Assembly (NCBI RefSeq): GCF_000966265.1
Contig: NZ_LANF01000019.1
Location: 1-64,000 of the forward strand
From: Palaeococcus ferrophilus DSM 13482
Lineage (GTDB): Archaea > Methanobacteriota_B > Thermococci > Thermococcales > Thermococcaceae
DNA length: 64,000 bases
Reading direction: 5' to 3'
Positions 1 to 64,000 of the stretch are shown in pieces; the first letter of the stretch is position 1, and each line of letters opens with the position of its first letter. The notes below the pieces were generated by a model. It saw only the letters and a list, made by a program, of their open reading frames with translations, made no database searches and was not told the origin of the DNA. The translations under genes were made by a program, and so were the position numbers.

Positions 1-366
1 ATGGGCAAGAGGTTTATACGCCAGAGGGAGCAGAGGGAAAAGAGAAAGGTAGCCCTCGAGCGTATAGATGCCCTCTTCACGCTCGCGGGGCAGGTTTTTC
101 CCCATTATCCCGAGCTGGCCAACCGCTACGTGGAGATAGCGCTGGCGGTTCAGCAGAAGGCCAGGGTCAGGATGCCGCGAAAGTGGAAGCGCCGCTACTG
201 TAAGAAGTGCCATTCGTTCCTCGTACCCGGCGTTAACGCACGGGTGAGGCTCAGGGACGGGAAGGTGGTCGTTAAGTGCCTCGAATGCGGCCACGTGATG
301 AGGCACCCTTACATCAGGGAGCAGAAGGAAAAGAGAAGGAGGAAACTCAAAGGAACGGATTCCTGA
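1..366 (+). CDS. rnp4: Ribonuclease P protein component 4
   Basis: This 121-residue basic protein matches archaeal RNase P subunit Rpr2/Rnp4, a protein partner of the RNA that removes tRNA 5' leaders. The N-terminal half is helical and rich in Arg/Lys. A zinc ribbon follows with Cys67, Cys70, Cys93 and Cys96 (CKKC and CLEC pairs). The tail is a Lys/Arg-rich stretch. The ATG is the first base of the window, so an upstream start cannot be excluded, but the length fits the family. The 3' end overlaps the convergent enolase gene by 20 bases. Confidence 0.93.
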
Positions 367-1639
367 ACTTCTTGCCCGGATAGAGGGCTATGCCCTCGAG
401 CTCCTCCTCTATTCTTATGAGCTGGTTGTACTTGGCGTTCCTGTCGCTCCTCGCCGGGGCACCGGTCTTTATCTGGCCCGCGTTGAGAGCCACTGCCAGA
501 TCGGCTATGGTTGCATCCTCGGTCTCTCCGCTCCTGTGGGAGACGACGACTCCGTAGCCGGCCCTGAAGGAGGTGTAGGCTGCATCTATGGCCTCGCTTA
601 GCGTTCCTATTTGGTTCACCTTGAGGAGGAGCGCGTTTGCTGCCCCCATCTCGATGCCCTTCCTTATCCTCTTCGGGTTGGTGACGAAGAGATCATCACC
701 AACGATCTGTACCTTGTTTCCGAGCTCCTTGGTTATCATGACGAAGCCTTCCCAGTCCTCCTCGTGGAAGGGATCCTCGATTGAGACAACCGGGTAGGTA
801 TTCACGAGCTCCTTGTAGAGCTCGAGGAGTTCGCCGCTGGTGTACTCCTTGCCGTTGACGACGTACTTACCTATGTCCGGGTAGAAGAACTCGCTTGATG
901 CTGCATCGAGGGCGAAGGCTATCTCGTCGCCCGGCTTGTAGCCGGCCTCTTCAATGGCCTTGATGAGAACATCGAGGGGTTCGGTAACTTCCTTCATCGG
1001 CGGGGCAAAGCCGCCCTCATCACCCACGTTCACTGCGTTCTTTCCGTACTTCTCGCCTATGACCTTCTTGAGGACGTGGTAGGTCTCGCTGACCCACCTT
1101 ATTCCCTCCCTGAATGAGTCCGCTCCAACGGGCATGATCATGAACTCCTGGAAGTCGAGCTCGTTGCCCGCGTGAACGCCGCCGTTGATGACGTTGCTCA
1201 TCGGAACGGGCATGACGTAGGCGTTGGTGCCTCCGATGTAGCGGTAGAGGGGCATGGCGAGGGCCTCGGCGGCAGCCTTGGCAACGGCCAGCGAAACGCC
1301 GAGCATGGCGTTGGCACCGAGGTTGCTCTTGTTCTCGGTACCATCGAGCTCGAGCATGAGGGTGTCGATGTCCCTCTGGAGTGTAACGTCCATTCCCACT
1401 ATCTCAGGCGCTATTATCTTGTTGACGTTCTCGACAGCCCTCCTAACGCCCTTTCCATGGAACCTCTCGCCGCCGTCCCTGAGCTCGAGGGCCTCGTGGG
1501 TTCCGGTGGAGGCTCCACTCGGGACAGCTGCCCTGCCCATGCTTACCGGGGTGTAAACGTCCACCTCGATGGTCGGGTTTCCCCTGCTGTCGAGTATCTC
1601 CCTTGCGTACACTCCGGTTATCTCAAACGGGTTCTCCAT
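347..1639 (-). CDS. eno: Enolase (phosphopyruvate hydratase)
   Basis: Enolase interconverts 2-phosphoglycerate and phosphoenolpyruvate in glycolysis and gluconeogenesis. The 430-residue protein is full length. It has the N-terminal [11 protein letters not shown] signature, the metal-binding D/E/D positions around VSIEDP and GDDLFVT, the catalytic Lys in [10 protein letters not shown] and the SHRSGETED loop. I chose the ATG at 1639 because GAGGTG lies six bases upstream; a GTG at 1648 is in frame but has no such spacing. It is transcribed divergently from deoC, with a TATA-like element near 1668-1680. Confidence 0.97.
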
Positions 1640-1754
1640 GTCAATCACCTCGAGTGATATTGGGGGAGCAATCTTAAAGGTTTTGGGGTGTAGTCCTCAT
1701 AAATGGGTAAAAAGCCTAATAAGATATGGGCGATTAGTATTTGAGGTGATGGCC

Positions 1755-2408
1755 ATGGACATTGCGAGGTATATTGATCACACCAATCTGAAGCCCTACG
1801 CTTCTAGGGAGGATATAATCAGGCTCTGCGAGGAGGCCAGGGAGTACAACTTCTACGCCGTCTGCGTCAACCCCTACCGCGTGAAACTCGCGAAGCAGCA
1901 GCTCGAGGGCAGCGACGTTAAGGTGGCGAGCGTCATAGGCTTCCCGCTCGGGGCCACCCCAACCGAAGTCAAGGTCTTCGAGGCGAAGAGGGCCCTCGAT
2001 GACGGCGCCGACGAGCTCGACATGGTGATAAACATAGGAGCGCTTAAGGATAAAGACTACGAGTACGTGAAGAAAGACATAGCCGAGGTCGTCAAGGTCG
2101 CCCACGAGAGAGGGGCGCTGGTGAAGGTCATCATAGAGACCTGCTATCTAAGCGAGGATGAGAAGGTCAAGGCCTGCGAGCTTGCGAAGGAAGCGGGTGC
2201 CGACTTCGTGAAGACCTCGACCGGCTTCGGAACGGGAGGAGCGACGATCGAGGACGTTAGGCTCATGCGCAAGACCGTCGGTCCCGACATGGGTGTTAAA
2301 GCAGCTGGGGGCATAAGGACCTACGAGCAGGCGAAGGCCATGATAGAGGCAGGAGCAACTAGGATTGGAACCTCCAGCGGGGTTAAAATCGTCGGGGGTG
2401 AACCATAA
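1755..2408 (+). CDS. deoC: Deoxyribose-phosphate aldolase
   Basis: DeoC cleaves 2-deoxyribose 5-phosphate into glyceraldehyde 3-phosphate and acetaldehyde in nucleoside catabolism. The 217-residue TIM-barrel protein carries the Schiff-base Lys153 in [14 protein letters not shown], with Asp90 and Lys182 ([10 protein letters not shown]) as the other catalytic residues. GAGGTGATGGCC precedes the ATG at 1755 with normal spacing; an in-frame ATG two codons earlier overlaps the ribosome binding site. The TAA stop shares one base with the ATG of the next gene, so the two are translationally coupled. Confidence 0.95.
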
Positions 2409-2704
2409 TGGACGTGAGGGAAATACTCCATCACATAATAGAGGAGCTTGAAAACGAGGGGCTCAAGCCGGACGTTATACTCGCCGGCCCCGACTTCCTC
2501 ATGGTGGCGGGGGACGCCCTCGTTAACGTGAAGCTCAGGATATACGAGATAGCGGAGCTCGGCTACGATGCTGTGGTTGCGGACTCTTCCGCCCTCGGCC
2601 TCACGAAGAGGGCCTCAAGGAGGATTTCGGTGGATCCCTTCCTTGAGGAGATAAGGAAAAAGGAAGAAGAGGTTCTCGGGGAGTTAAGCTTTGAGGAGGA
2701 ATGA
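2408..2704 (+). CDS. DUF1884 family protein, A-domain (family 4) encapsulin-like
   Basis: This 98-residue acidic protein resembles the small Thermococcales family DUF1884, which I recall includes P. furiosus PF0899. It has an N-terminal helix (VREILHHIIEELENEG), a central alternating alpha/beta region ending in GYDAVVADSS, and a charged C-terminal helix rich in Lys/Glu. From recalled literature, this family corresponds to the isolated A-domain of HK97-fold encapsulins and sits next to metabolic enzymes, DeoC among them. Here it begins on the last base of deoC, which fits that pattern. The shell-forming role is inference from family and context. Confidence 0.7.
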   Translation: MDVREILHHIIEELENEGLKPDVILAGPDFLMVAGDALVNVKLRIYEIAELGYDAVVADSSALGLTKRASRRISVDPFLEEIRKKEEEVLGELSFEEE

Positions 2705-3292
2705 GACCTGCGGGTAGGAGCGCCTCAGGAGGTATCCGAGGCCTCCGCCCACAACCACTCCCGTTACGGCCTGGAGCGTGTTGCCCGGTAGCTCAGCGGT
2801 GGCGCCCCCTATGCCGTAGAGCCACACCTCAACGAGGAAGTAGCCCAGCACCATGAGGAAGCCGCCCACTATGGTAGCCACGAGCACGCTGGTGAAGTCG
2901 TCCCTTTTTGAGGTTATGTAACCGACCACCCATCCCTCGACGCCCTTTATTATGAGCGTGAAGGGTGCCCAGTGGGGGTAGCCAAAGGCGTCGGCAATCG
3001 CCGAACCGAATCCCCCGGCGAAGCCTCCTACGAGCGGACCGAAGAGAACCGCCGAGAGCATCACCATGGTGTCCCCGAAGTTTATGTAGCCGCTAGTCTG
3101 GGGCGTGGGTATCCTTATTATCATCGTGGCGATGGCAACGAGGGCGGTCATGAGGGCGGAGATGGCAACGATCCAGGCGCTCTTGAACTCCTCCTTCTTG
3201 AGCACGAAGATGTAACCGAGGTACGCCAGCGCCACCACGAGCAGGAGCCACTTAACGTAGGGTGCTATCACCATGAGCTGTTCTTCGTTCAC
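2684..3292 (-). CDS. ECF transporter S component (substrate-binding membrane subunit)
   Basis: A 202-residue membrane protein with about six hydrophobic segments. The central GYINFGDTMVMLSAVLFGP stretch and following glycine-rich loop are typical of the S components of energy-coupling-factor vitamin importers. The substrate cannot be read from the sequence, and no A/A'/T subunit genes are adjacent, so it probably shares a common energising module. I placed the start at a GTG (3292) because GGGGTGAT lies five bases upstream; the open frame continues 38 codons further without family-like sequence. Its 3' end overlaps the DUF1884 gene by 21 bases. Confidence 0.78.
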   Translation of the reverse strand: MNEEQLMVIAPYVKWLLLVVALAYLGYIFVLKKEEFKSAWIVAISALMTALVAIATMIIRIPTPQTSGYINFGDTMVMLSAVLFGPLVGGFAGGFGSAIADAFGYPHWAPFTLIIKGVEGWVVGYITSKRDDFTSVLVATIVGGFLMVLGYFLVEVWLYGIGGATAELPGNTLQAVTGVVVGGGLGYLLRRSYPQVSFLLKA

Positions 3293-3402
3293 CTTAATCA
3301 CCCCTTTTATTTTCAAGCTAAAAATTGAATTTTGGGTTAAAAAGTTTACGCACCCTCCGCACCCAGGGGAGCATTGGAGAAAGGGGATAAAAGAAGAGGG
3401 GG

Positions 3403-3807
3403 TCACTTCACGGGAGGCCTGAACTTGTAGCCGTAGAGGATTATGCCGTCCTCGTTGAACTCCATGACCTTCCTCGTTACCATCTCCACTTCCATTCCGA
3501 AGTCTATCTCCTCCGGGTCAACGTCCGTGAGCTGCGCCAGAACCACCGGCCCCTCCTCGAGCTGGACGAGGGCTATCGGGTAGGGCCTGTAGTACTCGAA
3601 GCCGCTCGGCGGGTTCCTCACGATGGTCCACGTTAGGACCTTGCCCTTACCGCTGAACTCGTAGTCCTCGATCTCCCTTGAGCCGCAGACTGGGCAGACC
3701 TCCCTCTTGGGGAACATCAGGTGACCGTTCTCACACTTCCCCCCGATGAGCCGGTACTTCTCCCTAAAGTGCCTCCAATAACGGGCAACCTGCATCGGCT
3801 TCCCCAT
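3403..3807 (-). CDS. Zn-ribbon/OB-fold protein (DUF35), scaffold of the thiolase/HMG-CoA synthase complex
   Basis: A 134-residue protein with an N-terminal helix, a zinc ribbon (Cys25, Cys38, Cys41 in a CPVCG context) and a C-terminal OB-fold. It is the third gene of an operon with HMG-CoA synthase and acetoacetyl-CoA thiolase. In methanogenic archaea the equivalent protein is known to bridge the two enzymes so that acetoacetyl-CoA is passed between them. GGAGGGTG precedes the ATG at 3807; the thiolase stop lies three bases away, so translation is coupled. The scaffold role here is by homology and gene order. Confidence 0.88.
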   Translation of the reverse strand: MGKPMQVARYWRHFREKYRLIGGKCENGHLMFPKREVCPVCGSREIEDYEFSGKGKVLTWTIVRNPPSGFEYYRPYPIALVQLEEGPVVLAQLTDVDPEEIDFGMEVEMVTRKVMEFNEDGIILYGYKFRPPVK

Positions 3808-3809
3808 AT

Positions 3810-4970
3810 TCACACCCTCCTGAAGACGTTAACAGTTATGTTTGAACCCGTACCGCCTATGTTCTGCGTCAGGCCAACCTCTGCATCGGGTACCTGGTTG
3901 GGTGACTCACCCCTGAGCTGCCACACAGCCTCAACCGTCTGGTAGACTCCCGTGGCTCCGACGGGGTGTCCCCTGCTCTTGAGGCCACCCAGGGTCTGGA
4001 TGGGGTAGTCTCCGTCTATCGCTATCTGGCCCTCCTTGGCCAGGAGGGCACCCTTACCCTTCTCCGCGGCTCCGAGGGCCTCGAGGCTGAGCGCGGCCAT
4101 CACGGTGAATGCATCGTGAACCTCGAAGAAGTCAATGTCCTTGGCCGTTACGCCGGCCATCCTGTAGGCCTTCTCTGCTGCCACCTTAGCCGCTTTGAGC
4201 GTGAGGAAGTCCTCCCTGTTGGCGAGGTTGATCGTGTCTATCGCCCTTCCCATTCCGCTCACTTCTACCCACTTCTCCTTCGGAACGCCGAGTTCTTTCG
4301 CCTTCTCGGGTGTGGTTATTATGACCGCGGCGGCACCGTCACACATAGGGGAAGCATCGAAGAGCTTGAGCGGGTCTGCCACGTAGGGGCTCTTCATGAC
4401 GGTCTCAACCTTTATCGGCCTCTTGAACATGGCGTAGGGGTTCTTGGCACCGTTTGCGTGGGCGTTGACCGAGAACAGTGCCAGGTCCTCCTCCGTGTAG
4501 CCGTAGGTCTTCATGTAGAGGCGCATTATGAGAGCGTTAAGGGCCACGAAGCTGACCCCGTGGAAGAGCTCCCAGTCGGCATCCGCTGCATAGGCCAGAT
4601 AGCGGGTGGCGTCGCTCGGCCACGCATCGGTCATCTTCTCCACACCAACGACCGCAACGATATCCTCAAGGCCGCTCATGACGGCTTTGGCCCCCTCCTG
4701 AACCGCTGCTCCACCGGAGGCGCACGCGGCCTCTACCTTAACGGCAGGAATGTTTCCAAGGCCGGCCCAGTCCGCTATGAGCGCCCCAAGATTCTCCTGC
4801 TCGACGAACGAGCCGGAAATCATGTTTCCAACGTAGAGAGAGTCAACCTTCTCCACTCCCGCATCGTCCATGGCATTCAAGAGCGCCTCAACCGCCATGT
4901 CCCTAAGGCTCGTCCTCCAGTGCTCGCCGGCGGGAACGGCACCAACACCAATGATAACGGGCTTCTCCAT
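3810..4970 (-). CDS. Acetyl-CoA C-acetyltransferase (thiolase)
   Basis: A 386-residue thiolase that condenses two acetyl-CoA to acetoacetyl-CoA, the first step of the mevalonate route to archaeal isoprenoid lipids. Cys83 in the EAACASGG context is the nucleophile, and FEVHDAF and the GHPVGATG loop near the C-terminus carry the other catalytic residues. The ATG at 4970 has GAGGTGGT upstream; the GTG three codons earlier falls inside that ribosome binding site. It lies between HMG-CoA synthase and DUF35 genes on the same strand with almost no spacing. Confidence 0.92.
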   Translation of the reverse strand: MEKPVIIGVGAVPAGEHWRTSLRDMAVEALLNAMDDAGVEKVDSLYVGNMISGSFVEQENLGALIADWAGLGNIPAVKVEAACASGGAAVQEGAKAVMSGLEDIVAVVGVEKMTDAWPSDATRYLAYAADADWELFHGVSFVALNALIMRLYMKTYGYTEEDLALFSVNAHANGAKNPYAMFKRPIKVETVMKSPYVADPLKLFDASPMCDGAAAVIITTPEKAKELGVPKEKWVEVSGMGRAIDTINLANREDFLTLKAAKVAAEKAYRMAGVTAKDIDFFEVHDAFTVMAALSLEALGAAEKGKGALLAKEGQIAIDGDYPIQTLGGLKSRGHPVGATGVYQTVEAVWQLRGESPNQVPDAEVGLTQNIGGTGSNITVNVFRRV

Positions 4971-4980
4971 TTCAACCACC

Positions 4981-6033
4981 TCACATTACGTACTTTCTCC
5001 TGTGTTTTGCGTAGAGGGCGTAGTCAATGTACTTCTTCCTGTTCACGTAGTCCATGGTCTTTGGAGCGAGGTCCCTCTTCTCCTCTATCGCATCTTGGAC
5101 GACGAGGCTGAAGGCGTCGCTTCCGGCACCGCTTCCAAAGCTCACCCAGAGAATCCTATCGCCGGGTTTTGCTACGTCAAGGACGGCGGAAACGCCAACG
5201 AGGGTTGCTCCGCTGTAGGTGTTTCCTATGATGCCGCTGAGAAGTCCGGGGAGGACCTTCTCCTTCGGAATGCCGAGTATCTTGGCGGCTGTGAGCGGGA
5301 ACTTGACGTTGGGCTGGTGGAAAACGGCGTAATCAAAATCGCTCGCCGAGTACCCGAACTCCTCCATAAGCCCCTTGGCGGCGCTTATTATCTGGTGGAA
5401 GTAGGCGGGCTCGCCGGTGAAGCGGTTCCCGTGCCTCGGGTAGTGCTCGTGCTGCCTCCTCCAGAAGTCGGGAGTGTCTGTAACGTATGAGTAGCTCCCC
5501 TCGAAGTAAGCTAGGGTCTCGGAGCTCTTCTCGCCAACTATGTAGGCCGCTCCGCCAGCCGCTGCCGTGAACTCAAGGTGGTCTCCTGGCCTGCCCTGTG
5601 AAGTGTCCGAACCTATGGCCATAGCGTACTTGGCCATTCCGCTTCCAACGAAGCCTATCGCTGCCTGAAGTGCCTCGGTTCCGGCCTTGCACGCGAACTC
5701 GAAGTCGGCCGCGTCCAAATCCGGAGTGGCCCCTATGGCCTCGGCGATCACCGTTGCAGAAGGCTTAACGGCGTAGGGCTTGCTCTCCGTTCCAAACCAC
5801 ACCGCTCTAATCTCCTTCGGGTCAATGCGAGCTCTCTTAAGGGCGTTTTTGGCCGCTTCAATGCCGATGGTGAGCGCGTCTTCATCGAGGTTGTTCACGG
5901 ACTTTTCCTGGATGGGGAAGCTACTTATTCCCCAAACGCGTCCTATCTCCTCATCTTTGATTCTATACATGGGCACGTACGCACCGTAGCCCACAATGCC
6001 GACATCTTTAAGAGGCTTCAGCAGTTTTCCCAT
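4981..6033 (-). CDS. Hydroxymethylglutaryl-CoA synthase (archaeal)
   Basis: A 350-residue enzyme that joins acetyl-CoA to acetoacetyl-CoA to make HMG-CoA in the mevalonate pathway. It has the archaeal-type catalytic set Glu83, Cys115 ([11 protein letters not shown]) and His239 (AVFHQPN). It is the first gene of a three-gene operon with thiolase and DUF35. GGTGGTGCCC precedes the ATG. A TATA-like element (CTTTTTATATT, minus strand) near 6098-6108 is a likely promoter. Confidence 0.95.
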
Positions 6034-6147
6034 TGGGCACCACCCGTTTCGTTATAAGAGATACTCTTCAAACGTCCCTCGAAAGTTAAGGGCGGGAATA
6101 TAAAAAGCTTTCGCTAAAAGTCCAATATATTTTCGGCAATCGGCGAT

Positions 6148-6164
6148 AGAAAGCCCTATATACC
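6148..6164 (+). promoter_or_regulatory. BRE/TATA promoter of the TIGR00266-family gene
   Basis: The stretch GAAAGCCCTATATACC has a purine-rich BRE followed by a TATA box. Its centre lies about 33 bases before the ATG at 6193, which places transcription start only a few bases before the ribosome binding site, as is usual in Thermococcales. Confidence 0.6.
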
Positions 6165-6192
6165 ACGAGTGCGAGTTAAATCTGGTGATTCT

Positions 6193-6861
6193 ATGAAGTA
6201 TGAAATTATCCACCGGCCCAGCTTTTCGCTGGTTGAGGTCGAGCTCGGAAGGGGCGAAAGCCTCCAGGCTGAGGCAGGGGCCATGGTTCACATGAGCCCG
6301 ACGATAAGGCTCGAAACGAAGGCCAAGGGCGGTGTTTTCGGCGCTTTAAAGAGGTCAATGCTCGGCGGTGAGAGCTTCTTTATAAACACCTTTCGGGCGG
6401 AGGATGGCCCAGGAACAATAGGGCTTGCGCCCTCCTATCCAGGTGACATAGAGGCCTTTGAACTCGATGGGACGCTCTACGCCCAGAGCGGCGCCTTCCT
6501 CGCGAGCTCGGAGGGCATAAACATTGACACGAAGTGGGGCGGCGCAAAGACGTTCTTCGGAAGGGAAGGGCTCTTCCTCCTCAAGATGAGCGGCAGGGGA
6601 ACGGTCTTTCTCTCAAGCTTCGGGGCAATATACAAGAAGGAACTCCACAACGAGCGCTTCATAATAGACACAGGCCACATGGTGGCATTTACGGAGGGCC
6701 TCGACTTCAACGTGAAGCGCGTTGGTGGGCTTAAGAGCACCCTCTTCAGCGGGGAGGGCCTTGTTGCGGAGTTCTACGGAACCGGGACGCTCTACATCCA
6801 GACGAGAAGCCTGGACAGCTTCATAGGCTGGATACTCCCGCACCTGCCCCAGAAGGGCTGA
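6193..6861 (+). CDS. TIGR00266/AIM24-family protein
   Basis: A 222-residue beta-rich protein of the AIM24/TIGR00266 family (double-stranded beta-helix fold). Visible family features are the N-terminal EAGAMVHMSP segment, a glycine-rich middle with LFLLKMSGRGTVFL, and the C-terminal GTGTLYIQTRS strand. The molecular function of the family is not established. It is a single gene with its own promoter. The ATG at 6193 follows TGGTGATTCT; two earlier residues sets in the frame overlap the TATA region and are not coding. Confidence 0.85.
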   Translation: MKYEIIHRPSFSLVEVELGRGESLQAEAGAMVHMSPTIRLETKAKGGVFGALKRSMLGGESFFINTFRAEDGPGTIGLAPSYPGDIEAFELDGTLYAQSGAFLASSEGINIDTKWGGAKTFFGREGLFLLKMSGRGTVFLSSFGAIYKKELHNERFIIDTGHMVAFTEGLDFNVKRVGGLKSTLFSGEGLVAEFYGTGTLYIQTRSLDSFIGWILPHLPQKG

Positions 6862-6909
6862 CAAAACTTTTCTCACTTTATATTTTGAGGAGAAAGGGAA
6901 AAAGCCCGT

Positions 6910-7590
6910 TCAGGGCTTTCTCACGACTATAAGGGCGTGGTCCTTCTCGTAGGGCTCGAGGCTTAAGCGCTCCACCACCTCGAAGTACGTTGAAAGCTCC
7001 TCCTCGACCTCTCTGAACACCTGCTCCGGTTCCTTCGTCACGTCTATGCTCCTGCTCTTGATGCTTATCATGGCGTAGCCGCCGTTTTTGAGGTAGGCCT
7101 TCGCGTTGTCTATCAAAATCTTCGCCTGAGTAGGCTGGGCAACGTCCTCGAATATGACGTCAACCTTCGGGACGAGGGCGCGGTATTCCTCCGGTTTCGT
7201 GGCGTCGCCGAGGATTGGCACAATGTTCCTCCTCTCCTCGACGAGGGGAACCAGCTCCCTGAGAACCCTTGGGGAGAACTCGACGCCGAAAACCTTCCCC
7301 TCCCAGCCAACGATGTCGCTCACGTGGGAAGCCGTTGTTCCGCTGGCAACGCCGAGGTAGAGGACGCTCTTTCCGGGCTTTATGGGGAAGTTCTTGAGAC
7401 CGTTGAGTATCGCCGCCCCAAGCTTTGAGCGCCTCGGGTTCCATATCCTGTACTCCTCGCCCTCCCACCTGATCGTTCTCTCGCCGTAAACCTTCTGTCC
7501 CGGGACGAGGTTTTTGGTCGCTATCTTCTCGCTCCCGTCATCGTCAATGACCGTGAAAACGCCGGGGAACCTGTGCTTTTTAACGTGCAT
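6910..7590 (-). CDS. flpA: Fibrillarin-like rRNA/tRNA 2'-O-methyltransferase
   Basis: The catalytic subunit of archaeal box C/D RNPs, which transfers methyl groups from SAM to ribose 2'-OH at sites chosen by guide RNAs. The 226-residue protein has the N-terminal beta-sheet domain and a Rossmann methyltransferase domain with SAM motif [15 protein letters not shown] (about residues 76-90) and the conserved FEDVAQPTQ segment. It starts five bases after the stop of nop5, so the two partners are made from one transcript. Confidence 0.97.
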
Positions 7591-7595
7591 CTACC

Positions 7596-8855
7596 TCACC
7601 TCCTCTCCTTTTTCTTCTTTTTCTTTTTGGGCTTGCCTTCTTTGCCCTTCTTGCCTTTGAACTTTTCTTTGCCCTTCTTCTCCTTTCTGCCCTTGAACTT
7701 CCGTCCCTTCTCCTTCTTTGGCTTCTCGGGCTTCCTCTTTGGCGGGTTGGGGTACTTCGACTTTATCTCCTCTATTCTGGCCTCAAGCTCCTTCTTGAGC
7801 TCCTCGGCTATGTATTCCCCGGAGAAGTAGTCCACCCTCGCTGCTATCGCGAGCTTTCCAGCTAAGGCCCTGGCCACCTTACCCCTCTGCCACCACGGGG
7901 ACTTGTTTATGGCAGGATACTGGTAGATTATGCCGTGCTTGGGAGGCTTGGCACCGCTCCTGAGGTGCCTGAATAGGGCCTTCTCCGCCCCAAGAACCTG
8001 TATGGTTGATGCCGGCATTATGGCGAGCTCCCTGAGCCCACCGGCAAGGCTTATGAGCCTTGCGCCGAGCTTCGCTCCAACGAGGGCCTTGAGGTTCGGC
8101 GCGACGTCGTCCATGGCCTTCTCTATGTACTCCTCTATCTCCTCGCGGAGCTTGTAGAGGCGGTATATCTCCTCCGCAAGGTCCTGTATGACCTTGATGT
8201 CCCTTGAATCCATCCATGCACCCATTGATTTCTCAGCCGCGCTCTTTATCTTCGCCACCTTCTCCTCGGAGAAGCGGAGTTCTTCGGCATTTTCCTCGAG
8301 GTCTTCCCTCCTTCCAACCAGTCTCACGAAGTCAACGAACTGCTGGTGCCTCGGGAGAAGCTCATCGAGCTCCGGGAAGTGGAGGGTGTACCACTCCCTC
8401 AGCCTCGCAACGAGCAGGTTCGTGACCTTATCAATGTCGTCAAGGGCCTCTATGGCCTGGATTACCATCTTATCGCGCGCACCGCTCTGTTCCTGTATTC
8501 CGCGCCTCGTCAAAGCCACGCCGACCTCAAAGTAAGCCCCGAACCATTCCTCTCCGAGGAACTCCTCCGGCTTTGAGCGGAGCCTCTCCCCGGCGATGTT
8601 TGGGAACTCGAAGTCGGTGTTTGCCCCTGTCTCAGCCTTCACCTTTCTGGCAAGCTCCTGGTGTTCAAAAACCACCTCGTAGCCCTTGTCCATGAGCTCC
8701 CTCGTGAGCTCAAGCACTTCCTCCGTGGGTTCTCCCTTGAGGATCTTCTCGAGTGCCTCCTCAGCTCTCGCCCTGAAGGGAATCCTCGTTATCAGGTTAC
8801 CCTGCTCGTCAAAAGCATAAACTCCAAGCACGTTTTCGCTAACGTAAGCTTTCAT
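7596..8855 (-). CDS. C/D box RNP scaffold protein Nop5 (Nop56/58-like)
   Basis: A 419-residue scaffold that joins fibrillarin to L7Ae and guide RNA in box C/D RNPs. It has the N-terminal fibrillarin-binding domain, a long coiled-coil centre and the Nop domain with the signature GARLISLAGGL and the ILGAEKALFRHL-like segment (VLGAEKALFRHL). The C-terminal 45 residues are almost all Lys/Glu/Arg/Gly, a typical disordered basic tail. Start 8855 is preceded by AAGGTGATGAGT. A TATA-like TTTTAAA lies near 8890-8904. Confidence 0.95.
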   Translation of the reverse strand: MKAYVSENVLGVYAFDEQGNLITRIPFRARAEEALEKILKGEPTEEVLELTRELMDKGYEVVFEHQELARKVKAETGANTDFEFPNIAGERLRSKPEEFLGEEWFGAYFEVGVALTRRGIQEQSGARDKMVIQAIEALDDIDKVTNLLVARLREWYTLHFPELDELLPRHQQFVDFVRLVGRREDLEENAEELRFSEEKVAKIKSAAEKSMGAWMDSRDIKVIQDLAEEIYRLYKLREEIEEYIEKAMDDVAPNLKALVGAKLGARLISLAGGLRELAIMPASTIQVLGAEKALFRHLRSGAKPPKHGIIYQYPAINKSPWWQRGKVARALAGKLAIAARVDYFSGEYIAEELKKELEARIEEIKSKYPNPPKRKPEKPKKEKGRKFKGRKEKKGKEKFKGKKGKEGKPKKKKKKKERR

Positions 8856-8951
8856 ACTCATCACCTTGTTCTGTTTTGCTCTGGAAGTTTAAAAGACCTA
8901 CCTTCTTAATAACCTATTGGTGCCGTGAGTGGAAAAGAAGAAGCGGGGGGG

Positions 8952-9935
<984 letters not shown>

Positions 9936-9953
9936 CTAAGCTATGGGACAGGG

Positions 9954-9964
9954 GTTTATATACC
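9954..9964 (-). promoter_or_regulatory. TATA box of ribose-1,5-bisphosphate isomerase
   Basis: On the minus strand GGTATATAAAC is centred about 42 bases before the GTG at 9917. This predicts transcription start near 9932, just before the ribosome binding site, and supports the later of two possible start codons. Confidence 0.65.
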
Positions 9965-10187
9965 TCACCGTCAATTGCTTGCAAAAATTTTGTAATTTTG
10001 GGGGACGTGTAGCTATAGAGGGAGGGCAAATAGACCGCCAACATGCATTTGGGCGTATACTGTGAGTAAACCCCATAGAAATGGACGCAGGTTTGGAATC
10101 CAGTAAAAACATTTGGGGTTAATTGGAAAGGGACATTCGCTCCAAGATAGGCTGATTAACAACCGTCAAAAACTTTCCACCAGCGCG

Positions 10188-10227
10188 GAAGCTTTTGGAA
10201 AAAGCTTCACCAAAAGCTCGTAGCTCC
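10188..10227 (-). repeat. Dispersed hairpin repeat, copy A
   Basis: A perfect 9-bp stem (GAAGCTTTT / AAAAGCTTC, 10188-10196 with 10200-10208) is followed by GTAGCTCC at 10220-10227. Read on the minus strand it begins GGAGCTAC and then a hairpin, the same layout as copy B at 10442-10482. The two copies point towards each other across about 214 bases. Confidence 0.6.
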
Positions 10228-10441
10228 TCTTAGAAAGGGAGGCCACATGCAAGGATTTTACACCATAGGCACCTGTTTCAGGAGGAAGATAACTTAAATG
10301 AGGGCCTTCGAAAAAAGTTTACGCTTTCTTTGACGCCCATTGGGCGTCGATTTTCAGCTATCAAAAGACTGTAACATGAGTTCTCACTTTGTAAAACTGC
10401 TCTTTGGGGATAAAATCGCACGGAATTTATGCTTTCCAGAA

Positions 10442-10482
10442 GGAGCTACAAACTTTGATGAAACTTTGCGCAGGCAAAGTTT
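10442..10482 (+). repeat. Dispersed hairpin repeat, copy B, at the tRNA-His 3' end
   Basis: GGAGCTAC at 10442-10449 is followed by AAACTTTG and then a perfect 9-bp hairpin, AAACTTTGC / GCAAAGTTT (10461-10469 with 10474-10482, loop GCAG). The hairpin ends four bases beyond the encoded CCA of tRNA-His, so it could also act in 3'-end formation of that transcript. Confidence 0.6.
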
Positions 10483-10486
10483 CTTA

Positions 10487-10564
10487 TGGGGCCGGGGCCG
10501 GGATTTGAACCCGGGCTAGGGGATCCACAGTCCCCTGTGCTGACCAGGCTACACCACCCCGGCC
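10487..10564 (-). tRNA. tRNA-His (anticodon GUG)
   Basis: The cloverleaf reads GCCGGGG acceptor, D arm, anticodon stem GGGGA / TCCCC with loop CTGTGGA (anticodon GTG), T arm CCGGG-TTCAAAT-CCCGG and acceptor CCCCGGC. A G precedes position 1 and faces C73, the histidine identity pair. CCA is encoded in the DNA (10487-10489). The promoter is the TATA at 10592-10600. Confidence 0.96.
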
Positions 10565-10589
10565 ATCAGCGAGACTAACTCGTGGGCAT

Positions 10590-10601
10590 AGATTTATAAA
10601 G
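10590..10601. promoter_or_regulatory. Shared bidirectional TATA box (tRNA-His / taw3)
   Basis: ATTTATAAA is nearly palindromic and sits between two divergent genes. Its centre is about 32 bases from the tRNA-His 5' end and about 37 bases from the taw3 ATG, suitable for both directions. No other TATA-like element is present in the short intergenic space. Confidence 0.55.
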
Positions 10602-10632
10602 TTTTCGCATTCACACAATGCCGGTGGGGGAT

Positions 10633-11247
10633 ATGCGGCGCAAAAGGGAGGCACTCGTCGGACTTTTCACCGCGATGCGCGAGAAAAAGGTTGATGAGGA
10701 CATAATAGACCTGCTGATGCTCATAAACTCAATACGCGGTGTCCATACCACCTCCTCCTGTTCCGGAAGGGTGGGGATACTGGAGGAACCGGCGCTGGGT
10801 GCAAAGCCCCTCGCTCGTTGGCTACTTAAGAGGCACGGTACTATAACCTTCGAGGAGGCCAAGGAGTCCCTCAGGCTTGCGAGGGAGGGAATGCTCTTCC
10901 TCAAGAGCCAGCCCCCGATATTTCACGTCGTCGCCGAGAACCTTAGGATTGCGAAGAGGCTTCACGAGATTGGTTTAGCCAGCGGCTTCAAGTACACCAC
11001 CTTTAAGGCCGTAAAGGGGGAGCGCGTCCTCGTGGAGATAAACGGAACGGAGTACCTCACCTCCCCGCTCGGGAGGGACGGAAAGGTTTTCGTGAGCGAC
11101 GAGGCCCTGGCACTCAACGTTGAGGTTGCGAACGAGATGCTGACCCGCTCGAAGGGAAGACTGCCCCGCCTTCACAGCGCCTTCGAACACCTCCAGGACG
11201 AGCTCGGGGAGGACGAGCTGTTTTATGAAATCAAGCGCTCCTTTTAG
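10633..11247 (+). CDS. taw3: Wybutosine-pathway methyltransferase Taw3
   Basis: A 204-residue protein of the TYW3/Taw3 family, which N-methylates the aminocarboxypropyl-demethylwyosine intermediate at G37 of tRNA-Phe. Family motifs visible are VHTTSSCSGRVGI (conserved Ser/Cys loop), EPALGAKPLARWLLK, FLKSQPPIFHV and SGFKYTTFK. The ATG at 10633 has GGTGGGGGAT just upstream and aligns with the family start; an ATG at 10618 would sit at the predicted transcription start. Confidence 0.9.
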   Translation: MRRKREALVGLFTAMREKKVDEDIIDLLMLINSIRGVHTTSSCSGRVGILEEPALGAKPLARWLLKRHGTITFEEAKESLRLAREGMLFLKSQPPIFHVVAENLRIAKRLHEIGLASGFKYTTFKAVKGERVLVEINGTEYLTSPLGRDGKVFVSDEALALNVEVANEMLTRSKGRLPRLHSAFEHLQDELGEDELFYEIKRSF

Positions 11248-11255
11248 CCCACCGC

Positions 11256-11267
11256 AATATTTATAAG
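11256..11267 (+). promoter_or_regulatory. TATA box of tRNA-Arg
   Basis: CAATATTTATAAG is centred about 30 bases before the 5' end of tRNA-Arg and lies between the taw3 stop and the tRNA. Confidence 0.6.
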
Positions 11268-11291
11268 TGCCTCTCCGGGAGTTACTCCCGT

Positions 11292-11368
<77 letters not shown>

Positions 11369-11419
11369 GAGCCTCTTCTCCGCTAACGTTATATGCTCCA
11401 AAAAGGAGTTTAAAGTGCG

Positions 11420-11959
11420 ATGATGAGTGAATCCAATGCTGACAGGATGATGAACCCAGAACCTGAGCGCGGAATCCACCTCAAAGGGCGAACCGATATG
11501 GAGGAGAGGCTAAACGAGATATACGAGGGTATAGAGGCCCTTCGCCAGGAGGCGGAGAAGAGCAGAACCCCGGATAAACTCGGATGGGACGACATAGCCC
11601 AGGAGATAGTGGGTGCGGTAACGTTCGCGCTTCCCTTCCTCTTCACGGGGGAGCTGTGGAACGTCGCCAAGGACATATCCCTGGAGCGCTCCCTGGCAAT
11701 CTTCCTAATGACCCTTGCTATAGCCTATCTCTTCATAGCCAAATCCAGGATAGGCAACCTCAAGCGGGAGGAACTCTTCCACGTCCCCAAGAGGCTCCTC
11801 ACTGTTGCTACTATCTCATACCTCATCTCCGCGGGGCTGATATACCTTTACGGCATAAACGGGATAGCGGATTTCACCTCCGCTCAATACCTCAACGCGA
11901 CCGTGCTTATAAGTACCTTCGCGGTAATTGGAGCTATAGCCGTTGACATGGTGAAGTGA
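11420..11959 (+). CDS. Integral membrane protein, DUF2391-like
   Basis: A 179-residue protein with a charged, partly coiled N-terminal 60 residues and about four membrane segments (roughly residues 62-80, 92-108, 125-145, 158-175). The pattern recalls the DUF2391/TIGR02587 family of unknown function. The start is uncertain: GGAG lies 11 bases before the ATG at 11420, and a later ATG beginning MEERLNEIYEG (11498) is also possible. Its TGA stop directly abuts the ATG of the next gene, indicating one operon. Confidence 0.6.
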   Translation: MMSESNADRMMNPEPERGIHLKGRTDMEERLNEIYEGIEALRQEAEKSRTPDKLGWDDIAQEIVGAVTFALPFLFTGELWNVAKDISLERSLAIFLMTLAIAYLFIAKSRIGNLKREELFHVPKRLLTVATISYLISAGLIYLYGINGIADFTSAQYLNATVLISTFAVIGAIAVDMVK

Positions 11960-12988
11960 ATGAGGGTTGTAACGGGAAACGTATTTGAGGAATTCGCCGA
12001 CGACCGGTCTATTCTGTTCCCAGAATACAGAAAGAACCGTGACGAGCTGCTAAACTTTGTGAATTCCCTTACCGAAGACGAGACGGTCGTCACTGCGAGT
12101 TTGGAGCTCATAGACTTAATAGCTTGGAGGTTCAGGCGCGGCGAGGAGAACGTCCTTATATACTCCGACACCGGGAAGTCTCTCACGCTAAAAGAGGTCT
12201 ACGAACTCAGGAAGTACCTCGACTTCGACGTTAGGGGCGGCGACTTCAGGGGTGAGGAGAAGGTTTCCATACTCTTCGTGGAGGGCAAAACGGACTCCAA
12301 GTTCTTCAAAGCCACATATAAGAAAGTCTTCGGCTTCAAAGAGTCCCGTACCCGGGGGAAGCCCCGCGATGTCCCCGGGGCCCTGAGACCGATCGAGACC
12401 CTCTTCGAGAGGGACAACTACGAGCTTATAGTGCGAGATGGGGGATATCTCGCGATAATCCCCAGCGAGGGCAACTCGGGAGTTGTAAGGAACCTCGGCA
12501 ACTTCCTCAGGGCAATGGAGGTCTTTGATTTCAGAGTGGACAGAATAGGTGTGGCCATTGACATTGACGAGGACGAAGAGAGAGCCATGCAGTCCATAAC
12601 AGGTAAACTGTCGTCCTTTTCCTTCGAGAGGGAAGGCGAGAACTTCCGGGTTGGGGAAACGGTGGTGGTGCCCCTGTTAATCGGGACGCGAATTGAGCTC
12701 GGGTCCTGCATAGAGTGGGAGAAGCCGACGGTGGAGGACTTTGTGCTCGCCATTCTCAAGGGAGGCAGGACTTTTAAAAGCCTTGAGCGCGCCATAAACA
12801 TCCTGTGCGTTGATCTGGGGCGGAAGCTCAAGCCGAAGGAGGTTATATACCTCGCCATGGCCGCCCAGAAGTTCTGGGGCAACCTCGAGGGTTTCTACGA
12901 GATGATGATAATGCGCACCCCCAAGTGGAAGGTCGAGAAAGTCCTTAAAAGGGCCCGGCTGTATGAAAGGATGGGTGAGCTGGTGTGA
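11960..12988 (+). CDS. TOPRIM-like protein (DUF3226-like)
   Basis: A 342-residue protein whose middle has a TOPRIM-type signature: Glu108 in [13 protein letters not shown] and an acidic cluster Asp201/Asp203/Asp205 in [11 protein letters not shown]. These positions bind Mg2+ in topoisomerases, primases and OLD nucleases. The N-terminal 100 residues and the helical C-terminal third are not recognised. GGTGAAGTGA upstream lies in the end of the membrane-protein gene, so translation is coupled. It could be a nuclease or RNA-processing protein; no further assignment is possible from sequence alone. Confidence 0.6.
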
Positions 12989-13686
12989 GGCTCGTCTCCT
13001 TCGACGTCTGGAACACGCTCCTCGACATCGGGGTTATGCTCAGAGCCCTTTCCGATGAGCTCGCCAAACTTACGGGGATTGATAACGCGGACGAGGGCGT
13101 AAAGGCGGCCAGAGAGAGGATAAAGCGGATGAGGGCGGAAACTGCCGGCGACCCTTCCAGGGCCCTGGAGGAGAGCCAGGAACTCCTGGCTGAGCTCCTT
13201 GGGATAGACGTCGAGCTTGTCAAGAGGGCTGCCGCGAGGGCGGTTCTGAAGGTTGGAGACGAGATAGTCCTCTCAGGGGCGAAGGAGGCTCTGGAGGGAG
13301 TTAAAAAGAAGGGCCTCAAGGTCACCGTCACAGGGAACGTGATGTTCTGGCCCGGCTCCTACACGCGCCTCCTCCTCGAGCGCTTTGGGCTTATGGACTA
13401 CATAGACAAGACCTTCTTCGCCGACGAGGTTTTAGCGTATAAGCCCATGAGGGATATGTTCGAGAAGCCGCTCAGGGTTTTTAATGTGGCGCCCGAAGAG
13501 GCCGTTCACATCGGCGACACGAAGGCGGAGGACTTCGAGGGAGCTTTGAGGGCTGGAATGTGGGCCGTCTGGATCAACCCGGAAGCGGAAGGGGTGAGAA
13601 GAATCCACGAGCGCGGCTTTGAGGTGCCATCAGTTGAGGGAATTCTGGAGGTGCTGGGGGAGATAGAAAAAGAGAAAACTTCTTGA
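12985..13686 (+). CDS. HAD-superfamily hydrolase
   Basis: A 233-residue haloacid-dehalogenase fold hydrolase with cap domain. Motif I is FDVWNTLL with nucleophile Asp7, motif II TVTGN, motif III the Lys in YKP, motif IV GDTKAED. The second Asp of the usual DxD is Trp, as in the dehalogenase-like branch, so the substrate may not be a simple phosphate ester. A similar Thermococcus onnurineus protein has been described as a HAD phosphatase (recalled as TON_0338). It starts with GTG overlapping the end of the TOPRIM gene by four bases. Confidence 0.85.
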
Positions 13687-13691
13687 TGTTT

Positions 13692-16600
13692 TCACTTCTT
13701 CCCCTTCGGCTTTAACCACGCTCCAAGCCCAACCTGCCTCGTCTTCTGGTAGCGCAGATCCTCCTTTCTATAGCCGAAGGCCTTTAGAATCCTCTCAACG
13801 GCCGGCAGAACCTGGTTCTCGATGTAGTATTCAGCGTCGTAGCGGTGCTTGGCCGGGTCGAACTCGTCGAAGGGAATCGCCCTGTCGCCTATCCTTCCAG
13901 AGCCCTTGAGGACTATGTAGCTGATGACCGTCCCGGGGCGGATTTTGACGCCCCTCGCGGCTAACCTCTTCGCTATCGCCACGTGCGGGCCCGTTGCCTT
14001 GTAGTCCTTCAGCTCGCGCGTTATCTGCTCGTGGATAACGAGCTTCTCCGGCGGAACCTCGTACTTGCTCAGCTTCTCCGTCACTTCTTTGACTATGCTT
14101 ACGGCCTCCTCAACGTTACCGTCCTTGAGAAGGGCCTCAAGAACCCTCGCCTGAGTCTCCTTGGCTATCTCGCTCCAGTCACGCCTGACTATCTCAAGCC
14201 CGCGCGTCGTTATCTTGCCCTCCTCGTCTATCACCGCGTACTTCTTCTTGGTGACGAAGAAACCGCGCCTGTAGAAGCCCTCGTACTCGAGCTCAAGCGC
14301 ACCTGGGAGTTTGGAGTTGATATATTTGAGGAACTCCATGGCCTTCTTTTTGATGGTCTCGGCATCTTCTCCTGGTATCGTCGCGTGGAAACCGTCCGTG
14401 TCCGCGTAGAGGACTTTAAAGCCGTATTTCTCTTCTATCTCCCGTATGCTCATTTCGATGTACTCCCTTCCCCAGGCGGTGACGCTCTCGGCGCACTCCT
14501 TGCAGTACCAGCGGGCCCTTGCGTAGCCGTAGTAGCCGTAATAACTGTTGTGAGCATAGACCAACCCAAAACCAACGAGGAAGTTCTCGTTGTCTTCGAC
14601 GCTCAGGTCGTAGACATAGCCGCTGTATTCCTCAGCCTCAACGGACTCAACACGGTCAAGCACTAGATCGCCATTAATGAGCCAGGAGAGTTTTTGGGCC
14701 TTTTCATAATCGAGCTTTCCGCCTTCAACCATCTTCCTGAAGGTCTGAGGACTGACGTTCTTCTGGAAGACCTTCTCAAAGATCTCGCTCAGGACTTCCT
14801 TGGGGATCACGTGCGAATAGTAGGCGTTCTTTTTCTTGTCCAGCTTTACGAACGGGAGCGCCTCGTTTATGTAAACCCTGTAAACGCTGCTGTCGTGCCC
14901 GAGCTTTACGGCCGAAACTCCCACAGAGTTCAAGAGGAGGACGAGCTGGTTGGCCAAAAGCTCGCTCTTCGTGGAGAGCCTGAGCCTTTTGCTCGGGTGG
15001 ACGTCGCCATCGCCGATGAAGTACCCCTCAAGGAAAGCCATCCTAACCCCTGTCGGAGACGTGAAGATGAACTCTGGAACCATCTTGTTTTTCGCCAGAA
15101 CACCGCAGAGGCTCTCAAAGAGCAGGTAGCCCATCTTCCTCGATATTTCAACGTAGTTCCGGCCTTTTCTAACCTTTCCAAAGAACCTCTCAGCGAGCTT
15201 CCCCATATCGTTCAGTACTTCAGGGTCTTCGTTGTAGAGCTTCACGCTGTAGCTCCAGCCGTTTTTGGGATTTCTCTGCTTTCTTGCATAGCCCTCGCTC
15301 ACATAGTAGCCGAGGAGCTTTGCGAAGGACTCGTCAACCTCCACAAAAGGACTCATTCTAAAGCCGTTCAGCGTTCCAATTCTCCACTCCTTAAGCTCTT
15401 CCGGGGGAATTAGGCTTACCACGTCCCGGATGGAGTTGAACTCAACGAGGTACTCTCTCTTGTTGCCGTTGTATCTGATTTTTTCGACAAGTGCCTCGTA
15501 GAGCCTTCTGTATTTCCTAAGTGCCTCCCAGTCAAGTACTTCATAGCCTATCTTCTTAAGCCTGACATAACCCAGATCCTCAAGGTGCTTGAGATAACGC
15601 CTTGCTGTCCTTGGCCTTTTCTCCTCCCCAAAAATCCAGCGCAGGGTTCTAAGCATTCCTTTAAAGAAGTTCTTCCGCTCTTTGACGGGAATTGTCATAA
15701 CAATGTCTGACGTTTCGTCCTCAGGGAATCCGAGGAGAAGCTCCACGAGGTTCAACACGTGGTTTCTCTCCGGAAGCTTCACCCTCCGCGGGACTGCAAC
15801 CAGGTCGCCGGGCTTGAGTTCATCCCCCGTGACCTCAACGAGCTCCCCGTTTCTCACAGAGAAGAGGCTGTGGCCAGAGGTTATCTTTATTCTCCTCCCA
15901 GACTTCAGTTTTATGTTGTAAGCTTTGCCCGAATAGCGGTGCCTGATTAGGGCCTTTACCCTCTTAAGCTCGGCCTTCTTCGTTTCCCTGTTGAAGGATT
16001 GGACTTCAAGACCACTGACTTCAAGGATTTCCGTTTCCCCTTCCCTATGCACTCTTTCAGCGTTTTCATCCATTTTCCAGTCTATGAACTCCCCAATCCT
16101 GACGAAGCGAACCGTCCCGTTTTCAATAATGGGAAGCCACTCGTCGGGAAGAATACTGTTCGCCAGGATCTTGATTGCCCGCTGCCTGTAATCGAGGAGC
16201 CTCCTCTCGATCGGGTCAATAGTGGCCTTCATCTTCCTCTTTATCTTCTGCCTCTCCTCCAGAAGATCTCCGAGGAGGCTAGGAATGAAGCCCGGGAAGT
16301 CCTTGCAGAAGCGGTGGCCGACCTGAGGAGCCACATCGTACTCCTTGCATCCCTCTCTGTTGAGCGTATCCGGCGAGACGTTGTGGGTGATTATTATCGA
16401 GGGATATAACGATTTGTAATCTAGATACACTATGTTCTCCCAAAGGCCCTTCTCCGGCTCCTTCACGTAGCCGCCAGCGTATCCGCCGCGCCTCTCGTCG
16501 TACTCCCTTCCGGAGGGCTTGTTTGGGGCCAGTTCGTTCCTCTCGTAGGCCTTCCGAAGGAGGAACCACTCGACCAGATTGCCCGTGCTGGAGCGCGAGA

Positions 16601-17630
16601 CGTCCCAGAGGGGCTGGCCGATCAAACGGGAAAGCTGGGCCTCCATCGGGAAGAACTCCTTTCCCAGCTCGTAGGTGACTTTGGCATCCTCCATTGAGTA
16701 GCGAGCGACCCTCTCAAGTCCCTCGTTGGTTTCCCAGGCTTGAGCTATCTCCTCCGCGTAGACCTTCTCCTTCGGCCTTCCAAATATCGCCTCATAGACG
16801 GCCTCAAGCGTGTAGGTCGGCAGGTTTATCGTCCTTCTTATCACGGGATAGAGATCGAAGTGTATCCTTCCCTTCACATCGACCGCAAATCTGTCGCCCA
16901 TCCTCTGGATCTTCGGCTCGCTCCCATCCCTTCCAAGGATGAACTTCACCCCGAGCTTTTCGCAGCGCTTTTTTAGATAGGCGAAGTCGAAGTTGTCGCC
17001 GTTGTAAGTTATGAGAACGTCCGGGTCCTTCTCCTTCACGACCCTCAAAAAGGCCTTTATCATGTCTTTTTCGGTTGAGACGGCATCCACGTAGGGGAGG
17101 TCAACCTTCTTCCAGGTGATGACGCGAGCCTCACTTTCGTCAGCGTAGCTTATCATCAGAATGGGTCCCTCGGCGAACTCCTCGCCCTCGTGATAGAGCG
17201 TCTCGATGTCGAAGGCGAGCATTTTCAGCTCCTCGTCCCCCTCCATCGGAACCAGGCCCTTGTCGATGAGGTATCTCTTCGCGAAGGGTATGTCGTACTC
17301 GTAGATGTCCACAACTGCCGGATGGCTCCTTATCTTATCCCTTATGGCCGGGACGTCCTGTGGATGGGTGAAGTAGAGCTTCCACACTTCAACCGGCCTG
17401 CCGAGAAACTTCCTCTCCACCTTCTCGGCCTTTGTAATTCTCACCACCGTTCCGTGCCTCTCGGCGGTTATCTTCTTGATTTCTTCAATCGCGGAGTCGT
17501 CCTTCAGGAGGGCGTAGATGTAGGGCTCAAAGTTTCTATCGTACTCAACCTTGAACTCGCCGTTCTCCTTCTTGAATATCCTCACGACGGGCTTTCCATT
17601 CTCGGTTATGTAGTCAGCATCGAGGATCAT
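13692..17630 (-). CDS. pol: Family B DNA polymerase, intein-containing precursor
   Basis: A 1,312-residue precursor that should splice to a 775-residue replicative/repair polymerase with 3'-5' proofreading. Exonuclease motifs are [23 protein letters not shown] and [13 protein letters not shown]. Polymerase motifs are [14 protein letters not shown] (A), [14 protein letters not shown] (B, interrupted) and YADTDGF (C). The precursor is interrupted after Asn491 by a 537-residue intein. I chose the ATG at 17630 ([14 protein letters not shown]), which matches the family start; a GTG three codons earlier overlaps the ribosome binding site. It is convergent with the HAD gene, six bases apart. Confidence 0.97.
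14547..16157 (-). mobile_element. Intein in DNA polymerase motif B (pol-b site) with LAGLIDADG endonuclease
   Basis: Residues 492-1028 of the precursor form a 537-residue intein. It begins with Ser1 (SILPDEW), has block B TSGH, and ends YDLSV...VYAHN followed by Ser of the host. Two LAGLIDADG motifs, [10 protein letters not shown] and [11 protein letters not shown], keep their acidic residues. Length, site and sequence resemble the PI-PspI/Tli pol-1 allele as I recall it. Nothing in the splicing or endonuclease motifs looks broken, so it may still be able to home. Confidence 0.95.
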
Positions 17631-17725
17631 CGTGGACACCGGGTATGATTACGATGGACGGCCTAATAAACTTCTCTCTATGAGAACATTCCATCCAAAA
17701 CGGCCAAAGGTAAATAGAAAAGGGC

Positions 17726-18157
17726 TCAGAGGTGCGCGATTGGCGTTTCGGCACCGCAGGCCTCACACTTGAGGTAGTGGAAGCGCCCCTTCTTGATGAT
17801 CTTCGTATCCGGAGCTCCACAGACGGGACAGATGACGAACTCCTTGAGGTACTTCTTGAGCTTGTTGCTTATCAGGTATGGCGTAAAGCGTCCCTGGAGG
17901 ATTACCCTCCTTCCCTCTATGCTTCCCGCCGTTGCGACCTCCCTGAGGACGAACTTGAGCAGGTGGTTTGGGTCCCTGTTCATCGCCTCGGCTATGTCCA
18001 TGAAGTTCTCGATGATCGTCCTGCTGCCGGCTATGGTGACCTGCGCGGGCGGAACCTCAAACCTCGAGCCGTGGTGCTTAACGTTCTCCGGGAGCTCTTC
18101 GTAGGCCTTCTCGAGGAGCCCCTCGTAATCGTAATAGTCAATTTCCTTCTCAACCAT
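17726..18157 (-). CDS. Translation initiation factor aIF2 beta subunit
   Basis: The beta subunit of archaeal initiation factor 2, which brings initiator tRNA to the ribosome. The 143-residue protein has the N-terminal helix binding gamma, an alpha/beta core ([22 protein letters not shown]) and a C-terminal zinc ribbon (Cys110, Cys113, Cys131, Cys134). GGGAGGTGAAAGGA precedes the ATG at 18157. It lies 13 bases after the MCM stop, so it is likely co-transcribed with gins23 and mcm. Confidence 0.96.
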
Positions 18158-18170
18158 TCCTTTCACCTCC

Positions 18171-21100
18171 CTATGCTACACGGTAATAGCCATCCCTTGG
18201 GCTATAAATTTGACCCTCGTTAAAGAGTCTCTCGACGATCTTCCTGACCTCGTCTTTATTCATACCCTTTTCAGTGGCTTCCTTTATAATATCATCTATT
18301 GCCGCCCCGTGCTGGCTGCCCTTCTCGAGCTGCTTTATTATTCCGATCACGCGCTCTATCTTGTTTATCTGCTTCGAACTCCTCCCCACCTCGAGGACTG
18401 ATATGTCGAGTTCCCCGCTCTCGTCCCTCGCTATCTGGCTCAGGGTGTACTCTACGAGCTCTATCGCTTCCTTCGCATCTTCCCTCGTCACCACGTCGCT
18501 GAGGCGCATTCTGGCGTGGGCCTCACTGAGTCTGATCAACGCCTCCAGCTGCCTCGCGGTTATTGGCATCGGCTTTACTTCCTCCTCGCCCTCTGTCCTG
18601 GGGCGCCTCTTCCTCATCTTGACGTAGTAGCGCTTTATCTCCTCCATTGCCTCTTTGCTGAGCACGGGGTGGACGTTCTTCCTCGCGTAGGCGATGTACT
18701 TTTTGAGGAGGTCATAGGGCACCTTTGGCGTAACGACTTCCTTCTCGCCGCGCCTCACCTTGAGGATGTGCTCCGCTATGGCCGCATCGGTCTCCTCGTC
18801 CGGCTCGTCAAGGAGCACGAAGATAAGGTCAAACCTCGATATGAGCGTTGGTGGAAGCTCGAGCTGCTCGGGCAATGGCTTTGCCCTGTTGAAGCGGCCG
18901 TACTTGGGGTTTGCCGCTGCCAGAACTGTCGTTCTAGCGTTTAATGTTGCCGTAATACCTGCCTTGGATATGCTGATCGTGTTGTGGAGAACCAGCCCAT
19001 GGGAGACGAAGAGGTGGTAGGGCTCGACGGTTACGTCGTAAACCCACTCCCAGCCGGTGTTTGGGATTTTCTCGACCCTCTTCACCTTCAGGAAGTTCAC
19101 GTTGCCCTTCCACCATTCGAGGAACCTGTTGAGTTCCTTTCTGGCCATTGAGGCTCTCTCCTCGGCTGCACTCCGTACCACGCCCAGCGCTATGGGGTCG
19201 CCGGCTTTCACGAGCTTCCTGAGTTTTCCATAGGTTATACCGTACCTCTGGTATACCCACGTCTTGGGCAGGAGGTCAAGGGCCCTCGCGGGGTTCTCGT
19301 GGGGCAGCTTCTCGAGCTCTTCAAGCCTCTCCAATACCCTGCGCAGGTACTTCTCAATGGTGCCTCCCTTCACGACCCTCTGGTTGAAATCGGCGCGCTC
19401 CTTTGGGGTCTGGGTTACCCCGAGTATCCTGCCGGCCCGCGTTAGGGGCTTCACAAGTTCCTTCGGTAACAGGCGCTCCCCATCCACGACCTCGTAACCG
19501 TTGGCATAGCGCTTTAGCTTTGAGAGTTTCCCCGTGGAGTAGGTGTAGTCGTGGTAGTCCTCCGCTTCCCTCAGATCCTTAAAACGCGCTTTGAACTCTC
19601 CCTTGAGCTCGATGGGGTATTTGAGGACGCCGAGGGCTATGTCCCCGGGCATGACCTTCTCCGCTGGCTCCTCCCTGATCTCACCGTCTTCCCACACCAT
19701 AACCGGGTGCTCGGGCGTTACGACTATCTCCCTACCATTTGAGAAGCGGAGCCTCACGAACTCCCCGGGAGCTTTATGCCTGCTCACGCGGTCGGCCTTT
19801 ACCTTAACTATCTCCTTTTTCTCCAAGTCGTAAGCTAAGAGCTCAATGTCGTCAACGGGCAGTATCTCCGTATCCTTACCGATTATAACCCTGTCGCGGT
19901 TCCTCTCTATGAGTTCATCAACGAGCTCCCCTATCTTCACCTTCCTTCCATCGGCTAGGAGGAGCTCAAAGTCGTGGTGGTAGCTCTGCTGCTCGAGGGC
20001 TTCGTGTATGGCGCTCCTGTCGCGGTCGCTCATCTTGTCGAACTCGTCAACGCAGTTATGAACGATTATCCCCTCGGCGATGAAGTTGTGCTCTCCCGGG
20101 ACGTAGAGGTCATAGACATACCCCTCGTAGGGCACGCGCTCAATGGAGATGATTTCATCAAGGAAATAATCTCTGGTAGCGAGGACTTGGAGTTTTACCA
20201 GCGTTTCTGGAGGTATCAGTTCTCCGATTTTTTCAATTGTCCTCTTCAACTGTATTCTGCTTGGGAAGTACTTTCCTTTTGCGTAGGCATAAACCGTGCT
20301 CCATAGTCCCGCATTCTGGAGCACTGTTGATGGTACTGACTCGATGATCTCCTTCGCTATCGTCCTCACAGGATTCGCTGGGACTTTATCACTTGAAGAG
20401 GACACCATATGCTTCTTTTCCGGAAGAGTTTTTGTCTTGACGCTGTAATCCTTAACGGCCATTAAAAGGTTTTCAACGTCTTCCCTTCCGGTTATCCGTA
20501 TTTTGTTCACTCCTTTTCCATGGACAACCTTTGCGTACACGTCAAACCTGCGGAGTAGCATTGCAAACGCACTGTCTCTTTTCTCGTCATTGGAGAGCAG
20601 GAACTCGATGTGGACAACTTTTCCTCTCTTACTGCTCTTTATCGAGACACAGCCGTCGGAATCAAGAGCACCAGCTATGAAAGCTTTTAGGGCTTCGTCG
20701 TCCAGGGAGAACGCGTTCCTCAAGTAGTTTCCTGTGATGTACTCGTGCAGGAAAGCTAGGAGGGGCGAACTAATGTGGAACGTTATGGACTCACCGGCCA
20801 CTTTAACACCACTAACTTCCCCTTCCGTTCTCCTCTCGTACTCACGGAGCGGCTTTCCGTAGAAAGAATAGAACGCTTCTCTTATTCTCTCTATCTGCTC
20901 TTTGTGAACTTTTGACTGGACTATCCTCACGTGGACTTTCGAACCCTGCTTTGATATCCACCCATCGCCGTAGAGGAACCCAATGAAGTACGCCAGCTCC
21001 GGTGTTATGTATGAAACTTTAAAACGTTCCCTGCGGTAATTTGGACCATATGTGAGCGGACGCTCTCTCCATGTCTCATAAACGCCAAGGTCTTTTAGAA

Positions 21101-24100
21101 TCCGTCTGAACCTCTCCACAGTTATTGAGCCCTTACCCGAGAGGAAATCCTTTGAAAGGTTGTATTTTCTGTTGAACTCTGCAAGACTGCTGTAGTGTTT
21201 GAGTACTTCTCTCTTCAGCTCCTCTTTTTCTCCCTTCGTGAGCTTTACTTTCCAGTTCTCGGGCAGTATGTCGAGTATGTAAACTTTGGACTGGTTGCTC
21301 GGTAGCTTTAGGGGTGCGACTATCGTATCCCCTTCCCTGAACTTCTCGGCCTCTTTCCACTCTAGCGTGTTTCCGTCTATAAGAAGGTGGTCGGGTGTTA
21401 GGGTTATCTCGTTGCCTGAGCGTAGCTTTAAGCGGATTAAGTCACCATTCCACGGCTTCCTGCGGATTATTGTGGCTGTACTCTCCCTCGTCCGCATGGT
21501 GGGTAAATCAAGAGCTACTACTTCCATGCTCTTCTCCTGAATGTCCACAATCTTGTTGCCGGAGCGCGCTTTGTATGACTTTTGGAGCTCAAATAGATCC
21601 TCTATGCGCTGATATTTTCCATCCACAAGGACACGGGAGTCGGGATGGAGACAGGCAAAGCCGCCATCGGCCAAAACAAGAACACCCGCTTCCAGCACCC
21701 ACGAGCCCGTGAGCTCGTCTCTCACCGCTGCGGCGGTGTTGTGGACAACGAAACCGTTGGCCACGAAGCTGTGAGAACCTTCGACGGTGAGGTCGTAGAC
21801 ATGCTCGTAAGGGCTTTTAATTTTCTCAACCGCTTTGACCTTCTCAAATATGAGATCTGAATCGGCGATTTTCCTTAGGAACCAAACTTTCTCCTGCATC
21901 TCATTTTCCCTGGCTGCAACGTCGCTGAGAATCCAGGCAAGCTCCCTATGAGCTTTTTCGTCCCTATCCGCGAGAAGTCTTGCTACCTTAACGAGGAGTC
22001 CGTACCCTATCGCCCTGCTCCTCTTTCTCTTGAATAACTCGTAGAACTCCCCCTTCCCAAGTCCAAGCTCCTCCGGCTCAAGGATATTGCCGATCCTGAG
22101 CCTGAGTTCGTCGGGCAGGTTGACTGGAGCATCCTCTATCCTCGCTTTTTCGAGGTTTGAAACGATTTTTTCAAGGAGCTTTCTTGAAATGCTCTTACCT
22201 TTCTCGACTGCCGAGCCTACGTTGGAGCCGTAGACCTCCTCGATGCTCAGTCCGTAGAATTTCCTTATCTCCCGAACCACTTCTCCAACTCCGGGGATTA
22301 CGTCAACGTTGGTGTCCCTCCTCGAGCCGCTCAGGGCATCAACGAGCCTCTCGAGCTTTTCCTTCTTCTCCGGATGTTCAAAGTCTATCTCTTCGGCAAA
22401 GCGAAGGGCGTTCTCTCCGTATATCTTGAGCTCCCACCTGTCGTGCTTGGAGACAACTTTTTTGCCGTTTATCTCGCTAACTTGTCCCTTTCTGTCCCTC
22501 CTCCTTAAATGTGAGACGATGCCAAAGCGGAGGAGGGCAAGCTGCAGCTTCTTAGCCAGCTTCTCGCTCGTGGTGTCGAACTCGATGTAAGAGGACCCGT
22601 TTTCTCTCAACACCACAGTGCCGTCGCAGTCGAAGAGTCCCCTGATGTAAGCGGCTAAAACGTTCTTGGGTGCCGTGAAGAGCAGGGGGGGCATGTCCAA
22701 CCTGTTCGACTTCGGGGAGGGTGGAACACCGAGCTTTTCAAGAATGTGTGCGACGATCTTTGAGTGGAAGCGCACCGCAGGAATTCTTCCCTTTTCCTGG
22801 CTTTCTTTGGCCTCGATTCCGAAGAGGTTTCTCGCAAGTTCCTTGAACCTCTCCCTCATCTCTTCACTGCTGTTGGAGAACCTCACTGACACTCCCCACC
22901 CAGCCTTGGAGACATCGCCGTCTCCAGCAATGAGCCCAATGAAGTATGCGAGCCTCTCGTCAAGGGTTTTTGGTACCTTGATTCTCTTTCCGTCCTGAAG
23001 TGCAACCTCGCTGGGATAAAGTGAGATGAGCGGTTCATCGGCCAGCTTGGCAAGCTCTCTCAGATGCTTCATTGTGATGTTGCCCCAGGCCTTCTCGTTC
23101 ACCCAGTTGTAGTAGAGCATGTTCTCACTAATTCCGAGGGTTCTGGAGAGTTCCCTCTTTGTAATGCCCTTTTTCCGAGTTGCTTCCTCTATCAGTTGCC
23201 TCACGTCTTTCTTAATCCCGTAAAGTACAAGGTCATCCAGGTCACTGAGGAGTTCCATAACGTAAACTAGTTTTTCCTTCACTTGGAGCTCCCTCAGCGT
23301 TACAACGTAGTCCCCTTGTTTGAGCTCTTCGGCTTTCTTCCACTGGAACGCACCGCTGAAGGTGAGGAGCTTGGTCTCTGGTGTTGCCGTTATATCTTTC
23401 CCTGTGATTGTCTTCACTTTAACAAGTTTCTCAGGGGCTTTCAGTTTCCAGACCCTGCTCATTACGGAGCTTTTAACTTCACCTTTCTCGGGCTCGAGAG
23501 AGATGCCCTCCCCAAGATATGGGGCATGTAAGATTCCTTCGGAGTACTCGATGTGTCCGACTTCTTTCACCCAGTCCTCGACAAGGGGTCCAATTTCGCG
23601 GATACCGCCGTCGGCAACCACGAGTGAATCCGGCGCAACACATAGACCAGCCGCCGATGAGCTCTTTCCCGATGTGTAAATCGCCCTCGGCGCTAAATTG
23701 GCAACATAACGGAGAATCTGGCTGTTGTGAACAAAGATATCGTTTGCTATGAAGTTGTGGTGATCTGGAACCTGAAGGTCATAGATCCACGGGTGCTCTG
23801 GCGTGTACTCTTCTATCTCTTCTACTCTGTCCCAGAATATGTCGGAGCTGGCGAGGAGTTCAAGGATTCTAACATCGTTCGAGTTTGGTAAATGTGTTTT
23901 GAGAGTTTTGGCTATAACTACGAGCTTTTCTCTGCTGGGCAACCTGTCTCCCCGTTCGTAATGCAGATAAGTGGAACGATTTATACCCATGTCCTTTTGG
24001 GTAAGCCCCGCTCTCATCCTGACCTCCCTAAGGGGCTTGCTCACGCCCGGGACTACGTCAACATTCGTGTTGGATTTGATATTCCGGGTCACTTCCCTAA

Positions 24101-26138
24101 GAATCTCCATCTTTCTCCGAAGTTCGAATCCAATGACATCTCTGAACTTTGCTGCATCCTCTCCGGTAATGAAAAGCCGGTAATATGTCTTTTCCTCTTG
24201 CATCTTTCCGTTCGTTGCTTTACTTTTAGTCTCGTGTAATTGGGACTTTATGCCAAACCGCAGTAGCAGGTGTTGTATACCCTTGACAAGTTCTTTTGAC
24301 GCTGAAACAACCGTTATCTTTGGTCTTCCTTTGTCCACAGTTCCTTCGGCATCGAAGTATCCTCGGAGGAAGGCCTTTATGTCCACGTCCCTGGCACTAA
24401 ACAGTTGAGGTGGAACCTTTTTCTCAGCAGAGTTGCCGGTTATTTCAAGCCATTCAAGGAGATCATAAAGTTCAATGCTGGATGCATAAACCTCACTTGC
24501 GGTCTTTCCTTTGTGGGGGCTTCTCACAGTTGGATCAAGCCCAATCTTGATCAGATATCTGCGAACCGTCTCTATAAGCTCTTCCTCGTTGTTAGTGAAG
24601 TAAAGGGTTGCACTACTACCTCTTTTTTGGGTGTACCCCTCTCCCGTAATCAATCCAACAATGTACCAGAACTCTTCGTCTGCGAACTCTGGAAGTACTA
24701 GCCTGCTCTTTACAGTCTTTGGTTTTTGAATGGGTGCCCCACTGAGGTTTACTGGTTTTCCAGTTGCAGGAATAACCCTCGGAACTGCAATGAAATCCCC
24801 TACTTCCAGCTCTTCCGCTTTTCTTGTCCTGAAGACTCCCTCCTCAAAGACGAAGAAGGGGTGCGTGGGCGTTACCTTTATTTCCCTCCCACTTGCGGTC
24901 TTTATCCTGAACATTCTCTCCGGGGCTGTTCTCTTCCATGCGATGTTAGCTTTAACCTTTCTAACCTTCAGCGTTGATGCATCGAGTGCGTAGATTTCGA
25001 TGTCTATGGGTGCATAATAGCCGTCGTCAACGACTTCGAGGGTCCCCTCTTTCTTAGCCTTCTCTATGGCCTCCTCAACGAGCTCTCCAATGGGCCTAAT
25101 GCCGCCATCTGCCAGCACAACTTTTGTGTTGTAATCAACGCACTTTGCTACTCCCGGATCTCCAACCAAAAGAACGTGGCTCTCCCCCCTCAGCTTCGTC
25201 CCGTCGGGAAGGGCCCTTTGAACCCCTCCAAAGAGGGCCAAAGCTATGCCCTTCTTGACCTTCTCGTGGCCCCATATGGCTGGAGCAATGGACTGGACGA
25301 TAGCATCCACCACGTCCTTCCTCTTGGCGAGCTCCCTGATCTTCTGCTCGTCCTCCGGGGAGATTTCCAAGTCTTCCACGTCCTTGCTGATGTGGTCTAT
25401 GTGGTTGACCTCGAGTATCTTGCGGAAGATGGGCCTCTTCTCCTTGCTGTCCATTATGACCCTCAAAACCCCCGTGACTACCACGCGGTCTCCGGGGAGG
25501 GAAACGTCAACGAGGTCGTCGAGGAGTATCGCATCAACAAAACGCGGCATCTGGCCACCCTTGAGGCTCTCGGGCCTGTCCTGGAGGCGGAAGGTCTGGA
25601 GGTTCATAAAGCGACTCTTTTCAACGTCTATGTCGAGGTTCTTGCTTCCGCAGTTCTCACACCTCGGGGGCTTCACCATGGGGGCGTAGGGCTTCTGGAG
25701 CCGCGTCATCTCGTGACCGCAGTCCCTGCACACGAAAACGGCCTTCTCGACGAAGGGCTTCACCTCGCTTATGCGCGTGATGATTCCATCAACCTGAATG
25801 AGCCTGTTTATGTGCTCCGCGCTTATGGTCTTGACGAGGAGCGTCTCGGGGAGGTTGTAGAAACGGGGGTGAAGGGACATCTCTTCCCCGAAGTCCTGCT
25901 CGAGAACAACCCTGATTGCATCTTCCGCCGCGAGGAGGGCCTCATCGGGGTTCTCAATGAGCTCCTGGGCGAGGGCAGAGTTTATGCTGTTCAGGTGGGC
26001 CCAGTCTATATCGAGGGACCTCTTGGGGATTATCGTGAGAAGGTCGTTTATCTTATTCATATATACTTTCTTACCCTCGCTGTCGGCGTAGGAGCGTATG
26101 AACTCAATGAACCCGGCTATCATCTCATCCCTTTCCAT
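18171..26138 (-). CDS. mcm: MCM replicative helicase precursor with four inteins
   Basis: A single open frame of 2,655 codons encodes minichromosome maintenance helicase interrupted by four inteins (473, 635, 533 and 335 residues). The spliced protein is about 679 residues, normal for archaeal MCM. The N-terminal domain has a zinc site (Cys137, Cys140, Cys160, Cys163). The AAA+ motifs are Walker A GDPGVAKS, Walker B CVDEFDKM, sensor [10 protein letters not shown] and the arginine finger LISRFD. A winged helix closes the C-terminus. Start 26138 is preferred because GGAGTGAT precedes it; an ATG at 26144 overlaps the gins23 stop. Exteins are intact in frame, so all four inteins must splice for function. 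Confidence 0.96.
18981..19985 (-). mobile_element. MCM intein 4, inserted after EALEQQ, no LAGLIDADG motif
   Basis: Residues 2052-2386 (335 residues). It starts Ser1 ([15 protein letters not shown]), has block B TPEH, and ends YDVTV...LVLHN before host Thr. Between the splicing halves are roughly 185 residues without any LAGLIDADG motif or other endonuclease motif I recognise; the segment is helical and charged. Base composition is closer to the host gene than that of inteins 1 and 3. It is either an endonuclease decayed beyond recognition or an unrelated insert. Confidence 0.9.
20055..21653 (-). mobile_element. MCM intein 3, inserted at Walker B (GGFA^C)
   Basis: Residues 1496-2028 (533 residues). 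It starts Cys1 ([13 protein letters not shown]), has block B TPDH, and ends YDLYV...IIVHN before host Cys of [17 protein letters not shown] motifs are [10 protein letters not shown] and [10 protein letters not shown], both with acidic residues. The region is notably A/T-rich relative to flanking extein. Confidence 0.93.
21738..23642 (-). mobile_element. MCM intein 2, inserted after SSSAAGL
   Basis: Residues 833-1467 (635 residues). It starts Cys1 ([13 protein letters not shown]) and ends YDLTV...FVVHN before host Thr. Block B reads ATPETKLL, so the usual His of TxxH is missing. LAGLIDADG motifs are [10 protein letters not shown] and [10 protein letters not shown]. Two further segments look like helix-turn-helix units: one before the endonuclease ([20 protein letters not shown]) and one after it (around [15 protein letters not shown]). 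It is the longest of the five inteins in the window. Confidence 0.92.
23724..25142 (-). mobile_element. MCM intein 1, inserted in Walker A (GVAK^S)
   Basis: Residues 333-805 of the precursor (473 residues). It starts Cys1 ([14 protein letters not shown]), has block B TPTH, ends YDLQV...IFVHN, and the next host residue is Ser. LAGLIDADG motifs are [10 protein letters not shown] and [11 protein letters not shown] helix-turn-helix resembling XRE/Cro repressors ([15 protein letters not shown] then [14 protein letters not shown]) follows the endonuclease, probably an added DNA-contact module. Base composition is more A/T-rich than the exteins. Confidence 0.94.
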
Positions 26139-26143
26139 TACCA

Positions 26144-26638
26144 TCACTCCTCACCCAGCCACGCGTTTCTTATCTTGGACATCTGGAGGTAAAGTTCCTT
26201 CTCCTCCGGTGCGAGCTTGTTGAGGACCTCCAGACTCGCAGGGCGGAGCATCACCGCCTTGAGTATCTTGTTGAAGCGGAGCCTCTTGAGCTCGTGGTAC
26301 TTCTCCCTAAGGTTGGCGAGCTTCGTTATGTACGCCCTGAGGGTCTCGGCGGGATAATCCGAGGGGTTCTCGAGAACCTTGCTGAGGAAGTAGATGTAGA
26401 ACTCCGTCCGGTCATACAGAACCTTGTCAATGCTCGATAGGGGTTTGTTCTCCCTCTCCTCCTTGATGTAGTGGTCGAGCTCGATTATAACCTTCTCGAC
26501 CTCGTCAATAACCTCAACTATGCCGCTCTCCCAGAGCTCCTTCGCCTTCCAGTCCTCTATCAGTATGATATCGCCGGCCCGCCAGTCTCCAAAGGGCTGG
26601 AGCACCTTTACGGGAATTGAAGCCCTACCCACAAACAT
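26144..26638 (-). CDS. gins23: GINS complex subunit Gins23
   Basis: A 164-residue subunit of the GINS complex, which activates MCM in the CMG-type replisome. The small beta B-domain comes first (VGRASIPVKVLQPFGDW...AGDIILIEDW) and the helical A-domain follows, the order typical of archaeal Gins23 rather than Gins51. It lies directly upstream of mcm with stop and start overlapping, the arrangement known in Pyrococcus and Sulfolobus. The ATG at 26638 follows GGTGAG; a GTG three codons earlier falls within that site. Confidence 0.88.
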   Translation of the reverse strand: MFVGRASIPVKVLQPFGDWRAGDIILIEDWKAKELWESGIVEVIDEVEKVIIELDHYIKEERENKPLSSIDKVLYDRTEFYIYFLSKVLENPSDYPAETLRAYITKLANLREKYHELKRLRFNKILKAVMLRPASLEVLNKLAPEEKELYLQMSKIRNAWLGEE

Positions 26639-26647
26639 TATTCTCAC

Positions 26648-26913
26648 CGTTTTACCTCGTCAGAGACCCCATGGAATAGTCATCATGCTTGGGCTATCAG
26701 GTCCTGTGCCTCATCATCCGAGTTCTTAGAGAATTCAGCTCGGTAACTCATATAAGCTTATCGGGGTTGAAACATTCGGGGGTTCCGCCCCCCCACAAAA
26801 TCAATGAAAAAGGAAATGTCCCCCGAACGGGGATTTCAGGGGCGCTGTTTTTGTGAAACTGCCCCCGGTGTCGCACGAAGTGCTGCACGCAGTGTCTCAC
26901 GGAGTGAGGTTGC
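26648..26913. other. Intergenic region with hairpins and a CACGNAGTG repeat array
   Basis: No gene is seen in these 266 bases. A TATA-like CTTATATGAG (minus strand, near 26750) could serve gins23 with a leader of about 85 bases. TTCGGGGG at 26775-26782 is complementary to CCCCCGAA at 26820-26827, and GGGGGTTCCGCCCCC forms a tighter local hairpin. From 26874 a short repeat array runs into the end of the M42 peptidase gene. Confidence 0.5.
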
Positions 26914-26927
26914 TCACGGAGTGAGGT
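26874..26927. repeat. Four-copy CACGNAGTG palindrome array
   Basis: The core CACG(A/C/G)AGTG begins at 26874, 26886, 26898 and 26915, i.e. spacings of 12, 12 and 17 bases. Each is an imperfect palindrome; the last two are extended to an identical 15-base unit CTCACGGAGTGAGGT (26896-26910 and 26913-26927). The last copy covers the stop codon of the peptidase gene. Confidence 0.7.
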
Positions 26928-27951
26928 CCATCGGGCGGAGCTCCTCGAGGAGGTGCTTCGCGAGCTTGATGGTGTTGTCAACATCCCTCGCGTCGGTCAG
27001 CTCCACCTGGGAGTGCATGTACTTTATGGGGATGCTCAGGACGGCCGTTGCGACGCCCTCGCGGTTGATCTGCATTATGTTGGCGTCCGTTCCCGTCGGT
27101 CTCGGTGAAGCCTCCACCTGGAGAGGTATCTCGTACTTCTTCGCCACCTCATCGGCGAAGGCGCGAACCTTGGGGTTGATGTTGGGTCCAACGTCCATTA
27201 CGGGGCCCTTTCCAAGCTCCGGAACGATCTTGCCCTTGTCGCCGACCTGCTTGGCGAAGGTGACGTCCATCGCTATTCCAATCTCGGGGTCTATGGCGTA
27301 GCTCGCGACGCGCGCTCCCCTCAGTCCGACCTCCTCCTGGACGCTCGCGACGAAGTATATGTCGGCCTCGTGGTTCTCAAGCGCTCTCGCGGCTTCAATC
27401 ATTGCGTAGAGGCATATCCTGTCGTCGAGGTACGGGGTTGCAAAGCGGTTCTCGTTGAGCCTCACGAACGCAGGGGCGAACTCGCCTATGGTTCCCACCT
27501 TAAAGCCGAGCTCTTCGGCCTCCTCCTTACTGTCGGCACCGACGTCCACAACTATCGTATCCCAGTCCGCGGCCTTCTTCCTGTCCTCTGGCTTCTGGAT
27601 GTGGGGCGGTATGTGCCCAACGACACCGTAGCGCTCGCCCTTCTCCGTGAAGAAGCGAATCCTCTGGGCGACGAGGGTCCTAGGGTCAACACCCCCAACG
27701 GGAACCACGTGGAGGTAACCGTTGTTATCAATGTGGTTAACCATAACTCCTATCTTGTCCATGTGGGCCGCTATCATGATTTTCGGTCCAGAACCCTTCT
27801 TGTGGGCTATAACGTTGCCGAGCTTATCCACCTTTATCTCATCAACGTGCCCCTCGAGGGCCCCGATAACGACATCTCTGATCCCCATGAACTCGTGCCC
27901 AGAAACGCCCGGCGCTTCTATAACCTTCTTCATGAGTTCCCAGTCAACCAT
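26914..27951 (-). CDS. M42-family metallo-aminopeptidase (TET-like)
   Basis: A 345-residue di-metal peptidase of the M42 family, whose members form tetrahedral dodecamers that trim peptides. Metal and catalytic positions are visible in [36 protein letters not shown] and IKYMHSQVE. Specificity (glutamyl, lysyl or neutral) cannot be told from sequence. The ATG at 27951 follows GGGGTGGTTGAA. The last residues and stop lie within the short palindrome repeat array at 26915-26927. Confidence 0.9.
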
Positions 27952-28000
27952 TTCAACCACCCCTCTCGTTTAGATGCCAATCTTAATGAGACGACGGGCT

Positions 28001-28010
28001 ATTTAAATTT
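28001..28010 (-). promoter_or_regulatory. TATA box of the M42 peptidase
   Basis: AAATTTAAAT on the minus strand is centred about 54 bases before the ATG at 27951, predicting a leader of about 28 bases that contains the ribosome binding site. A separate TATA-like CATTTAAAC at 28029-28037 serves the divergent nreA gene. Confidence 0.55.
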
Positions 28011-28057
28011 TTGCCCGCGAAGAGAAACCATTTAAACAACCCATCAGAGGTATAACC

Positions 28058-29317
28058 ATGGGACTCTTCAACTCGGAACTCTGTGCCATCTGCAAGGGTC
28101 GAAAGCTCCTCTGCGGCAGGCCCACCTGCCCCATACTTGAGCGCTTCAGGGTGGCCCAGAGCGTGGAGAAAAGGCTCAACAAGCGCGTGATATTCGGCTC
28201 CTCTCCGCCGAGCATCTTCGTCGGCGAGTACGGCTACCCCAAGGTGAGGATCGGCCCGCTCGTACCTCCCGTGGAGGGCAACACCTCTCACCTCGACAGC
28301 CCTTTGAAGTGGGAGGACAAGAGCATCCGCGATATCCTCTACTACCGCTCCCTCCTGGTGATGGGCGAGACCAGGGCGGACGTCAGCGTGAGGAGGAGCG
28401 GGAGGATTTTGAGCGAGGTTCAGGAGCTGGCGATGAGCGTTAAGCCCGTTGACAGTGAGGTTCTCCTCAAGAGCCGGCCCGTTCTTAAGATCATGCCGAG
28501 TGAGTTCGCACCTCCAATCGGGCCGAGGGCGGAGCTCCTCGACTTCGAGCTCACGGAAAACCCCAGAATACCGCGGAAGACAGACTACGTCGTAAGCGAC
28601 GAGCTGAAGGCGGAGCAGGCGATAATGCGCCTCTACAACTGGGGCTTCGACGAGTACTACATAATAAGGCTCCTTTCGGCGGGACTGCTCGGGCTCAACA
28701 GGAAGCTCGTCCCCACGAGGTGGAGCATCACCGCCGTTCAGGACACGATAGGGAAGCACCTGCGCCGCGAGATTCTAACCTATCCTGAGATAAACGATTA
28801 CGAGGTGTACTTCCACGAGTTCCTCGGCAACCGCTACGCCGTTCTGCTGATGCCCGAGAGCTACGCCTTCGAGCTCCTTGAGGTTTGGCTTAAGGGCTCT
28901 CTCTTCGGGGCGAGTGAGCCTAGCGTAATCCACGACTACGAGGACTTCCGTGGAATAAAGGGGTACGCGGAGCAGACGACGGGGGCATACTACGCCGCTC
29001 GTTTGAGCGTTTTGGAACACCTGAGGGCGAGGAGAAGGAGTGCGAGGGTTGTGGTCTTCCGCGAGGTAACGCCGGCCTACTACGCTCCCGTTGGGGTGTG
29101 GCAGATAAGAGTGGGGGTTAAGAAGGCCATGGAGAACCCCGTTGGGAAGTTCAACACCCTCAGGGAGGCCCTTAAGGCCGTGAAGGTCCGCCTTGAGCAC
29201 CCCTTTGGGAAGTACCTTGCCAGGAGCTGGGTTCTTGGCAACCTTGCCAGGCAGAAAACTCTGGACGAATGGATTGGAGGGGGAGGGTATGGGAGAAAAC
29301 CCGAAGGAGAACATTAA
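28058..29317 (+). CDS. nreA: DNA repair protein NreA (DUF650/DUF651)
   Basis: A 419-residue archaeal protein of the Nre family, which works with PCNA in repair of DNA lesions. An N-terminal zinc site (Cys9, Cys12, Cys19, Cys24) begins the protein; the body has the conserved IVFG-like FGSSPPSIFVGEYGYP and VSVRRSG segments. The C-terminus has a PIP-box, QKTLDEWI at about residues 399-406, fitting PCNA binding. GAGGTATAACC precedes the ATG. The final codons overlap the small coiled-coil gene that follows. Confidence 0.9.
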   Translation: MGLFNSELCAICKGRKLLCGRPTCPILERFRVAQSVEKRLNKRVIFGSSPPSIFVGEYGYPKVRIGPLVPPVEGNTSHLDSPLKWEDKSIRDILYYRSLLVMGETRADVSVRRSGRILSEVQELAMSVKPVDSEVLLKSRPVLKIMPSEFAPPIGPRAELLDFELTENPRIPRKTDYVVSDELKAEQAIMRLYNWGFDEYYIIRLLSAGLLGLNRKLVPTRWSITAVQDTIGKHLRREILTYPEINDYEVYFHEFLGNRYAVLLMPESYAFELLEVWLKGSLFGASEPSVIHDYEDFRGIKGYAEQTTGAYYAARLSVLEHLRARRRSARVVVFREVTPAYYAPVGVWQIRVGVKKAMENPVGKFNTLREALKAVKVRLEHPFGKYLARSWVLGNLARQKTLDEWIGGGGYGRKPEGEH

Positions 29318-29417
29318 AGAGCTCAAAGAGATGGCAGAGGAGGTTTCTAGGCTCAGGGAGGAACTCGAGAGGATGAAGAGGTTGCTCGAGAAGCTCGAGG
29401 AAGCCCGAAAGGGGTGA
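29289..29417 (+). CDS. Small coiled-coil protein, 42 residues
   Basis: A short frame starting within the end of nreA and stopping six bases before the phosphodiesterase gene. A strong purine-rich ribosome binding site (GGAGGGGGAGGGT) precedes its ATG. Nearly all of the protein is a heptad-patterned Glu/Lys/Arg/Leu helix (for example SRLREELERMKRLLEKLEE), predicting a coiled coil. Function is unknown; position suggests co-expression with nreA. The start site, overlap and compact spacing support a real gene. Confidence 0.65.
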   Translation: MGENPKENIKELKEMAEEVSRLREELERMKRLLEKLEEARKG

Positions 29418-29423
29418 TGGTTC

Positions 29424-30545
29424 ATGGAGCGGAAAAAACTGGCCCTGGTGAGCCTCGACGGCAACGGGATTTACAACCTCGAGCACATGCCTTTCCTGAG
29501 CGAGCTGGCTGAAAAGGGCGATTTCGCGGTGGTGGACTCTATATTCCCCACGCTTACCGACCTGGTTCATACGAGCGTCATGACGGGCGTTTTTCCCACC
29601 GTCCACGGCGTGGTTGAGAACGGCTACTACGACCGCCTCTCCGACACCAAGGTTAATTTCTACGATTACGAGGTGGCATTCAACCCCCACAGCGTTATAA
29701 AGGCCCAGACGGTCGTTGACATCCTGCGGGAGAGGGGCGTGAGGAGCGCCTCCGTCTCCGGCTACACGATGCCTCCCTTCAGCGGCACAAACGTTCGCAT
29801 CTTTCCGCCTTTTTTCAGCGACGACAAGCTCTACAGGAAGCACGGGCGTGACTGGAGGAAGGACGTTTGGGTTCTCAACTCGGCCCTCTACCTCTACGAG
29901 GAGTGCAGACCTGATCTGCTACTCGTTCACTTCGCCTCGATTGACGGAATGAGCCACGATTACGGTCCCCTGAGCGAGGGGGCTTTAAAGGCCGTTGAGA
30001 CGGTTGATACATCGCTTAGAACCCTTTGGGAGCGCCTCAGGGATGAGTACGCCTTCATAATCTTCGCAGACCACGGACAGGAGAGGGTGGAGAAGTGGGT
30101 GAACCTGAGGATCTACCTTAGAAAGCACGGAATAGAGACGCTCAGAGTTTCATCCGGCGGCGGGGCCCACATATATCTAAGGAACCCCCATGAGGCGGAG
30201 GACGCTTACCTCCTATTAAAGCGCGCCCCGGGGGTTAAACACGTCTTCTTCAGGGAGGATTTGCCACACGTTAATTCCCCCCACAGCGGCGAGCTCCTGG
30301 TTTCGGCTAAGGAGGGGTACTGGTTCTGCTCTCACAGGCTGTGCAGGGGAGTTAAAGGGGAGAGCCACTGGGTTAAGGGCATGCACGGTTCTATGAACAC
30401 ACCCGTTATCAAAGTCCCTCTAATCCTCTGGGGCTTTGAAGGGAGCAACCTCGAGAACGCCTCGCTTATGGACATAGCGCCGACAGTTCTGAGGTTCTTC
30501 GGGGTGGAAAAGCCCGGAGACATGGTGGGGAAGACCCTGATTTGA
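29424..30545 (+). CDS. Alkaline-phosphatase-superfamily phosphodiesterase/nucleotide pyrophosphatase-like protein
   Basis: A 373-residue protein of the type I phosphodiesterase branch of the alkaline phosphatase superfamily. The likely metal ligands and nucleophile lie in LVSLDGNG, FPTLTDLVHTS (Thr nucleophile), HFASIDGMSHDYG, FADHGQ and KGMHGSMN. It has no signal peptide, so it is probably cytoplasmic. The substrate is unknown. It is third in a run with nreA and the 42-residue protein, six bases downstream of the latter. Confidence 0.82.
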   Translation: MERKKLALVSLDGNGIYNLEHMPFLSELAEKGDFAVVDSIFPTLTDLVHTSVMTGVFPTVHGVVENGYYDRLSDTKVNFYDYEVAFNPHSVIKAQTVVDILRERGVRSASVSGYTMPPFSGTNVRIFPPFFSDDKLYRKHGRDWRKDVWVLNSALYLYEECRPDLLLVHFASIDGMSHDYGPLSEGALKAVETVDTSLRTLWERLRDEYAFIIFADHGQERVEKWVNLRIYLRKHGIETLRVSSGGGAHIYLRNPHEAEDAYLLLKRAPGVKHVFFREDLPHVNSPHSGELLVSAKEGYWFCSHRLCRGVKGESHWVKGMHGSMNTPVIKVPLILWGFEGSNLENASLMDIAPTVLRFFGVEKPGDMVGKTLI

Positions 30546-30614
30546 TATCACAGACGAGGGGGCGCGGGTGAGAAGGCAAATAAAGGATAACGTGCGATAC
30601 CCTTCGGTGGTATC

Positions 30615-31382
30615 ATGAAGGTTGACCTCAACGCCGACCTCGGCGAGAGCTTCGGGAGGTACAAGCTCGGCCTCGACGAGGAGGTTATGAACTACATCAC
30701 CAGCGCTAATGTAGCGACTGGCTGGCACGCGGGAGACCCGCTCGTGATGAGAAAGACCGTGAGGCTGGCGAAGGAGAAGGGTGTAGCTGTTGGCGCCCAT
30801 CCCGGTTACCCTGACCTTCTCGGCTTCGGCAGGAGGTACATGAAGCTTTCCCGGGAAGAGGCGAGGAACTACATCCTCTATCAGGTGGGGGCGCTCTACG
30901 CCTTTGTTAGAGCAGAAGGCCTTGAGTTCCAGCACGTCAAGCCACATGGGGCACTCTACAACGCCCTGGTGAAGGAAGAGGAGCTCGCGAGGGGAGTCAT
31001 TGAGGGGATGGCCGACTTCGACAAAAACCTCATCTTCGTAACGCTCTCGGGCTCAAGGCCGGCGGAGATAGCGGAGGAGATGGGCGTTAAGGTAGCGCAC
31101 GAGGTCTTCGCCGACAGGGCCTACAATCCGGACGGAACCCTCGTCCCGCGTTCGGAGCCCGGTGCCGTTATCCACGACAAGGAGGAGGTAGCCGAGCGCG
31201 TGATTTCAATGGTCAAGGACGGCGGCGTGAGGGCGATCAATGGCGAGTGGGTCGAACTGAAGGCCGATACCATCTGCCTCCACGGGGACAACCCGAAAGC
31301 TGTAGAGATAGCGGCGCACATAAGGAAAGTGCTGGGGGAGGAAGGGGTTAAGGTAGTTCCAATGAGGGAAGTGGTCAGGTGA
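30615..31382 (+). CDS. pxpA: 5-oxoprolinase subunit PxpA
   Basis: A 255-residue LamB/YcsF-family protein, one of three subunits of ATP-dependent prokaryotic 5-oxoprolinase that opens pyroglutamate to glutamate. The N-terminal [40 protein letters not shown] and VKPHGALYN motifs are diagnostic. GGTGGTATC precedes the ATG; a weak TATA (AAATAAAGG) lies near 30578-30586. pxpB and pxpC follow directly. Confidence 0.94.
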
Positions 31383-31386
31383 GAGC

Positions 31387-32076
31387 ATGGAAATAAAGCC
31401 CCTCGGCGATTCCGCCCTTCTCATTTCCTTCGGTGAGGTCATAGACGATAGGATAAACGCGAGGATTCACGCCCTTGCGAGGGCTATCGAGGGGAAGGGC
31501 TTCGAGTGGCTGGTAGAGGTCGTCCTGGCCTACTCTTCCCTGGCAGTAATCTTTGACCCGCTGAAGGTAACTTTCGAGGAAGTTAAGAAGGCCGTTGCGC
31601 CCCTGCTTGATGTGAGCGCTGAAACCTTCAAGGGAAGAAAAATAGAGATACCCGTCCTATACGGTGGCGAATACGGGCCTGATATAGAGTTCGTCGCAGA
31701 GTACAACGGGCTTAGCGTTGAGGACGTTATCGAAATTCACTCCAAACCGGTCTACCACGTTTACTTCCTCGGCTTCCTGCCGGGGTTTGCCTACCTCGGG
31801 GGGATGGACGAGCGCATAGCGGCCCCGAGGCTCGAGAGGCCCCGCCTCAATGTCCCAGCTGGCTCGGTGGGCATAGCGGGAAGGCAGACCGGCATTTATC
31901 CGCTCGAAAGCCCCGGAGGCTGGCGGCTGATTGGGAGAACCCCGCTGAGACTCTTCAACCCGGCGAGAGAGCCACCAACGCTCCTCCAGCCGGGCGATGA
32001 GGTTAGGTTCGTGCCGATTGATGAGGAAGAGTTCTGGGAAATCTACAAAGCAGAGTGGGGGTTAGGCAGTGATTGA
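31387..32076 (+). CDS. pxpB: 5-oxoprolinase subunit PxpB
   Basis: A 229-residue protein of the KipI/PxpB family. Family signatures are the N-terminal GDSALLISFGE, the YHVYFLGFLPGFAYLGG segment, the PRLNVPAGSVGIAG loop and GGWRLIGRTP. It lies four bases after pxpA with AGGTGAGAGC before the ATG, and its last codons overlap pxpC. It forms the ATP-using part of 5-oxoprolinase together with PxpC. Confidence 0.94.
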   Translation: MEIKPLGDSALLISFGEVIDDRINARIHALARAIEGKGFEWLVEVVLAYSSLAVIFDPLKVTFEEVKKAVAPLLDVSAETFKGRKIEIPVLYGGEYGPDIEFVAEYNGLSVEDVIEIHSKPVYHVYFLGFLPGFAYLGGMDERIAAPRLERPRLNVPAGSVGIAGRQTGIYPLESPGGWRLIGRTPLRLFNPAREPPTLLQPGDEVRFVPIDEEEFWEIYKAEWGLGSD

Positions 32077-33064
32077 GCTCCTCAAAGTACCATCGCTTTT
32101 AACCGTTCAGGATGCGGGGAGGAGGGGATACAGAAAACTCGGCGTCCCGGTTTCGGGCTTCATGGACGACTTCTCCGCGAGAATAGCGAACTACCTCGTA
32201 GGGAACCCCGGGGATGCTCCGCTTCTCGAGTTCCTCCTGGCCGGCCCTAAGTTACGGTTCAACGCCTCGGCGGTCTTCGCAATAGCGGGCGACACTGAAG
32301 TTAGGCTCAACGGGGTTCCCGTAGAACCATGGATGAGCCACTGGGCGAAGAGGGGGGACCTCCTCGAGGTCGAAACCCTGAGGAGCGGCCTCTACGGCTA
32401 CATTGCCTTCGCGGGGGGGATAACGTGCGAGAGGCTTTTGGGGAGCTGTTCGGCCTATCCCAAAGCGGGCCTCGGGAAGCCGCTGAAGGCAGGGGATGGG
32501 CTAAACGTTGGATATGCGATTCTAACGGGCAAAGAAGGGAGGTACCTCCCTCCCCAGCTGCGGCCGGACCACTCGCGCGATAGGGTGGAAGTCCGCGTAC
32601 TCCTCGGCCCGGATTTAGAGCACTTCACCGAGAGGGGAATCGAGACATTCCTAAACTCGAAATACACGGTAACACCGGAGAGCGACAGGATGGGCTACCG
32701 TCTGGACGGGCCGGCGGTGGAGCACTCGGGGAGGGACGCGGGCATAGTTACGGAGCCTTTGGTCCCGGGAACTGTCCAGGTACCGGCCAACGGGAAGCCG
32801 ATAGTGATGATGAAGGATGCTCAAACAACGGGCGGCTACGCGAAGATAGCGACCGTTATAAGCGCCGACATCCACCTACTCGCCCAGAGTCGGCCGGGCA
32901 CAATGGTGAGGTTCAGGGAAGTGCCCCTAGATGAGGCGCGGGAGACGTTGAGGAGGCGGGAGAAAACCCTCGAGGCGATAAGGGACCTCCTCGATGGAAA
33001 AATACGGGCCTATTCGATCAGGGCCCTGGGTGAGGAGTTCACTCTCTTCGCCGGAAAGGTTTAA
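32069..33064 (+). CDS. pxpC: 5-oxoprolinase subunit PxpC
   Basis: A 331-residue protein of the KipA/PxpC (biotin-dependent carboxylase-like) family. LTVQDAGRRGYRKLGVPVSGFMD at the N-terminus, MGYRLDGP, and the C-terminal QTTGGYAKIATV motif identify it. The GTG start at 32069 overlaps the end of pxpB, indicating coupled translation of the complex. No carboxylase partner is nearby, in keeping with the 5-oxoprolinase assignment. Confidence 0.93.
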   Translation: MIELLKVPSLLTVQDAGRRGYRKLGVPVSGFMDDFSARIANYLVGNPGDAPLLEFLLAGPKLRFNASAVFAIAGDTEVRLNGVPVEPWMSHWAKRGDLLEVETLRSGLYGYIAFAGGITCERLLGSCSAYPKAGLGKPLKAGDGLNVGYAILTGKEGRYLPPQLRPDHSRDRVEVRVLLGPDLEHFTERGIETFLNSKYTVTPESDRMGYRLDGPAVEHSGRDAGIVTEPLVPGTVQVPANGKPIVMMKDAQTTGGYAKIATVISADIHLLAQSRPGTMVRFREVPLDEARETLRRREKTLEAIRDLLDGKIRAYSIRALGEEFTLFAGKV

Positions 33065-33098
33065 TAGCTAATCCCCCTCTCGTTCTTCGGTGGGAGAA

Positions 33099-33809
33099 GT
33101 GATAAAGGCGATTTCGCTTGACATTGACGGGACGATAACACACCCCGACAGGAGGCTTAGCGAGGAAGCGCTCAGGGCCATAAGGCTCGCCGAGAGTCTT
33201 GGCGTCCCTGTAATGCTCGTCACTGGAAACTCGGTTCCCTTCGCCGAGGCCGCTGCGATCTTCATCGGCACGAGCGGGCCGGTCATAGCCGAGGACGGCG
33301 GAGCACTTTCACTCAAGGGCGAGAGCACGATGAGGAAGCGCGTTTTCCTCACGGACATGGACGAGGAGTGGATTCTCTGGAGCGAGCTTAGGAAGCGCCA
33401 CCCCGAGGCAGTCTTGAGCTTTTCAATGCCCGAGAGAAAGGCCGGGCTCGTCGTTTTTCGCACGGTTCCGGTGGAGGCCGTGAGGGAGATCATAGAGGAG
33501 CTGGGGCTGAACCTGGTTGCCGTTGATTCGGGCTTCGCCATCCACATAAAGAAGCCGTGGATAAACAAGGGGGAGGGGATAGCCAGGGCCTGCGAGTACC
33601 TCAGCATCTCCCCGAAAGAGGTCGCCCACGTTGGCGATGGGGAGAACGACCTAGATGCCTTCCGCGTCGTCGGCTACCGCGTTGCCATAGCCCAGGCCCC
33701 AGAGAGCGTGAAGGAGAAGGCCGACTACGTCACCCAGAAGCCCTACGGGGACGGCGGGGCCGAGGCGGTTATGCACATCCTCAGGAAGTTCGGCTATCTA
33801 AAGGAGTGA
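33099..33809 (+). CDS. Phosphoglycolate phosphatase (archaeal HAD type IIB)
   Basis: A HAD-superfamily phosphatase of about 236 residues like Thermoplasma phosphoglycolate phosphatase. Motif I is LDIDGTIT (both Asp present), motif II VTGNS, motif III the Lys in INKGEGI and motif [13 protein letters not shown] placed the start at the GTG at 33099, with GGTGGGAGAA upstream; a GTG at 33090 would add three residues. It precedes the GNAT gene by five bases. Confidence 0.87.
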
Positions 33810-33814
33810 TGCCT

Positions 33815-34690
33815 ATGAGTATAGTGGTCAGAAAGGCCACCCTCGACGACGTTAGGGGAATAATCTCTGTCCACACGGCAGGGGAGGAGCTCTCGGGCCT
33901 TTCCGTGAGGGAACGCTATCTCCGCGGCGGCCCCTGGATGAGCGTTGAGACCTGCTCCGTCCACATCAACACCTTCCTCCTCGACGGTCAGCTCCCCCTC
34001 GTTGCGGAACTCGATGGAAGAATCGTTGGCGAGGCGGAGGTTTTTCTCTCGGAGGAGCCGATAAACGGGGAGCCAAGGAGGATAGCCCACCTGGACGTCA
34101 TAGAGGTTCATCCAGACTTCAGGGGAAAGGGAATTGGCAGGGCGCTCGTTGAGCACATCGAGCGGGCTCTGGGTGAGAAGGTGGAACTCCTAACGGTCCA
34201 GCCGAGCGAGGGAGCAATTGGCTTTTACAAAAAGCTTGGTTTTAATAAGGTGCTCTACGAGAACCGGCTCGTTGAAGTGCCCACTACCGAATTCACCGGA
34301 GGTAATGTCCAGCCCCTTAATTTCATCCCGTGGGATGATGTGAAGGGCCTTGAGCTGGTCGCCGGCCGCTTCCAGAACTCCTACGACATGTGGTTCTCAA
34401 GCTTCAGAGACCTCTTTGCAGGCGTCCACGAGCTTGCGGAGGCTGGGAAGCTCGGGAATTCCTATTACGCCCTCAAACCTCTACCCGGAAGGCCCGGAAA
34501 GGCGAGCCTCTTCCTCTGGGGAGAGGGGAAGGACATCCCCGGAGTTATAGGACGCGCGGGAGAGCTCGGATTTAAGAGTGTTCTAACTGTGTTGGACGAG
34601 GAGACCGCGGAGAGAATTGGGGGAAAAATGAAGAAAAAGCTCCCGATAATGGGAAAAGAGCTCAGCGGGTTATCTTCACCCGGTTCATGA
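33815..34690 (+). CDS. GNAT-family N-acetyltransferase
   Basis: A 291-residue protein. The N-terminal 150 residues are a GNAT acetyltransferase with acetyl-CoA loop DFRGKGIGRALVE and the terminal QPSEGAIGFYKKLGF motif. The C-terminal 130 residues (from about NFIPWDDVKGLEL) are an unrecognised domain, perhaps a second degenerate acyltransferase or substrate-binding unit. GGAGTGATGCCT precedes the ATG at 33815. The last 29 bases overlap the convergent tyrS gene. Confidence 0.85.
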   Translation: MSIVVRKATLDDVRGIISVHTAGEELSGLSVRERYLRGGPWMSVETCSVHINTFLLDGQLPLVAELDGRIVGEAEVFLSEEPINGEPRRIAHLDVIEVHPDFRGKGIGRALVEHIERALGEKVELLTVQPSEGAIGFYKKLGFNKVLYENRLVEVPTTEFTGGNVQPLNFIPWDDVKGLELVAGRFQNSYDMWFSSFRDLFAGVHELAEAGKLGNSYYALKPLPGRPGKASLFLWGEGKDIPGVIGRAGELGFKSVLTVLDEETAERIGGKMKKKLPIMGKELSGLSSPGS

Positions 34691-35789
34691 GCTCGAGCGG
34701 CTCCTGGTGCCTCTCGAAGTAATCCCTGACGGGTTTGAGGAGTTCTATGAGATATTCCGCAACTCCGTTCTTGAGGTCGAGCGGGTGGAGCTTTCCTTCC
34801 GCGAAGTCCCTCTTAAGCTCCTCGAAGGTAGTGTAGGTCACATCGCCACCGAACTTTGCCGGCCTGTGGATGGTGAACTCCGTGGGTTCTTCCCTGAAGA
34901 TTATGTGCTCGGCCCAGTCAAGGACGGGGTTGTAGTTTACCTCTCCAGCAGGGCAGAAGGCCTTCCTGAGCTTTTGTCTTATCTCCTCCGGGCTGTCGTG
35001 GATGAATACCGCTGAATAGGGCTTGCTCTTGCTCATCTTCATCTGGGTCTTGAGCTCCTTAAACTGCTCCTCGCTCTCTATCGGCCAGACCGGCGGTTCC
35101 TGCAGGCCGAGGAGGAGGTGGTGGTGGAGCGCGACCGGCTTGAGCTTCTCGCCCTTCCACTCGAGGGCGTGGTATTTGAGCTTCTGGGCGACCTCTATGG
35201 CTATGACGTGGGCCTTCCTCTGGTCCATTCCCGCGTGGGCTATCGTAACGCCCTGGTAGAATATATCAGCCACCTGCATGGCAGGGTAGATGAGCTTGGC
35301 GAAGTCTATGGCCTCTCCCATTTGCCTGCCCATGATGGTTATGGAGCGCATCATTCTAGCTAATGTTACGTTCTTGGAGATGTCAATGACGGTCTGCCAG
35401 TAGTCGCCCTTCTCAAGTATCTCGCTGGCCAGAACGAACTCCACCTTCTCCGGGTCACCGCCTATGACCTTTATGCTCTGCTTCATTCCCTCCTTGAAGT
35501 AGGTGAGGGCTACCTTCTGGATGACGTCCAGATCACCGCCGAGTTTGTCGTTGATCCAGCTGTGCCAGTCCGCCAAAAAGATCCTCGTCTTCACGCCAGC
35601 CTTCTGGAGGTCAGCTATCTTCGCCCCGGCCATCAGTCCGGTTCCGAGGTGAATGTAACCGCTGATCTCAAAACCTATGTAGTGCTGCATCGGGATTCCA
35701 ACTTCCAGGAGGTGCCTGAGGTTCTCCTCCGTCAGGAGCTCTTCCGTGGGCTTTCTCTTAATGAGTTCTATCCTGCTCTCTATGTCCAT
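34662..35789 (-). CDS. tyrS: Tyrosyl-tRNA synthetase
   Basis: A 375-residue class I aminoacyl-tRNA synthetase of archaeal type. The HIGH-like signature lies in SGYIHLGTG, and the KMSKSKP loop is intact. LADWHSWINDKLGG and HAGMDQRKAHV are typical of archaeal/eukaryal TyrRS; TrpRS, the closest alternative, usually has KMSAS. The ATG at 35789 follows GGTGGTGAGT. Confidence 0.94.
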   Translation of the reverse strand: MDIESRIELIKRKPTEELLTEENLRHLLEVGIPMQHYIGFEISGYIHLGTGLMAGAKIADLQKAGVKTRIFLADWHSWINDKLGGDLDVIQKVALTYFKEGMKQSIKVIGGDPEKVEFVLASEILEKGDYWQTVIDISKNVTLARMMRSITIMGRQMGEAIDFAKLIYPAMQVADIFYQGVTIAHAGMDQRKAHVIAIEVAQKLKYHALEWKGEKLKPVALHHHLLLGLQEPPVWPIESEEQFKELKTQMKMSKSKPYSAVFIHDSPEEIRQKLRKAFCPAGEVNYNPVLDWAEHIIFREEPTEFTIHRPAKFGGDVTYTTFEELKRDFAEGKLHPLDLKNGVAEYLIELLKPVRDYFERHQEPLELMNRVKITR

Positions 35790-35867
35790 ACTCACCACCT
35801 AAGCCAAAGAAGTCCTAATCCTTTAAGGACTTTACGCAGAAGATATTCGAGGTTGCTGTGGTACCGT

Positions 35868-35883
35868 CGAAAAGATTTATAAC
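35868..35883 (+). promoter_or_regulatory. BRE/TATA promoter of the CGP-CTERM surface-protein gene
   Basis: CGAAAAGATTTATAAC has a strong BRE and TATA box. Its centre lies about 40 bases before the ATG at 35917, giving a short leader that includes GGTGAT. Confidence 0.65.
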
Positions 35884-35916
35884 TCTCGGTGTCTATAGAT
35901 TCCCTCGGTGATTGCC

Positions 35917-37779
35917 ATGCGGAAACTTGGAGCAGTGTTAGCTGCCCTAATGCTTTTGGGAGTTTTTGGCTTCGTCTTTGCAAGCGCTACCACCGTGGCA
36001 GTGGACCTCGCCCACGGTGAGAACGATAAGTACCTGGCGCAGGATGTGCTGGACTTTGATACCAACGAGACCCTAGCCCATGGAATAATTCCAACGATAG
36101 ACTTCGTGGACTGGGCCTACTTCGGAGACCCGACCCAGGCGGACGTGCTTGGAATCACGAACCTTGGGGAGAAGATAACCGCCGATGCCCTTAACGGCGT
36201 TGACGTCCTCATCATCGGCCAGCCCACCAGCCCCTTTGACCCCGAGGAGATAATGGCCATCGTTGACTGGTTCAACCAGGGCGGAAAGGTTCTCTGGATT
36301 GCAGGTGACAGCGATTACGGAAGCGGCCCGCAGGTTATTGACTACGTTGACACGCTCCTCGAGCAGCTCGGGGTCAAGCTCAGGCTCGACCAGGCCTCCG
36401 TTGAGAGCCCGACCCTCAACGCCGGTGCCGGTTACCGTGTCATTGGCATTGTGAACCCAGATCCCAACACCCCGAACGCGGACGTTATAACCCAGGGCTT
36501 CAAGCACGAGGGCCACGTGCTCTACCACGGCCCGGGAGTTGTCGCGTGGGTGGACGATGATGGAAACTGGCAGCCCCTTATTGATGGCAACGTTCCCGAG
36601 AACGTTTACAGGATAGTAAAGACCGCCGAGGACGGAACCATCGTCGAGAACACTGATCCAGCGGCCAACGCCTACCTCGCCGGTGACACGGGTGTCTTCA
36701 CGCTTCTCGCCGCCGAGAAGATGGGCGACAGCTGGCTCATCGTGAGCGGTGAGAGCCCCTACGGTGACTACGAGCCCACCTGGTCAGCCAAGTACCACGG
36801 CGTCGAGCTCGACGGTCCGACCTTCGTTACCAACATGATAAAGTGGATAACCGGCCTTACCGCGGCTCCCGCCCCTGCGGGTGAGGAAGTCGTTGACATA
36901 AAGGACCCCGAGGGAGACGACCACGGTCCGGGAACCTACACCTATCCGACCAACGCCGTCTTCAACGGTGAGGGCCTCTTCGACCTCGTTGACTTCAAGA
37001 TCAAGGACGCGGGCGACAACTACATCCTCGAGTTCTACTTCAAGAACCTCGGCGGAAACCCATGGAACGGCCAGAACGGCTTCAGCCTCCAGATCATAGA
37101 GGCTTACTTCGACTTCAAGGACGGTGGAAGCACCGACGCCATTAAGATGGACGAGAACGCCCCCACTCCGGGTTCAAACGTTGCCATTGACCCCGACCAC
37201 CCGTGGGACGTTGCCCTCAGGATACACGGATGGGGCAACACCCTCGTTCTCCCGGACGGAACCACAAAGGACGTTAAGGTCTCGGCCGACCTTGACAAGA
37301 ATGTCATAATGGTCGAGGTTCCGAAGGACTACCTCGAGGTCAAGCCCGGCCTCTACGGCGCAATCCTCGTTGGAAGCCAGGATGGATTCGGCGTTGACAC
37401 CTGGAGGGCAGTTGCCGTTGACGCGGAGGAGTGGAAGCTCGGCGGTGCAGAGGCCGATGCTGTCATAAACGGCGTCGCCCCGAGGGTGCTCGACCTCCTC
37501 GTCCCGGCCGGCTTCAAGCCCACCCAGGAGGAGCAGCTCAAGAGCTACGACGCCGCCAACGCCAAGCCCGCCGTGGTCAAGATGATACCCATAATCAAGC
37601 CCAAGGTTACCACGGTCACCCAGACCGTCACCCAGACGGAGACCGTGACCACGAAGGTCCAGAAGACCGTCACCGCCACGGAGACCACGACCACCACCAC
37701 GAGCGGCACATGCGGTCCGGCTGCCATAGGCCTCTTCGCCCTCCTGCCGCTCCTGGCACTCAGGAAGAAGAGGGAGTGA
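35917..37779 (+). CDS. Secreted surface protein with glucodextranase-C-like domain and CGP-CTERM anchor
   Basis: A 620-residue exported protein. A signal peptide covers about residues 1-25. Residues 30-310 resemble glutamine-amidotransferase-like folds used for sensing or binding (VDVLIIGQPTSPFDPEE, GGKVLWIAGDSDY). Residues 325-540 resemble the C-terminal domain of glucodextranase/pullulanase (DPEGDDHGPGTYTYP, DVALRIHGWGN). A Thr/Val-rich linker leads to TCGPAAIGLFALLPLLALRK, the CGP-CTERM sorting signal of Thermococcales. No glycosidase catalytic motif was found. It precedes an ABC importer and may bind or deliver its ligand. Confidence 0.75.
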   Translation: MRKLGAVLAALMLLGVFGFVFASATTVAVDLAHGENDKYLAQDVLDFDTNETLAHGIIPTIDFVDWAYFGDPTQADVLGITNLGEKITADALNGVDVLIIGQPTSPFDPEEIMAIVDWFNQGGKVLWIAGDSDYGSGPQVIDYVDTLLEQLGVKLRLDQASVESPTLNAGAGYRVIGIVNPDPNTPNADVITQGFKHEGHVLYHGPGVVAWVDDDGNWQPLIDGNVPENVYRIVKTAEDGTIVENTDPAANAYLAGDTGVFTLLAAEKMGDSWLIVSGESPYGDYEPTWSAKYHGVELDGPTFVTNMIKWITGLTAAPAPAGEEVVDIKDPEGDDHGPGTYTYPTNAVFNGEGLFDLVDFKIKDAGDNYILEFYFKNLGGNPWNGQNGFSLQIIEAYFDFKDGGSTDAIKMDENAPTPGSNVAIDPDHPWDVALRIHGWGNTLVLPDGTTKDVKVSADLDKNVIMVEVPKDYLEVKPGLYGAILVGSQDGFGVDTWRAVAVDAEEWKLGGAEADAVINGVAPRVLDLLVPAGFKPTQEEQLKSYDAANAKPAVVKMIPIIKPKVTTVTQTVTQTETVTTKVQKTVTATETTTTTTSGTCGPAAIGLFALLPLLALRKKRE

Positions 37780-37784
37780 AAACT

Positions 37785-37812
37785 CCCTTTTCCTTTGTTT
37801 GCTTCTTTTTTC
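37785..37812 (+). terminator. Oligo-T terminator after the surface-protein gene
   Basis: Directly after the stop, the coding strand has repeated T runs ending in a run of six T at 37806-37811, the usual archaeal intrinsic termination signal. The next gene has its own TATA element downstream. Confidence 0.5.
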
Positions 37813-37847
37813 AGTATGATTCTTCTTCGATGTTGCTTCCCCATCGT

Positions 37848-37860
37848 AAAGCATAAAAGT
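37848..37860 (+). promoter_or_regulatory. TATA box of the ABC substrate-binding protein
   Basis: AAAGCATAAAAG is centred about 37 bases before the ATG at 37892, so the importer can be transcribed separately from the preceding surface-protein gene. Confidence 0.55.
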
Positions 37861-37891
37861 TAGTTCGTCCTACCTGCCAATGGTGATTCAA

Positions 37892-39403
37892 ATGAAGAAG
37901 GCACTAGCACTGCTTCTGGTGGTGGCTCTCTTCCTGAGCCCGCTCTTTGTCCAGCCCGTGAAAGCGGATGGCGTGACTCTTGTGATACTGACCAGACACG
38001 ACACGACGATACAGCAGCTCGCCAAGCAGGCGTTCCTCAACAGCGACATCGCAAAGCAGTACAACATACAGGACATAATCTTTAGAAAGGCACCTGAGTC
38101 CCAGTGGAAGGTCTTCATAGAACGCGGCCAGGCGGACATTGGATGGGGTGGAGGGCCAACGCTCTTTGACAACCTCTACACCCAGGGCTACCTTACCCCA
38201 ATAGACGACCCGAAGATACTCGGACTCCTTGACAATCAAATCCGCGAGAGCATAGGTGGAATGCCCCTCGTCAGGAAGGGGGACGATGGAAAAGTTTACT
38301 GGATAGCCGCGGCTCTCTCGTCCTTCGGCTACACCATAAACAAGGACGTCCTCAAGCGCTACAACCTCCCCGAACCCGAGAAGTGGGAGGACATAGCGAG
38401 CGAGGCCTTCGCCCTTGACCCACCGCAGTTCGGAATGGCCGACCCGACGAGGAGCACCTCAAACACAAGGATTTACCAGATCATCGTGCAGGCCTTTGGA
38501 TGGGACGAGGGCTGGAAGGTTCTAACCATAATGGCGGCGAACGCGAAGATATACGACGCCAGTGACGCCGTTAGGGAGGCTGTCATCGGTGGCGACATCG
38601 CCGTTGGAACAACCATTGACTTCTACGGCTACACCGCCATGAAGCTCAACCCCGCGTGTGTTTACATAGTCCCCAAGGGGGAGAGCGTCCTCAACGGCGA
38701 CCCGATAGCCCTCCTCACGAGCGTTAAGAACAAGGAGGCGGCCCAGGCCTTCATATACTGGGTTCTCACAGATGGCCAGAAGATATGGCTCGATGAGAAG
38801 GTCAACAGGATGCCCGTTAACCCGGCCGTCTTCGACACGCCCGAGGGCCAGAAGAGGCCTGACCTCAAGGCCGCCTACGAGCTCACCCTCAAGACGGAGG
38901 GTATTGAGTTCAACGATGCAAGGGCCCTCGCCACGGAGAAGTCCCTCCAAAACTACTTCAAGGCTACCCTCGTTGATGCCAACGAAGAGCTCCACAAGGC
39001 GTGGGTTTCTCTCGTTTCAGCTAAGAGGGAGGGTAAGATAGACGAGGCTACGTTCGAAAAGCTCAAGGCTGAGCTCCTCGAGCCCATACAGTTCAAAGAC
39101 CCCGATACCGGCGACATGGTCACCTTCACCGAGGACTACGCGAAGAAGATAAACAACCGCTTCCTCACGGATGCAGCATTCAAGGACCAGATAACCAACG
39201 AGTGGCGTGACGCCGCGAGGGCCAAGTACCAGAAGGTTCTCGACGACCTGAACGCTGCCATAGCAAGCGCTGGAAGCACCGGGGGTGAAACATCCTCTCC
39301 TGCCCCGACCAAGAGTTCAACCAAACCCCAGGTGTGCGGTCCGGCCGCCATAGGCATCTTTGCACTATTGCCGCTTTTGGCTCTAAGAAGGAAGCGTGAG
39401 TGA
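37892..39403 (+). CDS. ABC transporter substrate-binding protein, CGP-CTERM anchored
   Basis: A 503-residue exported solute-binding protein of the iron(III)/thiamine/phosphonate-type cluster (COG1840-like). The signal peptide ends near residue 25; the binding domain has QADIGWGGGPTLFDNL and an internal hinge. A helical region at about 330-470 is longer than usual. The C-terminus has a Ser/Thr/Pro linker and CGPAAIGIFALLPLLAL followed by RRKRE, so it is tethered to the outer membrane face. The ligand is not predictable. Start 37892 follows GGTGATTCAA; an ATG four codons earlier lies inside that site. Confidence 0.85.
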   Translation: MKKALALLLVVALFLSPLFVQPVKADGVTLVILTRHDTTIQQLAKQAFLNSDIAKQYNIQDIIFRKAPESQWKVFIERGQADIGWGGGPTLFDNLYTQGYLTPIDDPKILGLLDNQIRESIGGMPLVRKGDDGKVYWIAAALSSFGYTINKDVLKRYNLPEPEKWEDIASEAFALDPPQFGMADPTRSTSNTRIYQIIVQAFGWDEGWKVLTIMAANAKIYDASDAVREAVIGGDIAVGTTIDFYGYTAMKLNPACVYIVPKGESVLNGDPIALLTSVKNKEAAQAFIYWVLTDGQKIWLDEKVNRMPVNPAVFDTPEGQKRPDLKAAYELTLKTEGIEFNDARALATEKSLQNYFKATLVDANEELHKAWVSLVSAKREGKIDEATFEKLKAELLEPIQFKDPDTGDMVTFTEDYAKKINNRFLTDAAFKDQITNEWRDAARAKYQKVLDDLNAAIASAGSTGGETSSPAPTKSSTKPQVCGPAAIGIFALLPLLALRRKRE

Positions 39404-39440
39404 GCGCTTTTTACCTTTTTCTAGTTTACATTTTCATGGC

Positions 39441-39454
39441 AAAATATTTAAACC
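39441..39454 (+). promoter_or_regulatory. TATA box before the ABC permease
   Basis: AAAATATTTAAACC lies between the binding-protein and permease genes, about 80 bases before the permease start. It suggests that permease and ATPase can be transcribed as a second unit, with a leader of about 50 bases. Confidence 0.5.
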
Positions 39455-39527
39455 GCCCTTCTCAATTCAGCCCACCGTAAGGGTAATTAACGTTCAGCGT
39501 GAGTTCAAAAGATGGGAGGTGCTTAAG

Positions 39528-41372
39528 GTGGCAAAGGTGAGCAAATGGAGTGAGAGACTTTTCGGAACGCCATTGTTTGAACCGCTTGTGGCATTCTCAT
39601 ACCTGTTCCCGCTGTCCTACCTGGCGGTCTTCCTTCTCGTGCCCGTGCTGGCGATGCTTCTAATAGCATTCAGCTACAACGGGAGCTTCTCAACGCACTG
39701 GTTCAGCAATATCCTCCACTCGAGCTTCTACGTCCAGTTCCCGCCGAGGGGAGACTTCATGACAAGCCAGATAATACCCGGAACCGGGGAGAAGGTTATC
39801 CTAATCAGGGGGATGGACTTTGGGGTGGTTCCCAACTCGCTCCTCGTTTCGGCGATTGTTACACTCCTTGCTTCCCTCATGGGAACCATATTCGCCTTCG
39901 TGATGGCGCGCTACGATTTCAGGGGCAAGAACTTTTTCAGGATCGCCCTCTTCGTGCCCCTCCTCGTTACTCCCTTCGTTAACGCCTACGTCATAAAGAA
40001 GATGTTCGTGGAGTACGGCCTTATAAACTACATATTCCATGACACGCTCCGCCTCCTCCCTTTCAGACTCAAAATAGATGGTTTAGCGGGTGTGGCCCTC
40101 GCCCAGGCCATGGCTTACTACCCCATAGTCTACCTCAACGCCTACGCGAGCTTCATCAACATTGACCCCACCCTCGAGGAGCAGGCAGAGAACCTCGGGA
40201 GCGGCGGCCTTCACCTCTTCAGAACCGTTACCTTCCCACTCGCCCTCCCGGGAATAGCGGCGGGAGCCACCCTCGTCTTCATCTTCAGCCTCGAAGACCT
40301 CGCGGCCCCTATAGTCTTCCAGGGTGACCCGCTCGCCAGGAAGATTATGTCCTTCCAGATTTACAGCAAGTTCATAGGCGAGTTTGGTGAAAGAAGCCCT
40401 GAGATTGCCGCCCTGTCAATCATAATGCTCACCCTCGCCGTTCTGGCTTTCCTTGGAATAAGGAAGTATGTGAGCCTGAGGCAGTACGCCATGATAAGCA
40501 AGGGCGGAAGGTGGAAGCCGAGGGTCAGCAAACCCAAGACCTGGCAGGCGGCCATAATCTACGTACTGCTCCTTCCGCTTCTCCTCCTTACCATATTCCC
40601 GCAGCTTGGAGTTGTTATGCTCGCCTTCGCCAAGCAGTGGAGCGTTACGGTTCTCCCGAGCGGCTTCACCACGGAGTGGATAAAGGAGATGTTCACCCAG
40701 CCCGAAGCAAGGAGCGCCATCGCCAACAGTCTCATGTATGCTGGAAGCGCGGTTCTCCTCATAATCCTCCTCGCGGTGACGTCCTCCTACGCGGCCGGAA
40801 GGTTCAAGGGTTCGCTCAGCCCGATCCTCGAGAGCATAGTCATCCTCCCCATAGCCGTTCCGGGAATAGTCATCGCCATGGGGTACTTCTACCTGTTCTC
40901 GGAGCTCTTCCCCAACACGGTTCTCGACCCGATAAGCATAAACTTCAATCCGGCTCCCGTCCTCATTATCGCCTATTCGATAAGGCGTCTGCCCTTCGCG
41001 GCACGTTCCGTCTTCGCTGGGCTTCAACAGGTTCACGTGTCCCTTGAGGAGGCTTCAATGAACCTCGGTGCCGGCAGGTGGAAGACCATAAGCAGCATCC
41101 TCCTTCCGATGATTTCACTCAACGTCCTCGGTGGCGGAATGCTCAGCTTCGTTTACGCCATGAGCGAGACGAGCACGAGCATCACCCTCGGTGCCCTCGT
41201 CACGAGCAGACAGCCCATAACGGCTTACATAGCGGACCTCATAGGTTCAGCCGCCGGAAGCGTTAATCTCGCAGCGGCCCTTGGTGTGCTCCTCATAACC
41301 GTCCAGATAACGGCAATAGTTATTGTGAACCTGATAACCAAGCAGAGGTACTCCTTCATTGGCCTTACGTGA
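39528..41372 (+). CDS. ABC transporter permease, two fused permease domains
   Basis: A 614-residue membrane protein with about twelve membrane segments made of two consecutive binding-protein-dependent permease units (ThiP/FbpB type). Each unit has an EAA-like loop facing the ATPase: EEQAENLGSGGLHLF near residue 225 and EEASMNLGAGRWKTI near 505. The start is a GTG at 39528 preceded by GGGAGGTG at six bases; the frame is open further upstream but lacks membrane-protein character. The ATPase gene follows ten bases downstream. Confidence 0.88.
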   Translation: MAKVSKWSERLFGTPLFEPLVAFSYLFPLSYLAVFLLVPVLAMLLIAFSYNGSFSTHWFSNILHSSFYVQFPPRGDFMTSQIIPGTGEKVILIRGMDFGVVPNSLLVSAIVTLLASLMGTIFAFVMARYDFRGKNFFRIALFVPLLVTPFVNAYVIKKMFVEYGLINYIFHDTLRLLPFRLKIDGLAGVALAQAMAYYPIVYLNAYASFINIDPTLEEQAENLGSGGLHLFRTVTFPLALPGIAAGATLVFIFSLEDLAAPIVFQGDPLARKIMSFQIYSKFIGEFGERSPEIAALSIIMLTLAVLAFLGIRKYVSLRQYAMISKGGRWKPRVSKPKTWQAAIIYVLLLPLLLLTIFPQLGVVMLAFAKQWSVTVLPSGFTTEWIKEMFTQPEARSAIANSLMYAGSAVLLIILLAVTSSYAAGRFKGSLSPILESIVILPIAVPGIVIAMGYFYLFSELFPNTVLDPISINFNPAPVLIIAYSIRRLPFAARSVFAGLQQVHVSLEEASMNLGAGRWKTISSILLPMISLNVLGGGMLSFVYAMSETSTSITLGALVTSRQPITAYIADLIGSAAGSVNLAAALGVLLITVQITAIVIVNLITKQRYSFIGLT

Positions 41373-41382
41373 GGTGAGAAAG

Positions 41383-42450
41383 ATGGTGGAAGTCAGGCTT
41401 GAAAACGTTGTTAAAACATTTGGCGAAACCGTTGCGCTGAAGGGAATAAACCTCAACATAAAGCACGGGGAGCTCTTCACGCTCCTCGGACCGAGCGGCT
41501 GTGGAAAGTCAACTACCCTGAGGATCATCGCGGGACTGGACTTTCCGGATGAGGGGAGCAAGGTTTACTTCGACAAAGATGATGTCACGTACATGAGCTC
41601 AAGCGAGCGTGGAGCGGTACTCGTCTTCCAGAACTACGCCCTCTGGCCCCACATGACCGTCTTCGACAACGTCGCCTACGGCCTCAAACTCAAGAAGCTC
41701 CCCAAGGAGGAGATAAGGAAGAAGGTCGAGTGGGCGCTTGAGCTGGTCAAGCTCAAGGGCTTCGAGGACCGCTATCCCACCCAGCTTTCCGGCGGTCAGC
41801 AGCAGCGTGTGGCCATTGCGAGGGCCCTCGTCGTTGAGCCGAGAATACTCCTCCTTGACGAGCCGCTCAGCAACCTCGACGCCAAGCTCAGACTTGAGAT
41901 GCGCTCGGAGATAAGGAGAATACAGCGCGAGCTTGGAATCACAGTCCTCTACGTCACCCACGATCAGGAGGAGGCCATGGCCATAAGCGACAGGATAGCG
42001 GTCATGAACGTTGGAACCGTGGAGCAGGTCGGCACGCCGAGGGAGATTTACGAGAGCCCGAAAACGGAGTTCGTCGCTTCCTTCATGGGCAAAACGAACG
42101 TTATTCCCGCGGAGGTCGTTGAGAGGAACGGCGATAGGGTTACCGTCGAGTTCGAGGGCATAAGGCTCGATGGCCTCCACTACACGGGCGAGAGCGACAA
42201 GGTTGTCGTCGTTATAAGGCCGGAGAGGATAAACCTCGCCCCCGTGGAGAACGGCGTCAGCATGGAGGGAACGGTTGACCTCGTGGAGTACTACGGCTTC
42301 TTCGTGGAAATCGTCGGCCTCTTCGGGGAGACGAGGATAATAGCCAGAACGATAAGCGACAGGGACATAGGTTCACTCCGCCCGACCCAGCCCGTGAAGT
42401 TCTACATCAACAGGGACGACATAATAGTCCTCCCGAAGCAGAACCTTTAA
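41383..42450 (+). CDS. ABC transporter ATP-binding protein
   Basis: A 355-residue ATPase that powers the adjacent importer. Walker A is GPSGCGKST, Q-loop LVFQNYALWP, signature LSGGQQQR, Walker B ILLLDEP, and H-loop YVTHDQ. The C-terminal 120 residues form a TOBE/OB-type regulatory domain as in the MalK/FbpC/PotA families. GAGGTGAGAAAG precedes the ATG at 41383. Confidence 0.93.
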   Translation: MVEVRLENVVKTFGETVALKGINLNIKHGELFTLLGPSGCGKSTTLRIIAGLDFPDEGSKVYFDKDDVTYMSSSERGAVLVFQNYALWPHMTVFDNVAYGLKLKKLPKEEIRKKVEWALELVKLKGFEDRYPTQLSGGQQQRVAIARALVVEPRILLLDEPLSNLDAKLRLEMRSEIRRIQRELGITVLYVTHDQEEAMAISDRIAVMNVGTVEQVGTPREIYESPKTEFVASFMGKTNVIPAEVVERNGDRVTVEFEGIRLDGLHYTGESDKVVVVIRPERINLAPVENGVSMEGTVDLVEYYGFFVEIVGLFGETRIIARTISDRDIGSLRPTQPVKFYINRDDIIVLPKQNL

Positions 42451-42481
42451 ACCCCTCTCCCCTATTTCTTTTGGTGGTTTC

Positions 42482-43078
42482 ATGATAGATCTCTTCACCG
42501 AAGGCCAGGTTTACGAGGTTCTTCTTGTCACCCGGTCAAACGTAACCCCCGTGGGTGTCGTGAGGGAGGGGGAAATGTTCCGTTTCAAGCTCTTCGGGGG
42601 AAAGAGCGCCGCGGAGCTGAGGGAGCTTTCCTACGCTGTTCTGCATGTCACTAATGACGTGGAGCTTCTCGTTAAAACTGCCCTCAACATGGAGGTCGGC
42701 TTTGAGTTCGAGGACGCTGAGACCGTCCCCATAAAGCGCATCAGGGGGCTCCCTTCCATCGAGGGGCGCGTCGAGTGGGTGGAGAGGGAATGGGAGGACG
42801 AACTCGGGAAGACGGCGGTACTCGAGTGTGCCTTCACACCTCTCCACGTTGAGGCCAAAACCCTCCCCCCGAGACCGCTCAGCAGGGCCGATTACGCCCT
42901 CCTCGAGATGGCGGTGGAACTCACGCGACTTCTCGCGGCCCTGAAGACAGACAACGCGGAGCTCATAGAGAGGTATCGGCAGAGGGTGGAGGATAACTAC
43001 CGCCGTTACAGGCGCTTCGGGGGGAGAAGTCCCCTCGTCGAGGAGATGCGTTCGATGCTCCACACGGTTTTGGGCTGA
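42482..43078 (+). CDS. DUF447-family protein
   Basis: A 198-residue protein of the archaeal DUF447 family; the N-terminal EGQVYEVLLVTRSN...PVGVV and the SYAVLHVTNDVELLVKTAL segment suggest a flavin-reductase-like split barrel. No cofactor residues can be assigned with certainty. The start at 42482 has GGTGGTTTC just upstream. It lies 31 bases after the ABC ATPase and before a surface phosphoesterase; a functional link is not evident. Confidence 0.78.
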   Translation: MIDLFTEGQVYEVLLVTRSNVTPVGVVREGEMFRFKLFGGKSAAELRELSYAVLHVTNDVELLVKTALNMEVGFEFEDAETVPIKRIRGLPSIEGRVEWVEREWEDELGKTAVLECAFTPLHVEAKTLPPRPLSRADYALLEMAVELTRLLAALKTDNAELIERYRQRVEDNYRRYRRFGGRSPLVEEMRSMLHTVLG

Positions 43079-43093
43079 GCCCAGTTGCTGGGC

Positions 43094-43107
43094 AAACTTT
43101 TAATACC
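43094..43107 (+). promoter_or_regulatory. TATA box of the surface metallophosphoesterase
   Basis: AAACTTTTAATACC is centred about 37 bases before the ATG at 43137. Confidence 0.55.
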
Positions 43108-43136
43108 CTCCGGGTAACACGGAATATGGTGATACC

Positions 43137-45200
43137 ATGAAGAGGTTCGCGGCATTTCTTCTGGCCCTGATGGTTCTAAGCCTCGTGCCCGTTAGTCACG
43201 TGAGCGCGGGCAGTCTTCCCTATGAGATAATAAAGTACCCCACCACAGGAAGCCCAGCGATAACAAAGCCCGGTGCTTCAATAACCATCCAGTTCTACGA
43301 CGGCGTCGAAATCCAGAAGGCTAGCATAATCTCGATACTCCACGGCCCCTACGATCTCGAAATCATTGGCAAAGGTCCCAACTGGGTTCTCGCCAAGGTT
43401 CCGGAAGACGTTGTTCCCGAGAGCTACTTCCTCCAGCTCGAGACGAACAAGGGGGAGGTTATAATACCCAACGGCGTCGTTGTCTACGATGCATATCCCA
43501 AAGTCCTACGCATCTTCCAGGTCAGTGATACCCACATAACGAGCGGCTCGAAGGTGGGCTTCGTTGACGGCGAGCTCTGGAACAGGAACCCTCTGAAGCT
43601 TGAGAACCCGATTCCGCTCACGAGCTACTTCGCAACGGACAGTGCCCTCACCTACGCGGGCATGGTTGATGCGGTCAACCTTGTCGTGGCCACGGGAGAC
43701 GTTGTTGACACCGCGGGCGACATAAAGGGGTACAATCTCCTGCTAAACATAATTAGTGATCTCGTCGCCACCGGAAAGCCGATGGTCATAATCAAGGGCA
43801 ACCACGACGACCCCCCAACATACTACTCCAAGCTCATAGGCCAGACCTATTTCAACCTCACCATAGGCAAGTTCCTCCTCATAGGGCTCGACTCCCACGG
43901 TGAGGAGGCCCACCCCGACATGGCCCAGCTTGACTGGCTCGAGAGCGTCCTCAAGGCCCACCCCGACGAGATACCCATAGTCCTCGTCCACCATCCCTTC
44001 TGGTACAAGGGTTCGGAGGGATGGATAGGCGGCTACATCAACGGGACGGCCTTCGACGATGCAAGCTGGCAGGAGATGGTGCCCTACGTGGGCTACTACT
44101 GGATAGGCGGTCCCCAGAAGACCAGTGAGGACATAGCGAGGCGCTTCCTCCAGATGGTTGAGAAGTACAACATAAAGCTCGTCCTCAGCGGACACATTCA
44201 CCATGACAAGCTCCATATCTTCGTTGACCCGAGCGGTGAGGAGCACTGGTTCGTCACCCTCACTACCACGGGAGCCCCGGACAAAGAGACCAACCCGCCG
44301 AGCAGGGCAGGAAGGAGCCCAACTTGGTACGGCAGTAACATCATTGAGATTGACGAAAACGGCAACGTTAAACTCCCGGAGGTGGAGGAGCTCTTTGGAA
44401 CACTCTTCAATGACTTCATATCAATGCCCGTCCCGCAGGAGTTCATGGTCTTCAGGAAGAGCGGTGAGGATGGAGCCGGTGCATACTTCATAAACGAGTT
44501 CCGCGAGGTCAGCGGCAGGTTTGTCCTCGTGGCTCCGGAGGGCTCGAAGGTTGATGAGGAATCCACCGACATACCCTACAAGCTCCTCGGCGAGAGAACC
44601 ATAGGGGACAAGCATTACATGCTGTTCGAGGTGACGGTTCCTCTCGGAAAGCACCAGCTCGTTGTATCAAAGGCCCCCGACACAACCAAGCCGGAGGTGA
44701 AGATAGCCTACACCTCACCGGCGAAGCCGAAGGTGGGCAAGCCCTTCAAGGTCTACTTCAAGGCTACGGACAACCTCGGCGTTAAGGAAGCTTACGTGGA
44801 GATAGTCACGGCCAACGGCACGAAGAGCTACGTGGGAATTCCCACCAAGGGAGACCCCAACGGGGACTACCTCTACGCCCAGGTTGACAAGGTTGACTCG
44901 GAGGACTACATAATAAGGGCTGTCGCGGTAGACTTCCACGGCAACAAGGCGGTGGACGAGAAGGTCGTGGGCAACCCGACCTTCACCGAAACGACGACCA
45001 CAACCCCCACCACAACAACCACGACCACGAGCTCGACCACCACAAGCATCACAACCACCTCATCCCCAACGACCACAAGCACCACGCCTTCAAGCACCCA
45101 GAGCACTCCTGAGAGTACCTCAACCACAGGCGGAACCTGCGGACCGGCCTTCATAGGCGCCCTTGCCCTGGTTCCGCTCCTCCTCAGGAGAAGGAAGTGA
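43137..45200 (+). CDS. Secreted calcineurin-like metallophosphoesterase, CGP-CTERM anchored
   Basis: A 687-residue exported protein. After a signal peptide (about 1-24) and a beta-domain, residues 125-390 hold a calcineurin-type phosphoesterase with metal motifs FQVSDTHI, VVATGDVVD, IKGNHDD, VHHPFW and SGHIHHDKLH. A C-terminal immunoglobulin-like domain (about 520-620) is followed by a 45-residue Thr/Ser linker and CGPAFIGALALVPLLLRRRK. It should act outside the membrane on phosphate esters of unknown identity. It is the third CGP-CTERM protein in 9 kb. Confidence 0.88.
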   Translation: MKRFAAFLLALMVLSLVPVSHVSAGSLPYEIIKYPTTGSPAITKPGASITIQFYDGVEIQKASIISILHGPYDLEIIGKGPNWVLAKVPEDVVPESYFLQLETNKGEVIIPNGVVVYDAYPKVLRIFQVSDTHITSGSKVGFVDGELWNRNPLKLENPIPLTSYFATDSALTYAGMVDAVNLVVATGDVVDTAGDIKGYNLLLNIISDLVATGKPMVIIKGNHDDPPTYYSKLIGQTYFNLTIGKFLLIGLDSHGEEAHPDMAQLDWLESVLKAHPDEIPIVLVHHPFWYKGSEGWIGGYINGTAFDDASWQEMVPYVGYYWIGGPQKTSEDIARRFLQMVEKYNIKLVLSGHIHHDKLHIFVDPSGEEHWFVTLTTTGAPDKETNPPSRAGRSPTWYGSNIIEIDENGNVKLPEVEELFGTLFNDFISMPVPQEFMVFRKSGEDGAGAYFINEFREVSGRFVLVAPEGSKVDEESTDIPYKLLGERTIGDKHYMLFEVTVPLGKHQLVVSKAPDTTKPEVKIAYTSPAKPKVGKPFKVYFKATDNLGVKEAYVEIVTANGTKSYVGIPTKGDPNGDYLYAQVDKVDSEDYIIRAVAVDFHGNKAVDEKVVGNPTFTETTTTTPTTTTTTTSSTTTSITTTSSPTTTSTTPSSTQSTPESTSTTGGTCGPAFIGALALVPLLLRRRK

Positions 45201-45237
45201 TTTCCCCCTCTCTTCTCCCCTTTCCTTTGGGCCGTTA

Positions 45238-45249
45238 GGGCTATAAAGC
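45238..45249 (+). promoter_or_regulatory. TATA box of xpd
   Basis: GGGCTATAAAGC is centred about 36 bases before the xpd ATG at 45279. Confidence 0.55.
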
Positions 45250-45278
45250 GGGGCTCCGTAACATTTCCGGGAGACAAA

Positions 45279-47183
45279 ATGAGCGACTACTTTCCATACA
45301 CACCAAGGCCCCATCAGGAAGAGTTCATAGGGCTTATTGATGACGCCGTTCGAAAGGGGGAGAACGTAATAATCGAGGCCCCGACGGGATTCGGAAAGAC
45401 GATAAGCGTTCTTGCTGGAGTGCTCCCCTACGCCAAAAGCCTCGGCTACAAGGTTTTATACCTGGCGAGAACCCACAAGCAGATGGACAGGGTTATAGAG
45501 GAGCTCAAGGCCATCAACGCCATAAAACCCGTTTCAGGCGTCGAGATGAGAAGCCGAAAGGAGCTGTGTCTCCACAGCTACATCCTGAACTTCGCCCCCG
45601 ATGCCTACAACGCGATGGTCGTGTGCAGGAACCTCAAGGAGCTCAAGAGGTGCCCCTACTACGAGAACGTGAAGAAAAAGAAGGAGGAGTTTGAAGAGGT
45701 CGCCAGGGGCTTTTTGACATCCCCTCCGCTCCCCGTAGAGCTCCTCCGCTACGCTGAAAACCTTGAGTTCTGTCCCTACGAGCTCGTGAGGAAGGTGGCG
45801 CAGAGGGCGGACGTTATAGTGGCGAGCTACCTCTACATGATTTCCCCGGGAATAAGGGACAACTTCATGAGCTATTTCGATTTAGATTTCTCCGACCTCA
45901 TAGTGATCTTTGACGAGGCCCACAACCTTCCAGACCAGGCGATAGGTGCTCTCAGCGACAGGTTGAGCATCAGGAGCGTTGAACTCGCCATAAGGGAGGC
46001 GGAGGAGTACAATGAACCCGAGATAGCCAACTTCCTCAGCGTCTTCCACAGGGGTGTGAGTGAGCTCCTCGCCATAAAGTTCGAGAACTACAAGCTGGAG
46101 GAGGTTCCCATCCTCCCGGAGAGCATATTCGAGCACGTTATGGACACCCTCTCAATAAACCCCCGCTACCTCGTGCGCTTCCTCGAGGACATGGTGGAGG
46201 TGGGGGATGCCATCAGGGAGGATAGGATAAAGAGAAACAAGCCCCCGCGGAGCTACGTTGGAAGGGTTGGGGAGTTCCTTCTCCTCTGGCTCGCGCTCTC
46301 CGGCAGGGAGGACTACCTTTTCATGGCGAGCAGGAACAACGGTTTTTACCTCGAACTGGTTGCCCTCGACCCCGCCAAGGCCCTTGAGCCACTCAAAAAC
46401 GTCCGCTCTGCGATATTCATGTCGGGAACGCTCACTCCAATGGAGGCATTTGCGGATGTTATGGGGATAGAGGGAAGGATGAAGAAGTTCCCGCGCATGG
46501 TGAAGAGCGAGAACGCGCTCGTGCTGGTGGCCAAAGATGTCTCCACGCGCGGAAACGAGAGGAGCGTTGAGACCTACAGGAAGATGGCCGAGTACATAGT
46601 CGAGGCAGCCAAGCTCATCCCAAAGAACGTTGGCGTGTTCACGGCATCTTACGAAGTCCTTGAGGGTCTTCTATCGGTGAATCTTCCACTCCGCATCGAG
46701 GACGAAACCGGAAAGAGGGTCTTCGTCGAGAAGCGGGGCTCCTCCTCTAGGGACAACGACCTCCTTGTGGGCGCCTTTAAAGCGGCCGCGAGGGAGGAAG
46801 GCGGCGTCCTCCTCGGGGTCATGGGAGGGCGCAACAGCGAGGGGCAGGACTACAGCGGCGACGAGATGAATGGGGCGGTGCTCGTCGGCATCCCATACTC
46901 GAGGCCCACGCCGAGGGTCGAGGCGCAGGTGCGCTACTTCGAGAAGAAGTTCCTCAACAAGGGCCGCTACTACGGATACTACCTCCCCGCCCACAGGAAG
47001 CTTGCCCAAGCCGCTGGGAGAGTCCACAGAGGAAAGGACGAGAAGGGAGCCGTTGTAATACTCGACTACAGGGCGTCCTGGGGCAACATAAAGCGCGACC
47101 TTCCCGATTGGATGGTAGACTCGATGAGGGTGGTTGACCTGAGGAGGATGAGCCTCTACCTCAGGCGCTTCTGGAGGGGTTAG
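45279..47183 (+). CDS. xpd: XPD/Rad3-family iron-sulfur DNA helicase
   Basis: A 634-residue superfamily 2 helicase that unwinds DNA 5' to 3' in repair. Walker A APTGFGKT has Lys40, motif II is DEAH (213-216), and the iron-sulfur cluster ligands are Cys97, Cys116, Cys125 and Cys165. Motifs MSGTLTP and QAAGRVHRG in the second RecA domain are intact. GGGAGACAAA precedes the ATG. It is a stand-alone gene. Confidence 0.94.
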   Translation: MSDYFPYTPRPHQEEFIGLIDDAVRKGENVIIEAPTGFGKTISVLAGVLPYAKSLGYKVLYLARTHKQMDRVIEELKAINAIKPVSGVEMRSRKELCLHSYILNFAPDAYNAMVVCRNLKELKRCPYYENVKKKKEEFEEVARGFLTSPPLPVELLRYAENLEFCPYELVRKVAQRADVIVASYLYMISPGIRDNFMSYFDLDFSDLIVIFDEAHNLPDQAIGALSDRLSIRSVELAIREAEEYNEPEIANFLSVFHRGVSELLAIKFENYKLEEVPILPESIFEHVMDTLSINPRYLVRFLEDMVEVGDAIREDRIKRNKPPRSYVGRVGEFLLLWLALSGREDYLFMASRNNGFYLELVALDPAKALEPLKNVRSAIFMSGTLTPMEAFADVMGIEGRMKKFPRMVKSENALVLVAKDVSTRGNERSVETYRKMAEYIVEAAKLIPKNVGVFTASYEVLEGLLSVNLPLRIEDETGKRVFVEKRGSSSRDNDLLVGAFKAAAREEGGVLLGVMGGRNSEGQDYSGDEMNGAVLVGIPYSRPTPRVEAQVRYFEKKFLNKGRYYGYYLPAHRKLAQAAGRVHRGKDEKGAVVILDYRASWGNIKRDLPDWMVDSMRVVDLRRMSLYLRRFWRG

Positions 47184-47242
47184 GTGCCGGAGGGCAAAGC
47201 TTAAATCCTCTCCGGTGCTTACTCGCTTTTTAGGTGATGATC

Positions 47243-48985
47243 GTGAAGGATAATAAAGCAAGAATTCTGCTGGGAACCGCTGCGGGAATCCTGCTGGCTT
47301 CATCAATGAGAGTTTTCGTGGGAGGGGCGTATTCCAGCGTCGAGAAGACGTTCTTCTACGGGGTCATGTTCCCCTCCCTGCTCGGCGTGCTCCTCTTCAT
47401 CCTGGGGGCTTTCCTCGTCGGCAGGCTCAACAGGAAGACAGGGGCGCTAATAATGACGATTTACGCTCTCGCCACGTTGGTAACGGACGCCACCGAGTAC
47501 ACCCACCTTATAGCCGCTTTTGTCCTTCCCGTGGCCCTGGCCCTCGTTAAGGAGGTGGAGGCGAGGTACCTCTCGATTGGGCTCGTGGCCGACCTAACTC
47601 TCCGCGTTCTGGCGGTCGGAGGCGAACCGATTGACTTCCCGCACACGAGGGTTGTAATGGTCTTTCTTCTGCTTCTCGGGGCCTACACCCTGTGGAACGA
47701 AGAGGGGACCCTTAAAAAGCCCGGCTTCGGCCTCTACGCCTTCGCGGCACTTCTCGAGCTCGGTCTCATTTACCCGAACGCGATTCTCAGATACTCGGGC
47801 GTGAACACATACTACCTTCCCATCTTCGTGGGCTACTCGTTCGTCATAGCTCTGGCAATTCTGGGAGGGGTTTATCTCGCCAGAAAACCCAAAGTTGCCT
47901 CACTCCTCCTTGTCCTAGGCACGGCGACGCTCTTCGTCAAGCCCCTATCATTGTTCGGCCTTCCCCTTGCCCTCGCCTCAACCGTGGCCCTCCTTGAAAG
48001 CTCTAAAGGTAGCAGAGGAGGCGTCATCGGGGGGGTTTACCTCTTCTTCGTCGCCCTCCTTGGAATCGGCGCTTACGTTGGAAGGGATATCGGCCTGGCA
48101 TTCATGGAGGGCAGACTCGAGGCCCTAATCATTGCCGCTTCCCTTGTTTACGCGGCCACAACATATGGAAAGAATGTGGATATTAAGGCACCGAGTGTTA
48201 AGGAGCTCGCCGGCTCCATTGGGGGCCTTCTCCTGGCTTCCGTGATCGTCCTGGCCCTCTTCAACGCCTCCCCAGTCTACGAACAGGCCAAGAAGGATGT
48301 GCTAATCTGGACTTACAACCTCCATCAGGGCTTTGGCCCCTACGACGGCACCTTCAACGGCTACGAGCTCGTTAACCTGCTGAGGGAGCGGAAACCGGAT
48401 ATCCTCGCATCCCAAGAGGTCGTGGGTGGGATGCTCGCCAACGGCTACCAGGACGTCCCGCTCATGCTCTCGGCCTACCTCGGCTACGCCTACGAGTACA
48501 AGCCGGCCGTCGAGGGCACCTACGGAATAGCCGTCTTCTCCCACTGGCACATGAAGAGTGAGGGCGAACTCAACCTCAAGAGCGTCGGCCAGGCGAGGCC
48601 AGCCCAGAAGGTTAGCTTTGAGGAGCTAAACTTAACCCTCGTTAACGTCCACATGGGGCTGAGCGAGGAGGAGAGGGCAATGCAGGCGGAGGAGCTCCTC
48701 AAGTTCGCGGAGAGCGAACCGGTCGCACAAATAATAGCCGGCGACACGAACGCCGAGCCGGATGAGAGGGCGATAGAGATACTCACGCGCGACTACAGGG
48801 ATTCCTTCAAGGAGAGACCGGACTACACCTTCCTCTGGGAGAGGAACAGCGTCAGGGACGAGGAAAACATAGACTACATCCTCCTGAAGAAGGACTGGCC
48901 CGTGAGGGTGAGGGACTACGGCTGCCTCTGCAATGTGGAGGTTTCCGACCACAGGCCTGTATGGGCGCTGGTGGAGCTTCCGTGA
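47243..48985 (+). CDS. Membrane protein with C-terminal endonuclease/exonuclease/phosphatase domain
   Basis: A 580-residue protein in which about ten membrane segments (residues 10-340) precede an EEP (DNase I-like) domain. Catalytic motifs in the EEP part are [18 protein letters not shown] (Glu metal ligand), [15 protein letters not shown] and SDHRPVWAL. Such fusions are thought to act on lipid phosphates or other membrane-associated substrates, but this is inference. The start is ambiguous: AGGTGAT best fits the GTG at 47243, while an ATG at 47237 is also in frame. Confidence 0.8.
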
Positions 48986-49016
48986 GGTTTTTAGCTGTTC
49001 TCCCCAACTTTTTACC

Positions 49017-49559
49017 ATGAGGTCAAAGAGGACGAGGGTAAGCAAGCTAATGGCCTACATACTAAGACATGCCCCGGAGGAGTTCGGCCTTAGGCCAGAT
49101 ATGGAGGGCTTCGTTCCTTTGGGGGAACTCGTTAAGGCCCTGAAGACCGCTTATCCGGACGTCACAGAGGAGTTCGTGCGCGGGATAGTGGAGAACGACC
49201 CGAAGGGGCGCTACGAAATCAGAGGGGGCAAAATAAGGGCCCGCTACGGCCACAGCTATCCAGTCTCTTTGAACCACGAGGAAGACACCGAGAGTCGCTT
49301 TCTGTATCACGGGACGCCGAGGAGAAACCTGCCTTTGATTCTTAAGGAAGGGCTGAAGCCGATGGGAAGGCAGTTCGTCCACCTCAGCGCTTCCAGAACG
49401 GAGGCCATTGAAACGGGGAGGCGGCACGGCAGGGACGTCGTGCTCCTGGTCATTGACGCCGACTGCCTGAGAAGGAAGGGTTTGAAGATTTACAGGGCCG
49501 GAAAGAACGTCCGCATAGTGGAGCGTGTTCCGCCGGAGTGCATCACCCTGGAAGCGTAG
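49017..49559 (+). CDS. kptA: Probable RNA 2'-phosphotransferase KptA/Tpt1
   Basis: A 180-residue member of the Tpt1/KptA family, which uses NAD+ to remove a 2'-phosphate from RNA. Family motifs are [43 protein letters not shown] and [18 protein letters not shown]. No ribosome binding site precedes the ATG. A TATA-like GGTTTTTAGC lies about 28 bases upstream, so the mRNA may be leaderless. Confidence 0.92.
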
Positions 49560-49607
49560 TGCAGAAAGCTCATATACCTCCCTTCTCTATTCTGAAAGGG
49601 TGGAACC

Positions 49608-50888
49608 ATGTGCGACATTCTCATTGCGACCCGTGAGGCCACCAAGGAGGGGGTCACCCTCTTCGCCAAGAACAGCGACAGGGAACCCAACGAGGCCCAG
49701 ATTTTGGAGCTCATTCCCAGAATGAAGCACGATGAGGAGAAGGTAAGGCTAACCTACGTTGAATTTCCGCAGGTGAAGGAGACATACGCGGTTATCCTCT
49801 CCCGCCCCTGGTGGATGTGGGGGGCAGAGATGGGCGTCAACGAGTTCGAGGTGGCTATAGGGAACACCGCCGTCTTCACGAGGGTCAGGGTGCCGGAGAG
49901 GGGGATAACCGGCATGGACATGATCCGCCTCGCCCTTGAAAGGACGAAGAGCGCGAGGGAGGCGCTGGACTTCATGGTCTCCCTCGTGGAGCAGGGTTTG
50001 CAGGGAGGGAACGGGAGCAAGAGCCACAAACTCTACTACTTCAGCTCCTTCATCATAGCCGACCCCAAAGAGGCGTGGGTTCTTGAGACCGTCGGAAAAG
50101 AGTGGGCGGCAAAGAGGATCGAGGGGGTTTATTCCATATCAAACGCGCTGACCATAGAGAAGGACTGGGACATAGCATCTGAGGGCGTTGAGAGGCTTGC
50201 CAGGAAGGGAAGCTTCAACTTCGCGAGGCACTTCTCGGAGGGGTTTTACACCCACTTCGCCCACGGGAGGGATAGGCGGGCCCTCACCTTGGGGAAGCTG
50301 AAGGAGAGAGAGGCCGAGATAACTCTCGAATACATGATGGAAATTCTCCGCTCCCATTCGTTCGAGCCCTACAGTCCGGAGAAGGGCTCGATGAGGGACA
50401 TCTGCATGCACTATGGGGGCTTAACCCGGCCGTCCCAGACGGCATCATCACAGGTGTCGGAGCTCGGAAAGGGAATTCACTGGTTCACGGGCACGTCAAA
50501 CCCCTGCCTCAGCATCTTCAAGCCGGTGAGCTTTGAAGGAGGCCTCCCTGATCTTGGAAAGGGGCCGACGGATAAGTACGACCCCAATACCTACTGGTGG
50601 CGCTTCGAGGCCTCCCACAGGAAGTTCCTGACGAACTACCGCTCCCACATAGACGACTTTTCCCGCGAGAGGGAAGAATTGCAGGCGGAGTTAATCCGGA
50701 GGGCGAGGGAAGTGAAAGGGACGTCAGAGGACTTAAAGGCATTAACGGAGTGGGCCTTCCGTGAGGAGGAGAAGCTCCGCGAGAGGTGGGAGCGCATTGT
50801 TAAGCCCGGAAAGCTTCCCTTCCTCTTCGGAAGGAGCTGGAGAAAGGTGAACGGGGAGGCGGGACTTAGAATAGAGGATTTACGCTAG
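49608..50888 (+). CDS. C69-family dipeptidase-like protein (Ntn hydrolase)
   Basis: A 426-residue protein of peptidase family C69/U34. Cys2 directly after Met (MCDILIATREAT) would become the N-terminal nucleophile after Met removal. FAKNSDREPNEAQ and the WWMWGAEMGVNE segment are typical of secernin/dipeptidase-like members. No signal peptide is present. The promoter is AAAGCTCATATACC near 49564-49577, and GGGTGGAACC precedes the ATG. Substrates are unknown. Confidence 0.88.
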   Translation: MCDILIATREATKEGVTLFAKNSDREPNEAQILELIPRMKHDEEKVRLTYVEFPQVKETYAVILSRPWWMWGAEMGVNEFEVAIGNTAVFTRVRVPERGITGMDMIRLALERTKSAREALDFMVSLVEQGLQGGNGSKSHKLYYFSSFIIADPKEAWVLETVGKEWAAKRIEGVYSISNALTIEKDWDIASEGVERLARKGSFNFARHFSEGFYTHFAHGRDRRALTLGKLKEREAEITLEYMMEILRSHSFEPYSPEKGSMRDICMHYGGLTRPSQTASSQVSELGKGIHWFTGTSNPCLSIFKPVSFEGGLPDLGKGPTDKYDPNTYWWRFEASHRKFLTNYRSHIDDFSREREELQAELIRRAREVKGTSEDLKALTEWAFREEEKLRERWERIVKPGKLPFLFGRSWRKVNGEAGLRIEDLR

Positions 50889-50970
50889 CAACAACCGTTT
50901 TTACCCAAATAGAGGAGTATGAGGACGATGAATGTGCGACCAGTAACATTAAACAAAGAAAAAGGAGGGG

Positions 50971-52362
50971 TCATCTCTCAGCCCTTAGATCGAAAGAGCT
51001 GGGGCAGAAGTTTCCAACGCATGGTGGTGAGGAATCCTGGCCATCGTCTATTGTGGTGAAGTACATCGCCACTTCCACGTTGTTGCTGTTGGCCAGCTCA
51101 AGACTCCTCTCAAGTATCGAGGCATAGTACAGCTGGTTAGGCGCCCCTTGCTCGATGTCAACTCTATATGTGGTAGCTGACTGAGATACTGATGAATAGC
51201 TGAATGTGAGTGATAGCTTACCAACTACGGGAAGTTTGCTCCAGAGCCAACTGGCTCCAGAACCCCCTATGGGTGTTGAATAGAAAGTGTATCCTGAACT
51301 TCCCTGGAACTCAAACACAAGATTTGGGTAGGACCCTCTGTAGTTTGTTCTAATGACCTTTGTTTTTGTCTCGAGGGACTCCGTGGGGAACTGTGAGTTC
51401 ACGAGATGGTCCGTGAGTGTGTATCCCCTGTTCAAATCGGTCTCTCCGATGGAATAGTAGCCACTCATCATTATCTCCAAGGGGTATGTCCCTGCAATAG
51501 GAATGCTGGCATACTCTTTTTTCCACTTATCGTAAACGGGGATGTTGTAAAAAACGATCACGTACTTCAGAGGAAGATTTAAGTATCTATCAATGTAACC
51601 GTTCGCTGTTTCTATTTCCTGTTCGGGAGCGTAGCTAACCTTCAGTGTGGAGCCTGAATAGGAGTCTCCAAAGTCCACCACGGGTATTCCATCCACGCTC
51701 AGTGTCCACATTGATTTAGTGCTCGTTGTCAGCTGAAGTCCCCACGAAACACTGATAGTTCTTATCTCTTTGAAACCCTCTGTTCTTACTTTTAGCCCCA
51801 TGAAGGGAACCCACTCCGTGAAGGTCTTTGAGTCCGCGTAGTAGGAATCCTTGAGATACTCCCAGTTCTCTAGTACGCAGTATCTGGAATTAAGCTCCTC
51901 GTAACCCCAGGGACACGAAGATGTGCTTAAGAGCGAGCGCACCTTGTACCTTAACCTTGCCGTTAACGGGAGCTTCAATTCAGGCTTTACCGACGGCTCC
52001 ACGACTTTCTCCAGGGGGAACATTCCCTCGAGTTTAAGGGGCTTCCCGGGTTGGAAGCTCTTCACTCCAATTTTTCCGTCCTTCGTAAAGTATATCACGA
52101 GGGGCGTGGGCGTGGCGTGTAAGTTTTTTGTGGTTTGTTTTACCTCCCACTTTTTGCTTTCGGTCCTCAAGCTCACGAGGCCGCGGAGGCGTCCCTGCTT
52201 GAGGAGCTTCACCCCTCCTTCGGGGGACGGCTGGAATATGAAGACTTTAGCGTTTCCTCGAAGGTAGGCTTGTTCAACACTCAAAACGTCCGTCGCTGCC
52301 ATGCCAATGGTGGAGGTTAACAATATTGTTAACAGCATGACGCCCACTACCCTGAGTTTCAT
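50971..52362 (-). CDS. Secreted protein of unknown function, A/T-rich
   Basis: I do not recognise this 463-residue protein. A signal peptide (MKLRVVGVMLLTILLTSTIGMAA) indicates export. The rest is beta-rich with many Ser/Thr/Tyr, two Cys in the middle (CPWGYEELNSRYC) and two at the end (CVGNFC), possibly disulfide pairs. It lacks a CGP-CTERM tail, so it is probably released or bound by another means. GGAGGTGACAGT is a strong ribosome binding site. Codon use is visibly more A/T-rich than in its neighbours, suggesting transfer. Confidence 0.75.
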   Translation of the reverse strand: MKLRVVGVMLLTILLTSTIGMAATDVLSVEQAYLRGNAKVFIFQPSPEGGVKLLKQGRLRGLVSLRTESKKWEVKQTTKNLHATPTPLVIYFTKDGKIGVKSFQPGKPLKLEGMFPLEKVVEPSVKPELKLPLTARLRYKVRSLLSTSSCPWGYEELNSRYCVLENWEYLKDSYYADSKTFTEWVPFMGLKVRTEGFKEIRTISVSWGLQLTTSTKSMWTLSVDGIPVVDFGDSYSGSTLKVSYAPEQEIETANGYIDRYLNLPLKYVIVFYNIPVYDKWKKEYASIPIAGTYPLEIMMSGYYSIGETDLNRGYTLTDHLVNSQFPTESLETKTKVIRTNYRGSYPNLVFEFQGSSGYTFYSTPIGGSGASWLWSKLPVVGKLSLTFSYSSVSQSATTYRVDIEQGAPNQLYYASILERSLELANSNNVEVAMYFTTIDDGQDSSPPCVGNFCPSSFDLRAER

Positions 52363-52403
52363 ACTGTCACCTCCGAACTTTCGACTATTTTCCTGTCATT
52401 ATG

Positions 52404-52416
52404 CTTTATAAATTTT
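52404..52416 (-). promoter_or_regulatory. TATA box of the A/T-rich secreted protein
   Basis: AAAATTTATAAAG on the minus strand is centred about 48 bases before the ATG at 52362. Confidence 0.6.
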
Positions 52417-52499
52417 ACTAAGAAAAGTTGTCCAGCTACCCACACCATTTAAACGCACTCCCCGATGAATAGCAGGGGTAAGAAAGAAGAAAAAGAGGA

Positions 52500-53657
52500 C
52501 TAACCCATCTGGAGGGCGTGACCCCTCAGCTCGCCCCTCTCGAAGCGGTAGGGGTCGTAGAAGTCGAGCGGCTTATCTGTCTTCCCGTTCACGATGAGCT
52601 CCGCTAAGGCCTCCCCAACCACCGGGGCAAGCATGAAGCCGTGGCCGGAAAAGCCAGCCGCTATGTAGAACTCGTCTACCTCGTTTATCCTCCCGATGGC
52701 CGCGTTGTGGTCTGGGGTTTCCGCGTAGTAGCCACCCCACACCCTTATGACGTTCACGTACTTGAGAGCGGGGATTATTTGGGCGAAGCGGTAGCTCACT
52801 CCCCTGAGGAACTCGTAGGTGGGCGTTATGTCGTAGGTCGGCCCGTACTTGAGTGCGTAGCCGCCTATAATACCGCCCTGGTTGGCCTCCTGCGTCATGT
52901 AAACTCCCCCGTGCTTGAAGGATATGACCATAGGTTCTATCTGGCCCGGCTTTATGGGCTCGGTCTTTATCCCCTGGTGCTTGTAGGGCTCTATCGGGAT
53001 TTTTATCGGCACTCCTGCCATCTTGTTTATGAGCGGTGCCCAGGCGTTGGCCGCGTTGATCACCCTGTCCGTCTTTACCTCTCCCCTGTTCGTCACGACG
53101 GCCTTTATCTTCCCGTCCTCGACCCTGATGTCCTTCGCCTCCGTGTACTCGTATATCTCTACCCCGAGCCTCTTGGCGGCCTCGGCATAGGCGAAAACGG
53201 CTTTAAACGGGTTCGCCTTTCCATCTGTGTGGTTCCATGCTGCTCCTATAACCCCGTCTGTGTTGAGGGGCGGGACTATCTCCTTAGCCTCCTCGGGCGT
53301 TATTATCCTCGAAGGAACTCCAAAGCGGTTCTGGAGCCTGACGTTGTTCTTGAAGGTCTCAAGCTCCTCCTCGTCGTAGATGAGGAAGAGGTAGCCGCTC
53401 TGGGTGAACTCGACGTCTTGTCCAAGCTCCTCTTTCAGCCCCTTCCACAGCTCGACGGAGCGCTTCATCATCCTTATGTTCGCCTCGTCGTTGAACTGCT
53501 GTCTTATCCCTGTTCCGCAGCGGAAGGTAGAGCCGTTTCCGAGGTAGTTCTTCTCGAGGACGACTACATCGCTCTCGCCGAGCTTGGCGAGGTTGTAGGC
53601 TATGCTGAGGCCTATTATGCCACCGCCGATGATAACGGTACTGGCTTCACTCCTCAT
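52500..53657 (-). CDS. pdhB: Dye-linked L-proline dehydrogenase, beta (catalytic) subunit
   Basis: A 385-residue FAD-dependent DAO-family oxidoreductase. FAD is bound by VIIGGGIIGLSIA at the N-terminus; FRCGTGIRQQFNDEAN and AAGFSGHGFMLAP are shared with archaeal proline dehydrogenase beta chains. It is last in an operon ordered alpha, ferredoxin, BFD-like, beta, the pdhA-F-X-B order recalled from Thermococcus profundus. It oxidises L-proline to pyrroline-5-carboxylate and passes electrons to the other subunits. Its start overlaps the end of pdhX. Confidence 0.87.
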   Translation of the reverse strand: MRSEASTVIIGGGIIGLSIAYNLAKLGESDVVVLEKNYLGNGSTFRCGTGIRQQFNDEANIRMMKRSVELWKGLKEELGQDVEFTQSGYLFLIYDEEELETFKNNVRLQNRFGVPSRIITPEEAKEIVPPLNTDGVIGAAWNHTDGKANPFKAVFAYAEAAKRLGVEIYEYTEAKDIRVEDGKIKAVVTNRGEVKTDRVINAANAWAPLINKMAGVPIKIPIEPYKHQGIKTEPIKPGQIEPMVISFKHGGVYMTQEANQGGIIGGYALKYGPTYDITPTYEFLRGVSYRFAQIIPALKYVNVIRVWGGYYAETPDHNAAIGRINEVDEFYIAAGFSGHGFMLAPVVGEALAELIVNGKTDKPLDFYDPYRFERGELRGHALQMG

Positions 53658-53922
53658 CGTCGATCTCCCCCGCGAGCACTCCCATTGGAACGGGCCTTGT
53701 TGGAACGCGCGTTGCCGGAAGGGCTATCTCATCCATCTTCTTTCCCGTCTTTCTTGCCAGTATCCCCATCACGAGCGGAAGGCACGTTCTCCCCTGACAG
53801 GGCCCCATGCCTATCCTCAGGAGCCTTTTAAGCTCCTCGATGTCGGTTATCCCCTGGTCAATGAGGGCCTCTATTTCCTCCTTCGTGACGTCGTTGCAGC
53901 GGCAGATTATCACGTCACTCAT
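53647..53922 (-). CDS. pdhX: BFD-like [2Fe-2S] protein, proline dehydrogenase delta subunit
   Basis: A 91-residue protein with a BFD-type cluster: Cys7 and Cys9 (IICRCND) and Cys42 and Cys47 (GPCQGRTC). It probably relays electrons between the FAD subunits. It overlaps pdhB by 11 bases. Its start codon overlaps the stop of a 36-codon ORF rather than that of pdhF. Confidence 0.85.
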   Translation of the reverse strand: MSDVIICRCNDVTKEEIEALIDQGITDIEELKRLLRIGMGPCQGRTCLPLVMGILARKTGKKMDEIALPATRVPTRPVPMGVLAGEIDDEE

Positions 53923-54029
53923 TCTCTCACCACCACAGCCCTTTCTGACGAAAGCGCTGGCGGAATGTTTTTGACTTCAATATGGTCCTCACTAATTGCC
54001 CGCAGAGTACAATCTCTTACGATTCTCAT
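53919..54029 (-). CDS. Uncharacterised 36-residue ORF in the proline dehydrogenase operon
   Basis: A small frame fills the space between pdhF and pdhX. Its ATG overlaps the pdhF stop and its TGA overlaps the pdhX start, both as ATGA. It encodes a mixed-charge peptide with one Cys (residue 7) and no recognised domain. Its last codons (RAVVVRE) nearly repeat the last codons of pdhF (RAVRVVRE), and the DNA there is a direct repeat. GGTGGTGAGAGA is the ribosome binding site for both this ORF and pdhX. It may be a genuine small subunit or a by-product of a local duplication. Confidence 0.55.
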   Translation of the reverse strand: MRIVRDCTLRAISEDHIEVKNIPPALSSERAVVVRE

Positions 54030-54538
54030 TCTCTCACCACCCTGACAGCCCTAACCTCCCACGCCAGCTCAATCGGAACCTCCACAGTGACGACGGGTGT
54101 GTCTCCCATGCTTTTCTCCCTGGGTATGACGAGCGTGACCTTCCCCCTCCCAACGGGCTCGCCTACGCGGTTGAGGAGAACAACCTCCTCGCCGCGCTCT
54201 GGAACCGGGAGGAGCTCGTGAGGCATCGTTACCCTCGCCTTGTCCCCAACGTAGTGCATCATGAAGAAGGCCAAACCAGGACATATCTGAACGCAGAGGG
54301 AGCAGCCGACGCACTTCTCGTAATCAACTATGGGAAGGTCGTTTGGAGTTGGCATGCTTATCGCTCCCGTTGGGCACACCTCCCTGCAGGGGGCGCACGG
54401 TATCTCCTGCGGGCACTCCGGAACGGCGACGGGCTTCGCCTTAAGCCGCTCCTCGCTCGGCCTCTCAATTACCTGGAAGAGCTCGTCGGGGGTTATGTAT
54501 CCCATTCCGAGGTAAGGGGGAACTTCATGCATCTTCAC
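54026..54538 (-). CDS. pdhF: Ferredoxin-like 4Fe-4S protein, proline dehydrogenase gamma subunit
   Basis: A 170-residue protein with two 4Fe-4S type motifs: CPQEIPCAPCREVCP and CVGCSLCVQICP. It should carry electrons within the L-proline dehydrogenase complex. The C-terminal 70 residues form a beta-rich domain. It overlaps the end of pdhA by 14 bases. Confidence 0.87.
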   Translation of the reverse strand: MKMHEVPPYLGMGYITPDELFQVIERPSEERLKAKPVAVPECPQEIPCAPCREVCPTGAISMPTPNDLPIVDYEKCVGCSLCVQICPGLAFFMMHYVGDKARVTMPHELLPVPERGEEVVLLNRVGEPVGRGKVTLVIPREKSMGDTPVVTVEVPIELAWEVRAVRVVRE

Positions 54539-55970
54539 CGACCTCCGCGAGAATCTTCTTTATTCCCTCAAGCACGTGCCGTCCAAAGGGCCCGGAGCGG
54601 AACTCAAGGAGGTCGCGCTGGGCCTTCTCTATCTCCCTCAGCCACTCCGGAGAAGCGACTCCAGCCTTGAGCGCCGCGGCAATTCCGGCTATCTTCCCCT
54701 CAAGCATCGCGGTCGTTGCCTCCTCTATCCCCGCGGAGTCTCCCGCCACGAATATTCCCTGGACTGTGGTCTCCATCCGCTCGTCCCTCACCGCTACGTG
54801 GCCGCTCAGCTCGCGCACGAACTTCACCTGACAGCCCGCCTGGTGGAGGAGCTCTATGCTCGGCCTAAGGCCAACGGCAAGCGCTATTGTATCCACCTCG
54901 AAGACTTTCTCCGTTCCAGGAACCGGCCTCCAGTTATCGTCGAGCTGAGCAACCACCGCCCTCTCGACCCTCTCCTTGCCTTCCGCGCGCAGTATCGTGT
55001 GTCTCGTGAGTATTGGGACTCCCAATCTTCTCACCTTGGCCGCATGGACGAAGTAGCCACCGACCTTGGGCATGGCCTCGACTATCGCCTTCACCTCGAC
55101 GCCTGCCTGGAGGAGCTGATAGGCAAGAATAAGTCCCACGTTGCCAGCTCCAACGATAAGCACTCTGTCCCCGGGCTTCACTCCGTAGGTGTTCATAAGC
55201 GTCTGAATGGCCCCGGCACCGTAGATTCCGGGTAAATCGTTGTTCTCGAAGGGTATCATCTTCTCCATCGCCCCTGTGGCGACGACGAGGGTCTTACCGA
55301 GGAGCTCGAGCAGTTCCCGGTTCTTCCTCACGGCCGCAACGAGCTTGTTATCCCCTTCTTGGAAGACTCCAACGGCCGAAGTTTCGAGGAAAACCTCTAT
55401 GTTCTCCCTTTTCCTTACCTCCTCCTCAAGGATTTCAGCTATCTTGACTCCCCTCACCCCTGCGAACTGCTCCCTCTTTCCAAAGAACTTGTGGGTCTGC
55501 TTGACGAGCTGGCCGCCGAGCATGGGATTCTCGTCGAGGAGAACGACCCGGGCACCTGCATCTGCGGCGTTTATGGCCGCCATAAGTCCAGCAGGTCCGC
55601 CCCCGATAACGACAACGTCGGCTTCATACCTTGGTGCGTCCTTCCATGCAGGGGGTTTAGCCCCTTTTGGAAGGGGTTCCTTGCCTTTTTGCATCTCAAC
55701 CCTCATGCCGTCTTCTACGAGGGTTATACACGAGCGAACGTTCGGAACCCCGTTCACCCTAACGAGACACGAGGAGCACTTTCCTATGGCGCAGAACAGT
55801 CCCCTAGGCCGGTCTTTCTCGCTGCTGTGGCTGAGGACTCTAATTCCCGCGGCGTGGAGCGCCATTGCGATGGTTTCTCCCTCGTAGGCTTCCACCGGCT
55901 GGCCTTCAAAGTATATCGTGACCTTTTTACCCCGTTCAAATCGTAGAACAGGATGTTCAGTAAGGCGCAT
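54525..55970 (-). CDS. pdhA: Dye-linked L-proline dehydrogenase, alpha subunit
   Basis: A 481-residue flavoprotein of the HcnB/opine-dehydrogenase-like family. Residues 15-95 are a plant-type [2Fe-2S] domain with Cys60, Cys65, Cys68 and Cys81. An FAD/NAD(P) fold follows with VVVIGGGPAGLMAA near 119 and a second nucleotide-binding site VLIVGAGNVG near 278. In characterised thermococcal enzymes this subunit has NADH dehydrogenase activity. The ATG at 55970 is preceded by GGTGAAACAAA. The upstream region carries palindromes that may control the operon. Confidence 0.88.
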   Translation of the reverse strand: MRLTEHPVLRFERGKKVTIYFEGQPVEAYEGETIAMALHAAGIRVLSHSSEKDRPRGLFCAIGKCSSCLVRVNGVPNVRSCITLVEDGMRVEMQKGKEPLPKGAKPPAWKDAPRYEADVVVIGGGPAGLMAAINAADAGARVVLLDENPMLGGQLVKQTHKFFGKREQFAGVRGVKIAEILEEEVRKRENIEVFLETSAVGVFQEGDNKLVAAVRKNRELLELLGKTLVVATGAMEKMIPFENNDLPGIYGAGAIQTLMNTYGVKPGDRVLIVGAGNVGLILAYQLLQAGVEVKAIVEAMPKVGGYFVHAAKVRRLGVPILTRHTILRAEGKERVERAVVAQLDDNWRPVPGTEKVFEVDTIALAVGLRPSIELLHQAGCQVKFVRELSGHVAVRDERMETTVQGIFVAGDSAGIEEATTAMLEGKIAGIAAALKAGVASPEWLREIEKAQRDLLEFRSGPFGRHVLEGIKKILAEVGEDA

Positions 55971-55995
55971 TTTGTTTCACCAGTGTAAAATACAC

Positions 55996-56033
55996 AAAAA
56001 CGTTTATGAAGATTTTTTCCTAAAAACGTTTTT
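55996..56033. promoter_or_regulatory. Candidate operator: two AAACGTTT palindromes upstream of pdhA
   Basis: AAAAACGTTT lies at 55996-56005 and a perfect 12-base palindrome AAAAACGTTTTT at 56022-56033, with centres 26 bases apart. The first overlaps the likely TATA region (CATAAACG on the minus strand) of the pdh operon, a suitable place for a regulator to block or help the transcription machinery. The factor is unknown. Confidence 0.5.
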
Positions 56034-56109
56034 CACCTTTGGTTTATGTAAGGTTTGGAAACTCAGACCTGTTGTCAGTTCAATAGATAACAGGGAAAAA
56101 AGAAGAAAT

Positions 56110-57270
56110 TCAACCCATTTGGAGGGCCTGGCCCCTGAGCTCGCCCCCCTCGAAGCGGTAGGGGTCGTACCACCAGGCAGGGAGGTCGGTTTTGTCCTTT
56201 GTCACGAGGTCGGCTATAATCTCCGCCACTGCAGGCGCCATCATAAAGCCGTGGCCGGAGAAGCCCGCAGCAATGTAGTAGTCGCTCAGCTCCTCGATTT
56301 TGCCTATTGCCGGGTTACTGTCCGGTGTCTTGGCATAGTACCCTGCCCACGTCCTAAGTATGAGGAGCTCCCTCAGGGCGGGGATTATCTTGGTGAAGTA
56401 GTGACTCACCTCGCGCATGAACTCGTAGGTCGGGTTGAGGTCGTAGGTCGGGCCGAGCTCGTAGCCAACTCCACCAACGATACCTCCATGGCTCGTCTGG
56501 GTGAGGTATGCGTGGCCGTACTTGAAGGATATGACCATCGGATTGACCGAGCCCTTCTTTATGGGCTGGGTGATGACGGCCTGGTGCTTGTAGGGCTCTA
56601 TCGGTATCTTCGTCCTGATCCCAGCCATCGCATTGATGAGCTTGGCCCAGGCGTTGGTGGCGTTGATGACGATGCCAGTCTTTATGATGCCCCTCTCCGT
56701 CTTGAGGCCTTTTATCTCGCCGTTCTCGATTATGAAGTCCTTGACCTCAGTGTATTCCACGAGCTTTGCGCCGAACTCTTCAGCGTGGAGGGCGAACTTC
56801 GCCGTCGAGTGGAACGGGCTGGCCTTTCCGTCGGTCGGGTTCCAGGAAGCGGCAACGACCTCGCTTATGTCGAGGAGCGGTACAATCTCCTTGGCCTCTT
56901 CGGGCGTTATGAGCCTCGTCGGGACGCCAAACTTGTTCTGGATTGCGATGTTCCTCTTGAAGGTCTCGACTTCGTCATCGTCGTAGAGCAGGAAGAGGTA
57001 GCCCGTCTGCTCGAAGGGGAAACCGTACTCCTCACTATAGCGCTTCCAGAGCTCGACGGAGCGCTTCATGACCTGGACGTTCGCTTCATCGTTGAACTGC
57101 TGTCTTATACCCGTCCCGCAGCGGAATGTGGAGCCTGAGCCAATGAAGCGCTTCTCTATGACGGTAACTTCCTCGCCCCTCTTGGCAAGCTCGTGGGCGA
57201 TGGTAACTCCAACGATTCCGCCGCCGATTATCGTTATCTCACTCCTTTCGGGAAGCTCCCTCGTCGGCAT
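56110..57270 (-). CDS. FAD-dependent oxidoreductase, second L-proline dehydrogenase beta-type subunit
   Basis: A 386-residue paralogue of the pdhB product. The FAD motif is TIIGGGIVGVTIA, and FRCGTGIRQQFNDEAN, PIEPYKHQ and AAGFSGHGFMMAP are conserved with PdhB. It forms a two-gene operon with the following alpha-type gene, the layout of the simpler proline dehydrogenase (PDH1 type) known from Pyrococcus. GGAGGGATTGAA precedes the ATG at 57270. A role on another imino or amino acid such as hydroxyproline or sarcosine is possible. Confidence 0.84.
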   Translation of the reverse strand: MPTRELPERSEITIIGGGIVGVTIAHELAKRGEEVTVIEKRFIGSGSTFRCGTGIRQQFNDEANVQVMKRSVELWKRYSEEYGFPFEQTGYLFLLYDDDEVETFKRNIAIQNKFGVPTRLITPEEAKEIVPLLDISEVVAASWNPTDGKASPFHSTAKFALHAEEFGAKLVEYTEVKDFIIENGEIKGLKTERGIIKTGIVINATNAWAKLINAMAGIRTKIPIEPYKHQAVITQPIKKGSVNPMVISFKYGHAYLTQTSHGGIVGGVGYELGPTYDLNPTYEFMREVSHYFTKIIPALRELLILRTWAGYYAKTPDSNPAIGKIEELSDYYIAAGFSGHGFMMAPAVAEIIADLVTKDKTDLPAWWYDPYRFEGGELRGQALQMG

Positions 57271-57271
57271 T

Positions 57272-58750
57272 TCAATCCCTCCCGGCGACAACCTTCATCT
57301 TGACGTTCTTTATGGGCGGCCTCGCGACAGGTATGTCAAGCCCCTCCATGCCCATCCCGCTCCGCTGGGAGACGAGAAGGGCGCCGTTGAATAGGCAGAA
57401 CCTGCCCTGGCAGAAGCCCATAGCTAAGTGGGTGAGCCTCTTGATTATCTGCAGGTCTGTTATGCCGCTCTTGACAACGTCGTCAACCTTTCCAAGGGTG
57501 ACGCCGCAGCCGCATATCTGGACGTCCTCGCCGTTGAAGTTATCGAGCGGGAGCCTTGGTATTGGCCTCGCGACCGGCTCGTACTCATTGAGCCTCTCCT
57601 CATAGCGGCACGGCTCGCCCTCGTAGCCGAACTCCCTCAGGATGTACGCCCCAACGAGCTTTCCTTCGAGGTAGTTCGCGTAGTGCGGCTTTATGCTGAT
57701 CGCACTCCCCGCGACGTAGATTCCGTCCCTTATCCTGTGCTCGTCGTCCAAAACCGGCATGTAGTAGCCGCGCTTGAAGTAGAGCTTCCCTCCGGCCTGG
57801 GTTATCGGGTTGATGTCTGGAATCCTTCCATCGGCCACTATCAGCGCGTCAACCTCGTAGACGTTGCCGTTCTCGTCAATGACGCGCTCGACTCTGTCTT
57901 CACCTTCAACCCTCTTGACGTTCGGGACAACGATGTATTCAACACCCCAGCGCTGAAGCTCTGGGATAATCTCCTCGATGAAAGCACCGGTGACGGCGAC
58001 CTTCCTTCCGGGAGCGACGCCCCAGACGTTCATGACCTCAAGTGCATCGCTCCTCCTGAAAACCCCTGGCCAGTCGTTGTTCTCGAAGAGCATTATGCTG
58101 TCAACGGCTCCAGTAGCTAAAACCACCCTCTTCGCCATGAACTCGATGAGCTGGTCGCCCCTGACGGCCGGAACGAGGAAGTACTCGCCCTTATCAAACA
58201 CGCCCAGGGAGGTCGTTTTGAGAAAGACTCTCACGTTCTCAGGGAAGTTAGTCAGCTTTTCTATCGCTTCCCTCGGGTTCCCGAAGCCCTCCTGCTCAAC
58301 GCCCTTGAGCCACATGTCGCCGCCGAGCCAGCCCTTCTCCTCGATGAGGGCAACCGTGAGCTTTCCACCAATCTCTTCAACGACACCGAGACCGGCCGGG
58401 CCGGCGCCTATGACTGCAACGTCCACAACGTAGCGGAGGATGGGCTTGCCCTCGTCTATACTCACTTGCTCTTGGAAGTCCGCGTAGGTTTGCCTCTCAA
58501 TCTTCATGCCGTCTTTGACTTTGAGCTTTCTCCCGTTGATGTTTTTCACACCGTTTACGGTAACCGGAACCGGGCCGAAGGTGAAAGCACCTCTGTGCCT
58601 GTTCTCGTTGCTTGTAGTGAGCCAGTAAACGCCGTTGGCGAGCATCGCCACCGGAAACTTTTCCCCTTCGTAGGCCTCGTAGGGCTTTCCATCGAGGTAT
58701 ATAGTGACTTTCTTAGAAGGATCTTTTTCCGTAAGGTCAAGTACCCTCAT
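57272..58750 (-). CDS. FAD/NAD(P) oxidoreductase, alpha-type subunit with fused BFD domain
   Basis: A 492-residue paralogue of PdhA. The N-terminal domain aligns with the [2Fe-2S] domain of PdhA (KKVTIYLDGKPYEAYEGE) but has none of the four Cys, so it cannot hold the cluster. The FAD fold starts with VAVIGAGPAGLG. The last 80 residues form a BFD-like [2Fe-2S] domain with Cys413, Cys415, Cys447 and Cys452, matching PdhX. It therefore combines alpha and X functions in one chain. GGGGTGAAACC precedes the ATG at 58750. Confidence 0.85.
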   Translation of the reverse strand: MRVLDLTEKDPSKKVTIYLDGKPYEAYEGEKFPVAMLANGVYWLTTSNENRHRGAFTFGPVPVTVNGVKNINGRKLKVKDGMKIERQTYADFQEQVSIDEGKPILRYVVDVAVIGAGPAGLGVVEEIGGKLTVALIEEKGWLGGDMWLKGVEQEGFGNPREAIEKLTNFPENVRVFLKTTSLGVFDKGEYFLVPAVRGDQLIEFMAKRVVLATGAVDSIMLFENNDWPGVFRRSDALEVMNVWGVAPGRKVAVTGAFIEEIIPELQRWGVEYIVVPNVKRVEGEDRVERVIDENGNVYEVDALIVADGRIPDINPITQAGGKLYFKRGYYMPVLDDEHRIRDGIYVAGSAISIKPHYANYLEGKLVGAYILREFGYEGEPCRYEERLNEYEPVARPIPRLPLDNFNGEDVQICGCGVTLGKVDDVVKSGITDLQIIKRLTHLAMGFCQGRFCLFNGALLVSQRSGMGMEGLDIPVARPPIKNVKMKVVAGRD

Positions 58751-58797
58751 TGGTTTCACCCCAGGGTTTTACAATCGGCGTCCTTACTTATACATAG

Positions 58798-58810
58798 ATG
58801 TTTATAAATG
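58798..58810 (-). promoter_or_regulatory. TATA box of the second proline dehydrogenase operon
   Basis: ACATTTATAAACAT on the minus strand is centred about 54 bases before the ATG at 58750. An odd palindrome GGTTTAAAACC lies farther upstream at about 58829-58839. Confidence 0.55.
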
Positions 58811-58917
58811 TTAGGTTGGCCAAAAATGGTTTAAAACCTTCGGTTAAATACTGCGGAATTCCGAAACACGCGGTAAAAGATAACGACGGAATGATAGAAT
58901 ATAAGGAAAAAAGAAAA

Positions 58918-60534
58918 TCAGGCCATACCTTTGGCAAGGACGAAGTCCGCGACGTTCTCGACCTGGCTCTTGGCCCTGGTCTCGGTGAGACTCTTCCTGC
59001 CGCTCTCGATGGAAACCTTTCTGAAGAGCTTCTCGTGGGTCTCGACGATTTCCTCTGGCGGCTTGGTGAGGAGGCTGACTATTATGATGATGAACAGGGT
59101 TATGAAGAAGTTAATGAAGAACACTGGAACGTCCTGGAACCAGCCGCCGATCGTTCCCCATATGCCCGGAGCGTCCTTGGTGAAGGCCCAGCCGTATATC
59201 TTGGCCTCAAAGATGACCTCGCTGACCAGACCGTAGGCCATTCCAACGATTCCGCCCTCCTTGGTGACGCGCTTCCACCAGAGGCTGAGCGTGAGTATCG
59301 GCCCAAAGCCTACCGCGAGTCCACCCCATGCCGTTGCCACCATCTGGTAGATGATCCCCGGGCCGCTTATAGCAAACCAGAGGCCCACGATGGCAACACC
59401 AAAGACGACTATCCTCGATATGTTGACCATCTGCTTCTTGCCGACCTCCTTGCCGAGAACCTTGTGGTAGAAGTCTCTCGCTATGGCCGATGAAGCGACG
59501 AGCAGCTGGGAATCGGCAGTACTCATGACGGCGGAGATTATACCCGCTATGACGAATCCCGCTATCCAGCTCGGCATGAGCTCAACGGCCATGGCGGGGA
59601 TGACTCTCTCAGGATCGCTGACGTTTAGCATGCCCGCCTGGTAGAGTGCAAACCCAAGGAATCCCGCGAAGAACGCTCCCCAGAGGACTATCGTCGTCCA
59701 GATACCGCTGATGAAGATACCCGGCCTCCTGAGCTTCCTCGGGTCCTCAACGCTCATGTAACGGGTGACTATGTGCGGCTGGCCGAGGTAGCCGACTATC
59801 CACGAGGCGTAGCCTATGGCGAAGATTATGGCCGCCCACCCTGCGGCACCGCCGAAGGGGTGGAGTTTAGCGGGGTCAACCTGACCGATTACCTCCGTTG
59901 CCTTGCCAAGGCCTCCTATCTTGGCCAGGGCCAGGAACGGAACGATAATGAGGGTCAGCAGCATGAACAGGGCCTGCACCACGTCCGTCCAGACGACGGC
60001 GAAGAATCCACCGGTGATAACGTAGGCAGTCAGGATGATAACTGTTATGAGGATTCCGGTGTTGACGCTTACTCCAAAGCCCTCCGCGAAGGTCTTTCCT
60101 CCGGCGGTGAACTGAGCGGCTACATAGGCGGTCATGAAGATTATGATGATCAAAGCGCTGAGGATTCTGATGAGCTTGGTGTCATCCTTGAGCCTGGCCT
60201 CCAGGTAGTCGGGAACGGTTATTGCTCTAAACTTACCGGCGTAGATTCTAAGCCTCGGTCCGATGAGGACGTAATCTGCTAGTGTACCAAAAAGACAGCC
60301 TATTCCGGCCCAGAAGGCTCCAAGGCCTGCTTTGAACGCACTTCCTGGGTAACCGAGCATCAGCCATCCTGAAAAGTCACTCGCCTTGTCGCTGAGAGAA
60401 GCGGCAAGAATGTGAACCCTTCTTCCTCCGACGAAGTACTGGTCTTCTGTCTTGGTGTAGCGGTTGGCCCACCAACCTATGTACGCCAGGAGGGCGAGGT
60501 ATATCAAAAATCCAAATAGTACTCCCGCGTTCAT
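58918..60534 (-). CDS. putP: Sodium/solute symporter, probably Na+/proline (PutP-like)
   Basis: A 538-residue member of the sodium:solute symporter family with about 13 membrane segments. SDKASDFSGWLMLGYPG and the TADSQLLVASSAIARD segment are typical of PutP; the latter forms part of the Na+ site. It lies just upstream of the proline dehydrogenase genes on the same strand, which supports proline as substrate. Its ATG overlaps the end of the small membrane-protein gene before it. Confidence 0.87.
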   Translation of the reverse strand: MNAGVLFGFLIYLALLAYIGWWANRYTKTEDQYFVGGRRVHILAASLSDKASDFSGWLMLGYPGSAFKAGLGAFWAGIGCLFGTLADYVLIGPRLRIYAGKFRAITVPDYLEARLKDDTKLIRILSALIIIIFMTAYVAAQFTAGGKTFAEGFGVSVNTGILITVIILTAYVITGGFFAVVWTDVVQALFMLLTLIIVPFLALAKIGGLGKATEVIGQVDPAKLHPFGGAAGWAAIIFAIGYASWIVGYLGQPHIVTRYMSVEDPRKLRRPGIFISGIWTTIVLWGAFFAGFLGFALYQAGMLNVSDPERVIPAMAVELMPSWIAGFVIAGIISAVMSTADSQLLVASSAIARDFYHKVLGKEVGKKQMVNISRIVVFGVAIVGLWFAISGPGIIYQMVATAWGGLAVGFGPILTLSLWWKRVTKEGGIVGMAYGLVSEVIFEAKIYGWAFTKDAPGIWGTIGGWFQDVPVFFINFFITLFIIIIVSLLTKPPEEIVETHEKLFRKVSIESGRKSLTETRAKSQVENVADFVLAKGMA

Positions 60535-60710
60535 AGCTTACCCTCCTTCTTCAGCTCTTCAACGAGGTCTTCGTCGTAGGCGAGAATCTCGTCATCGACG
60601 TAGTACTCCTTCCCGGTTATTCTGTCCCAGTAGCCGTAGAGAACCATAGTCAAAAATCCCAAAATCGTTGGCACCAACAGAGTCGCCCAAGCTGCACCAC
60701 TAAGCCCCAT
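60531..60710 (-). CDS. Small single-span membrane protein, symporter partner
   Basis: A 59-residue protein with one membrane span (about residues 6-28) and an acidic cytoplasmic tail. It begins after GGGGGTGTTCAAT (ATG at 60710) and overlaps the symporter start by four bases, so the two are translationally coupled. Small partner subunits are known for several sodium:solute symporters; that role is inferred from position only. Confidence 0.7.
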   Translation of the reverse strand: MGLSGAAWATLLVPTILGFLTMVLYGYWDRITGKEYYVDDEILAYDEDLVEELKKEGKL

Positions 60711-60733
60711 ATTGAACACCCCCGATTGGATGC

Positions 60734-60750
60734 GTTGGGGAAGCCCCAAC
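60734..60750 (-). promoter_or_regulatory. Hairpin in the leader of the symporter operon
   Basis: GTTGGGG and CCCCAAC form a perfect 7-bp stem with a 3-base loop, 24 bases before the ATG at 60710 and close to the predicted 5' end of the mRNA. The TATA for this operon is at 60773-60787. It could influence mRNA stability or ribosome access. Confidence 0.45.
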
Positions 60751-60772
60751 ATTGTCCATTTGTGTCTTTTAC

Positions 60773-60787
60773 GTATTTAAATATATC
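60773..60787 (-). promoter_or_regulatory. TATA box of the symporter operon
   Basis: GATATATTTAAATAC on the minus strand is centred about 70 bases before the ATG at 60710. It predicts transcription start near 60754, just before the leader hairpin. Confidence 0.6.
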
Positions 60788-60919
60788 GCGGGAACTTCCA
60801 AAACAATGTATGGGATGTAATTCAAAAAACGCTCCCGGTTGATGAAAACTACTTCAACAATCCTCGGCCGATACCCAAGGTTTAAAATCCGGTGTGCGGT
60901 AGATTATGGGGGTGTTGAA

Positions 60920-61402
60920 ATGGCAAAGGTTAGAGTAATGAGGCCGGTCTTCAGGCCGGAGGCGGAGGAGGGTTTTGTGCTCTACCCCTACCACATATTC
61001 CACCTCAGACTCTTCTACAAGCGACTCGGGATGAACGACAGGGTTATGGACTACTACGCCTACGTTGACCTGTACCGCCTCGGGGCCGAGAGGGGGGATG
61101 ACTTCATAGCCCTGGAGGAGTGGGAGGTGGAGAATAGGATGATCATGGAGCCGCTCGTTGATTACGATGAAGCCGAGAAGAAGGCCTTCGAGAGCGCGAT
61201 AACATGGGGGAACTCTCGTGTTGTATCGTGGTGGCTGCCGAGGATAGAGGTGGTCAGGCACGAGAGGGCCTACAAGGTCTTCTGGCTCTACGAGAGGGAC
61301 GGTGAGAAGCTCATAATGGACAGCCTCGACGGAAAGGAGTACTCCCTTGACGCGATGGCCGGAAAGGACGGGAGAAGGTGTAAGGGCTCGTGGTGCAGGT
61401 GA
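60920..61402 (+). CDS. Hypothetical protein, 160 residues
   Basis: I do not recognise this protein. It is rich in aromatic residues (Tyr, Trp, Phe), with YPYHIFHLRLFYKRLG, MDYYAYVDLYRLG and FWLYERDGEKL, and ends with CKGSWC. There is no signal peptide or membrane segment. GGGGGTGTTGAA precedes the ATG at 60920, and a TATA-like GGTTTAAAATCC lies near 60879-60890, so it is a monocistronic gene. Confidence 0.7.
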   Translation: MAKVRVMRPVFRPEAEEGFVLYPYHIFHLRLFYKRLGMNDRVMDYYAYVDLYRLGAERGDDFIALEEWEVENRMIMEPLVDYDEAEKKAFESAITWGNSRVVSWWLPRIEVVRHERAYKVFWLYERDGEKLIMDSLDGKEYSLDAMAGKDGRRCKGSWCR

Positions 61403-61448
61403 CGAAAACGTTATCAAATCTTAAGTTTAACGCCTTATGGGGATGTGA

Positions 61449-61577
61449 ATGGACGTGATCTTGAGGGTGAGGGTTCCTAAGGGAATCGACGAAAAGCTCG
61501 TGGGGGAAATGGCGGAGATATTCGCACGGGCCCAGGCCTTGAGGATGCTCGCCTCCAACAAGAGAGGTGAAGACTGA
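61449..61577 (+). CDS. vapB: VapB-type antitoxin, 42 residues
   Basis: A short frame with the N-terminal VILRVRVPKGIDEKLV strand typical of thermococcal VapB antitoxins, followed by a helix. It precedes a VapC-type toxin by 23 bases. The length is short, and the protein may be a minimal antitoxin or one that has lost its C-terminus. Confidence 0.6.
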   Translation: MDVILRVRVPKGIDEKLVGEMAEIFARAQALRMLASNKRGED

Positions 61578-61600
61578 GAAGGCATCATGGGGGGAGCTTC

Positions 61601-62070
61601 GTGAGTATCTACAGGAGTACAGGGACTTTTCTGGACAGTAGCATCCTGCTCAACTTGCTCTTTGAGACCGAACTGACAGAGAGGGCCAGGAAACTCTTTT
61701 CCATGGCGGATGATCCGCTGGTTTCCGAAACGGTCGTGGATGAGTGTGTCTACGTCACACTTAGGAAGAAGGCCTCTTCCCGCGGGATTAAGAGCATCCA
61801 TGAGCTGAGGAAATTCCTGAAAACTGAAGAGGGGAGGGCCCTCCTCGGGAATCCTCCGAGATAGTGCTTTCGTTCATAGGCAAGTACGGAATTGAAATTA
61901 TTGAAGACCCCGATATCTTTCTGACCCTGAGCATAGCGGAAAAGTACGGCCTTCTGATTCACGATGCAAAAATCGTTGGTGCCATGATGTCCAGCGGGGT
62001 CAGGAGAATAGCCACCCTCGACCGGGACTTTGAAGGGATACCCATAATCGAAGTCCTCAAAGAAGGATAG
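61601..62070 (+). pseudogene. vapC: VapC-type PIN toxin, frameshifted
   Basis: The first part (GTG at 61601 to TAG at 61864) encodes the start of a PIN-domain toxin with Asp in TFLDSSILLNLLF and Glu in SETVVDE. The second part continues in another frame (through 62070) with the remaining PIN motifs LLIHDAKIVGA and ATLDRDFEG. The frames are joined if one base is added near 61841-61850, so a single-base deletion broke the gene, unless it is a sequencing error. GGGGGAG precedes the GTG. Confidence 0.75.
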
Positions 62071-62079
62071 AAGGAAGCT

Positions 62080-62211
62080 TCAGGCGTTCGTGTACGGCCT
62101 CAGGATGTTGTAGATGTGCTGTGCGGCATCGGTGTAGAGTGTGTACTTCTTGTCCCTCGCCTTGAACTCAAGGTAGTGGCCTCCGAGGAGGGCCTTTTTC
62201 AGCTCAAGCCA
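62080..62211 (-). pseudogene. C-terminal gene remnant, 43 codons
   Basis: A minus-strand frame with protein-like composition (WLELKKALLGGHYLEFKARD then KKYTLYTDAAQHIYNILRPY) ends in a normal stop but has no start codon and is cut off upstream by a TAG. It looks like the surviving end of a lost gene. I do not recognise the family. Confidence 0.5.
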
Positions 62212-62313
62212 CTATATGTCCTTAATATGTGCATTGATGTATTTAGGCGTTTTGCAATCAACACCTGGAAGAAGAGAAGATTTAAAGGGCCGTTCTGCGG
62301 GTAAACCCTCTCC

Positions 62314-62766
62314 CTAATCCTCTCCGGCAGCTTCTAGAATGGTTCTTATTACTCCGTCGGAGAGCCTGAAACCTTTCCCGGAAAGTTCCTCCAAAAGAGG
62401 CTTAACGCTCCCAATGGCCTTCCGTTTCTTTGCGAGCAGTATTACGCCCCCGGTTCCTATAATCCGAATTCCTATGTCTCTAGATATCTTCCTTGCTTTA
62501 AGGTCGTCCAAAATAAGAAAATCTGCTCTCATCTCTATCGCTAGAGCTATGGCCTCTGCCTCTCCTGCGCCCAGAAGTTTCATGAGGGTTTTCACCAGGG
62601 GCCTGTCTTTGGGTTCTTTAAGGTGTATCCAATCCGGAAGAGGTTCTCCAAACTCCTTTGCCACCGCGGGTGGGATGAATATCTCGCCAAAAACGTCCTT
62701 TAGAAGTTCCAACCTGTCTATGTTCGAGAGCCCGATCAGCGGGCTGGTGTTGGAGACAACCTTCAT
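62314..62766 (-). CDS. DUF3368 PIN-like toxin candidate
   Basis: A 150-residue protein of the DUF3368 family, a PIN-like RNase group. VVSNTSPLIGLSNI at the N-terminus, LGAGEAEAIALA in the middle and FLILDDLKARKIS near residue 88 carry the conserved acidic residues. It overlaps the upstream UPF0175 gene by four bases. These two families are often paired and thought to act as toxin and antitoxin. Confidence 0.82.
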   Translation of the reverse strand: MKVVSNTSPLIGLSNIDRLELLKDVFGEIFIPPAVAKEFGEPLPDWIHLKEPKDRPLVKTLMKLLGAGEAEAIALAIEMRADFLILDDLKARKISRDIGIRIIGTGGVILLAKKRKAIGSVKPLLEELSGKGFRLSDGVIRTILEAAGED

Positions 62767-63005
62767 AGAAGACCCTCTACCACTTCTATATCCCGCTGGG
62801 CCTCCTCAACATCGTAGTTCAACGGGATATTCCTCTTTCTGAGCTCATAGAGGAACTCTCTAACGCTTATGCCGGCGAACTCAGCGGCTTTTCCCAGACT
62901 GAGCTTGCCCTCCCTGTATAGCTCGATAGCCGCGAGCAGGCGAAGTTCCTCAGAGGGCCTTGGCCCGAGGAGCTCCCTGAAGTCCAGTGGAACGGCGCCC
63001 TCCAT
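62763..63005 (-). CDS. UPF0175-family antitoxin candidate
   Basis: An 80-residue protein of the UPF0175 family with a helix-turn-helix-like centre (EGKLSLGKAAEFAGISVREF) after an N-terminal segment. It is the presumed DNA-binding antitoxin for the downstream DUF3368 protein. The ATG at 63005 (MEGAVPLDF) follows GTGGTGG; a TATA-like CTTTTTACG lies near 63026-63036. Confidence 0.82.
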   Translation of the reverse strand: MEGAVPLDFRELLGPRPSEELRLLAAIELYREGKLSLGKAAEFAGISVREFLYELRKRNIPLNYDVEEAQRDIEVVEGLL

Positions 63006-63051
63006 AAAACCACCACTTTGGAATTCGTAAAAAGTCGTCAAAAACTTTACT

Positions 63052-64000
63052 CTACCTCGCGTGAATCTCCACTATGTCCCCGTCCTCGAGCACGTGGTCG
63101 GCCCCGACCCTCTGTCCGGGGAACTTGACGCTCTTGCCCCACACCCTCGCGTACTTGAAGTTCTCCGCGAAGTCCTTGTGCACCTTCTTTGCTACCTCTA
63201 TGACGGTGGCGCCCCTCCTCATGGGTATCGGCGGATAGGCGGGATCCTCCCCGGGGCTCTTGGTGAAGACCCTTATCACGTCCGCCAGCTTGAAGAGTTC
63301 CTCCTTCAGCTCCTCGAGCTTTATGCCCTTGCCCGCTGAGACGGGGACTATCTTGAAGCGGTCGCCGTAGGCTTTAACCAGCTTCTTGTAGTTCTCCCTG
63401 CTCCCTGGGGCGTCGCCCTTGTTCGCTATGATGATTGCCCTTTTCCACACGAGGCTCTCGTCGAGTGCATCGGCGAACTCCTCGAGGGTTACCTCTTCCT
63501 TAACCGTTATCTCCGCGCTGTGGATTTTCTCCTCGCGGAGCATTCTCATGACCTCGCTTACCTCGCCCTTGATGTTCTCCTGGCCGTTGATGATGATTCC
63601 ACCGCTGGCGGTCCGCTTTATCTCCACCCTTGGTCTCCTCTTGTTGAGCTTTATTCCGGCCCTCTCGAACTCTCGAAGGAGAATCTCCATCTGCTTAACC
63701 GGGTCCTGGGAGAGGTCAACCACTATGGCTATTGCGTCGGCGTTCCTTATGACGCTCAAAAGCTGCGTCCCCATGCCCTTCCCAAGGGAGGCACCCTCAA
63801 CCAGCCCCGGAACCTCAACCAGCTGTATCTGCACGTCCTTGTGGTGCATCATGCCCGGGATTGGCTCCACGGTGGTGAACGGATAATCGGCGCTCTCGAC
63901 TTCCGCGTTGGTTATCCTCCCAAGTATGGAGGACTTCCCGACGTTCGGCAGGCCCACCAGCACTATCTGAGCCGCCCCTTCCTTTCTGACGCTGAAGGAG
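63052..64000 (-). CDS. DRG/Obg-family GTPase with TGS domain, N-terminus beyond window
   Basis: The visible 316 residues belong to a developmentally-regulated-GTPase (DRG) type protein of the Obg superfamily. G motifs are GLPNVGKSS (G1), DYPFTTVEP (G2), VEVPGLVEG (G3) and NKGD (G4). The C-terminal TGS domain ends with GADHVLEDGDIVEIHAR. The frame is open to the right edge of the window, so the start and the N-terminal helices are missing. It probably acts in translation or ribosome quality control. Confidence 0.92.
   Translation of the reverse strand, partial: SFSVRKEGAAQIVLVGLPNVGKSSILGRITNAEVESADYPFTTVEPIPGMMHHKDVQIQLVEVPGLVEGASLGKGMGTQLLSVIRNADAIAIVVDLSQDPVKQMEILLREFERAGIKLNKRRPRVEIKRTASGGIIINGQENIKGEVSEVMRMLREEKIHSAEITVKEEVTLEEFADALDESLVWKRAIIIANKGDAPGSRENYKKLVKAYGDRFKIVPVSAGKGIKLEELKEELFKLADVIRVFTKSPGEDPAYPPIPMRRGATVIEVAKKVHKDFAENFKYARVWGKSVKFPGQRVGADHVLEDGDIVEIHAR

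Follow-up and report, generated by a model that had tools for sequence, protein, structure and literature searches.

Among the closest described counterparts of the gene analysed here is the MCM helicase of Haloquadratum walsbyi (Q18E84, 2216 aa), which carries four inteins at the sites CDC21/MCM-a to -d, as tabulated in 2014 (PMC3972481; PMC10643990). The haloarchaeal MCM intein sites lie at Hvo positions 335, 362, 401 and 415 (PMC3972481), and one site has been placed ahead of residue 401, where S follows R or D (PMC10643990). Known inteins at individual MCM sites include Pab and Pho CDC21-1 (PDB 6rpp, 6rpq), which are mini-inteins of 164–168 aa without an endonuclease (PMC6801210), and the 140-aa Tko CDC21-1 of T. 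kodakarensis (PMC4031507, PMC7765530), listed in a 2014 review as the only active intein without the block B histidine (PMC4031507).

We analysed a stretch of 64,000 nucleotides of DNA from the deep-sea archaeon Palaeococcus ferrophilus DSM 13482 (positions 1 to 64,000 of contig NZ_LANF01000019.1; hereafter, the window), in which a first-pass annotation had read four inteins in a single mcm gene. A lipase encoded in the same genome shows complete identity over 257 residues to PDB 6qe2, which we take to be the P. ferrophilus lipase structure of PMC8065475. As in H. walsbyi, the four inteins are located in the AAA+ core of a replicative MCM. The Hvo sites were mapped from the published positions and an alignment with a haloarchaeal plasmid MCM containing a one-residue insertion, used in place of the H. 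walsbyi or core MCM sequences; on this mapping, Hvo 335 and 362 are identical in position to sites a and b of the window, and Hvo 415 falls at or beside the d-type junction EQQ^T, matching it to within a residue or two. In contrast, the Hvo 401 site (DELDKM(R/D)^S) lies about 9 residues past the Thermococcales site c (GGFA^C), and site c is therefore not among the haloarchaeal four. The four-intein MCM of P. ferrophilus is real but not unique: it is well formed, close to the maximum for its series, and extreme but ordinary among genes of a known kind. Its value, which we consider moderate, comes from the comparative details.

Gene structure, splicing domains and endonucleases

The mcm open reading frame (18171..26147, minus strand, on a 377-kb contig) comprises 2658 codons with no internal stop. 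The gene, its parts and its direct neighbours are listed below in the direction of transcription.

26144..26647, minus strand: GINS-like gene, directly upstream of mcm (Gins23 model 8.6e-14, below the model cut-off)
18171..26138, minus strand: mcm gene from ATG, 2655 codons plus stop; 679-aa replicative MCM helicase plus four inteins
25143..26138, minus strand: extein 1, 332 aa; N-terminal domain, zinc motif and Walker A as far as GDPGVAK
23724..25142, minus strand: intein 1, site a (GVAK^S, Walker A), 473 aa; HINT, LAGLIDADG endonuclease and HTH
23643..23723, minus strand: extein 2, 27 aa
21738..23642, minus strand: intein 2, site b (AAGL^T), 635 aa; HINT and LAGLIDADG endonuclease
21654..21737, minus strand: extein 3, 28 aa; from the helix-2-insert region to the Walker B strand
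20055..21653, minus strand: intein 3, site c (GGFA^C, Walker B), 533 aa; HINT and LAGLIDADG endonuclease
19986..20054, minus strand: extein 4, 23 aa; CVDEFDKM...EALEQQ
18981..19985, minus strand: intein 4, site d (LEQQ^T), 335 aa; Ser1 HINT without LAGLIDADG motifs
18171..18980, minus strand: extein 5, 269 aa plus stop; presensor hairpin, arginine finger, winged helix
17726..18166, minus strand: aIF2-beta gene, directly downstream of mcm (PF01873, 1e-37)

An alternative in-frame GTG lies upstream, at 26147; starting there would add three codons, bring the joined exteins to 682 aa and overlap the GINS-like gene by 4 nt. Junction parsing together with intein models confirmed the four annotated junctions, GVAK^S, AAGL^T, GGFA^C and LEQQ^T, and the parsing reproduced the intein lengths of 473, 635, 533 and 335 aa. 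The predicted spliced product is borne out by the parsing as well: from the ATG at 26138, the exteins join to 679 aa, and over its whole length this sequence can be aligned with the MCM of P. pacificus, which has no inteins (82% at the amino acid level). After removal of the inteins, the protein matches PF00493 above the cut-off, and its AAA+ motifs, full-length orthology and GINS-like neighbour identify it as the archaeal replicative MCM. The inteins account for 74% (1976/2655) of the coding sequence, in agreement with the earlier estimate of three quarters, and two of the sites do sit on nucleotide-binding motifs, a in Walker A and c in Walker B. An assembly artefact, which the first-pass annotation had named as a possible refutation, is very unlikely because same-site relatives of each intein are present in 27 to 46 other species and the pairwise dN/dS of inteins 1 and 3 is about 0.04–0.12.

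All four inteins score above the cut-offs of TIGR01445 (intein N-terminus) and TIGR01443 (intein C-terminus), match Pfam Intein_splicing at 1.5e-20 or better, and possess the residues of class 1 inteins: from intein 1 to intein 4, the first residue is C, C, C and S, the last two are HN throughout, and the +1 residue is S, T, C and T. The best PDB matches of intein 1 are Pab and Pho CDC21-1, which share its site and fold but are far shorter. Among the surveyed genomes, G003 has mcm inteins of 164 and 268 aa that match those in PMC6801210. The block B histidine (TxxH) is present in inteins 1, 3 and 4 (TPTH, TPDH and TPEH, respectively); block B of intein 2 reads TPET. Intein 2 resembles Tko CDC21-1 in its location at site b, in the missing histidine and in the basic residue at the position equivalent to Tko Lys58, and differs from it in being a 635-aa intein with a full endonuclease. 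Since Tko CDC21-1 splices, according to the literature, without this histidine, the residue is not strictly required. Because intein 2 lacks it, the predicted splicing at site b is argued here by analogy with Tko CDC21-1. The trait extends across the site-b family, where TPET or TSET replaces TxxH in 33 of 34 inteins by pattern match, and the Lys58 position is Lys or Arg in all 34. Many site-b inteins apparently function without a histidine once thought near-universal, and its absence at site b seems to be among the less-known details.

Two DOD motifs with acidic residues are found in each of inteins 1–3: IVGLITGEG and LRGYFDAEG in intein 1, which also contains a helix-turn-helix; FIGLIAGDG and IRGLFDCDG in intein 2; and FIGFLYGDG and IAGALDSDG in intein 3, with the acidic residues of inteins 2 and 3 intact. 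Pairwise dN/dS of the endonuclease (HEN) regions, calculated for inteins 1 and 3 only, is about 0.09–0.12, which argues that the endonucleases of these two inteins are, or recently were, functional. HMM and motif searches of intein 4 returned the splicing domain only, with no LAGLIDADG match or motif. Aligned with 506-residue relatives, intein 4 is missing most of the LAGLIDADG block and has kept the C-terminal helical part, so that a mostly helical remnant of the endonuclease insert, roughly 180 residues long, persists. In the confident AlphaFold2 model of intein 4 (mean pLDDT 91.5), a HINT fold is accompanied by a bundle of helices and a small alpha-beta remnant; the model matches known inteins in the PDB.

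We consider it very probable that the gene contains four class 1 inteins in the AAA+ core of a precursor that self-splices to 679 aa, that inteins a–c are apparently homing-competent, and that the four-intein state arose by separate horizontal invasions. The precursor, of about 2655 aa, would splice four times to release an ordinary helicase. The apparently functional LAGLIDADG homing endonucleases of inteins a, b and c would copy them into empty mcm alleles, and intein d would have lost its nuclease. The four-intein state would then be the sum of the individual invasions, the order of which we infer.

Occupancy of the four sites across Thermococcales

We mapped the MCM genes in 94 Thermococcales genomes; the counts that follow rest on 76 complete genes, including that of the window. 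Inteins are found at the four sites only, with 47 genes occupied at a, 34 at b, 28 at c and 43 at d. Altogether, 68 of the 76 genes bear inteins and 8 have none; 51 are filled at two or more sites, 24 at three or more, and 9 at all four. The mcm gene of T. kodakarensis, a genetic model, has inteins at b and d. The rarity implied by the first-pass annotation thus does not hold, and the host genus is Palaeococcus, not Thermococcus. The annotation had stated that four-intein MCMs common in the genus, at the same sites, would speak against its claim; such genes do count against it at the level of the order (9/76). Within Palaeococcus, the only other complete genome, that of the sister host P. pacificus, has all four mcm sites empty.

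The eight other genes with four inteins (8/75 species: G075, G015, G041, G046, G050, G051, G055 and G062) have exactly the same junctions as the window. G075 ranks first among the 76 in intein content (2053 aa) and the window second (1976 aa); in most of the remaining seven, unlike the window, between two and four of the inteins are shortened. With three homing endonucleases that look intact, at sites no more than 55 codons apart, the window gene represents a near-maximal natural clustering of inteins in an essential gene, and together with the 76-gene site map it provides a system for asking whether neighbouring inteins move alone, in competition or together.

On the host tree, sites a, b and c show as many state changes as with shuffled labels. 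Site d shows fewer, and only 3 of 500 shuffles reach its count. The state with all four sites filled arises at scattered places in the tree, in 8 changes. The four sites would have been repeatedly gained and lost across Thermococcales, and the combined state would have been neither inherited nor selected as a unit.

It is very unlikely, in our judgement, that the inteins are kept as a regulatory device, with splicing gating helicase supply under stress. Such a role would fit the interruption of Walker A and Walker B by inteins a and c, because a precursor with two of its sites splitting ATP-binding motifs would be inactive before splicing. Conditional splicing is known for other replication-protein inteins, for example that of mycobacterial DnaB (PMC7360933), and HEN-less forms with conserved lengths persist in many Thermococcales species. 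However, the 8 of 76 relatives without any MCM intein include the sister species, and at sites a, b and c the filled and empty states change as quickly as randomly assigned labels would, a behaviour that parasites fit better than a maintained switch.

Only two pairs of sites are associated in their occupancy, a with b (OR 4.2, p 0.008) and c with d (OR 3.6); in phylogenetically independent pairs, the median p is 0.039 for a–b and 0.18 for c–d. The positive a–b association suggests that invasions may be less than fully independent. A strong excess of four-site genes was also considered (9 observed against 4.4 expected under independence, with relatedness only partly controlled), and the claim was dropped.

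Origins of the individual inteins

The extein tree joins the window and P. pacificus as sisters; the next relative, G093, carries inteins a and c. Intein a of the window falls, with full support, into a set in which another genus is also represented, and its DNA is 83.6% identical to that of an intein from another genus (67% at third positions), against 65.6% for the exteins (36%). Intein c groups with those of G068 and G029 (support 100/99) and is 78.9% identical in DNA to that of a relative, against 71.9% for the exteins. For pairs of inteins chosen after the host tree had been seen, AU tests reject sisterhood with the inteins of G093, the nearest intein-bearing relative, for both a (p 0.00015) and c (p 0.0006). 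Intein d is likewise rejected as the sister of the d intein of the congener MAG G002 (p 0.016), in a quick tree with a long G002 branch.

Intein a was likely acquired horizontally. For inteins b and d, similarity does not clearly exceed that of the exteins, and an older or vertical origin is therefore possible for both; intein b fits a vertical as well as a horizontal origin. Vertical descent of the whole set of four inteins from a Thermococcales ancestor, followed by losses elsewhere, would account for the presence of the same four sites across the order and accords with intein b, but the AU tests reject vertical placement of a, c and d, the scenario is contradicted for a and c, and intein a is far closer to another genus than the exteins are; we regard such inheritance as scarcely credible. 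None of inteins a, c and d is sister to its counterpart in the nearest hosts, which gives the gene the look of a mosaic assembled through recurrent horizontal invasion. From these sequence relationships, we infer stepwise horizontal assembly, possibly in adjacent pairs.

Acquisition in adjacent pairs, with a and b derived from an AB-type donor and c and d from a Cd-type donor, each through one long gene-conversion tract, is a variant of the separate-invasion explanation and not its opposite. The nearest relatives of window inteins a and b overlap (G041, G076, G081), as do those of c and d (G029, G068), the same two pairs are the only ones associated across the 76 genes, and the extein segment between c and d is 91% identical to that of G029, its best match. 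Nevertheless, intein identities differ within each pair, the segments are only 23–28 codons long, the c–d association weakens in the phylogenetically independent pairs, and the extein core still groups, albeit weakly, with P. pacificus (support 81), with no long imported tract seen. We consider paired acquisition a tentative proposal, and a rather doubtful one.

The extein segment identities of the gene looked mosaic. A long imported extein tract was considered and rejected, given the grouping of the core with P. pacificus and the fluctuating sliding-window ranks.

Site c cysteine, HEN-less inteins and the spread of site d

All 28 genes with an intein at site c have Cys at +1, whereas Leu or Met stands there in 46 of the 48 empty genes, with Leu in P. 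pacificus (Fisher p 9e-19, not corrected for phylogeny). Cys also occurs in two empty genes, G014 and G073, which may bear the footprint of intein loss. Judged from this pattern, an invasion of site c must bring its own Cys codon and convert the extein +1 residue from Leu to Cys inside Walker B, implying that homing at this site alters the host protein within a catalytic motif. The same kind of codon import, changing Pro to Ser, has been reported for a haloarchaeal intein site (PMC10643990).

At site a, HEN-less inteins of 185 aa, mostly found in one clade, are closer between genera than the exteins (for example, 83.1% against 66.2%, and 65% against 38% at third positions). The HEN-less forms therefore seem mobile, and these site-a inteins seem to have moved between genera. 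It is also possible that full-length forms were transferred and lost the endonuclease independently thereafter. The site c cysteine correlation and the cross-genus likeness of the HEN-less site-a inteins both seem to be less known.

HEN-less inteins of Thermococcales mcm genes might pass from one species to another by hitch-hiking on nuclease-bearing neighbours in the same gene, which would make a multi-intein cluster a cooperative mobile unit; we offer this as a speculative suggestion that is more likely wrong than right. Published haloarchaeal work reportedly found interference instead of cooperation.

Relatives of intein 4 occupy the same EQQ or EQG junction in the MCM of MAGs labelled Archaeoglobaceae, Acidilobaceae, Desulfurococcales, Micrarchaeota and Diapherotrites; some of this labelling may be inaccurate, but a Thermococcales origin is clearly ruled out for the exteins. 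The splicing domains of these relatives are up to 81% identical to Thermococcales ones, whereas their exteins are only 43–51% identical to those of the window, which points to transfer of the site-d intein between phyla.

Association and distribution of the MCM intein sites

Among the 76 complete Thermococcales MCM genes, positive association was found for the adjacent pairs of insertion sites a-b (GVAK^S at Walker A and AAGL^T) and c-d (GGFA^C at Walker B and LEQQ^T); no other site pair was positively associated. When phylogenetic pairing was applied, only a-b remained suggestive. Sites c and d of Thermococcales are also in use outside that order: in a Desulfurococcales MAG (L156), the 2098-aa MCM frame is interrupted at Walker A, at GGIA^C and at EALEQQ^S. 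The first residue of its Walker A insert seems to be Ser.

A site-a intein without a homing endonuclease

The 185-aa site-a intein of genome G077 (L093) lacks a homing endonuclease and clusters with 473-aa inteins from its own genus, and its length equals that of the separate clade of endonuclease-less mini-inteins. Repeated precise loss and recombination are candidate origins of this length.

Other inteins and MCM homologues of P. ferrophilus

Intein N-terminal matches in the P. ferrophilus genome total 15. The family B DNA polymerase intein, inserted before SYYGYYG two genes downstream of mcm, brings the two genes to five inteins in 12.5 kb. Further matches lie in the genes for DP2, RNR, reverse gyrase and TopA, and also in those for a radical SAM protein resembling QueE, an RtcB-type protein and a secretion-type ATPase. 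Three additional MCM homologues, 31–38% identical to the window MCM, contain no inteins.

Window 13692-17639 (-), family B DNA polymerase gene, one intein
C15:24226-26124, MCM homologue, intein-free
C18:32332-33981, MCM homologue, intein-free
C13:114297-116222, MCM homologue, intein-free
C5, about 13000-17400 (L159), RFC small subunit gene, three inteins
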